From IMG/VR virus record IMGVR_UViG_3300019776_000368, positions 1 to 30,736 of that record: a DNA stretch of 30,736 bases; one strand, 5' to 3'. This DNA is from a virus. Positions 1 to 30,736 of the stretch are shown here, piece after piece; position 1 is the first letter of the stretch; every line of letters starts with the position of its first letter. Position numbers and translations under genes: made by a program. The notes under the pieces are model-generated. The model saw only the letters and a program-made list of their open reading frames with translations. It was not told the DNA's origin and did not search any database.

Positions 1-17
1 CTCGTTTCGACCCGCAT
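1..17 (-). CDS. Start of an unidentified gene, cut by the window edge
   Basis: Only the first five codons (MRVET) are inside the window, so no product can be named. The ATG at 17-15 is preceded by a full AAGGAG Shine-Dalgarno sequence (30-25) at 7-nt spacing, which is the main reason for calling a gene here. It lies downstream of the minor tail Z-like gene on the same strand and continues leftward out of view. By phage gene order it might be a DNA-packaging gene such as a terminase subunit, but nothing visible tests that. Confidence 0.5.
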
Positions 18-55
18 TGGCACGCTCCTTGCAAGTACCTTGACGGGGGGTGCTG

Positions 56-661
56 TCACTTGCCCTCCCCAAAGCGCCGCAGGTAGAACGCGGCCTCACG
101 CTCGAAGATGGCCGGGAACTTGGCAATCAGCGCAGCGACCACGGCAGCGTTGATCCGCTTCTGGTTGAACATCTGCGGAACGTCTATGGTCTGCACTGCA
201 TGGATCGGCAGCCGTGCCTTGCCATCGCGCATGAACACCGTGCGCCCTTTGTTGCCGATGAACGCGCCTGCAATGGCCTTCTTGCCACCACTGCGCTTGA
301 CCTTGAAGAACAACTGGTTGAGCGTGCCAGCCTTGCCACGGCGCCGGGCCTCGGCCATCGTGGTCTTGCGCTCCAGAAAGCGGATCATGTTGGCGCTGCG
401 CTTCTTGCCGTTGCTGCCATCCAGCGTGGCCTCGATCTGTAGCCTGCCCTGCCTGGCTGAAGCCCGCTTGATGCGCAGCCTCTCGCGCACGTAGCTGGCC
501 GTGACCATGTAGTCCGAGGCGATCTCTCGGATCATCTGGGTGCGGCCCTGCTCGATGGTCTTGTTGACGGCAGACACCAGCGCCTTGTCACGCACCTCTT
601 GGCGCATCGAGTCCAGGCGCCGGGCAACGTCTGGGAAGTTGTGGGAGATGGTCAGTTGCAT
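56..661 (-). CDS. Minor tail protein Z-like protein
   Basis: The 201-aa protein resembles the prophage minor tail protein Z family (lambda gpZ-like), structural proteins used in completing the tail or joining it to the head. The N-terminal part is helical and charged (around VARRLDSMRQEVRDKALVSA). It is followed by a basic central region and a C-terminal 'AFYLRRFGEGK' end typical of the family; about 200 aa is normal. A GAGGT Shine-Dalgarno sequence lies 7 nt before the ATG and the gene follows the RusA gene by 3 nt. Its position beside replication genes, far from the other tail genes in this window, is unusual unless the phage map wraps around through unseen packaging genes. Family assignment is by recall of the sequence pattern, not a search. 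Confidence 0.7.
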   Translation of the reverse strand: MQLTISHNFPDVARRLDSMRQEVRDKALVSAVNKTIEQGRTQMIREIASDYMVTASYVRERLRIKRASARQGRLQIEATLDGSNGKKRSANMIRFLERKTTMAEARRRGKAGTLNQLFFKVKRSGGKKAIAGAFIGNKGRTVFMRDGKARLPIHAVQTIDVPQMFNQKRINAAVVAALIAKFPAIFEREAAFYLRRFGEGK

Positions 662-664
662 GGG

Positions 665-1090
665 TCAGACCTCCACCACCACGACTTCGACCCTTGGCCG
701 GTCGGAGTAGGACTTGCTGCATCCGTCCAGAATCACGACCTGGCTGTCGTCCACCCACACCACGCCATTCATGCCGTCCTTGACCGCCTTGATGACGTTA
801 TCCAGGTCAGGCCGCTTGGTGACATGGACAAAACCGTTTAAAGCCTCGCTGTGGCGTTTTTTCGACCATGACGCAGGGATGCCAAAGAAAGCCCGCACGG
901 ACAGCGCCACGGCCCCGCTGATGGGCTTGGCGCCCGCTGTTGCCGACTGAGCCGCCAGCCGCACCAGGTTTTCGAAGACCGCCGTCTTTTCTGGCGTGAA
1001 GTGGCCGACCCTGCCATTTCTGACAAATGACCTGGCGCGACCCTTGGCGACCGGCTCGCCAGGAACTGTGAAGCTGTACCCGATGCCCAT
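665..1090 (-). CDS. rusA: RusA-like Holliday junction resolvase
   Basis: The 141-aa protein has the size and motifs of RusA-family endonucleases, which act as dimers to cut Holliday junctions and branched DNA in phage replication, recombination or packaging. The N-terminal 'FTVPGEPVAKGRAR' block is characteristic. The acidic metal-binding core is visible as KRPDLDN (Asp95, Asp97), followed by a conserved Lys101/Asp105 helix and the WVDDSQV strand with Asp114/Asp115. The ATG is preceded by AGGGA at 7 nt. It sits downstream of the primase-helicase gene, separated from it by the CCGGAC repeat region, and is 3 nt upstream of the tail Z-like gene. Function is confident from the motif set. Confidence 0.9.
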   Translation of the reverse strand: MGIGYSFTVPGEPVAKGRARSFVRNGRVGHFTPEKTAVFENLVRLAAQSATAGAKPISGAVALSVRAFFGIPASWSKKRHSEALNGFVHVTKRPDLDNVIKAVKDGMNGVVWVDDSQVVILDGCSKSYSDRPRVEVVVVEV

Positions 1091-1139
1091 TCTTAATTCC
1101 CTACTGTTTCACTCAGCCTATGCCGTCCGCCTGCCTGCC

Positions 1140-1293
1140 GTCCGGTTTGTCCGGTTCCCTAAAGGGAACCCGGACGCTTCCGGACGCTGCAAGAGGGCAG
1201 GAACCGGACAAATCCGGACGAATCCGGACAATCCGGACGCTTACCCGGACGCGCCGTTTTTGTCCGATCCGGACGAATCCGGACGAACCGGAC
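1140..1293. repeat. Phased CCGGAC repeat array, candidate replication origin
   Basis: Ten direct copies of CCGGAC start at 1170, 1180, 1204, 1214, 1224, 1233, 1245, 1269, 1279 and 1288. Two inverted copies (GTCCGG) start at 1140 and 1149. Most spacings are 9-10 or 24 bp, so nearly all copies would face the same side of the helix. The array spans the gap between the primase-helicase and rusA genes and runs into the 3' end of the primase gene, where it encodes the C-terminal tail of that protein. Iteron-like sites next to a replication gene suggest an origin or a binding array for a phage initiator; that role is inference. Confidence 0.55.
1153..1170. repeat. Perfect inverted repeat inside the CCGGAC array
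   Basis: GGTTCCCTAAAGGGAACC has 8-bp arms (1153-1160 and 1163-1170) with a 2-nt centre. It lies exactly where the repeat orientation switches from GTCCGG (1140, 1149) to CCGGAC (1170 onward). It could be a dyad at an origin or a protein-binding palindrome. There is no T-run, so it is not a standard terminator. Confidence 0.5.
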
Positions 1294-3301
1294 GCACCAG
1301 ATATCCACCATCGACCTCCAAAACCTTGCCTTTATCAAGTGCCCAATCCTTGACCTCGGCAAACCGGCGCCGATCAACGCCGTTACTTTTCACAGAATCC
1401 CGCCACATATCAATGGGCACTGGTTCTGGTTCCTGGCCTTCTTTGGTGATTGATTTCTGGAGCTTGATCAGCGACTCAAGACACACGCGCTGGTTCTTTG
1501 TCAGGTACTCTTTTTTCTGCACCTTCTCCATGAACCCGCTGATGTCCACCGCCGTCAGAAACGCCCCCTTGACAGGCTCACCAAAGCGGTCCAGGAGAGG
1601 CAGATCGACCTGAGTGATGCTGAAAGCCTTGGACGCTGGCAGTTCTGCATCCTTCATCTTCTTTGCCTCCAACTGGATCATCTTGGAGCCTGGATCGAGT
1701 TGGACGCGGTATTCGCTATCGAGCGCACCGCGCAAGGCCGTGGAGCCCCGGCTGCGCTCCTTGTCCATGGCGCCTGAGTGGTGGACGACCATGACGCAAC
1801 ACCGATAGGGCTGGCGCAGATACGTGTCCAGGTGCTGGATGAATGCGTTCATGTCCTCGGTGCTGTTCTCATCACCGCCCATGTTTCGCGCCAGCGTGTC
1901 GATCACGATCATGGATGGGCTGACGCCACTCTCGGCCACCAGGGCTTTGATGGACTCGGCAACGATTGCCGCCTCGGTGGCGTCATAAAGCTGCGCGGCC
2001 CGGTGGCTCTTGTAGATGGGTGCGCCGACCAGCGTCTGGCCGGTGCCAAGTTGCCAGGCCTTGAATCGCCGCGCCAGCCCGTTGTGGCCTTCGCCAGCGA
2101 TGTAGAACACCGCTCCCTGGCGCACTTCATGGCCGTGCCATGAGCGGCCTGTGGCGATGCAGCAGGCAATGTCGATGGCGACGAACGACTTGCCGCCGCC
2201 TGGATCGCCAAACAACTGCGTCAGCGAGTCCGACTCGATGTAGTCATCCACGATCCAATCGATCTCGGTCAGCGCCAGCGAGTCGATGCGGGAGAACTCA
2301 AAGGCCATCTTTTCGCGGATGGGTCCAGCCACGCTTTCGATCCGATCTTTCACGGCATCAAGCCCCCGCAGCGTGTGCAGATCATTGAAGTCCGTGGGCT
2401 TTCCCGTCTGGATTTCCTGATCGTTGAATACTGGATGGACGACCTCGCCATGAACCATCTTGGCTGCGTCTCTGGCCTTGGTCAGGCCTGGATTGCCGTC
2501 TGTGAATTGGTCGTTGTCAGCAGCGATCACCACGCGGGAGCCGGGAAACGTGGCCCGCACTGACTTGGCGACCTTGGCGAGATTTCCGGCGTTGAAGGCC
2601 ACAAAAACCGTGTGTCCGGTGGCCTCAAAGATGCTGGCGCAGGTCGCAAAGCCCTCGCCCACAAAGATCACCTGGCGCGAGCCGCGCAACTCGTAGAACC
2701 CGCCGTCAACAGCGCCGCCCTTCAAAAACCGTTTGTTTCCGTCCGCGTCGATGGATTGGTGGGAGATGATCTCGCCGCTGTCGTTGGTGATCGGGATCAC
2801 CAACCGCCCTGCCCGGTCCAGCTTGATGCCATGCGGCTGGATGTGCTTTCTGGCCAGATAGGGATGCTCGGCACTGGCGTCGGTGAAACTGCCGATCTCT
2901 TCCTCGGCGCGGTCCGCTGCTTTTTCCTGGGCCGCTTTTCGGTCTGCTTCCTTCTTGGCCTTGACCTCGGCCACCCACTTTTTGTGCTCCAGGTCTTCGG
3001 CCCAGGTCATCTTGCGGCCAATGTCTGCCACCCACTTGGCCTCAAAGGTCGGCTCTTTCCAGCACCCGCAGACACCGACCGGGATTTTTCCGCTGATGTG
3101 CAGCAGATACCAGCCATCGAGCGAGCCCTTCTTGCTGGAGGTGTGAGGCACACGGTGTATCTCGCCATCAGCCACCAGGTCGCTGATCTGTAGGCCGTTG
3201 GACTCGCAGAAGGTTTGGAAGGATGTCACCGGATCGACCAGATCGGTGCTTGAGACAGCGGCAGAAAAGCCGCCAGGGAAGATGTTTTGCAGATCAGCCA
3301 C
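1241..3301 (-). CDS. Bifunctional TOPRIM primase / RepA-type replicative helicase
   Basis: This is the likely replication protein of the phage. With a GTG start at 3301 it has 686 aa. A TOPRIM primase core (about residues 208-300) has the glutamate in VIFVGEGF (about Glu216) and the Asp pair in IAADND (about 262/264). A C-terminal RecA-like hexameric helicase has Walker A GDPGGGKS (about 365-372) and Walker B MIVID (about 464-468), followed by a VVHHSG motif. The Cys-containing VGVCGCW segment near residue 80 may be a remnant zinc-binding or DNA-binding region. GTG 3301 is preferred because GAGG lies 7 nt upstream and it overlaps the previous stop by 8 nt. A GTG at 3337 in frame would add 12 residues but lacks a ribosome site. 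The C-terminal tail is encoded by the CCGGAC repeats. Confidence 0.9.
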   Translation of the reverse strand: MADLQNIFPGGFSAAVSSTDLVDPVTSFQTFCESNGLQISDLVADGEIHRVPHTSSKKGSLDGWYLLHISGKIPVGVCGCWKEPTFEAKWVADIGRKMTWAEDLEHKKWVAEVKAKKEADRKAAQEKAADRAEEEIGSFTDASAEHPYLARKHIQPHGIKLDRAGRLVIPITNDSGEIISHQSIDADGNKRFLKGGAVDGGFYELRGSRQVIFVGEGFATCASIFEATGHTVFVAFNAGNLAKVAKSVRATFPGSRVVIAADNDQFTDGNPGLTKARDAAKMVHGEVVHPVFNDQEIQTGKPTDFNDLHTLRGLDAVKDRIESVAGPIREKMAFEFSRIDSLALTEIDWIVDDYIESDSLTQLFGDPGGGKSFVAIDIACCIATGRSWHGHEVRQGAVFYIAGEGHNGLARRFKAWQLGTGQTLVGAPIYKSHRAAQLYDATEAAIVAESIKALVAESGVSPSMIVIDTLARNMGGDENSTEDMNAFIQHLDTYLRQPYRCCVMVVHHSGAMDKERSRGSTALRGALDSEYRVQLDPGSKMIQLEAKKMKDAELPASKAFSITQVDLPLLDRFGEPVKGAFLTAVDISGFMEKVQKKEYLTKNQRVCLESLIKLQKSITKEGQEPEPVPIDMWRDSVKSNGVDRRRFAEVKDWALDKGKVLEVDGGYLVRPVRPDSSGSDKNGASG

Positions 3302-3551
3302 GTCCTGGCCTCGCTTTGCTGTAAACGTGGAAAACACGCGGGTCGGTGTTGGGCATCACCACACGGCCATTGATCACGATGGTCCCAACGTTGCGTTTTT
3401 CCTCGGTTTCTCTGGTTTCCCGCGCCACGCTGTTCACTCTGGATTCATCCAGGTGGCTGCGCTTGTTGGAGAAGATGGATGGCTGGCCGGTGCGCCATGC
3501 GAAGGCGTTGTTCTGGCTGGCCTTGGCTGTGAATTGGTATGGCAGGCTCAT
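3294..3551 (-). CDS. Small phage protein of unknown function
   Basis: This 85-aa protein is not recognised. Its ATG shares a base with the upstream stop (TGATG) and has AGGA a few nt upstream, and its end overlaps the GTG of the primase-helicase by 8 nt. This strict coupling supports it as a real gene. The sequence is hydrophilic and basic, with a short strand-forming stretch GTIVINGRVV near residues 56-65 and no membrane segment or Cys motif. Being inserted between the regulator genes and the primase suggests an accessory role in early leftward functions, but no function can be claimed. Confidence 0.65.
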   Translation of the reverse strand: MSLPYQFTAKASQNNAFAWRTGQPSIFSNKRSHLDESRVNSVARETRETEEKRNVGTIVINGRVVMPNTDPRVFHVYSKARPGRG

Positions 3552-3757
3552 CAGTTCCTACCCTCATCTGCACTGTTCGCCCCGTTGCTTTGATCTGCGT
3601 CAAACCCGACATTCCCATACATGTACCGACGCAAAATCACTCTGAGCATTTCACCGGGCTTGCGGTCGTCCTTGATCGCCAGACGGCACAAGTCTCTGAA
3701 CTCGCGCTCGGTAAGAAATGCCTTCACCGGCTCGGTGTGCTTGTTGTCGTCCAGCAT
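3551..3757 (-). CDS. Ribbon-helix-helix-like regulator or unknown
   Basis: The 68-aa protein has a pattern compatible with a ribbon-helix-helix (Arc/MetJ-like) fold. A short strand (VKAFLT, about 11-16) is followed by helix EREFRDLCRLAIKD and helix GEMLRVILRRYMYG, then a disordered polar tail rich in Asn/Asp/Ser. The start codon is 1 nt after the stop of the Cro-like gene, with AGGTGG inside that gene's end as ribosome site. The gene is therefore second in the leftward operon and is expressed when repressor is absent. Such small proteins often tune early transcription; the DNA-binding idea is inferred from secondary-structure pattern only. Confidence 0.65.
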   Translation of the reverse strand: MLDDNKHTEPVKAFLTEREFRDLCRLAIKDDRKPGEMLRVILRRYMYGNVGFDADQSNGANSADEGRN

Positions 3758-3758
3758 G

Positions 3759-3998
3759 TCAGGCCACCTTCATTTCTGTGGTTGCCAGTTCAGGCCAGAT
3801 CAAATGCCAATCGTCTGGGAAAAGCTCTTTTCGACTTGCAATTCCACGAGCTTCAGCAATCGGAGCAAGCCTGATCAGCTTGTCGCCTGGAATTCGATTC
3901 GACTCTTTCCATCCAGAGACGGATGGAGGCTTCACGCCAGAAATTGCTGCGACGGCGGTCGTTCCGCCGAATTTGTCAATGAGTTCAATTGCATCCAT
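3759..3998 (-). CDS. Cro/YdaS-like transcriptional regulator
   Basis: This 79-aa helix-turn-helix protein is divergent from the CI-type repressor and therefore in the Cro position. Residues GGTTAVAAISGVKPPSVSGW form a YdaS/Cro-type HTH. Its recognition segment KPPSVS-W is almost the same as in the repressor, implying shared operators. The start chosen is ATG 3998. The strong leftward promoter predicts transcription beginning at about 3998, so the mRNA would be leaderless; an in-frame GTG at 4016 lies within the promoter itself and is unlikely to be used. The protein would repress its own promoter through the operator at 4009-4022. A YdaS name (toxin-antitoxin-like annotation) is possible, but the layout argues for a lytic switch regulator. 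Confidence 0.85.
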   Translation of the reverse strand: MDAIELIDKFGGTTAVAAISGVKPPSVSGWKESNRIPGDKLIRLAPIAEARGIASRKELFPDDWHLIWPELATTEMKVA

Positions 3999-4004
3999 CA
4001 GCCC

Positions 4005-4033
4005 ATTATTAGGCACACCTTACCTTTGGTCAA
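4005..4033 (-). promoter_or_regulatory. Leftward early promoter
   Basis: On the minus strand, -35 TTGACC (4033-4028) and -10 AATAAT (4010-4005) are separated by 17 bp. The operator at 4009-4022 covers the spacer end and the -10, and the operator at 4033-4046 abuts the -35. The predicted start site is about 3998, coinciding with the A of the Cro ATG. It drives Cro, the RHH-like protein, the primase-helicase, RusA and onward; no terminator is seen in that direction inside the window. Confidence 0.75.
4009..4022. promoter_or_regulatory. Operator 1 (immunity region)
   Basis: TTAGGCACACCTTA is an imperfect dyad of the TTAGGC-NN-GCCTAA class. It overlaps the -10 and spacer of the leftward promoter, so occupancy would block Cro and primase transcription. 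It is one of five related sites spaced 24-25 bp within each cluster. Confidence 0.7.
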
Positions 4034-4046
4034 TAGGCGAGCCTTA
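4033..4046. promoter_or_regulatory. Operator 2 (immunity region)
   Basis: ATAGGCGAGCCTTA, centred 24 bp from operator 1. It abuts the -35 of the leftward promoter and lies just before a TATAAC (4045-4050) that could be the -10 of a weak rightward repressor promoter. That promoter lacks a good -35, as expected if the repressor activates its own gene (lambda PRM-like); this part is inference. Confidence 0.7.
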
Positions 4047-4057
4047 TAACTTTCATC

Positions 4058-4071
4058 TTAGGATTGCCTTA
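4058..4071. promoter_or_regulatory. Operator 3, overlapping the repressor ribosome site and start
   Basis: TTAGGATTGCCTTA, 25 bp from operator 2, is the most degenerate site. It contains the repressor's Shine-Dalgarno sequence (AGGA, 4060-4063), and its last base is the A of the repressor ATG. It could serve for negative autoregulation of the repressor gene at high concentration or for Cro action. Confidence 0.6.
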
Positions 4072-4790
4072 TGTCTACATTGCAGGACCGTATCCTTGAG
4101 GTTTCCGCAGAGCTACCAAGAGGGTGGCAAGCAAAATTGGCGCGTGTGTGCGGCATCAAGCCGCCTTCAGTTTCAGATTGGGTTACTGGGAAAACCTTGA
4201 CGATCGACGGCGAAAACTTGTTGGTAGCTGCCGACTTTTTTAAGGTCAATCCTCAATGGTTATCTTCCGGGAAAGGCCCAAAGCACGCCATCACAGGCAC
4301 CGCCTCAACTAGCCAAGGCCAGACGACCAGTGGGGCTGGGTTTGTCGTCACCCCGACAAACGCCGAATATGCCGGTATCCCACGAACGATGCGAGCAACT
4401 CCTGTAGTTGGTACAGCCAAGATGGGAGACGACGGTTATTACGAAGAATTGCAGCATCCGCCGGGGCATGGAGATGGCGTTGTTGACGGCTACAGCTCAG
4501 ACCCGAATGCGTATGCACTCCGCGTCAAAGGCGACAGCATGCATCCAGCAATCCGGCATGGTCAATTTGTGGTTGTTGATCCAAATGGACAATGCATCCC
4601 TGGCGAATACGTTGTGATCTCTCTACTCAACGGGAAAAAGATGGTCAAAGAACTGGTGATTGAGCGGCCCGACGAGATCGTGATCGAGTCAGTCAATGGG
4701 AACCATCGGCAAACCATTGCAAAAACTGAGATTGAAAAAATTCACCCTGTTGGAGCAGTCGTAGCGGCGAGCAAGTGGAGGAGTGAGTGA
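4071..4790 (+). CDS. CI-type S24 repressor (LexA-like)
   Basis: The 239-aa lysogeny repressor has an N-terminal HTH (about 18-40: WQAKLARVCGIKPPSVSDW), a linker (about 65-110) and a C-terminal LexA/S24 peptidase domain with Ser156 in KGDSMHP and Lys193 in MVKEL as the catalytic dyad. Such repressors dimerise on operators and self-cleave when RecA is activated; the cleavage site is probably in the PVVGTAKMG region (about 111-119), though no canonical Ala-Gly is present. AGGA lies 7 nt before the ATG. The linker contains ITGTASTSQGQT (residues 74-85), identical to part of the repeat in the virion protein at the right end of the window. It overlaps the DUF6232 gene by 1 nt. Confidence 0.93.
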   Translation: MSTLQDRILEVSAELPRGWQAKLARVCGIKPPSVSDWVTGKTLTIDGENLLVAADFFKVNPQWLSSGKGPKHAITGTASTSQGQTTSGAGFVVTPTNAEYAGIPRTMRATPVVGTAKMGDDGYYEELQHPPGHGDGVVDGYSSDPNAYALRVKGDSMHPAIRHGQFVVVDPNGQCIPGEYVVISLLNGKKMVKELVIERPDEIVIESVNGNHRQTIAKTEIEKIHPVGAVVAASKWRSE

Positions 4791-5143
4791 TGGAAGAAGT
4801 GGTGTATCTCAAGAGTGAAAATGCCGAAGTCACCTCAACGAAAATTGTCATCAATGGCGCGACATACGCCACCAGAAATGTCGCATCCGTTCGGATTGGA
4901 GATGTCCCCATCGGATCGGCCCCGATCTTGCTGGCGACATTCGGATGCCTGCTCCTTTTTGGAAGCTGGCAACTCGGAGTCCCAATGATCTTCATTGGAT
5001 TGGCCATCGGGATTTCCAGAGGTTGGACCAACTCACTGGTGCTGACCGCTGGAGGAGGTGAAGTAATGGCCGTCAAATCGACTGACGATGCATTTCTCAA
5101 GCAAGTTCACGACGCCATAGTTCAAGCGATCTCGGCCAGATAG
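4790..5143 (+). CDS. DUF6232-like membrane protein, coupled to the repressor
   Basis: This 117-aa protein starts at the ATG overlapping the repressor stop (TGATG), with GGAGG upstream; an in-frame GTG lies one codon earlier. The N-terminal part is beta-rich and polar (EVTSTKIVINGATYATRNVASV). Two adjacent hydrophobic stretches (about 47-62 and 64-76) suggest a membrane hairpin, and the C-terminus is a soluble domain ending in a helix (DDAFLKQVHDAIVQAI). It matches the pattern of DUF6232, whose function is unknown. Because it is coupled to the repressor and followed directly by a terminator, it should be made in the lysogen. A superinfection-exclusion or lysogenic-conversion role is inferred from position only. 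Confidence 0.75.
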   Translation: MEEVVYLKSENAEVTSTKIVINGATYATRNVASVRIGDVPIGSAPILLATFGCLLLFGSWQLGVPMIFIGLAIGISRGWTNSLVLTAGGGEVMAVKSTDDAFLKQVHDAIVQAISAR

Positions 5144-5161
5144 AGCCCAACACATCAATGC

Positions 5162-5187
5162 AGCCGCCTACCAGGGCGGCTTTTTTT
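5162..5187 (+). terminator. Rho-independent terminator after the repressor operon
   Basis: AGCCGCC (5162-5168) pairs with GGCGGCT (5175-5181) around the loop TACCAG, and T residues run from 5181 to 5187. It ends the repressor/DUF6232 transcript just before the second operator cluster, separating lysogenic from early rightward transcription. Confidence 0.92.
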
Positions 5188-5205
5188 GCGTTCACTCAAA
5201 TTTTG

Positions 5206-5219
5206 TTAGGCTTGCCTAT
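5206..5219. promoter_or_regulatory. Operator 4 (right early promoter)
   Basis: TTAGGCTTGCCTAT is a near-perfect dyad ending at the first base of the -35 box of the rightward promoter. It is placed exactly as operator 2 is relative to the leftward promoter. Confidence 0.75.
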
Positions 5220-5247
5220 TGACATCTTTATTAGGCACGCCTATTAT
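5219..5247 (+). promoter_or_regulatory. Rightward early promoter
   Basis: Consensus -35 TTGACA (5219-5224) and -10 TATTAT (5242-5247) are separated by 17 bp. Operator 5 fills the spacer and enters the -10. The predicted start is about 5254, leaving a leader of about 26 nt before the Rha-like gene. It would drive the whole early operon to 14245. Confidence 0.9.
5231..5244. promoter_or_regulatory. Operator 5 (inside the right early promoter)
   Basis: TTAGGCACGCCTAT, 25 bp from operator 4, lies between the -35 and -10 boxes. Binding here would directly exclude RNA polymerase, so the repressor and the Cro-like protein should shut the rightward operon. Confidence 0.8.
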
Positions 5248-5279
5248 TCGCCCATCGCAGCAAAGATGGAGTGAACGAG

Positions 5280-5912
5280 ATGAACCTGATCACGACAGCG
5301 GCAACGGTCACCATGACCAGCCGGGAAATTGCCGACCTGACCGGCAAGCAGCACCAGCATATCAAGCGAGACATCGAGAAAATGTTCTCGGCGCTCGGCT
5401 TGGATGCGTCCACTTTTGGACACATCTACACCGACGCTTCCAACCGCAAGCAAACCGAGTACCGACTTCCAAAGCGCGAAACCCTGATCCTGGTCAGCGG
5501 CTACGACACCGTGCTTCGCGCCAAGGTAGTGGATCGTGTCGCCGAACTGGAGCAGCAGAACGTCCCCAAGACCCCGGCTCACATGCTGCTGGCTATGGCC
5601 CAGCAGTTCCTGGCCTATGAGCAGGAGCAGCAGCGTCAGTCCACCGAGATCGCACGCATTCAAGAGTCTGTGGCAGTCATTGAGGCTCGCACGCAGCCAG
5701 AGAACAAGCACTTCACCGTCCTTGGCTACGCCAACCTGATCGGAAAGCGCATTGACCTGAAGGAAGCGGCCAAGCTGGGCAAGAAATGCGCAGAACTCTC
5801 GCGCACTCAAGGCATCCAGATTGGCGACGTTCGTGACCCGCGCTTTGGCAACGTCCACAGCTATCACGAATCCATTCTCCAAGCCGTCATGGATAGCGAG
5901 GTGTCGGCATGA
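5280..5912 (+). CDS. Rha-family phage regulatory protein
   Basis: This protein of about 210 aa has the N-terminal domain of the phage regulatory protein Rha family (TSREIADLTGKQHQHIKRDIEKM, then a TYR-rich strand and TLILVSGYDTVLRAKVVDR), associated with antirepression and interference with infection in integration-host-factor-defective hosts. A coiled, Gln/Glu-rich linker (about 110-145) precedes a second conserved domain (FTVLGYANLIGKRIDLKEAAKLGKKC). ATG 5280 is chosen because GGAG (5268-5271) is 8 nt upstream; an in-frame GTG at 5271 overlaps that site. It is the first gene after the rightward promoter, so it is made at once on induction and could counteract the repressor (inference). Confidence 0.85.
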   Translation: MNLITTAATVTMTSREIADLTGKQHQHIKRDIEKMFSALGLDASTFGHIYTDASNRKQTEYRLPKRETLILVSGYDTVLRAKVVDRVAELEQQNVPKTPAHMLLAMAQQFLAYEQEQQRQSTEIARIQESVAVIEARTQPENKHFTVLGYANLIGKRIDLKEAAKLGKKCAELSRTQGIQIGDVRDPRFGNVHSYHESILQAVMDSEVSA

Positions 5913-6055
5913 ACAAGAGCGACTTTTCCCCATTCTGGTTTGAGCGCCTCTACAACCGCCTCGGCGAGCCCCGCTACTTCTGGGAATGCGTCATGGCGTG
6001 CGTGTTCCTGCTCTACGTGCTGGGCTCCAGCGTTGCTGCGGATGCGCTGGCATGA
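5909..6055 (+). CDS. Tiny membrane protein (48 aa)
   Basis: The ATG overlaps the Rha stop (ATGA). Translation gives MNKSDFSPFWFERLYNRLGE followed by one hydrophobic stretch (about 25-44, containing ECVMACVFLLYVLGSS) that looks like a single transmembrane helix. No family is recognised. The tight overlap on both sides supports expression. Small early membrane proteins of temperate phages sometimes act in exclusion or host takeover, but that is speculation here. Confidence 0.55.
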   Translation: MNKSDFSPFWFERLYNRLGEPRYFWECVMACVFLLYVLGSSVAADALA

Positions 6056-6192
6056 ACCAGGAAGAAGAGACCGATTTCGAGTGGGTCAACGAGTTGATCG
6101 CTGGCTTCCTGCTCGCCGGTGTTGTCTGCGTGTTCCTGTTCATCGCTTTCTTTTTTATGGGCTACGTGCTGGCCCGATTTGGACTCATCTGA
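6052..6192 (+). CDS. Tiny membrane protein (46 aa)
   Basis: It starts at the ATG overlapping the previous stop. An acidic N-terminus (NQEEETDFEWVNEL) is followed by a strongly hydrophobic helix of about 25 residues (AGFLLAGVVCVFLFIAFFFM), predicting one membrane span with the acidic end probably cytoplasmic. It is not recognised. It is the second of a pair of single-span proteins directly after the Rha-like gene. Confidence 0.6.
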   Translation: MNQEEETDFEWVNELIAGFLLAGVVCVFLFIAFFFMGYVLARFGLI

Positions 6193-6193
6193 C

Positions 6194-6550
6194 ATGAAAA
6201 CACTTGAAGAACTGAAGGCCGCATGGCGTGAAGCCAAGGTCGCCGAGGAGCAAGCCAACGCCACGCGCCTGCTCATTGAAAAAGACATTCTGGCACTGGT
6301 GCCGTCGAAGATGGAAGGGTCGGTCAGCCATGAAGGCGTGACCGTCACCTACAAGCTGACGCGCAAGTGCGACACAGAAAAGTTGCAGGAAGACTGGATG
6401 CAACTGACCCCATCCGTTCAGGCCGCTTTCAAGTGGAGCGCGTCTGTGGATACCAAGAGCCTTCGGGCGCTCGACAGTGAATCGACCACTGCGGCACAAA
6501 TCTACATCACCACCACACCCGCAAAACCCTCAATCCAACTTAAAGACTGA
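6194..6550 (+). CDS. Conserved phage protein upstream of the ATPase, unknown function
   Basis: A 118-aa soluble protein starting 2 nt after the preceding stop. Its N-terminus is a charged helix (KTLEELKAAWREAKVAEEQA) that probably forms a coiled coil. A small alpha/beta domain follows (SVSHEGVTVTYKLTRKCDTEKL), with a C-terminal strand region (AQIYITTTPAKPSIQLKD). Proteins of this kind often sit directly before AAA ATPase and DUF669 genes in siphophage recombination modules, suggesting an accessory role there. No catalytic motif is visible, and no strong ribosome site precedes the ATG, so coupling to the previous gene is likely. Confidence 0.75.
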   Translation: MKTLEELKAAWREAKVAEEQANATRLLIEKDILALVPSKMEGSVSHEGVTVTYKLTRKCDTEKLQEDWMQLTPSVQAAFKWSASVDTKSLRALDSESTTAAQIYITTTPAKPSIQLKD

Positions 6551-6554
6551 TCAC

Positions 6555-7289
6555 ATGGCCTTCGATCTCAACTCCATCAAGCGCGGCAAGGCAATCGCAG
6601 CCCCCCGCATCTTCCTGTATGCAACGCATGGCATTGGCAAGAGCACCTTCGCCGCTGCCGCACCAAACCCAATTTTCATCACCACTGAAGACGGTCTCGG
6701 CTCCATCGATACCGCAAGTTTCCCGCTTGCGACCAGTAGCAACGATGTCATGAGCGCCATCGAAACCCTCTACACCGAAAAACACGACTTTCAGACTGTG
6801 GTGCTGGACTCAGCCGATTGGGCCGAGGCGATCTTTCAAAAGGAGATCGAGTCAAAGCACGACGCAAAAGAACTGGCCTACGGCAAAGGCGCATTGATTC
6901 TGGCCGACAAGTGGAAACAGACGCTTGACGGGCTGAACGCACTGCGCAACGACCGAGGCATGGCCGTGATCATCTTGGGCCACTGCGAGATCAAGCGATT
7001 CGACTCGCCGGAGGTTGAATCGTATGACCGCTATCAGCCCAAGCTGCAAGCACGCGCCAGCGCACTGGTTCAGGAATGGGCAGACGCTGTTTTGTTTGCC
7101 AACTACAGAACCATCGTGCGCAAAGAGGATGTCGGTTTCAACAAAACCGTCTCCAAGGGCATCACGACCGGCGAGCGCCTGCTCTACACATCTGAAACCC
7201 CCGCATTCCTGGCGAAGAACCGATTCTCTTTGCCGCCTCAATTGCCGCTTGATTGGGCGGCATTTCAGACCGCAATGAACCCGGCCTGA
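6555..7289 (+). CDS. Phage AAA-type ATP-binding protein
   Basis: This 244-aa protein has a P-loop ATPase pattern of the phage nucleotide-binding AAA family. Walker A THGIGKST lies at about 24-31 and Walker B-like TVVLDS at about 81-86, with VIILGHCEIKRF as a sensor-like strand around 140-152. The family is regularly encoded beside DUF669 and Cas4/RecB-like nucleases and is thought to serve phage recombination or replication, perhaps as a RecA/Sak-like annealing ATPase; the specific reaction is not established here. The start at ATG 6555 matches the conserved MAFDLNSIKRG N-terminus. It is 4 nt after the previous gene. Confidence 0.85.
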   Translation: MAFDLNSIKRGKAIAAPRIFLYATHGIGKSTFAAAAPNPIFITTEDGLGSIDTASFPLATSSNDVMSAIETLYTEKHDFQTVVLDSADWAEAIFQKEIESKHDAKELAYGKGALILADKWKQTLDGLNALRNDRGMAVIILGHCEIKRFDSPEVESYDRYQPKLQARASALVQEWADAVLFANYRTIVRKEDVGFNKTVSKGITTGERLLYTSETPAFLAKNRFSLPPQLPLDWAAFQTAMNPA

Positions 7290-7327
7290 TCACTTCAATC
7301 ACTCAACCCCACTACCTGGAAAAACAA

Positions 7328-7804
7328 ATGGCATCAATCCAATTTGACGCATCACAAGTGGCCCCCAAAGCCGCAAGCACACCCATCCCCGCTGGCACCT
7401 ACCTGGCGCACATCATCGAGTCCGACGTGGTCGATCTCAAGTCTGGCAACGGCCAGGGCTTGAAACTGACCTATGAAATTCTCGATGGTCAGTTCAAGGG
7501 TCGCCGCGTGTTCGACAACCTGAACATCGTCCACGCCAAGCCCGACACCCAGGCCATCGCGCAGTCGCAACTCAGCGCGATCTGCCACGCGGTCGGCGTC
7601 ATCCAGTTGTCTGACACGGCCATGCTGCATTACAAGCCGGTCAAGCTGACGGTCACCATCAAGGAAGCCCAGGGCGACTTTGCGGCCCGCAACAACATCA
7701 AGTCGGTGGAGTCCGCTGGTGGCGCCGTTCCTGCTGTGACAGCCAGCGCACCGGCAGCGGCCAAGCCTGCGGCCAACGTGCCTGCATGGGCAAAAAAGGC
7801 CTGA
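7328..7804 (+). CDS. DUF669 protein, probable ssDNA-binding-like
   Basis: The 158-aa protein fits DUF669, a phage family found next to Sak4-type ATPases and exonucleases and suspected to bind single-stranded DNA. A beta-rich core (about 20-105: YLAHIIESDVVDLKSGNG, GRRVFDNLNIVHAKPDTQ, VKLTVTIKEAQ) resembles an OB-like module. A low-complexity Ala/Pro tail (about 118-158) ends in NVPAWAKKA, like the acidic or flexible C-tails of SSBs but basic. GGA lies about 7 nt before the ATG. It follows the ATPase by 38 nt and precedes the nuclease gene. Confidence 0.8.
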   Translation: MASIQFDASQVAPKAASTPIPAGTYLAHIIESDVVDLKSGNGQGLKLTYEILDGQFKGRRVFDNLNIVHAKPDTQAIAQSQLSAICHAVGVIQLSDTAMLHYKPVKLTVTIKEAQGDFAARNNIKSVESAGGAVPAVTASAPAAAKPAANVPAWAKKA

Positions 7805-7806
7805 AC

Positions 7807-8907
7807 GTGGCAGCACTCCCGGCATCAGTCGTGGACCCAGTGGCCGACGCCATCTTTGCCCACTACAAGGCAAAGTACAGCGTCGAGCCGCAGCGCCCGT
7901 ACCTCGGCGCCAGCGTGATTGGAAAATCATGCTCGCGCTCGCTTTGGTACGGATTCCGCTGGGCCAAGGCGCCGACGTTCAGCGGTCGCCTGTACCGGCT
8001 GTTTCAGTCGGGCCATCTGCAAGAGCCCCGCGTTGTGGCCGATCTGACCGCTATCGGGTGCTCGGTCTGGGCCGTCGATCCATCCACCGGCCAGCAGTGG
8101 TCGTTTGTGGAGCCAAGCTGCGGCGGTCATGTGAAGGGCAATTGCGACGGCATTCTGCAAGGACTGCCGCAAGCCCCAAAGGCGCCGCACGTCCTGGAGG
8201 TGAAGACCTCCAGCGAGAAGATGTTCAACGAGATGAAGGCCAAAGGCGTCGAGGCATCGAAGCCTGAACACTTCGCCCAGATGCAGATTTACATGCGCTG
8301 GACGCAGGACATGTTTGGCGCCGATGGTTGCCACCGTGCGCTTTATGTGGTGGTCAACAAGAACGACGACTCTATCTACACCGAGCGCGTCGAGTTTGAC
8401 AAGGACAAGGCACAGGCACTGATCGACAAGGCACACGCCATCGTCACCGCTGCCGAGCCGCCGCAGGGCATCAGCACCGATTCCAGTTGGTACGAGTGCA
8501 AGTTCTGCGACTACCACGCGCTGTGCTTTGGCACTGAAGTGGCAGCGGCAACGTGCCGGTCCTGCGCACACGCCACGCCAGAGATGGATGGCGATGGCCG
8601 CTGGTCATGCTCACGGCACCAGGCCGACATTCCGACCGAGGCCCAGCGCATTGGATGCAACGGCCACCGCTTCATTCCGGTCCTGCTGTCGCGTGTTGGT
8701 GAGGCCGTGGACTCTGATGGCGACTCGATCACCTATCGCATGAAGGATGGCCGCGAGTTCACCAACGGCGACCCAGCAGCCAACCCGACGCATGTGTCTA
8801 GCGCAGAGATCGCGGCCTGTGCCGACAAGGCCATGCTTCCCGAGCAGGCCAACGACCCATTCATTCTCGACATGCGCCGCAACTTCGGCGGGAGGTTGGT
8901 CGCATGA
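7807..8907 (+). CDS. Cas4/RecB-like PD-(D/E)XK nuclease with Fe-S and zinc-type Cys clusters
   Basis: The 366-aa protein has the PD-(D/E)XK core seen as GNCDG (Asp114) and LEVK (Glu131, Lys133), plus an upstream GHLQEPRV helix. One Cys before the core (GKSCSRS, Cys42) and three after it (ECKFCDYHALC, Cys231/234/240) match the 4Fe-4S clasp of Cas4/AddB-type nucleases. A further C-terminal set (Cys250, 253, 268 and 284 with nearby His) looks like a separate zinc site. The likely role is 5' or 3' exonuclease activity in phage recombination. GTG 7807 is chosen because AAGG lies 7 nt upstream; an in-frame ATG at 7786 overlaps the previous gene without a ribosome site. Confidence 0.85.
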   Translation: MAALPASVVDPVADAIFAHYKAKYSVEPQRPYLGASVIGKSCSRSLWYGFRWAKAPTFSGRLYRLFQSGHLQEPRVVADLTAIGCSVWAVDPSTGQQWSFVEPSCGGHVKGNCDGILQGLPQAPKAPHVLEVKTSSEKMFNEMKAKGVEASKPEHFAQMQIYMRWTQDMFGADGCHRALYVVVNKNDDSIYTERVEFDKDKAQALIDKAHAIVTAAEPPQGISTDSSWYECKFCDYHALCFGTEVAAATCRSCAHATPEMDGDGRWSCSRHQADIPTEAQRIGCNGHRFIPVLLSRVGEAVDSDGDSITYRMKDGREFTNGDPAANPTHVSSAEIAACADKAMLPEQANDPFILDMRRNFGGRLVA

Positions 8908-10580
8908 TCCTGCGCGACTACCAATCACGCACGGTGTCTGACCTGTTCGCATGGTGGACAAAGCACCAGGGCGCCGAAGATGTGCCGCTTCTGGTGCTGC
9001 CGACCGCCGCTGGCAAGTCGGTGATCTGCGCCGAGATCGTGCGCAGCATGTATGAGCAGTGGCCCGACTACGAGCCGCGAACTGTCGTGCTGGTGCCGTC
9101 CAAGGAACTGGCCGAGCAGAACGCGCAGAAGCTGGTCACGCTGTTGCCGCGCAATATCCGCGTCGGGTTTGTCAGCGCCAGCATCGGCAAGAAGCAATTT
9201 AACGCTGATGTGATCGTAGCGACCATCGGCAGCATTGCCAAGCACGCGCACAAGCTGGGAAACATCAAGTGCGTGATCATTGATGAGGCTCACCTGGTGA
9301 GCACCAAAGGTGATGAGGTCGGCATGTATCGCAAGTTCCTGACGGACCTGGCGCAATACTGTGACTTCCGCGTGGCTGGAATGACTGCCACGCCTTTCAG
9401 GGGCAACGGCGTCTGGCTGACCGATGGAGACGCGCCGTTGTTTACCGGCATCGCGTCGAACGTCACGATGCGTGAACTGCTCGACCAGAACTTCATCGCG
9501 CCACTGGTCCCGCCGGGTGACGCCATGCACACGCGCATCGACTCCAGCGCGGTCGGCATTGCAAACGGCGACTACAAGATCAATGAACTGTCTGACGTGG
9601 TGGAGCGGTATCTGCGTGATGTCGCCATCGAGTCGGTCAAGCTGGCGCACGACCGCCGCAAGTGGATCGCCTTCACGCCCAGCGTTGCCAACGCAGAAAG
9701 CCTGGTCGAGAACCTGAAGCGCCAGGGCATTACATCAGAACTGGTGTGTGGAGACACAGAAAAGACAGAACGCGAGCGGCTGATCGCGCAGTTCAGGGCT
9801 GGCCGCATTCGCTGCCTGGTCACTGTGCTGGCGCTGTCCACCGGCTTTGATGTGCCCGACGTGGACTGCATCGTATGGTGCCGTCCGACCAAGTCGCCCG
9901 TGCTGTATGTCCAGGGCATGGGCCGAGGCGTTCGGATCGCTCCAGGTAAGACCGACTGCCTGGTGCTGGACTTCACCGACACCGTGGAGCGCCTTGGGCC
10001 GGTCGATGCCGTCAAAGGCCGCGCCAAGTCCACCAAAGGCCCCCAGGACGCGCCGTTTTGCGTCTGTGATGCTTGTGGCGCCAGAAACCACGCCAAGGCC
10101 CTGGTGTGCGTCGAGTGCGGAGCGACGATCCGCGAAGAGTCCGAAGAGGAACGCCGGGCCATTGCATCGCGTGCGGCCCTGCTGTCGTCGCACACCGTGC
10201 AGTCGGTCGTCTGGCATGACATAGACCGCGTGACCTACGGCATCCACCGCAAGCCCGGCAAGCCCGACAGCCTGCGCGTTGATTACTGGTCAGGCCTACG
10301 GATGGTCGCTAGCGAGTGGCAATGCTTTGACCACGGCGGCTATGCGGCCCAGAAGGCAAATGCCTGGTATCTGAAGCGCCACCGGCCAGAGATGTCGCAG
10401 ATGTACCCGCTTGAACTGACGACGGCAGATGCACTGGATTTGATCCATGCGCTGGGAGACAGATTCGCCAAACCATCGCGCATCGCCACCCGGCAGAACG
10501 GCAAATTCACCGAGATCGTTTCACATGAACTTAGCCCAACTTCAAACCACCATCCAAGCCTTGAGGAAGTCACTCAATGA
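8904..10580 (+). CDS. DEAD/DEAH-box superfamily 2 helicase with zinc ribbon
   Basis: The 558-aa helicase has motif I PTAAGKS (33-39), DEAH (127-130), TATP (161-164) and the motif VI region QGMGRGVR (337-344), placing it with UvsW/RadD-like superfamily 2 enzymes. A CxCxxC...CxxC element (Cys386, 388, 391, 402, 405) after the second RecA domain is a probable zinc ribbon, as in RadD-type helicases. A role in remodelling forks or recombination intermediates together with the nuclease, ATPase and DUF669 protein is inferred from the cluster. GGGAGG lies 8 nt before the ATG, which overlaps the nuclease stop. The end of the gene is overlapped by a Cys-rich ORF in another frame. Confidence 0.92.
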   Translation: MILRDYQSRTVSDLFAWWTKHQGAEDVPLLVLPTAAGKSVICAEIVRSMYEQWPDYEPRTVVLVPSKELAEQNAQKLVTLLPRNIRVGFVSASIGKKQFNADVIVATIGSIAKHAHKLGNIKCVIIDEAHLVSTKGDEVGMYRKFLTDLAQYCDFRVAGMTATPFRGNGVWLTDGDAPLFTGIASNVTMRELLDQNFIAPLVPPGDAMHTRIDSSAVGIANGDYKINELSDVVERYLRDVAIESVKLAHDRRKWIAFTPSVANAESLVENLKRQGITSELVCGDTEKTERERLIAQFRAGRIRCLVTVLALSTGFDVPDVDCIVWCRPTKSPVLYVQGMGRGVRIAPGKTDCLVLDFTDTVERLGPVDAVKGRAKSTKGPQDAPFCVCDACGARNHAKALVCVECGATIREESEEERRAIASRAALLSSHTVQSVVWHDIDRVTYGIHRKPGKPDSLRVDYWSGLRMVASEWQCFDHGGYAAQKANAWYLKRHRPEMSQMYPLELTTADALDLIHALGDRFAKPSRIATRQNGKFTEIVSHELSPTSNHHPSLEEVTQ

Positions 10581-10725
10581 ATTTGAATCCATCACCCCAG
10601 ATTGCAGCTCCTGCGAAAACAACGTGGGCGGGAAGTGCTCCCTCTTCAATCAAGCCCCTCCACCAGAGTGGCTCAAAGGCCCTGTCGAGTGCGAGCACTG
10701 GCAATGGGACCGCTGCCCGTTCTAA
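10525..10725 (+). CDS. Small Cys-rich protein overlapping the helicase end
   Basis: A 66-aa ORF in a different frame from the helicase. An N-terminal helix (NLAQLQTTIQALRKSLNEFE) precedes DCSSCEN, GKCSLFN, VECEHW and DRCPF, with five Cys plus a His that could bind zinc. Small phage proteins with this 'C..C......C ...W....CPF' layout are common, so it looks genuine. It overlaps the helicase by 56 nt and the next ORF, in a third frame, by 149 nt. No family name is offered. The alternative, that the stretch is only the start of the next ORF, is possible. Confidence 0.6.
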   Translation: MNLAQLQTTIQALRKSLNEFESITPDCSSCENNVGGKCSLFNQAPPPEWLKGPVECEHWQWDRCPF

Positions 10726-11050
10726 AAGGCCCAGCCTGCGTCAGGAAGTGCTGTTTGTCATGCGCCAACTTGGCGAGTGCGACATCGATGATGTGCATAA
10801 GTATTTGCCGCGTGCCGAGCGTTACCAAATCCGCAAGGCAATGGACGCGCTGGTGAGAGACGACAAGATCATTTGCATCAAACCGTCTGGATCGCGTGGC
10901 CGCTGGAAGGGCCGCACGCCCGGTGTTTACGGCATCAACCATGAGACTGCGCCAGCAAAGATCGAGCGGCCCGTGGTCACCCAGGACATTGTGCGCAGCG
11001 CATTGGCCCAGGCCACGCCGCTGGAACTGGCTTGGAGGCTCGCAGCATGA
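10577..11050 (+). CDS. Winged-helix-like phage protein
   Basis: The conserved part is about residues 52-110 (LRQEVLFVMRQLGECDIDDV ... YQIRKAMDALVRDDKIICIK), which reads as a winged helix-turn-helix, then a basic wing (SGSRGRWKGRTPGVYGI). ATG 10577 overlaps the helicase stop and has an excellent GAGGA upstream, giving 157 aa, but its first 50 residues are low-complexity and overlap the Cys-rich ORF. Starting at ATG 10760 would give 96 aa and avoid the overlap but trims the first helix. The C-terminal boundary is firm and the start is not. It is likely DNA-binding within the early operon. Confidence 0.7.
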   Translation: MNLNPSPQIAAPAKTTWAGSAPSSIKPLHQSGSKALSSASTGNGTAARSKRPSLRQEVLFVMRQLGECDIDDVHKYLPRAERYQIRKAMDALVRDDKIICIKPSGSRGRWKGRTPGVYGINHETAPAKIERPVVTQDIVRSALAQATPLELAWRLAA

Positions 11051-11259
11051 ACCGCCCCCGCTCAGACATGCAAAAGCACAGCAAGCCCACCACGCTGGCC
11101 GGTGTGCTTTGGTCAAAGTGGTTCCCGAGTCGTGACGCCGCGCTGCGTTGGTTCCGAGGCCAGTCATTCAAGGATGAGGCTGTCGTGATTCAGCAGGAAG
11201 GTGTCGTCGCCAATTTGGTCAAGGGTCCAAGAGGTGGCGTGAAAGTGAGGAAAGCATGA
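11047..11259 (+). CDS. Small basic phage protein, unknown function
   Basis: A 70-aa protein starting at the ATG that overlaps the previous stop, with GGAGG 8 nt upstream. It is basic and Trp-containing (VLWSKWFPSRDAALRWFRGQ) with a C-terminal strand-turn-strand (EAVVIQQEGVVANLVKGPRG), so nucleic-acid binding is plausible. No family is recognised. Overlaps of 4 nt at both ends show it is embedded in the operon. Confidence 0.7.
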   Translation: MNRPRSDMQKHSKPTTLAGVLWSKWFPSRDAALRWFRGQSFKDEAVVIQQEGVVANLVKGPRGGVKVRKA

Positions 11260-11582
11260 ACCCGTTTGCACAACTCATTGACCGCCCAGTATTCCAGCCA
11301 AGGCCGCAGAAACAGTTCGCAAAAGACAGCCACGCCGAACGTATCCGCATGGCCCTGCGTGCTGCGCCAGAAGATGGAATGAATCACCGAGAACTGGCCG
11401 ATGCATCGGGCGTTGCTGCCGCCAGCATTTACGCTTTTCTTAGGCACGATCTGCGTCGCGGCCAGGTGCTGAAAGTTGGGCGCATGTATCGGTGGAATGC
11501 AGCGCATGACATTGAAGAACTGCTTATCAGCGCCAAGAAATTACTTGAAATGCACGGACACAGAGTGGAGAAACTGCAATGA
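11256..11582 (+). CDS. Winged-helix DNA-binding-like protein
   Basis: The 108-aa protein has a helix-turn-helix pattern at about 26-75: ERIRMALRAAPEDGMNHREL, then ADASGVAAASIYAFLRHDL and a wing with RGQVLKVGRMYRW. This resembles the MarR/replication-terminator type winged helices found in phage early regions. GAGGA lies just before the ATG, and the ends overlap neighbours by 4 nt. It may regulate the early operon or act in replication; no partner is evident. It shares layout with the winged-helix ORF two genes upstream, but the sequences are not obviously duplicates. Confidence 0.75.
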   Translation: MNPFAQLIDRPVFQPRPQKQFAKDSHAERIRMALRAAPEDGMNHRELADASGVAAASIYAFLRHDLRRGQVLKVGRMYRWNAAHDIEELLISAKKLLEMHGHRVEKLQ

Positions 11583-11773
11583 CAACAACCATTACCTGGA
11601 CCCCAATCACCGAGCGCCTGCCCGACGACGAATCCACCGTCCTGCTCGGCCTCGCCGATGGCTTTTCCTGCGAGGGCTTTCTCGACGGAGATCAGTGGCG
11701 CGATGTCTGCGCGACTCCGCTGCTGGCCGGTGAGGTCACGCACTGGGCAGAGATGCCGAGGTGTGAGCCGTGA
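11579..11773 (+). CDS. DUF551-like protein
   Basis: The 64-aa protein shows the DUF551 signature: WTPITERLPDDESTVLLGL at the start, then GFLDGDQWRDV and the closing VTHWAEMPRCEP. The family is common in phage early regions and has no established function. Its length is normal for the family and it overlaps both neighbours by 4 nt. No Cys or His metal site and no membrane segment are seen. Confidence 0.85.
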   Translation: MTTTITWTPITERLPDDESTVLLGLADGFSCEGFLDGDQWRDVCATPLLAGEVTHWAEMPRCEP

Positions 11774-12348
11774 AAGTCCTGATCGCCTGCGAATACAGCG
11801 GCACTGTACGTGACGCATTCATCGGGGGGGGGCATGACGCCATGAGTTGTGACCTGTTGCCAACTGACGCACCCGGCCCACACTACCAGGGCGATGTGCG
11901 TGATGTGCTGCACTTTCCTTGGGATTTGATGATCGCACACCCGCCCTGCACGCATCTGAGCGTGAGCGGTGCGCGTCATTTCGAGGCCAAGCGCCTGGAT
12001 GGCCGCCAGCAGTCTGCCGTGTCTTTTTTCATGCTGCTGGCCCGTGCCGACATCCCGATGATCGCCATCGAGAACCCGGTCTGCATCATGTCCAGCCTGT
12101 GGCGCAAGCCCGACCAAGTGATCCAGCCGTGGATGTTTGGGCACGGCGAAACCAAGGCCACTGCGTTGTGGCTCAAGGGCTTGCCAAAGCTCGCGCCCAC
12201 CGATGTGGTCGAAGGACGCACGCCGCGTGTGCATCACATGCCACCGAGCGCAGATCGTTGGAAGTTGCGCTCGACAACTTATGCAGGCATCGCCCAGGCC
12301 ATGGCTGACCAGTGGGGAGCGACAAAGCAAATGGAGATCGCAGCATGA
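11770..12348 (+). CDS. Cytosine-C5 DNA methyltransferase-like protein
   Basis: This compact 192-aa protein resembles phage DNA cytosine methyltransferases. A SAM-binding start (VLIACEYSGTVRDAF), a second strand (GHDAMSCDLLP), PPC at residues 58-60 in HPPCTHLS (catalytic-cysteine loop, motif IV) and ENP at 101-103 (motif VI) are visible. It is much shorter than classical M.HhaI-type enzymes and lacks an obvious large target-recognition domain, so activity and target are uncertain. The GTG start overlaps the DUF551 stop. Codons 19-21 (three Gly) are encoded by a run of nine G that could make the gene phase-variable. A role in protecting phage DNA from host restriction is plausible. Confidence 0.8.
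   Translation: MKVLIACEYSGTVRDAFIGGGHDAMSCDLLPTDAPGPHYQGDVRDVLHFPWDLMIAHPPCTHLSVSGARHFEAKRLDGRQQSAVSFFMLLARADIPMIAIENPVCIMSSLWRKPDQVIQPWMFGHGETKATALWLKGLPKLAPTDVVEGRTPRVHHMPPSADRWKLRSTTYAGIAQAMADQWGATKQMEIAA
11824..11832. repeat. G9 homopolymer inside the methyltransferase gene
   Basis: Nine consecutive G residues encode Gly19-Gly21. Gain of one G gives GCA TGA right after the tract, and loss of one G gives GGC ATG ACG CCA TGA. Either slip stops translation within a few codons. Such tracts are typical slipped-strand switches in methyltransferase genes, but could also be a site of sequencing error. Confidence 0.85.
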
Positions 12349-12881
12349 CTGACATCACCCTGCCCCGCACAGTCGTTCAGGACGTGCTTGAAAAATGGGC
12401 TGTAGTGAAAGATTTTGGCTTGGAATACAAACGCGCAGATGCGTCTATGGACGCACTCCGAGCCGCACTGGCACAGCCAGCGCAGGAGCCTTCCTCCGAC
12501 CTGCTGAAACTCGTTCGCAGGGCGCTTGAACAAGGCTCGATGCTGGCCGTCTACCACCGTTATGCAAACCCGGCTGCTTATGGCGATCAGCTTGACAAGT
12601 TGGCCGCTGAATTGGTGGCGGCACAGCCAGCGCAGCAGGAGCCTGTCGGAAGCCTGACTATTTCTCACTTCAAAGGTTTGGAAAACCAAGAGTTCCAGTA
12701 CCACGCGACGTTGCCAGACGGCACTTACTCGCTCTACACCGCACCGCAGGAGCGCAAGCCTCTCAGTGATGAGGAAATCGACGCTGCAATTGAGTCTGTT
12801 GGACTTGGCAATAGGTCTTTACTAAAAGAGTTTGCCCGTGCCATCGAAGCCGCGCACGGCATCACAGGGAGCAAGACATGA
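12345..12881 (+). CDS. Phage accessory protein with PAQ-rich linkers, unknown function
   Basis: This 178-aa protein has an N-terminal helical part, linkers LAQPAQEP and AAQPAQQEPVG, a short strand region (QYHATLPDGTYSLYTAP) and the C-terminal block KPLSDEEIDAAIESVG...FARAIEAAHGI. That C-terminal signature is widespread in betaproteobacterial phage and prophage proteins of unknown role. GGAG lies 8 nt before the ATG, which overlaps the methyltransferase stop. No enzymatic motif is seen. The linker style is one of the hints that the host belongs to the Burkholderiales. Confidence 0.75.
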   Translation: MTDITLPRTVVQDVLEKWAVVKDFGLEYKRADASMDALRAALAQPAQEPSSDLLKLVRRALEQGSMLAVYHRYANPAAYGDQLDKLAAELVAAQPAQQEPVGSLTISHFKGLENQEFQYHATLPDGTYSLYTAPQERKPLSDEEIDAAIESVGLGNRSLLKEFARAIEAAHGITGSKT

Positions 12882-13384
12882 GCATGGATCAAAACCAAAT
12901 CGACGCACTGGGCTTTCAGCTTGCGATGGCGGCAAGGCAACAAGCGCAGCCTGTGAGCAAAGCACAAGAACTCGCGTCTTTGATTGTGCGGAGTGATGTT
13001 GGGAGCCAACTGGTCAACCGACAGAAAGCCGCAGCAGAACTGCGCCGCCTTGAGGCTGAAAACGCAGAACTTCGCTCAACCTACGAGACAGCGAATCTAC
13101 TCGGAGCAGAGGTCATCAATGACAGGAATGCTCAGATCAAGCGCCTTGAAGCGGAGAGCCGCGAGAAGTCTCTGCAATACCTGAGTTTGCTGGGAGAGTG
13201 CCAAGACGCTCTAAGCGCAAAGGCTGAACTGCTGGAGGTGTTGAAGCAGATCGAAGGAATCAAATTTTCCAACTGGAGCGATGGGGCTATGCGAAAAATA
13301 GCCATTGAAGCCATCAAGAAGCATGGAGGAACGCCCAAGTACGAGACAACAGCACATGTTCTGAAATTCGAGGGGGAAGAATGA
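12878..13384 (+). CDS. Coiled-coil phage protein, unknown function
   Basis: The 168-aa protein is mostly helical. A long heptad-like segment (about 45-110: KAAAELRRLEAENAELRSTY ... IKRLEAESREKSLQYLSLL) predicts a coiled coil. A C-terminal part (FSNWSDGAMRKIAIEAIKKH) looks like a small helical domain. It is not recognised as a named family, although similar coiled-coil proteins often follow PAQ-rich proteins in these phages. It overlaps the neighbours by 4 nt at each end. Confidence 0.7.
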   Translation: MSMDQNQIDALGFQLAMAARQQAQPVSKAQELASLIVRSDVGSQLVNRQKAAAELRRLEAENAELRSTYETANLLGAEVINDRNAQIKRLEAESREKSLQYLSLLGECQDALSAKAELLEVLKQIEGIKFSNWSDGAMRKIAIEAIKKHGGTPKYETTAHVLKFEGEE

Positions 13385-13728
13385 ACAACGCACGTTTACT
13401 CCATGCCGCAGCGCGTGGGGCGAGGATTCAGGAGCGTCTCGCCGACATTTGGTTTGACGTTTCTCCGCGCCTGTTCCATTTCAACGATGAGGAATACTTT
13501 CTCCGCATCCACCCCGAGGACGCGCACTTGGCCTACGGGCCGATCAGCACGGCGTTGCGGGACTCAGCCAAGTCTGGAGTCTGGGACGGCGACCTTAAGG
13601 AGATCACCATCAAGGTGGGGTTCATCCTGAGTGATGCTGACAACGCTGAGTTCTCTTATTGGAGCGGAGAAATGAAGCTCACCTACATCTTGTTTCTGGC
13701 CGAGACACTGGCCGATGAAGGGCTCTAA
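13381..13728 (+). CDS. Phage protein of unknown function (115 aa)
   Basis: It starts at the ATG overlapping the previous stop, with a GGGGGA ribosome site. The sequence has a helical N-terminus (ARLLHAAARGARIQERLADI) followed by a mixed alpha/beta domain with many acidic residues (FHFNDEEYFLRIHPEDAHLA). No Cys motif or membrane segment is seen and no family is recognised. Its position late in the early operon suggests a non-essential accessory gene. Confidence 0.65.
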   Translation: MNNARLLHAAARGARIQERLADIWFDVSPRLFHFNDEEYFLRIHPEDAHLAYGPISTALRDSAKSGVWDGDLKEITIKVGFILSDADNAEFSYWSGEMKLTYILFLAETLADEGL

Positions 13729-13731
13729 GAC

Positions 13732-13818
13732 ATGAAAGACGAACCACAGTGGCCGTGGATCATCGTCGGCGTTGCGCTGATCATCCTGGCCGTCCTCACA
13801 TGGAGGTCGGCATGCTGA
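13732..13818 (+). CDS. 28-aa single-span membrane peptide
   Basis: This ORF is short but plausible. A hydrophilic start (MKDEPQWP) leads into one hydrophobic helix (WIIVGVALIILAVLTW) ending RSAC. The start codon is 3 nt after the preceding stop, and its end overlaps the next gene's ATG (ATGCTGA), so it fits the operon spacing. No clear ribosome site other than coupling is seen. It may be a real micropeptide or chance. Confidence 0.4.
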   Translation: MKDEPQWPWIIVGVALIILAVLTWRSAC

Positions 13819-14024
13819 CACCCACCGGCACAGAAGCCAGAGTCTGCGCTGACATTGCACGGCGCCAGCAACTCGGCTTGCAGAAATACGGCACCACCGT
13901 CGAGCGCAACCCGCTGGCGCTGCGCGAGTGGATGCAACACCTGTACGAAGAAATTCTCGACGCATCGGTCTACATTCGCAGAGCGATGGATGAGATGGAC
14001 AAGCGAGAGGATGATTTCAAATGA
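13812..14024 (+). CDS. Small phage protein, unknown function
   Basis: The 70-aa protein starts at ATG 13812 with GGAGG 5 nt upstream. The sequence (ADIARRQQLGLQKYGTTVER, then LALREWMQHLYEEILDASVY) matches a widespread small phage protein type often found near dATP/dUTPase-like or MazG-like regulators, with 'Y...EEI.DA..Y..' helices. A role is not established. It overlaps the excisionase-like gene by 4 nt. Confidence 0.75.
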   Translation: MLTPTGTEARVCADIARRQQLGLQKYGTTVERNPLALREWMQHLYEEILDASVYIRRAMDEMDKREDDFK

Positions 14025-14245
14025 CAGACGCCACCCTGATCCAGAAGGTCGATGACCTGACCCAGGCCGTCGCGCACCTGTCGCGCCTGATGGGCGCCCG
14101 CATGACCGGCCCCGAGGTCTGCGCCCGCCTGCGCATCCACCGCAACACCCTGGCCCGCTACATGGCCGAGCGAGGGTTTCCCAGGCCTGGCCGCGATGGC
14201 AAGTGGTTGCTTGAAGAGATCATCGAGTGGGAGTGCCGCCGGTAA
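14021..14245 (+). CDS. Excisionase-like (AlpA/MerR-type HTH) protein
   Basis: The 74-aa protein has a helix of about 20 residues (IQKVDDLTQAVAHLSRLMGA) followed by a winged-HTH of the excisionase/AlpA type: MTGPEVCARLRIHRNTLARY then RGFPRPGRDGKWLLEEIIEW. This fits a recombination-directionality factor, which would bend attachment-site DNA and favour prophage excision with the adjacent integrase. It is the last gene of the rightward early operon. It converges on the integrase gene and overlaps it by 26 nt. A simple transcription regulator cannot be excluded, but location strongly favours Xis. Confidence 0.75.
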   Translation: MTDATLIQKVDDLTQAVAHLSRLMGARMTGPEVCARLRIHRNTLARYMAERGFPRPGRDGKWLLEEIIEWECRR

Positions 14246-15227
14246 TCCGCGCCGCGATCTCGCTCGCGGTGGGGTTGTAGTAGGTCAACGCCCGCGTGGT
14301 GTTCGACCACCCGAACATCTTGCACAGATCGAGCACATGCAGCCGCTGGGCCAGCCTGGTGGCCGCAGTGTGCCTGCTGTCGTGGAACGTGAACCCGGAT
14401 AGGCCTGCGCGGTCCCTGGCGCGTCTGAACAAGGTGTCCAGGGTCTGAGTCGTCACCCCGAACACCGTCACCGAGTCGAACCCCTTCTGCCACCCGATCA
14501 CCCGCAGCGCGGTGGGCGTCAGCGGCACGTCTCGGCCCTTGCCTGTCTTGCTGGTGCGCAGTCGGCAGAAGTCGGCGCCAATGTCAGGCCACTGCAACGC
14601 GCACATCTCACCGGCCCGCATCCCGGTGAGCAGGGCCAGCACCAGGGCATTGGCAATCGAGCCGGTGACACTCTGCACCGGGCCGCGCCGCCAGCCCAAC
14701 TGCCGCAACATCTTGCGCACCTCGACACCGCTGATCGTGCGCTCGCGATGCGCGGGTTTTGAGGGCTTTCTCATGTCCCGCAAGGGGTTGGTATCCACCC
14801 ACCGCCAATCGCGCCGTGCAGCCTCAAATACGCTGGACAGCACGGTGATGTAGCGCAGCACCGACCCATCCGAGTTGACGCGCAGACGGTCGTCTCGCCA
14901 GACGGCCATGTCCTCGGGCGTGATCTCCCCCAACTTTTTCCCCAACGGCAGACGGTGGCCTGGCCCGAGCATGGCCGTGAGCCTGATCACCTCCTTGTCG
15001 CCACCCTTCATGCCGGGTGCGATCTCCCCCTGGTAGCGCACAATGGCGTCACGCAGCGTCTTGGTCTGCCCGATAGTGCCCCGCTTGGTCGCCCGTAACT
15101 CGGTGGAGCGCGCATGCGCCCAGGCCGTCGCCTCGCGATAGGTGTCGAACGTGCCCGACTCGCGCACACCGGCCACCTCGATCTGGATATGCCACCGCCC
15201 GGTGGCCGTCTTCTTTGGGGATGCCAT
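14220..15227 (-). CDS. int: Tyrosine-family site-specific integrase
   Basis: The 335-aa recombinase has an N-terminal arm-binding region (about 1-50), a SAM-like core-binding domain (about 55-145) and a catalytic domain. Active-site residues seen are Arg204 (LLTGMRAGEMCAL), Lys227 (TSKTGKGRDVPL), His282 and Arg285 (FHDSRHTAAT), Trp307 (GWSN, where many relatives have His) and Tyr316/317 (LTYYNP). Length is normal. No Shine-Dalgarno sequence is evident before ATG 15227. The 3' end overlaps the excisionase-like gene on the other strand, so rightward early transcription would run antisense into int. The region upstream carries repeat clusters expected of an attachment site. Confidence 0.95.
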   Translation of the reverse strand: MASPKKTATGRWHIQIEVAGVRESGTFDTYREATAWAHARSTELRATKRGTIGQTKTLRDAIVRYQGEIAPGMKGGDKEVIRLTAMLGPGHRLPLGKKLGEITPEDMAVWRDDRLRVNSDGSVLRYITVLSSVFEAARRDWRWVDTNPLRDMRKPSKPAHRERTISGVEVRKMLRQLGWRRGPVQSVTGSIANALVLALLTGMRAGEMCALQWPDIGADFCRLRTSKTGKGRDVPLTPTALRVIGWQKGFDSVTVFGVTTQTLDTLFRRARDRAGLSGFTFHDSRHTAATRLAQRLHVLDLCKMFGWSNTTRALTYYNPTASEIAARITGGTPTR

Positions 15228-15280
15228 TGGGGATTTTTTGGGGCAGGGATTGTGCAGCGGGTTGGATTGACTGCACTCTA

Positions 15281-15297
15281 CACCAACACGGTTGGTG
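15281..15297. repeat. Short inverted repeat upstream of int
   Basis: CACCAAC (15281-15287) and GTTGGTG (15291-15297) form 7-bp arms around ACG. It lies between the two TTGGGG clusters. It could be a core-type recombinase site or a hairpin in the int leader; no T-run follows. Confidence 0.4.
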
Positions 15298-15315
15298 GCT
15301 CCCCCTCTGAAAAGT

Positions 15316-15346
15316 GCAGGCTAGTGGGGTTGATGCACTAGCCTGC
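15316..15346. repeat. Strong 11-bp inverted repeat upstream of int
   Basis: GCAGGCTAGTG (15316-15326) and CACTAGCCTGC (15336-15346) pair perfectly around a 9-nt loop. There is no U-tract on the plus side and only a short T4 (CTTTTC) on the minus side, so it is at most a weak terminator. Its place in the putative attP makes a recombination-protein site or insulating hairpin equally likely. Confidence 0.5.
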
Positions 15347-15524
15347 CCTGGTACTTGGTGCCGATTATCGGACCCGGAGAGCCAGCATTGGTGCGGGTTA
15401 CGGCAGTTTTTTGGGGATAAATTGGGGTTGCGCCCCAATGGAATGGCCTCGATTTGAGTACGAAAACCGGACCCACACTTGCAAAATTGGGGAGCACATG
15501 CGAACATTAATTGAAGGGCAGAAT

Positions 15525-15725
15525 ATGGCAGAGCAGGAACGAAGCATCGAATTACACAACGGCGAACAGCTTCGGCGCCGCGTGGTCATTGATGCTCGGT
15601 GCAGCATGTTGAACGTGCCCGTGCTTGCCGCTGATGGGTTTGGGCAAATCTGTTACATGGCAAGCGGACTGCATACCGATGACGGCGTGGAAATCTGGAC
15701 GCCGCAGAATTGGGAACGCCACTAA
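15525..15725 (+). CDS. Small protein of unknown function next to int
   Basis: A 66-aa ORF (MAEQERSIELHNGEQLRRRV...) with AAGGG 6 nt before ATG 15525; in-frame ATG 15498 and an upstream TTG at 15411 are alternatives. The sequence is a small alpha/beta domain ending GVEIWTPQNWERH, with no recognised motif. It stands alone on the plus strand between int and the end of the lysis operon. Such isolated genes beside int are often accessory (morons), but nothing in the sequence shows its role. Confidence 0.55.
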   Translation: MAEQERSIELHNGEQLRRRVVIDARCSMLNVPVLAADGFGQICYMASGLHTDDGVEIWTPQNWERH

Positions 15726-15736
15726 CCACAAACGAC

Positions 15737-15771
15737 AAAAAAAACCTCCCACCCCGTGAAGGATGGGAGGT
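15737..15771 (-). terminator. Terminator of the leftward late operon
   Basis: Read on the minus strand, ACCTCCCA (15771-15764) pairs with TGGGAGGT (15751-15744) and is followed by a run of eight T (15744-15737). It lies 33 nt beyond the holin stop and should end the structural and lysis transcript. On the plus strand the stem is not followed by T residues. Confidence 0.9.
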
Positions 15772-15803
15772 AAACAGCATCGCTGCTGATCAGGAGACAA
15801 CTG

Positions 15804-16397
15804 CTATTTCGAGGCGCCCGAGACACCGGCCTTGACTGCGCTCGCCAGGTCCGCGCTGACCTGTCGTGAACTCGGGCTGGAGCCGAAGAAAAACCCGTTG
15901 GCCTGGGCCGCGTTGGACATGAGCCACTGCACCGCAGCACCGACGATGCCGCCGATCATGGCCGCGATGCCGGGATCGATCACCAGTTTCTGGCCGCCAA
16001 GGAGCCAGAAGCACCCGGCCAGCACCCCGGCCAGGCAGGCGTAAGAGGCCAGATTGATCATATAGCCGAGGAGCAGCACCCCATGCGTGTTCGCGTTGAA
16101 CTTGCGGGCGTCTGACGTGTCGCTGATGTAGGCCTGAGTGGTCGAGGCGTCGATCCGCTTTTCCTCGATGTCCAGACCGCGCAGCTTGACCTTGAGATCA
16201 GCCTCGACCTGGCGCAGCGCCGCCAGTTGCTCGGGTGTCGCGGCCTTGAGCGTCTGGTCGATGCCCTCCAGCGTTGGCGCAACGGGCGTGCCGATGGCGT
16301 CACCGATGTCCTTCGCGGCCATCGCCACCAAACCCGGCACGTTGCCAGTGGCGAGTGCGCCGAGGTACGGAAGGGCTTTTTTCCAATCGATGTCCAT
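15804..16397 (-). CDS. Holin, three-transmembrane phage type
   Basis: This 197-aa protein fits the 3-TM phage holin family. An N-terminal amphipathic or hydrophobic part (LPYLGALATGNVPGLVAMAA) is followed by a helical charged segment (about 50-95). Two strong spans follow at about 107-134 (GVLLLGYMINLASYACLAGV) and 140-161 (IDPGIAAMIGGIVGAAVQWL), with a polar tail. Holins open the inner membrane so the endolysin can act. It is the last gene of the late operon, 1 nt after the endolysin stop and just before the terminator. Confidence rests on topology plus neighbours. Confidence 0.85.
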   Translation of the reverse strand: MDIDWKKALPYLGALATGNVPGLVAMAAKDIGDAIGTPVAPTLEGIDQTLKAATPEQLAALRQVEADLKVKLRGLDIEEKRIDASTTQAYISDTSDARKFNANTHGVLLLGYMINLASYACLAGVLAGCFWLLGGQKLVIDPGIAAMIGGIVGAAVQWLMSNAAQANGFFFGSSPSSRQVSADLASAVKAGVSGASK

Positions 16398-16398
16398 G

Positions 16399-16842
16399 TC
16401 AGTCCTTCACGATTCCAGCCACGTAGTCCTTGCCCTGGACCGTCAGCACACGGTTGATGATCTTGTCCGGTATCCTGGTCGAGACGTGGACCCAGGTGTG
16501 CTCGTAGATCAGTTGCCCGATGCCCAGCACAGACACCAGCGGCGCCAGCGTCTTGGCAATCTCGTAAGGTGTGCCGAACGCTGGTGCGCGGAAATCTGCG
16601 GCCATCGCACGGATGTGATCTGATCCCGGCCCTGATCCGATGGCAGCATTGAGTTGGCCGCACCGGTAGCCGCTGGAGATCAGGATCGCGCACCCGAGGT
16701 GCGAGCGGATGCCCTCCAGCATTTCGGCGGTGGCCTTGGCGGCAGGCAGCAGATCGGCAGGCAAGTCGTTGTTGATGCACAAGCGGCACGCGGTGTCACT
16801 CTGGCAGAACTCATCGACCGTGAAGTGTGTGGAGAGGTTCAT
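16399..16842 (-). CDS. Endolysin, M15-type peptidase
   Basis: The 147-aa protein carries the zinc peptidase signature of M15 (VanY/L-Ala-D-Glu or D-Ala-D-Ala type). SDHIRAMAADF holds ligands His76 and Asp83, followed by catalytic Glu114 and ligand His119 in WVHVS. SSGYRCGQLN upstream is the usual substrate-side motif. It would cut peptidoglycan cross-bridges at lysis. No signal peptide is seen, so it needs the holin next door. ATG 16842 overlaps the XhlA-like gene stop. The Gly usually present in SxHxxGxAxD is Met here. Confidence 0.9.
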   Translation of the reverse strand: MNLSTHFTVDEFCQSDTACRLCINNDLPADLLPAAKATAEMLEGIRSHLGCAILISSGYRCGQLNAAIGSGPGSDHIRAMAADFRAPAFGTPYEIAKTLAPLVSVLGIGQLIYEHTWVHVSTRIPDKIINRVLTVQGKDYVAGIVKD

Positions 16843-17141
16843 TTGTGCAACACCAGGGCAAGCACGGCCAGGCCGACCGCAGATAAGCACCCAATCACCG
16901 CTTTTGTGATCAGTGATCGCATCTCCTTGAGGCCGGGCATGTGGTGCTCGATCTCGGACAGCCGCACCTGGATGTCGCTCATGGTCTTGGCGCCATCAAT
17001 CAGCCGCTGCTGGGTCGCAGTGTCGCGCTCATCGAGTCGCGCCAAGGTTTGCAGCGCCTCGGTCATCTTGTCCATCTTTGACTCGATCCGCATGATCACA
17101 GTCTCCAACTGCGTCAGCCGAAAATCCTTGTCATCTCCCAT
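16839..17141 (-). CDS. XhlA-like coiled-coil membrane protein of the lysis cassette
   Basis: A 100-aa protein with a helical coiled-coil part (about 5-70: LTQLETVIMRIESKMDKMTE ... RLSEIEHH) and one C-terminal transmembrane helix (about 78-98: ITKAVIGCLSAVGLAVLALV). This topology matches XhlA/hemolysin-type lysis accessory proteins. GGGAG is 8 nt before the ATG. It precedes endolysin and holin and may assist membrane permeabilisation or be a second holin. No separate Rz/Rz1 spanin pair is recognised in the window. Confidence 0.7.
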   Translation of the reverse strand: MGDDKDFRLTQLETVIMRIESKMDKMTEALQTLARLDERDTATQQRLIDGAKTMSDIQVRLSEIEHHMPGLKEMRSLITKAVIGCLSAVGLAVLALVLHK

Positions 17142-17153
17142 CGGTACTGCTCC

Positions 17154-17435
17154 CTATGCTGGAATGTGGTTTGGCATGACGCCATTGAGATAGCCCACGA
17201 TGAACAAGGCCACCTGGCCGCGCCATCCTTGGTCGTATTGCAGCCGGTGCAGTCGCTGGCTGAATGTGTGCTCGCCGTGCCGAGGGAAGTCCCACAAGAG
17301 CACGGCCAACTCGGTGTAGTTGCACCAGACATCGATCAACAGCGTGACCAACGTGATTGGCGCGACGATGCGCCACCAACCGCCGCGCTGGTACTGCACG
17401 GCGACCGGATAGAGGACGGCCAGGATCAGGAACAT
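17154..17435 (-). CDS. Putative membrane protein after the tail fibre
   Basis: The 93-aa protein has an N-terminal span (FLILAVLYPVAVQYQ), a second hydrophobic stretch (IVAPITLVTLLIDVWCNYTE) and a third weaker one near the C-terminus (VALFIVGYLNGV). The basic motif RHGEHTFSQRLHRLQYDQGW between them is characteristic of a small conserved phage family of unknown function found between fibre and lysis genes. Its ATG overlaps the fibre stop (TAATG). A lysis or fibre-related role is possible but not shown. Confidence 0.75.
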   Translation of the reverse strand: MFLILAVLYPVAVQYQRGGWWRIVAPITLVTLLIDVWCNYTELAVLLWDFPRHGEHTFSQRLHRLQYDQGWRGQVALFIVGYLNGVMPNHIPA

Positions 17436-18367
17436 TACTGATCCCACGACACGTAGACAAACCCGTCGCCGCCTTTGCCGCCAGCACCACCGTTGCACCC
17501 ACCGCCGCCCATAGTCCCGTTTTGCGGTCCGGATGGGTAAATGCCGCCGCTGCCGTAGACCGTCTGGCCGTGCATCGTGGAGTCCTGCCCATTGACATAG
17601 AGTCCCTGCGCCGAGGTCACGCCCCCGGTAGCAGACACATAACTGCCAAACGAACTTGTTCCGCCCGTGCCCGCGTTGTTGTAGGCCTTGCCTGCTCCAA
17701 CAGTGACTGTGATGGACGCGCCCGGCGTCAGGCCGGTAATCCATCGCGTAACGCTCACCCCCGCGGTGCCTGCGTACCCGGCGGCATCCCCCGCGCCGCC
17801 GCCGCCGCAGCATGTCACCAGGACACGGCCAGAGGCCGGGACAGTGAATGACGATGTGCCAGCGGTCGTGAACAGTTGCGCGCTGCCTGTCGTGACCGCG
17901 CCCGTGCTGCCGTTCACCGATGTGACCGTGGTCTTTTTCATGGCGACCGACCTCCACAACGTTCCGTTGCAGTAGTAGGTCTTGGACTCGCCTGCGGCCA
18001 CGGTGTCGGTGCTCGCGCCGTCTACCGTCTCCGCACCATTCGGATCAAACGTGATCACGCCCGCGCCGCTGTTGGTCAGCGTGAACACAAACCCGTCGCC
18101 CAGCGTGGCCGCAGCGGTGCCCGTCACGGTGAACGTGCCGGTGGTGCAGTCGATGTTCTTTCCTCTGTCTGCCGCCACCACGGTGTAGGCCGAGGTCTTG
18201 GCGCTGGTGGCGTTGAACGGCACGCCCAGCGTGGACAACGCCGTCGCCTGGGTGCCCGTGGTGCCGAACAGGCCAGACAGGAAATCGCGCAGGGACGTGA
18301 TCGCGGTTTTGAAACCACCCTCTGTGACCCCTGCGCCCGTGAAATCTGTGCTTGGTGGCAATGCCAT
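17435..18367 (-). CDS. Tail fibre / receptor-binding protein with glycine-rich tip
   Basis: The 310-aa protein begins with a phage-fibre attachment-type region (LPPSTDFTGAGVTEGGFKTA) and then beta-rich segments (about 50-150: VVAADRGKNIDCTTGTFTVT ... GVITFDPNGAETVDG). It ends in a glycine-rich domain (about 185-310) with GGGGAGDAAGYAGTAG, GGVTSAQ and GGGGCNGGAGGKGGDGFV motifs. Such Gly-rich tips resemble polyglycine adhesins that contact host receptors. It lies 1 nt after the J-like gene. It is probably the main host-range determinant; the exact receptor is unknown. Confidence 0.8.
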   Translation of the reverse strand: MALPPSTDFTGAGVTEGGFKTAITSLRDFLSGLFGTTGTQATALSTLGVPFNATSAKTSAYTVVAADRGKNIDCTTGTFTVTGTAAATLGDGFVFTLTNSGAGVITFDPNGAETVDGASTDTVAAGESKTYYCNGTLWRSVAMKKTTVTSVNGSTGAVTTGSAQLFTTAGTSSFTVPASGRVLVTCCGGGGAGDAAGYAGTAGVSVTRWITGLTPGASITVTVGAGKAYNNAGTGGTSSFGSYVSATGGVTSAQGLYVNGQDSTMHGQTVYGSGGIYPSGPQNGTMGGGGCNGGAGGKGGDGFVYVSWDQ

Positions 18368-18368
18368 A

Positions 18369-21194
18369 TCAATACCTCCACATCAAAGTTGGGTCGGTCG
18401 TCCACATCAGCGTGGTGTCAACCGCGTTCCACATGTAATCGGCTGAACTGCCGTAACTGACCTGGACCCACGGCCCGCGAGCGATCCCAACCGCAGCAAC
18501 GCGCACTGTGGTGGTTGACCCATAGAGCGCAACCGCGGTGTAGTTGGCCGCGCCGGTCTCGCCTGTTCTTGTCCACTTGACGCCGTCCGCAGACTGCTCG
18601 ATCAGGTAGTAATCAGCCCATGCCGATGGTTGCCACGACAGCAGCATCTGGTCAGGTGCGCCGGTCATCGAGCGTGCCGTCAGTCCAAGGATCACGGGCG
18701 CGTTGGTGTAACCCGCGAGCGCGCTGGTGACCAGAGTCGGCGTGGTGACTCCGGTGTCAGCGGTATGCACGTTGTCGTCCTCGTTGACGCACTCGATGTC
18801 CACCTGCGTCAGGCTCTTGGGCTTTGCCGACAGCACACGGGCGCGCTGCGCGTAGGCGGCACCAGGACCGAACACGACATGCGTGCGCTCCTCGCCATCC
18901 CCGGTGTACGGTGTGAAACTCGGCGCGGTGGCGAGCACCAACTGATTCGCGCTGGCTCCTGCCGCTGCGGAATAAGGGCCGTCCATCGATCCATCACGCT
19001 TGCGCAGGGCCACGTAGTGCGTGCCCGTGGTGAACGTCATGTCCTCGGTCAAGGTCAAAGTCTTAGTGGTGCTGTTCCACGCCACCACTTCGCCGCCCTG
19101 GCCCCATGCGGGCATGTCGTGCTGGATCACCACCAGGTCGCCAAAACTCGGAATGAAACCCTCCATCTCCGCGCTGAACTTGATCACGCGGCGCCGGTAG
19201 CGGTTGCTCGCGGCCATGTACAGACCTTCGCGGTATGCCTGATCGCGGCCAACCACACCGAACAGATTCACCTTGGCTGGCACCGATGCCGTGCTGCCGC
19301 TGAGTTTGGCGCGCACGGTGGCCGATGCCCAGTTGCCCGAGTCGAAATATTTCACGTCCACAGCGTCGGCAGTGTCGGCAGTGGGCATCAGGTAGTCGAT
19401 GCTGAATGACCCGCGCACGATGTTTCGCTGACTGAACATCGCGACGGGAATAGTCGCCGCCTGGTCGCGCATGAAGCGCATGATGCCGCCCTGAAGAAAA
19501 GGCTTTGCACGACCCACCTTGGCGACCTGTGTGGCAGCTTCCCAGAACGACAGGAAATTGTCGAACCGACCGTCGAAGTAGTCGCCGCGAGCCGCCCAGG
19601 TGGCGTCTAGCGTCAGCAGGCCCGAAAGGTCGATCTGGGCGTCGGTCATGCCCACCTGTTTGCAGGCGTATGCCGCAGCCCAGGCGATGGACCGGGTGCT
19701 GGTGTTGGCCGACCAAGTGCTGCCGTTCCAGATCGGCAACTTTCGCGTGCAGATCACGTTCACCTTGCGGCTGGCCTGTAGTGACAAATTGCTGCTGGCT
19801 TTGAGCCTCATCGCGATCAACGTCACATCCCCAAAGGTGCGGCTGTCGTTGAGGTAGGCACGCAAGCCTGCCCATGCGATGTCGTTGCCAACCGAACTGG
19901 ACGTGTTCTTCGCGCTGGACCGGCGCACCCGCACCTCGTACCTGCCAGCCGTTACCGCTGTGCGCTCAGAGTAGCGCTGCGGAGTGGTTGTGCCTGCGGT
20001 GTAGGTCGGCGCGACCAACAGCGCGAAACTGCTGGTGGGCGATCCTGTCGCGTCCACGGTGCGCGCCTCGGCGTACACATCGACCGAGATCGAGGAAAGC
20101 ACGCCGGTGCCGGTATCCACGCTGTACAGGCCACGCGGCATCACGATGTCCACGCCAAGGTAGTTGGCCGTGGTGCCTGACGCATTGGCGATGAACCCAC
20201 CGACCCACTTGCTCACGGTGACGTTGCCACTTGTGGTGGCCGATGTGGTCGTGACGGTGAAGGCATCGGCAGAGGTGACGGTGATCGTGAAGGTGCCGTC
20301 AGTGGCCGTGCCACTGGTGAAGTCGAGGTAAACCGAGTTGCCAGTGCTAAGACCGTGTGAGGTGCTGGTCACCGTCAGCGTGGTGGTTCCGCTTTGGGAG
20401 TATGTGCCGGTGAAACAGGGCAAGTCCTGCCCAGAAACCTCGGTGCTGGTCACCACGTTGACAGGGAACATCGTGACCGCAGTGCTGGGCGGCACCACTT
20501 CATAAGTGATGTCGTCGAAGGACGCGATTGGCGTGTCCTCGATGCGGATCGCCTCAATGTCATATTCACCGCGCCCGACGCACAGCAACTGGTACAGGTA
20601 CTGATCACCGCCAGAAAACTCGCTGTACGGCTGCGCGGCGAAGTCTGGGTAGCACATTAGGCGCCCGAAGTGCTCTGGAATCGCAGCATCCAGGCGCGCC
20701 GTGTTGCCCTGCGCCTGGAGCGAGTAGGTCGGTGACGGTGCGGCCAGCGCTGCGGCCTGTTGCGGGCTGGGCAGTTTGGGTGCTGGCAGGATGGCATTGA
20801 CCAGCGACATCCCGGCAAACACCACGCCAGCCTGCATCACGCTGAGAATCGTCCCGGCGTTTGCCGCCACCAGTGTGCCGCCCATCGCTGAATACAGCCC
20901 GCTGGCAGCAGGACCGGCAAAAGTCATCACGGCCAGCATGGCGACCATGCGGATCGGGTCCGAGCCGCCGCCGTCGCCGCCTTGGGGCAGCAGACGCACG
21001 TCCACGAAGGCCAGCGATTGATCGTCATCTGGCACCAGTTCCCACTCGGCGCGCAGCACCGGGCGACCATCAACGAAACACACAAACGGTGTCTGCCACA
21101 CGGGCGCCAGGTCGCGGATGGAATGACCACCGACGCGAGCGACACGCCGATTCTGCGGGCTCAGTGCGTTTTCGAGGTAGACGACTGTGGTCAT
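18369..21194 (-). CDS. Tail tip (J-like host specificity) protein with gpI-like N-terminus
   Basis: This 941-aa protein has an N-terminal ubiquitin-like/gpI-type part (about 1-70), a strongly hydrophobic Gly/Ala segment (about 81-137) as in lambda gpI, and then the J-type tip core (PTYSLQAQGNTARLDAAIPE, later MPTADTADAVDVKYFD and YREGLYMAASNRYRRRV). A C-terminal fibronectin III-like domain follows (TNAPVILGLTARS...). Ser/Thr-rich residues 265-329 look like an inserted beta domain. This protein forms the distal baseplate cone and contacts the host with the fibre. The ATG overlaps the NlpC stop. Confidence 0.88.
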   Translation of the reverse strand: MTTVVYLENALSPQNRRVARVGGHSIRDLAPVWQTPFVCFVDGRPVLRAEWELVPDDDQSLAFVDVRLLPQGGDGGGSDPIRMVAMLAVMTFAGPAASGLYSAMGGTLVAANAGTILSVMQAGVVFAGMSLVNAILPAPKLPSPQQAAALAAPSPTYSLQAQGNTARLDAAIPEHFGRLMCYPDFAAQPYSEFSGGDQYLYQLLCVGRGEYDIEAIRIEDTPIASFDDITYEVVPPSTAVTMFPVNVVTSTEVSGQDLPCFTGTYSQSGTTTLTVTSTSHGLSTGNSVYLDFTSGTATDGTFTITVTSADAFTVTTTSATTSGNVTVSKWVGGFIANASGTTANYLGVDIVMPRGLYSVDTGTGVLSSISVDVYAEARTVDATGSPTSSFALLVAPTYTAGTTTPQRYSERTAVTAGRYEVRVRRSSAKNTSSSVGNDIAWAGLRAYLNDSRTFGDVTLIAMRLKASSNLSLQASRKVNVICTRKLPIWNGSTWSANTSTRSIAWAAAYACKQVGMTDAQIDLSGLLTLDATWAARGDYFDGRFDNFLSFWEAATQVAKVGRAKPFLQGGIMRFMRDQAATIPVAMFSQRNIVRGSFSIDYLMPTADTADAVDVKYFDSGNWASATVRAKLSGSTASVPAKVNLFGVVGRDQAYREGLYMAASNRYRRRVIKFSAEMEGFIPSFGDLVVIQHDMPAWGQGGEVVAWNSTTKTLTLTEDMTFTTGTHYVALRKRDGSMDGPYSAAAGASANQLVLATAPSFTPYTGDGEERTHVVFGPGAAYAQRARVLSAKPKSLTQVDIECVNEDDNVHTADTGVTTPTLVTSALAGYTNAPVILGLTARSMTGAPDQMLLSWQPSAWADYYLIEQSADGVKWTRTGETGAANYTAVALYGSTTTVRVAAVGIARGPWVQVSYGSSADYMWNAVDTTLMWTTDPTLMWRY

Positions 21195-21580
21195 GTTTTC
21201 AGTTGGAAAAATTCACGCCGACCGAAGCCCGACGTGTGCCACGCACTGTCTTTGGTGAAGATCACGCCCGCGCCGCGTGCGCAGTGCAGAACACCACCGC
21301 CATCGAGGTCGAGCCAGACGCCGATGTGCATCGGCCTGCGGATCAGCACCGCACACCCGTGATGGGGCGTCGGAATCTGGAACCACCGCTGCCGTTCTGG
21401 GTGATCCGAGAACAGATCGGCCAGGGCCATCGCGTCGTCGTAGTCGGGCGCGATGACCACCGGCACCTCGACGCCGAAGTGGTCGCGCTGAACCTTGCGG
21501 AAAAACGCCATGCAGTCGAAGGCGTGCGGACCTTGTGCGCCTGCTTCCCACGGTGTTCCGATGTAGTCGCTGAACGTCAT
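21191..21580 (-). CDS. NlpC/P60-type tail peptidase (gpK-like)
   Basis: The 129-aa protein has the NlpC/P60 catalytic layout: Cys23 in FDCMAFF, His85 in HIGVWL and a possible third residue His99 in VLHC. In lambda-like tails this module (gpK C-terminal half) opens the cell wall locally during DNA entry and sits just before I/J. Only the peptidase domain is present; the JAMM metalloprotease half of gpK is absent. The start overlaps the DUF1833 stop. Confidence 0.88.
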   Translation of the reverse strand: MTFSDYIGTPWEAGAQGPHAFDCMAFFRKVQRDHFGVEVPVVIAPDYDDAMALADLFSDHPERQRWFQIPTPHHGCAVLIRRPMHIGVWLDLDGGGVLHCARGAGVIFTKDSAWHTSGFGRREFFQLKT

Positions 21581-22098
21581 AGCAACCCGATGAAAGTTTC
21601 GGAGTCGTATTCCTTGGTCGGAAATCTCTTGTTCACCAGATCAGGAAACCCGCACACCGCAGTGACCTTGAACACCGTCGCGCTGATGCTCATCACGGTC
21701 ATCGTCAGCGGTGGGTTGTTCTGCGGTGCGCTCAAGTCGCTGCTGATGAACTCGCGGTAGATCACCGACACCATCTCGGTGGTGGCGATTGCCGCCTCGA
21801 TGTTGGCGACGATTGAGCGGTCCACGTTGTCCAGTGTGATCGTGATCTGCGGCACACCGGCAGGCGAAACCTCGGGCTTCGTGAAGTCGAAATTGAACGC
21901 GACAAACGTCACCGAAGTGCTCGGGTTGCGCGGCGCCGTGGACTCCAGCGTGGCCGTCAGGTCGGTGTAATCGCGCACGACCCTGATGGGACTGCTGAAG
22001 GCCGAGTGGTACAACTCCAGTGTGTGATAGATCACCACGTTGGCCGGTGCGGCACTGTACGCCTCTTTGATCGCAGTGGTGAGCGTGGTATCAGGCAT
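21577..22098 (-). CDS. DUF1833 tail-tip protein (gpL-like position)
   Basis: The 173-aa protein fits DUF1833, which occupies the gpL position in many siphophage tail-tip clusters. It begins TTLTTAIKEAYSAAPANVVI and is beta-rich (TSVTFVAFNFDFTKPEVSPA, PQITITLDNVDRSIVANIEA). It probably forms part of the ring at the distal end of the tail tube. One Cys in VCGFPDLVN lies near the C-terminus; a gpL-type Fe-S cluster is not obvious. It overlaps the next gene by 4 nt. Confidence 0.82.
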   Translation of the reverse strand: MPDTTLTTAIKEAYSAAPANVVIYHTLELYHSAFSSPIRVVRDYTDLTATLESTAPRNPSTSVTFVAFNFDFTKPEVSPAGVPQITITLDNVDRSIVANIEAAIATTEMVSVIYREFISSDLSAPQNNPPLTMTVMSISATVFKVTAVCGFPDLVNKRFPTKEYDSETFIGLL

Positions 22099-22460
22099 CA
22101 GCGCACCTCGACCTGGCCGGACAGTTGCCAGTTCAGACCCGGCAGCGCATCAACTGACGGCGTGCCGATGAAGCGCACGGTCTTGGAGTCATAGCCCGTA
22201 TCACCGACAGGCAGGGAGATGGTGAACCAGGACGCGCCACCAGAGATGCCGGTGCTGCTGTCTTCAAACCATGCGCGGTATGTCGCCAGTTGCGCATCGG
22301 TCAGGCGCCAGGACAGCGAGACGGTGTCCACACGCTGCGCGCTGCGCCGACGCACGCGGGCCGAGCCGACTTCCATGTCGGTGCGAATCGTCTGATCCAT
22401 TGGCGCGAGCGAGTAGCCCGACGCCAGAGGGTTTGGAAGGGTTCCAGGCCAGCTTGCCAT
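22098..22460 (-). CDS. Distal tail protein (gpM-like position)
   Basis: The 120-aa protein contains WPGTLPNPLASGYSLAP at the start, then MEVGSARVRRR and the strand-rich SLSWRLTDAQLATYRAWFED. This is typical of tail proteins found between tape measure and DUF1833 in these phages, equivalent in position to lambda gpM. It overlaps the tape measure stop (TGATG). No catalytic motif is seen. Placement is the main reason for the name. Confidence 0.78.
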   Translation of the reverse strand: MASWPGTLPNPLASGYSLAPMDQTIRTDMEVGSARVRRRSAQRVDTVSLSWRLTDAQLATYRAWFEDSSTGISGGASWFTISLPVGDTGYDSKTVRFIGTPSVDALPGLNWQLSGQVEVR

Positions 22461-24667
22461 CAGTACGCTCCTGCGGCCCTGTTCAGACCATATGTCGAGG
22501 CCAGGGCAGACGGCACCGCGCCATTACCGCGAAGAATGTCAGACGCCACTGCGGCCTTGACACGCTCCACGAACACCGTGATCACATCGTTGCCACTGCT
22601 GTCAGTGCTGCGCTGCTGGGTGCCACCCTGGCCTGGTGCCTCGATCACGTTCACCACCACGCCGCCGCCACCGATCTGGGAGTTGGGCACCACGTGGCCC
22701 GCAGACATGGGGTAGATCAGTTCTGGGCCGTTTTCGCCCACCAGAGTGGGCATCCCCGGTGTGAGCGTGCCGCCGCCAGCTTTTTTGGCTGGAGTCCCGA
22801 AGATGCTGGACAGGATGCTTGCGCCAATGCCCTCGGCGCCAAACAACCCGGCCATCATCGGCCGAACGACTTGCAGCCGCGTGAACTCCGAGATCATCAT
22901 GTCCACCAGGGCTTTGACGTTGAACTGGCCTTTTGTCAGCAGGTCGGTCAGACCGTCCTCGACGCTGCCCATGACGCGACCCACCGCATCGGCGGCATTC
23001 TTGCCGTGCTGGCTGGCCGTCTCGGCGTAATCCTTCATCGCCTCGGAGACGCCCCGGCTGGCGTTGTAGGTCTTGTCGAACTGGTCGGCCTGGACCTTGG
23101 CAAAGTTGCTGGCCTCATCTGCGGCCATCTTCGTCACGCGGGCGCGTTCCTCTTCCATGCGGATTTCATCCCATCCCTCCAGGATGCCGCGTGACACCAG
23201 CGCGGACTCGGCCTCGCGGACGCGCTTGGCCTGCTCGCGCTCGAAACGTGCCTTTTCGATGGCCGGTGCGAGTTTCCCGATGTTCTCGGCCTCGATGCGC
23301 TGCGCCTCGCCCGCCTGCTCCATCGCGCTGATCGCGTTGTGGTAGACCTCGGTTGACTTCTCAATCGCATCGATCTCGGCAGACTTTGCCCGAGCGGCTT
23401 GTTCTGCCGCCTTGGTCATCTCGTTCATGCGGTCGATAGCGTCGGCAATCGTCAACGCCTCGGCCTTTTGCGACACCGTGAACTTGTCGGAATTGATCGC
23501 CAGGTGCGTGATGACTTCATCGGTCTTGCTGGCCTGGCCGGTCAATCCTGCCATTTGAGTGGTCAGGCTGGCGATGTAGGTGTCCGCGCTGCTGTCTCCA
23601 GGCTTTGCGACAACTGGCGCCTTTTTCTTGCTGCCCGGCGTGCCTGCCGCGCCTGCCGGTGCGTCTCGCTTCTCCAGCATCTCCAGGACGCGGATGTAGC
23701 CGTCGAGCTGCTCAATCTCGGCCTTGAAGTCGCGTTTGCCGAACAGCTTGCCAAAAATTGAGGTGTCGCCAAACGATTTGGCCTGGTCAGCCAGCACCTT
23801 CTCGCGTTCTGCGCGCACCTTCTCAAGGTCAGCAGTGGCGTTGCCCGTCATGCGGCCCTGCCCGAAAAACGCGAGGCCAGCGTCCTTCAGGATCACGCCC
23901 AGATCACCCATCTGGCGCAGCTTCAGATAGGTGTCGAGAATCTTGTTCAGCGGACCCAGCAGATCGTTGAGCAGTGACGCCTTAACGCCTTCGCTCATCA
24001 ATTCAAACTTTTTCAGGTTATCGTTGAAGTCCGCTGCCGCCTTTGCCAACTCGCCACCGTAGACGGCGCCGAGATCGCGGCCCTCTTTCGCCAGTTTGCT
24101 GATCCCGTCCGCGCCCTGATTGAGCAGCGGGATCATATCCAGACCAGACTTGCCGAAAATCTGCTGGGCCAATGCGGCCTTGCCTGCGCTGTCTTCGTAG
24201 CTTGCGAACTTGTTGGCGATGTCGAGCAGAACTGCATCGGCGCCGCGCAGTTTTCCGCTGGCGTCATTGACCGAGACGCCGATGGTTTTGAACACCTCTT
24301 GCGCTTCTTTGCCGCCACCGGCTGCGTCTGCCATGCCCTGCGACAACTTGCGCAGGCCGGTGCCGAGTGCTTCAAACGTCGTGCCATTGACCTCTCCGGC
24401 GTAGCGCAGCGCGGACAGCTTGTCCACGGCCACGCCGGTCTTTTCGGACATGTCGTCCATCTTGTCGAGCACGTCGATGGTGCTCTTGAGCGTGGCGCCA
24501 CCGAACGCGGCAGCAATGGCCGTTCCGATGGTCCCGAACTTCATTGGCAGGAGCGCAGCCGCGTCACCCAGTTGCGCCAGGTTGCGTTTTGCGCTCTCAA
24601 TGGCGACCTTGGTCTGGTCTGTCGCTGAGAGCGTGATGTTTGCTTCGCCCTGCTTTCCTGCTGCCAT
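22460..24667 (-). CDS. Tail tape measure protein
   Basis: This 735-aa protein sets tail length and probably helps DNA ejection. It is long, Ala-rich and helical. A phage-tape-measure N-terminal domain (TLSATDQTKVAIESAKRNLA ... LDKMDDMSEKTGVAVDKLSA), hydrophobic helices near 40-60 and a coiled region (about 400-560) lead to a lambda gpH-like C-terminal domain (ALVDMMISEFTRLQVVRPMM, with GTLTPGMPTLVGENGPEL). ATG 24667 overlaps the stop of the T frame (TGATG), which is the usual coupling. An upstream in-frame ATG at 24733 lies inside the T frame and is unlikely. Confidence 0.95.
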   Translation of the reverse strand: MAAGKQGEANITLSATDQTKVAIESAKRNLAQLGDAAALLPMKFGTIGTAIAAAFGGATLKSTIDVLDKMDDMSEKTGVAVDKLSALRYAGEVNGTTFEALGTGLRKLSQGMADAAGGGKEAQEVFKTIGVSVNDASGKLRGADAVLLDIANKFASYEDSAGKAALAQQIFGKSGLDMIPLLNQGADGISKLAKEGRDLGAVYGGELAKAAADFNDNLKKFELMSEGVKASLLNDLLGPLNKILDTYLKLRQMGDLGVILKDAGLAFFGQGRMTGNATADLEKVRAEREKVLADQAKSFGDTSIFGKLFGKRDFKAEIEQLDGYIRVLEMLEKRDAPAGAAGTPGSKKKAPVVAKPGDSSADTYIASLTTQMAGLTGQASKTDEVITHLAINSDKFTVSQKAEALTIADAIDRMNEMTKAAEQAARAKSAEIDAIEKSTEVYHNAISAMEQAGEAQRIEAENIGKLAPAIEKARFEREQAKRVREAESALVSRGILEGWDEIRMEEERARVTKMAADEASNFAKVQADQFDKTYNASRGVSEAMKDYAETASQHGKNAADAVGRVMGSVEDGLTDLLTKGQFNVKALVDMMISEFTRLQVVRPMMAGLFGAEGIGASILSSIFGTPAKKAGGGTLTPGMPTLVGENGPELIYPMSAGHVVPNSQIGGGGVVVNVIEAPGQGGTQQRSTDSSGNDVITVFVERVKAAVASDILRGNGAVPSALASTYGLNRAAGAY

Positions 24668-24996
24668 CACTTGTTCAGCAGGCTTAAGGCCCGCCGCTCC
24701 ATTGTCTGAACACCGTCGAACACTTCCTGCCACTCAGACCGTGGCACCCCGGCGACTTTCATCACCATCGGCAAGGCCTCATATCTCAGGCCGACCACAC
24801 CGCCCATGCCGCCGACCACCCACTGCGTGCCCATGCGCCTGAACACCATGAGCGCGAGCCAGTTTTCGGGCCAGACCGCAAACACATCGTCCTGCACCGG
24901 CTCATCAAGGGCCAATCCGAAGGCAGCAAGTGCGTCTTTTTCAGTCTTGGCATCCTTGCCGCCTTGAATCAGTCGCTCCGCTGCCTGCGTCAGTTT
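24667..24996 (-). CDS. Tail chaperone T-frame (DUF1799-like), reached by -1 frameshift
   Basis: The frame is open from the slippery site at 24999-24993 to 24667 and reads LTQAAERLIQGGKDAKTEKD, then DALAAFGLALDEP and VFAVWPENW, matching DUF1799. There is no ATG in a sensible place; a TTG at 24915 would be the first in-frame start and cuts the domain. Like lambda gpT, it is most likely made only as the C-terminal part of a GT fusion of about 211 aa starting at 25301. The fusion helps assemble the tube around the tape measure. The stop overlaps the tape measure ATG. Confidence 0.82.
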   Translation of the reverse strand, partial: KLTQAAERLIQGGKDAKTEKDALAAFGLALDEPVQDDVFAVWPENWLALMVFRRMGTQWVVGGMGGVVGLRYEALPMVMKVAGVPRSEWQEVFDGVQTMERRALSLLNK

Positions 24997-25301
24997 TTTT
25001 GCCGCGACTCCGTCAGTTCACGCGCATAGGTGTGCAACAGATCGACCGCGCTGGCTGGGTAGATGTCGAACAGTTCATCCAAGAAAGCGGACTGCGTCAT
25101 GCCCTCTGGCACACCGTGGACTTTCTCGATGAACTGCGGCGCCAACTCGGCATTGGGTCGTCCGCGCCCGTTGGCGATGAACTCTTGAAACTGCTTGCCG
25201 CGCATGTGCTTGAATGTCACGGTGAGCGGCAGCGATTCGCCGCCTGGCACCGTGATCTGCACAACAGCCTGAAACGTAGGCGCTGGATCGAGTTTGAACA
25301 C
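24990..25301 (-). CDS. Tail assembly chaperone G
   Basis: The 103-aa protein begins MFKLDPAPTFQAVVQITVPG, a beta-rich start, followed by helices (FQEFIANGRGRPNAELAPQF, MTQSAFLDELFDIYPASAVD) as in phage tail assembly chaperones located between tube and tape measure. Its 3' end carries CAA AAA AAC TGA, giving the heptamer A_AAA_AAC just before the stop. A fraction of ribosomes should shift by -1 into the DUF1799 frame. The free G protein and the GT fusion are needed in a set ratio in known phages. Confidence 0.85.
   Translation of the reverse strand: MFKLDPAPTFQAVVQITVPGGESLPLTVTFKHMRGKQFQEFIANGRGRPNAELAPQFIEKVHGVPEGMTQSAFLDELFDIYPASAVDLLHTYARELTESRQKN
24993..24999 (-). promoter_or_regulatory. 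Slippery heptamer A_AAA_AAC for -1 frameshifting
   Basis: On the minus strand the coding sequence is CGG CAA AAA AAC TGA. The heptamer A AAA AAC lies in the correct phase for simultaneous -1 slippage, and the zero-frame stop follows immediately. After slippage the frame continues through the DUF1799-like region without a stop up to the tape measure start. Confidence 0.82.
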
Positions 25302-25330
25302 TTGCTGATCTCCTGGTCGTTCTGCTTTTG

Positions 25331-26293
25331 TTATTTGATGCAGATACGGAAGTCGTCATTGCCGCTGGTCGGCACCATCCGCATGTCATAGCCGCACAGA
25401 CGCTTGCCGTTGATTTCCTGTTTGCTCGGGTTGATCAACTGAACAGCGGGCGCGTGCAGGATCACGATGTTCCCTGCCGTGCTGCCGTGCTGGATGCCGA
25501 CGCCCGTGGTGGTATTGCCGGTGACCGTGGTCATGAACGTCACCTCTTGTGCAGCGGTCAGATCAAACTGCACCGAGCCGGTGACCGTGCGGCCCGTGAT
25601 CTCGATGGACTCACCACCCAGCAGAGGGATGTGGTTCACCGTGTTGCCGATGTCCACCTCGATGCCCCGGCTCGGGTAAACCGTGCCGCCAGACAATGCG
25701 CCCGCGCTGTAGGTGCAACCGACCGTCACGTCTGCCGTGTTGGTATCGGTGATGACCAGCGGTTTCTGCCATGCCGTCAGCGTGGTGGAGGGCAGCGCAG
25801 CAGCGGTGATGCCGCCATTGAGGCCAACGAACTTGAACGACAGCAGCGGACGCTCACCGAGCCCGGCCTTGATCTGGAACGTGCCACGGGCGCCGAGCAG
25901 CTTGTGCAGCACACCGTCGTCGTACCAGTAGATCGTGACTGCTTCAAAGGCCGTGCTGATCGGCGTGTAGTCAGCACGAGTCGATGCGGTCAACGTCTCG
26001 GCCATGCCGCAGGCGCGCACCAGCGGACCCCATGCGGCAGCGGTGCCAGCAGTGCCAGAGCCTGCCAGTTCAACGTCGAAGGCGCAGGCGATGTTTGCCG
26101 TGCCGACCAGTTGTTCAGACCCGCCGAAATAGGCGCGCACCAGGTCGCGGTCCACGTTGGTGGCATCCAGCGGCGTGATGCTGAGATTGCTCACCAGCAG
26201 GGCATTCGCCGCGCCGGTAGGCACCGCGTCAGTTCCGACCGTGGTTTCGATTTTGGCGAGGATCGCCGTGTTGCGCATGTAGCGAGTTGCCAT
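25331..26293 (-). CDS. Major tail tube protein
   Basis: The 320-aa protein starts MATRYMRNTAILAKIETTVG, typical of phage tail tube subunits, with a beta-sandwich pattern throughout and motifs such as VTIYWYDDGVLHKLLGARGT and RPLLSFKFVGL. It polymerises to form the tube through which DNA passes. GGAG lies 6 nt before the ATG. At 320 aa it is somewhat longer than many (200-280 aa); the extra C-terminal part (about 240-320) may be a surface domain. Confidence 0.88.
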   Translation of the reverse strand: MATRYMRNTAILAKIETTVGTDAVPTGAANALLVSNLSITPLDATNVDRDLVRAYFGGSEQLVGTANIACAFDVELAGSGTAGTAAAWGPLVRACGMAETLTASTRADYTPISTAFEAVTIYWYDDGVLHKLLGARGTFQIKAGLGERPLLSFKFVGLNGGITAAALPSTTLTAWQKPLVITDTNTADVTVGCTYSAGALSGGTVYPSRGIEVDIGNTVNHIPLLGGESIEITGRTVTGSVQFDLTAAQEVTFMTTVTGNTTTGVGIQHGSTAGNIVILHAPAVQLINPSKQEINGKRLCGYDMRMVPTSGNDDFRICIK

Positions 26294-26296
26294 GAT

Positions 26297-26416
26297 TTAC
26301 TCCTGCGGATCGGGTTGCGTTGCTGGCACCAGCGTGCCGTCAGGTAGGCGCGTGAAAGAGCCACCTTGCTGCGGGTTCTGTTCGACCTGATCGGTCGGTT
26401 GGGTGTCGGTTGTCAT
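26297..26416 (-). CDS. 39-aa protein between tail terminator and tube
   Basis: This small ORF reads MTTDTQPTDQVEQNPQQGGS followed by FTRLPDGTLVPATQPDPQE. Its ATG overlaps the tail terminator stop and it ends 3 nt before the tube ATG. It is hydrophilic and disordered, with a short 'G.FTR.PDGTLV' motif that occurs in small proteins at this place in related tail clusters. The function is unknown; it may be an assembly peptide. Confidence 0.65.
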   Translation of the reverse strand: MTTDTQPTDQVEQNPQQGGSFTRLPDGTLVPATQPDPQE

Positions 26417-26847
26417 GCCAGGGTTGTCCTTGAGATTTGGTGCTCGACCGTCCAGGTCATCAGGCAGGAATGCGCCGGGACTTCGCCCGGTGCGGTTTCA
26501 AAGTCCAGCGAGATCAGGCGCGTGTCCATCGCCAGGCCACCGAGGCCGGGCGCCGCAGCGATGCGGCCATTGACCGCCGCCAGCAGGGTTGCCAGCGCCT
26601 TGGCTGCGGACTGAGCGACCGGGCCCAGCTTGCGCAGTTCGATCTCCATCGTGGTCTGCGCGAGCAGTGGCCCACCGCTGATCGCTGCGGGCTCGATGTC
26701 TGAGTGCGTGATCCGCACCAGCACGCCGTCTGTGTACTGAGTGCCGAGCGGCCTGGCCTCGTCTGTCTCGATGCGGGTGGACACTGGTGTGCCCGCTGCG
26801 AGGAGCGCAACGACTGCGGCTTCGATGGAGTCGAATGCCGTTGCCAT
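26413..26847 (-). CDS. Tail terminator-like protein (gpU-like)
   Basis: The 144-aa protein begins MATAFDSIEAAVVALLAAGT and continues with beta strands and a helix (SAAKALATLLAAVNGRIAAA), the layout of tail terminator proteins that cap the tail tube. It lies between the head-tail joining gene and the tube. It overlaps the next ORF by 4 nt. Assignment depends mainly on position and length. Confidence 0.75.
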   Translation of the reverse strand: MATAFDSIEAAVVALLAAGTPVSTRIETDEARPLGTQYTDGVLVRITHSDIEPAAISGGPLLAQTTMEIELRKLGPVAQSAAKALATLLAAVNGRIAAAPGLGGLAMDTRLISLDFETAPGEVPAHSCLMTWTVEHQISRTTLA

Positions 26848-27134
26848 TACGCCAACTCCAGCAGCAGCGTGGACCAGCCGGTGCCGTCAGGATGGTGCTC
26901 GGCCACGGTGTAGCTGGTCGAGCCGATCACCAGCGACTTGCCAACAGGAGACGATGGGACGTTCGCAGTCGGCAGCGAGAACGTCGGGACCGATGACGCC
27001 AGGCCAGGAACACCAGCACCGGCCATCTCATATGCCCTGTCGAAGATTCCAGCCACGGTCACGCCGTTCAGAGTTGCCGAGGAGGCAAACTCTGTCGAGG
27101 CGATGAACGGCGTGAAGTCCTCAACGAAGGCCAT
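26847..27134 (-). CDS. Head-tail joining protein (gpFII-like)
   Basis: The 95-aa protein has the sequence style of head-tail attachment proteins: VEDFTPFIASTEFASSATLN, GVTVAGIFDRAYEMA, then a strand-rich end with PVGKSLVIGSTSYTVAEHHP and GTGWSTLLLELA. These sit at the portal-proximal junction between connector and tail. The gene is 3 nt after the 121-aa gene, and its stop overlaps the tail terminator start. Confidence 0.78.
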   Translation of the reverse strand: MAFVEDFTPFIASTEFASSATLNGVTVAGIFDRAYEMAGAGVPGLASSVPTFSLPTANVPSSPVGKSLVIGSTSYTVAEHHPDGTGWSTLLLELA

Positions 27135-27137
27135 CGA

Positions 27138-27503
27138 TTACACCGACTTCTTGACGCCCACCAGGGTCACCGACACGTTCTGCGGGCCGGTCACGATGGT
27201 GCCGACATAGCGGATGTAACGGCGCACCTGTTTGGATTGCAGCGCGATGGTCTGGCAGGATGCGGTCGTTGTGGCCTGCGTGAAGGTCGCGCCGGTCACA
27301 TCGGTCCAGCCGGTAGAACCGTCTGCCGAGTCCTGAATCTTGCCGTCCAGAGTGCCGGTGCCGGTGCCGTGGTTTTGGACAATGGCGACCGGACCTTCAT
27401 AGTCCAACAGATCAGCGGCAGCGCCGGTGACCGTGCTGGCCTGGGAAGCGCTGGCCGCGAGATTCACGCAGGTGGCGGCACCTGGGAAGTTGTACATGCT
27501 CAT
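27138..27503 (-). CDS. Virion-associated beta-rich protein, possibly head decoration
   Basis: The 121-aa protein begins MSMYNFPGAATCVNLAASAS and is composed of strands rich in Thr/Gly/Val (AIVQNHGTGTGTLDGKIQDS, RRYIRYVGTIVTGPQNVSVT), a jelly-roll-like pattern. GGAG lies 8 nt before the ATG. Being between capsid and head-tail joining genes, it could be a decoration or stopper protein. Related proteins are usually called hypothetical. Confidence 0.68.
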   Translation of the reverse strand: MSMYNFPGAATCVNLAASASQASTVTGAAADLLDYEGPVAIVQNHGTGTGTLDGKIQDSADGSTGWTDVTGATFTQATTTASCQTIALQSKQVRRYIRYVGTIVTGPQNVSVTLVGVKKSV

Positions 27504-27694
27504 TCTGTTTTCTCCTTGCGCGCACGCACGGGTTTTTCCTTGACCTCTTCGACAACCTCTGGCGCCACGGTGGCCTTGTGGTTGGCGATCAACTCCGCTG
27601 CCAGCGCGGCGGGAACATCGAGGGTGGAGCCCACCTCTTGACGTTCGCCGCCCACGCTGAAAGCGCGGAGCACCTGAACTTTCACGGTGCTCAT
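27500..27694 (-). CDS. Small head-region protein with charged tail
   Basis: The 64-aa protein starts MSTVKVQVLRAFSVGGERQE and ends with a Lys/Arg/Glu-rich tail (VEEVKEKPVRARKEKTE). The first part has the 'V.VLR.F...G....G..L.V......LI......' pattern of small phage proteins located after the capsid gene. It starts 5 nt after the capsid stop and overlaps the next ATG. No enzymatic role is visible. It may be a head completion factor. Confidence 0.7.
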   Translation of the reverse strand: MSTVKVQVLRAFSVGGERQEVGSTLDVPAALAAELIANHKATVAPEVVEEVKEKPVRARKEKTE

Positions 27695-27699
27695 GTCGA

Positions 27700-29586
27700 T
27701 CAGGTGATCGAGGTGGCGCGGCTGAATGCGCCTGCTTGACGGATGCCAACGTCCACGGTCTGGATCGCACGCACGCCGGTGATGGCCGCAGCGAAGTTGG
27801 CGTACGGGTTCAGCGCCAGTTCCAGCATGCCCCACTCACCGATCACGACCTGGCTGAAGTCGCCGAAGATCATGGACGCGGCGGTCACTTGCAGCGAAGA
27901 CATGGCGCGGAAACCGCTCATCGTGCCGTCGAGCACGTTGCCTTGCCAGAGAGGCGTGTCGGTGCTCGTGAAGCGCTGACGCTGGGCCAACAGAGCAGCA
28001 ACAGCGGGCGTGGTCACATAGGCACAATTTCCAGCCAGTGCGTTGGCGCCTGCCACATCGGTCTGGAACTCCAAAATACCAGCGTAGGCAATCGAGGTGC
28101 CAGACACCGAGCCGATGCCTGCCGTGCCAGAAATGCCGGTGGGCTGGCCCGAAGAGCCCGTGCCCTCCAGTGCAGCCAGGTCGATGGCGAGTGCCAGAAC
28201 CCTGGACAGGTCATTCAGCACCAGGGAGTCGGCAGCAGGAGACGATTGCATCATCAACTGGCGGCTGATCTCGGTGTAGGCACCGACGTTCTTGGGAGAC
28301 AGTGCCAACTGGCCCACCGTCTGCGCGGACTCGGTGATCGCGGTGGCCTCGTTGGTCAACCAGTAGGCCGTGCCAGCACCCGTTTGCTTCGGGATCGTCA
28401 CATTGCCCTGAAGGCCCGTCAGCATCGTTGCGCCGAGTTGCGCGACCACGGCGCGGTTGCGCAGCAGATCGATGAACGACGATGCCAGATTGTCAGTAGC
28501 CACCAGGTAGCCGCCAGCGCTGGGAGTCGCTGCCGTCAGGTCACGGGTCTGGACTTCGTAAGGAACGAAGAAGCCATTGTTGGGCGCCTCTTGCATGCCA
28601 GCGCGCTTGAGGATGTGCTGATGGCACTCGCGCTCAAAGCCAGCGTGCGACCAATCCTTGTCGGCCAGAGCGCGGATGGCGCGCAGGACCGAGTAGCGCT
28701 TGGTCTCTTTCTTGTCGAGGCCGATTTCCGGTGTCGGCAGCGGCTTGCTGGACAGCACGCGCAGTGCTTCGGCCTGGAACTGCTCGACCGTCTGGCCTTC
28801 CTGGATGGCCTTCAGGGCCAGCTCGGCGCCACCAGGGATGGTCGCGGCGATCTTGCTGATTTCGTTGGCGTGGTTGCGCTCGGCAACGGGTGCGGCTTGT
28901 GTCATGGTTTTGACCTCAGTACATGAAATTGAAGATGCCTCGGCAGCGGGTGCTGCTTCAGCGATGGCCTCTGGCGCGTCGTCCTCGGTCTCCGTTTCAC
29001 ACTCATCAGAGGTGTCAACGCAGATCGAGATTTCGATGCAGGCCTTTTCGGATGTGGCCGGAATGTCGGCGCTGCGGCCAACTCCGACTGATGCGTCAGC
29101 GGGAACGCTGACCAGCGAAACCTCGTAGGGTTCCCAATCGGTGACGCGGTAGGTTTCCACACCATCCGTCTCACCAACCAAAACCGCTGCGTGGATCATG
29201 TAGCCCACCGAGACGTTGACGCGGATTCCATCCACAACGTCCTGGAAGACCTCGCTTGCCCGCACGCTTTTCCCAAAGCGCACCAGTGCTCTTGCCACAC
29301 GGTCGGCACCGACCGTGACTGACTCGACCACGCCCACAACGTCGCGGGTGTCGTGATCACAAAGAAGATTTGCGCCCGACTTCAGTCGGCCCAGACGCAT
29401 CGAGGTATCGACGCAATCCAGAATCTCGACGCCCCAGCTTCGCTCGTAGGGTGTCTCGCTGGCGAAGGCCAGTTCGACCGTGCGAGCAGCCTCATTGACT
29501 GAAGCGCGGACTACTTTGAAAGCCCGTTCCAGCATGCCGTTTTTGGCATGCTCTCGGATCGTGCTGGTGGCGTCTTTTTCACTCAT
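27700..29586 (-). CDS. Fused prohead protease and HK97-fold major capsid protein
   Basis: This 628-aa protein joins two functions usually on separate genes. Residues about 18-170 form a prohead protease with His78 (LCDHDTRD) and Ser126 (NVSVGY), followed by an acidic linker (about 185-225). From about residue 228 the chain is a capsid protein with an N-terminal delta/scaffold region and an HK97-fold core (TSAGG-like GGYLVATDNLASSFIDLL ... TIPKQTGAGTAYW). The protease would cut itself and the delta part out after assembly. GAGGT (28917-28913) is 7 nt before Met228, so capsid may also be made alone. The upstream Met1 and Met18 starts have only weak ribosome sites, and a hairpin covers Met18. 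Confidence 0.92.
   Translation of the reverse strand: MSEKDATSTIREHAKNGMLERAFKVVRASVNEAARTVELAFASETPYERSWGVEILDCVDTSMRLGRLKSGANLLCDHDTRDVVGVVESVTVGADRVARALVRFGKSVRASEVFQDVVDGIRVNVSVGYMIHAAVLVGETDGVETYRVTDWEPYEVSLVSVPADASVGVGRSADIPATSEKACIEISICVDTSDECETETEDDAPEAIAEAAPAAEASSISCTEVKTMTQAAPVAERNHANEISKIAATIPGGAELALKAIQEGQTVEQFQAEALRVLSSKPLPTPEIGLDKKETKRYSVLRAIRALADKDWSHAGFERECHQHILKRAGMQEAPNNGFFVPYEVQTRDLTAATPSAGGYLVATDNLASSFIDLLRNRAVVAQLGATMLTGLQGNVTIPKQTGAGTAYWLTNEATAITESAQTVGQLALSPKNVGAYTEISRQLMMQSSPAADSLVLNDLSRVLALAIDLAALEGTGSSGQPTGISGTAGIGSVSGTSIAYAGILEFQTDVAGANALAGNCAYVTTPAVAALLAQRQRFTSTDTPLWQGNVLDGTMSGFRAMSSLQVTAASMIFGDFSQVVIGEWGMLELALNPYANFAAAITGVRAIQTVDVGIRQAGAFSRATSIT
28903..28917 (-). 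promoter_or_regulatory. Internal ribosome site for a separate capsid product
   Basis: Within the fusion gene, GAGGT (28917-28913), a 7-nt spacer and ATG (28905-28903) form a good translation start in frame. It would give a 401-aa capsid protein without the protease, covering 28905-27700. Excess free capsid over protease would suit assembly stoichiometry. The activity is inferred from sequence only. Confidence 0.65.
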
Positions 29587-29637
29587 GCCGCCGATGGTGC
29601 GGCGTCAGTGGTGAAATCTGTAAGGCAAAAATTTCAC

Positions 29638-30690
29638 CTACACGCCGAAGAAAAGAATCTCGTTGTCGCGGTGCTTGCGCGGCCTGCGCATCGGTGTCGG
29701 CACATGCGTCGGGACATAGGCCGCAGGCATGTAAATCTTACGGTGCGTGCTGCCGCCCGTTGTCGTCTGCGTGCCTGTTGCGGTGCCCGTCGCCATGACG
29801 GTCTGGCCTTGCCCGCTTGATGCCGTTCCGGTGATCGCCAGTAGTGATGTACCAACAGCAGAGACCGATTGCCCTTGAGACGTTGCGGCAGTGCCGGTGA
29901 ACGTCTCGGAACCAGACTCTGATGTGGTCTGGCCCTGGGCCGTTGATGCGGACCCGGTGAAGGTCTGCCCACCTGATGCTGAGACGGTCTGTCCCTGCGA
30001 GGTGGTGGCCGGGCCGGTAAAGGTTTGGGCTCCGGTAGCTGTCGCGGTCTGCGCTTCTGAAGTCGTCGTCGAGCCGGTGAACGTCTGCGATCCCGTTGCG
30101 CTTGCTGTCTGGCCTTGCGTCGTGCTCGTAGCCCCGGTGAACGTCTGCGCACCAGTGCCTGCAACGGTCTGCCCCTCTGCCGTGCTGGCCGTTCCGGTGT
30201 TCCCTGATGCCTGGGAACCGGAGGCATCGACTGTTTGGCTCTGCGCCGTGGTGGCCGACCCGGTAAACGTCTGGGCGCCAGTTGCACTGGCCGTCTGGCC
30301 TTCAGCAGTTGCCGCCGACCCAGTGAAGGTCTGCGATCCAGTAGCTGCTGCGGTTTGTCCTTCAGCGGTCGCCGCGCTTCCTGCGAAGGTTTGGGCGCCA
30401 CTGGCTGCGGCAGTTTGCCCCTCGGCAGTAGCCGCGACTCCCGTGAATGTCTGCGTGCCAGTTGCCGCGACAGTCTCGGCCTGGCTGGATGTGGCCGAGC
30501 CGGTAAAGGTCTGCGCGCCAGTTGCGCTGACCGTCTCGCCTTGTTTTGTCGCCGCAGTGCCGGTGAAGGTCTCAGCGCCAGTGGCCGACGCGGTCTGGCC
30601 CTGCGATGTAGACGCAGTTCCAGTGATTGAAACCGCAGCAGCAGGCAGGCCCGAAATCGGCAGTTGTGATATTGCGCCGAAGCCGAGCAT
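29638..30690 (-). CDS. Virion protein with fourteen 20-residue repeats
   Basis: This 350-aa protein starts MLGFGAISQLPISGL, a leader typical of small phage head-region proteins. Residues 22-305 are 14 repeats of about 20 aa with consensus FTGSATTSQGQTVSATGAQT, two of them 22 aa long. A basic C-terminus (IYMPAAYVPTHVPTPMRRPR) follows. The composition (Thr, Ser, Gly, Ala, Gln) predicts an extended beta-fibrous or beta-solenoid structure, perhaps a head fibre or decoration. AAGGGGGA precedes the ATG. It is 51 nt upstream of the protease-capsid gene. The repeat motif also appears once in the repressor linker. Function is not established. Confidence 0.82.
   Translation of the reverse strand: MLGFGAISQLPISGLPAAAVSITGTASTSQGQTASATGAETFTGTAATKQGETVSATGAQTFTGSATSSQAETVAATGTQTFTGVAATAEGQTAAASGAQTFAGSAATAEGQTAAATGSQTFTGSAATAEGQTASATGAQTFTGSATTAQSQTVDASGSQASGNTGTASTAEGQTVAGTGAQTFTGATSTTQGQTASATGSQTFTGSTTTSEAQTATATGAQTFTGPATTSQGQTVSASGGQTFTGSASTAQGQTTSESGSETFTGTAATSQGQSVSAVGTSLLAITGTASSGQGQTVMATGTATGTQTTTGGSTHRKIYMPAAYVPTHVPTPMRRPRKHRDNEILFFGV
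29776..30627 (-). repeat. Tandem array of 60-bp coding repeats
   Basis: Fourteen divergent units of 60 bp (two of 66 bp) encode the repeat domain. The units keep the encoded consensus but differ at many third positions, indicating old duplication or selection at the protein level. Repeat number could still vary by recombination. They are coding repeats, not CRISPR. Confidence 0.85.
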
Positions 30691-30699
30691 GAGTCCCCC

Positions 30700-30736
30700 T
30701 TAAAACGCGATTATTTCAACGACTCCAACGCCACCC
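30700..30736 (-). CDS. Possible end of an upstream gene, cut by the window edge
   Basis: One frame reads GGVGVVEIIAF and then TAA at 30702-30700, just 9 nt upstream of the repeat protein ATG and overlapping its ribosome site, as expected for an operon neighbour. Another frame has a stop at 30713-30711 and cannot be excluded. Too little is visible to name a product. Confidence 0.35.
   Translation of the reverse strand, partial: GGVGVVEIIAF

Follow-up and report, generated by a model that had tools for sequence, protein, structure and literature searches.

The immunity region of lambda has divergent cI and cro genes around three operators at about 24-bp spacing. OR2 touches the -35 element of PR, and OR1 lies over the -10. 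A further three sites form OL beyond the cI operon, and the leaderless gene is cI.

In the immB regions of N15 and phiKO2, cB and cro are separated by three OR sites, and there are two OL sites and an all-alpha Cro, so that a plan of three plus two sites is already known (PMC4997575). The operators are 16 bp long, and OL precedes a plasmid replication gene (PMC4997575).

CP-933P of E. coli O157:H7 has a YdaS-type Cro and a divergent repressor, PaaR2, with lambda-like regulation. YdaS and the repressor were footprinted on overlapping operators, and further repeats occur at PL. The repeats are 18 bp long with the consensus GTTTAGTAA, and the leaderless mRNA is that of the repressor and not that of cro (PMC8630535).

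Rac of E. coli K-12 was studied by Krishnamurthi et al. in 2017, who found that the DNA separating racR from ydaS holds three variant GCCTAA/TTAGGC repeats and showed RacR binding to them by thermal shift, ChIP-qPCR, and EMSA (PMC5700373). The Rac DNA of MG1655 (L251) contains TTAGGC-N3-GCCTAA sites at 25-26 bp, in the order site-ATTGAC-site-TAATAT. The recognition helices read VQPPSIYDW in RacR and VSPPSVNQW in YdaS. The start codons of racR and ydaS are well away from the operators and are served by AGGAG/GGAG-like ribosome sites.

The window analysed here is an IMG/VR virus record of 30,736 bp. One of its regions is read, with a probability of about 90%, as a temperate-phage immunity region with a CI/Cro switch on five TTAGGC-NN-GCCTAA operators. 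The reading is supported by the sites and their conservation, by promoters recognised from their sequence, and by the fold and family of both proteins. Three of the sites (4009-4071) lie between the leftward Cro-like gene and the rightward repressor gene. A second operator-promoter module (5206-5247) lies beyond the cI operon, ahead of early recombination genes. The gene order is that of lambda, mirrored. The features of the region are as follows.

3762-3998 (stop 3759-3761), minus strand: cro-like gene, 79 aa, P22-Cro/YdaS type, with its ATG 6 nt past the PR -10.
4005-4033, minus strand: PR-like promoter of cro, with TTGACC (4033-4028), a 17-bp spacer, and AATAAT (4010-4005).
4009-4022: putative operator O1 (OR1-like), TTAGGCACACCTTA, over the spacer and -10 edge of the leftward PR.
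4033-4046: putative operator O2 (OR2-like), ATAGGCGAGCCTTA, abutting the PR -35 with 1 bp in common; the opposite edge runs into the candidate PRM -10.
4045-4050, plus strand: candidate PRM -10 for cI, TATAAC, picked by sequence inspection, with a weak -35.
4058-4071: putative operator O3 (OR3-like), TTAGGATTGCCTTA, holding the predicted cI Shine-Dalgarno and ending on the A of the cI ATG.
4071-4790 (coding to 4787), plus strand: cI-like repressor gene, 239 aa, with HTH and S24 domain (Ser156/Lys193).
4790-5143, plus strand: gene for a DUF6232 putative membrane protein, whose start codon shares bases with the cI stop (TGATG); lambda has rexAB in this position.
5162-5188, plus strand: hairpin resembling an intrinsic terminator, between the cI operon and OL.
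5206-5219: putative operator OL2, TTAGGCTTGCCTAT, abutting the PL -35.
5219-5247, plus strand: PL-like promoter, with TTGACA (5219-5224), a 17-bp spacer, and TATTAT (5242-5247).
5231-5244: putative operator OL1, TTAGGCACGCCTAT, covering the spacer and the -10 edge of PL.
5247-5275, plus strand: inverted repeat spanning the PL start, with arms at 5247-5256 (left) and 5265-5275 (right).
5280-5912, plus strand: first PL gene, Rha/anti-repressor-like, 210 aa, with recombination genes next.

All five dyads are 14 bp long with a 2-bp centre and carry the palindromic half-site TTAGGC. Their start-to-start spacings are 24, 25, and 25. When up to one mismatch to TWAGGCNNGCCTWA is allowed, exactly these five sites and no others are found in the entire record. 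A matrix reading [T/a][T/a]AGG[C/a/t] was made for the half-site; the window was excluded to avoid circularity, and 14 other loci contributed 136 half-sites. With this matrix, the dyads of the window take ranks 1-5 of 30,723 positions, scoring 17.6-19.2 bits, while the sixth position scores 10.9. The original prediction had placed five related 14-bp dyads in two clusters at 24-25 bp spacing, and its positions were exact. It is hardly credible that the clusters are due to chance or form a repeat element of no regulatory role. A loose search with up to three mismatches does give 10 matches against 5.9 expected, which is not significant alone. In contrast, the strict window-independent test gives five matches, and the lowest of the five scores was never reached in randomised DNA (60 first-order Markov sequences of the window length and 1000 of the 3800-5500 region). 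In addition, diverged phages keep the exact positions of the sites relative to the -35, the -10, and the start codons.

The search of related phages for TTAGGC-NN-GCCTAA, which had been proposed as a check, recovered the arrangement next to divergent CI/Cro genes in some 30 different viral loci, among which are prophages of Paracidovorax and Achromobacter. The relatives were recruited by protein and then scanned for sites. Both clusters with the same spacings occur in L020 (a Paracidovorax citrulli contig), L021, L022, L094, L096-L098, L104-L106, L171, and L172. L047 also shows three plus two sites, one of them adjoining a -35 and another lying over the -10, and the Acinetobacter phage Ab1656-2 (L005) has both clusters and a third OL site. 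Another scan of IMG/VR, for operator pairs and using no protein information, gave 61 stretches. About half of these are AT-flanked modules beside CI/Cro-like genes, and the remainder are GC-rich chance matches lacking a CI/Cro-like gene. In the aligned modules, the -35 ATTGAC abuts the upstream site and the -10 grows from the downstream site in nearly every case. A genome-contig scan for the PL module gave four stretches only, in Achromobacter ruhlandii, A. dolens, Paracidovorax citrulli, and L093. The last is an 8-kb contig labelled as a Saccharibacteria MAG; it matches the pattern, has no cluster by the matrix, and may be a chance match or mis-binned. At the DNA level, positions 3900-5300 of the window had no match in the phage collection. 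The relatives of the Achromobacter type (L042, L067, L071, L083, L087, L088, L090, and L092) have four OR-like sites at 22-bp steps, the extra one being weak.

The two modules of the window are built alike: one site directly adjoins a TTGAC -35, and the site after it lies over the spacer and -10. This shared build, also part of the original prediction, is kept in many related phages. A scan of 3700-5600 for sigma70-like promoters found two, which are PR and PL; shuffled sequences average 1.2, so the scan alone is weak. The predicted starts near 3998 and 5253/5254 are consistent with the -10 elements. The proposed lambda-like OL/OR logic with three plus two sites is well supported by the layout, the CI/Cro pair, and the conservation in related phages.

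The repressor (P0001) has a Peptidase_S24 domain (PF00717, 3.6e-16) with conserved Ser156 and Lys193. Predicted folds were compared because a search of its sequence against the PDB gave no match. The N-domain of the model resembles P22 c2 repressor-operator complexes (TM 0.83), and the C-domain resembles the lambda repressor C-domain with its cleavage region (TM 0.73). In self-cleaving S24 repressors, the scissile bond is Ala-Gly or Cys-Gly and lies some 35-40 residues ahead of the Ser. In the window and its close relatives this position reads Ala116-Lys117 (GTAKMG), which makes RecA-triggered cleavage of CI uncertain. L021 has Ala-Gly there, and the Ala101-Gly102 of the window CI lies further upstream than the usual position. 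The CI linker (4290-4334) contains ITGTASTSQGQT, a 12-residue stretch that also occurs in the repeats of about 20 residues of the protein at 29638-30690 on the minus strand; just 27 of the 45 bases are identical between the two at the DNA level. The DUF6232 gene that follows cI is possibly a lysogen-expressed gene of the exclusion type.

The Cro model consists of helices only (pLDDT 89), which is the all-alpha Cro fold. Its nearest structures are Xfaso1 Cro, N15 Cro, P22 Cro, and CP-933P YdaS, with weak Foldseek E-values (best 0.012). The protein matches the PHROG 35 transcriptional repressor at 4.9e-14. Its Pfam matches are below the curated cut-offs, at 27.1 against 30 bits for YdaS_toxin (PF15943) and 24.2 against 30.2 bits for P22_Cro (PF14549). 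The first of these families brings up a RacR-YdaS-like toxin/antitoxin module of atypical form in place of a lytic switch, and RacR, YdaS, and YdaT have been described as a toxin system (PMC5700373, PMC5700377). This is very improbable for the window. YdaS and YdaT have been read from their genetic context as the phage regulators Cro and CII (PMC5917428), with later support for Rac and CP-933P. Moreover, the module of the window has a phage's replication operon on one side and its recombination operon on the other: primase-helicase and RusA genes lie leftward of cro, integrase and structural genes are found elsewhere in the record, and Sak4-like (annealing protein), SSB-like, and nuclease-like genes lie beyond the Rha/anti-repressor-like gene. 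No ydaT homologue was seen adjoining cro.

A nearly identical recognition segment had been pointed out in the repressor (GIKPPSVSDW) and the Cro-like protein (GVKPPSVSGW), and the predicted models place it in the third HTH helix of each, at residues 31-39 of CI (PPSVSDWVT) and residues 24-33 of Cro. Among de-replicated, protein-recruited loci, a cluster accompanies 18 of the 20 that have a (P/S)S(V/I) helix in CI or Cro and none of the nine with other helices (Fisher p=5.5e-6, an optimistic value since the loci are related, the recruiting profiles contain PSVS, and five loci helped to build the matrix). CI relatives recruited through the peptidase domain alone (L007-L019) served as negative controls and lack the operator. 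It is unlikely, though conceivable, that the dyads serve the repressor alone and that Cro uses a single site or another sequence, in which case the region would not be a full double-regulator switch. The precedent is phiKO2, where a 3+2 plan and an all-alpha Cro go together with Cro binding at OR3 alone (PMC4997575), and the Cro of PY54 uses a single site (PMC4488713). The (P)PSVS(D/G)W segment, however, is common to Cro and CI, both of the window and of almost every relative, and the relatives with the closest Cro (65-75% identity) retain all five sites. These points favour a switch in which both proteins use the dyads, even though the site preference of CI and Cro could differ.

The operator had been regarded as apparently unnamed, which does not hold, as the TTAGGC/GCCTAA repeats were already published for Rac together with RacR binding (PMC5700373). 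A literature search with the full 14-mers gave DtxR papers only, while the half-site combined with YdaS led to RacR. Rac and the window share the half-site, the three sites between a divergent repressor and a Cro-like gene, a second module downstream of the repressor gene (TTAGGCATAGCCTATTGACAATCAATTAGGCATTACCTATAG in Rac), and a PPS(V/I) recognition helix in both regulators. They differ at the centre of the site, which is 3 bp in Rac (15-bp site) and 2 bp in the window (14-bp site), and the RacR binding data are for this reason not directly transferable. RacR (158 aa, as read from L251) has no S24 domain, unlike P0001, and the two are not homologous over the full RacR length. The start codons also differ in placement, as cro is predicted to be leaderless and cI starts in O3 in the window. 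Judged from its sequence, the window carries a lambda-like switch with a Rac-type half-site, set apart from Rac by its 2-bp centre and its S24 repressor.

Compared to lambda, the window has the same divergent cI/cro pair around three sites at about 24-bp spacing, the same contact of the OR2-like site with the PR -35 and of the OR1-like site with the -10, and an OL beyond the cI operon. In contrast, the sequence and length of the operators differ, there are two OL sites in place of three, Cro is of the all-alpha P22/YdaS type, the gene predicted to be leaderless is cro, and the candidate PRM puts O1 instead of O2 at about -41.5. The N15 and phiKO2 operators resemble those of the window in number and are of another sequence. 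The Acinetobacter vieuviruses Ab1656-2 and Ab105-3phi place their OR and OL clusters as the window does, with Cro 61% and CI 36% identical. Unlike in the window, the sixth half-site base is mostly A/T, there is a third OL site, and annotated cII/O/P genes follow cro, which has a leader with a Shine-Dalgarno.

In the proposed mechanism, CI dimers made from 4071-4790 would bind the five operators. CI on O1 and O2 would shut the leftward promoter, and with it cro, then primase-helicase, RusA, and further leftward genes. CI on OL1 and OL2 would shut the rightward promoter of the Rha/anti-repressor-like gene and the Sak4-like, SSB-like, and nuclease-like genes after it. Both effects would parallel those of lambda CI at OR and OL. 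Cro, with its near-identical recognition helix, would take the same sites when lytic growth starts and should favour cI shut-off, by analogy with lambda and CP-933P. The binding by CI and Cro, the order of occupancy, the activation of cI, and the induction route are steps that we infer. The anti-repressor/Rha family of the first PL gene suggests another conceivable induction route.

The region is of an ordinary kind with several predicted family-wide twists. The cro ATG is 5-7 nt beyond the PR -10 in 22 of 31 loci, among them the window (3996-4010), L020, L021, L022, L094, L096-L098, and others. This short gap predicts a leaderless cro mRNA in these loci, the reverse of lambda. The AGGA at 4060-4063, from the imperfect O3 half TTAGGA, is the likely cI Shine-Dalgarno, and the cI ATG begins at the last O3 base (O3 start +13) in 17 of 19 loci. 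O3 is thus predicted to double as the cI ribosome-binding site, and since it supplies both, it would not be optimisable as an operator alone.

The cI RNA must begin upstream of the AGGA in O3, and TATAAC (4045-4050) is therefore the best PRM -10. With this element, O1, O2, and O3 are centred at about -41.5, -17.5, and +7.5. The candidate PRM would be shifted by one operator compared to lambda, and the activating position would be that of O1 rather than O2. This shift is held loosely because the -10 is only partly conserved, with -10-like hexamers at comparable offsets in some relatives. Placing O2 at -42, as in a lambda-like PRM, was discarded because the transcription start would then land inside cI.

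The inverted repeat at the PL start holds the GGAG Shine-Dalgarno of the Rha/anti-repressor-like gene in its right arm. Across 40 de-replicated PL modules, the left arm (last -10 base to about +2) pairs better with its own downstream region than with the downstream regions of other loci (permutation p=5e-5), whereas the PR modules show no effect in the same test (p=0.35). The Shine-Dalgarno of the ORF starting just beyond sits in the right arm in 8 of the 16 best modules, window included. Many relatives have similar repeats with compensating changes, and several (L005, L031, L094, and L106) have none. The left arm is mostly upstream of the predicted +1, so the hairpin would form only in read-through RNA, where it may hide the ribosome site of the first PL gene. 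Matching logic is documented for T4 gene e (PMC3014915).

A distinct sub-type of the switch would combine the leaderless cro, the cI ribosome site in O3, a shifted PRM at which O1 serves for repression of PR as well as for activation of PRM, and a PL hairpin that insulates. This combination is possible and is put forward tentatively. If true, it is widespread, and its translational control is inverted and layered onto the operators. With a leaderless cro and a cI ribosome site lying in an operator, the synthesis of the two regulators would be set differently from that in lambda.

The immunity specificity is common to Burkholderiales phages, with a variant in Acinetobacter, and is tied to the published RacR binding system. 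Repressor targets and superinfection-immunity groups become predictable from sequence alone, and the CI/Cro pairs with matched operators are a ready data set for rules of helix-operator recognition. L101 and L102, which have helices of the PPSVSGW type, contain hybrid sites in which a TTAGGA half is combined with a TTAGC(A/T) or ATAGCC half. By inspection, GTTAGC-type repeats replace TTAGGC upstream of CI in L009, L010, L011, and L016, where the helices read SHSAVSQW or SSSAVTQW. These sister repressors form a natural helix/operator swap pair.
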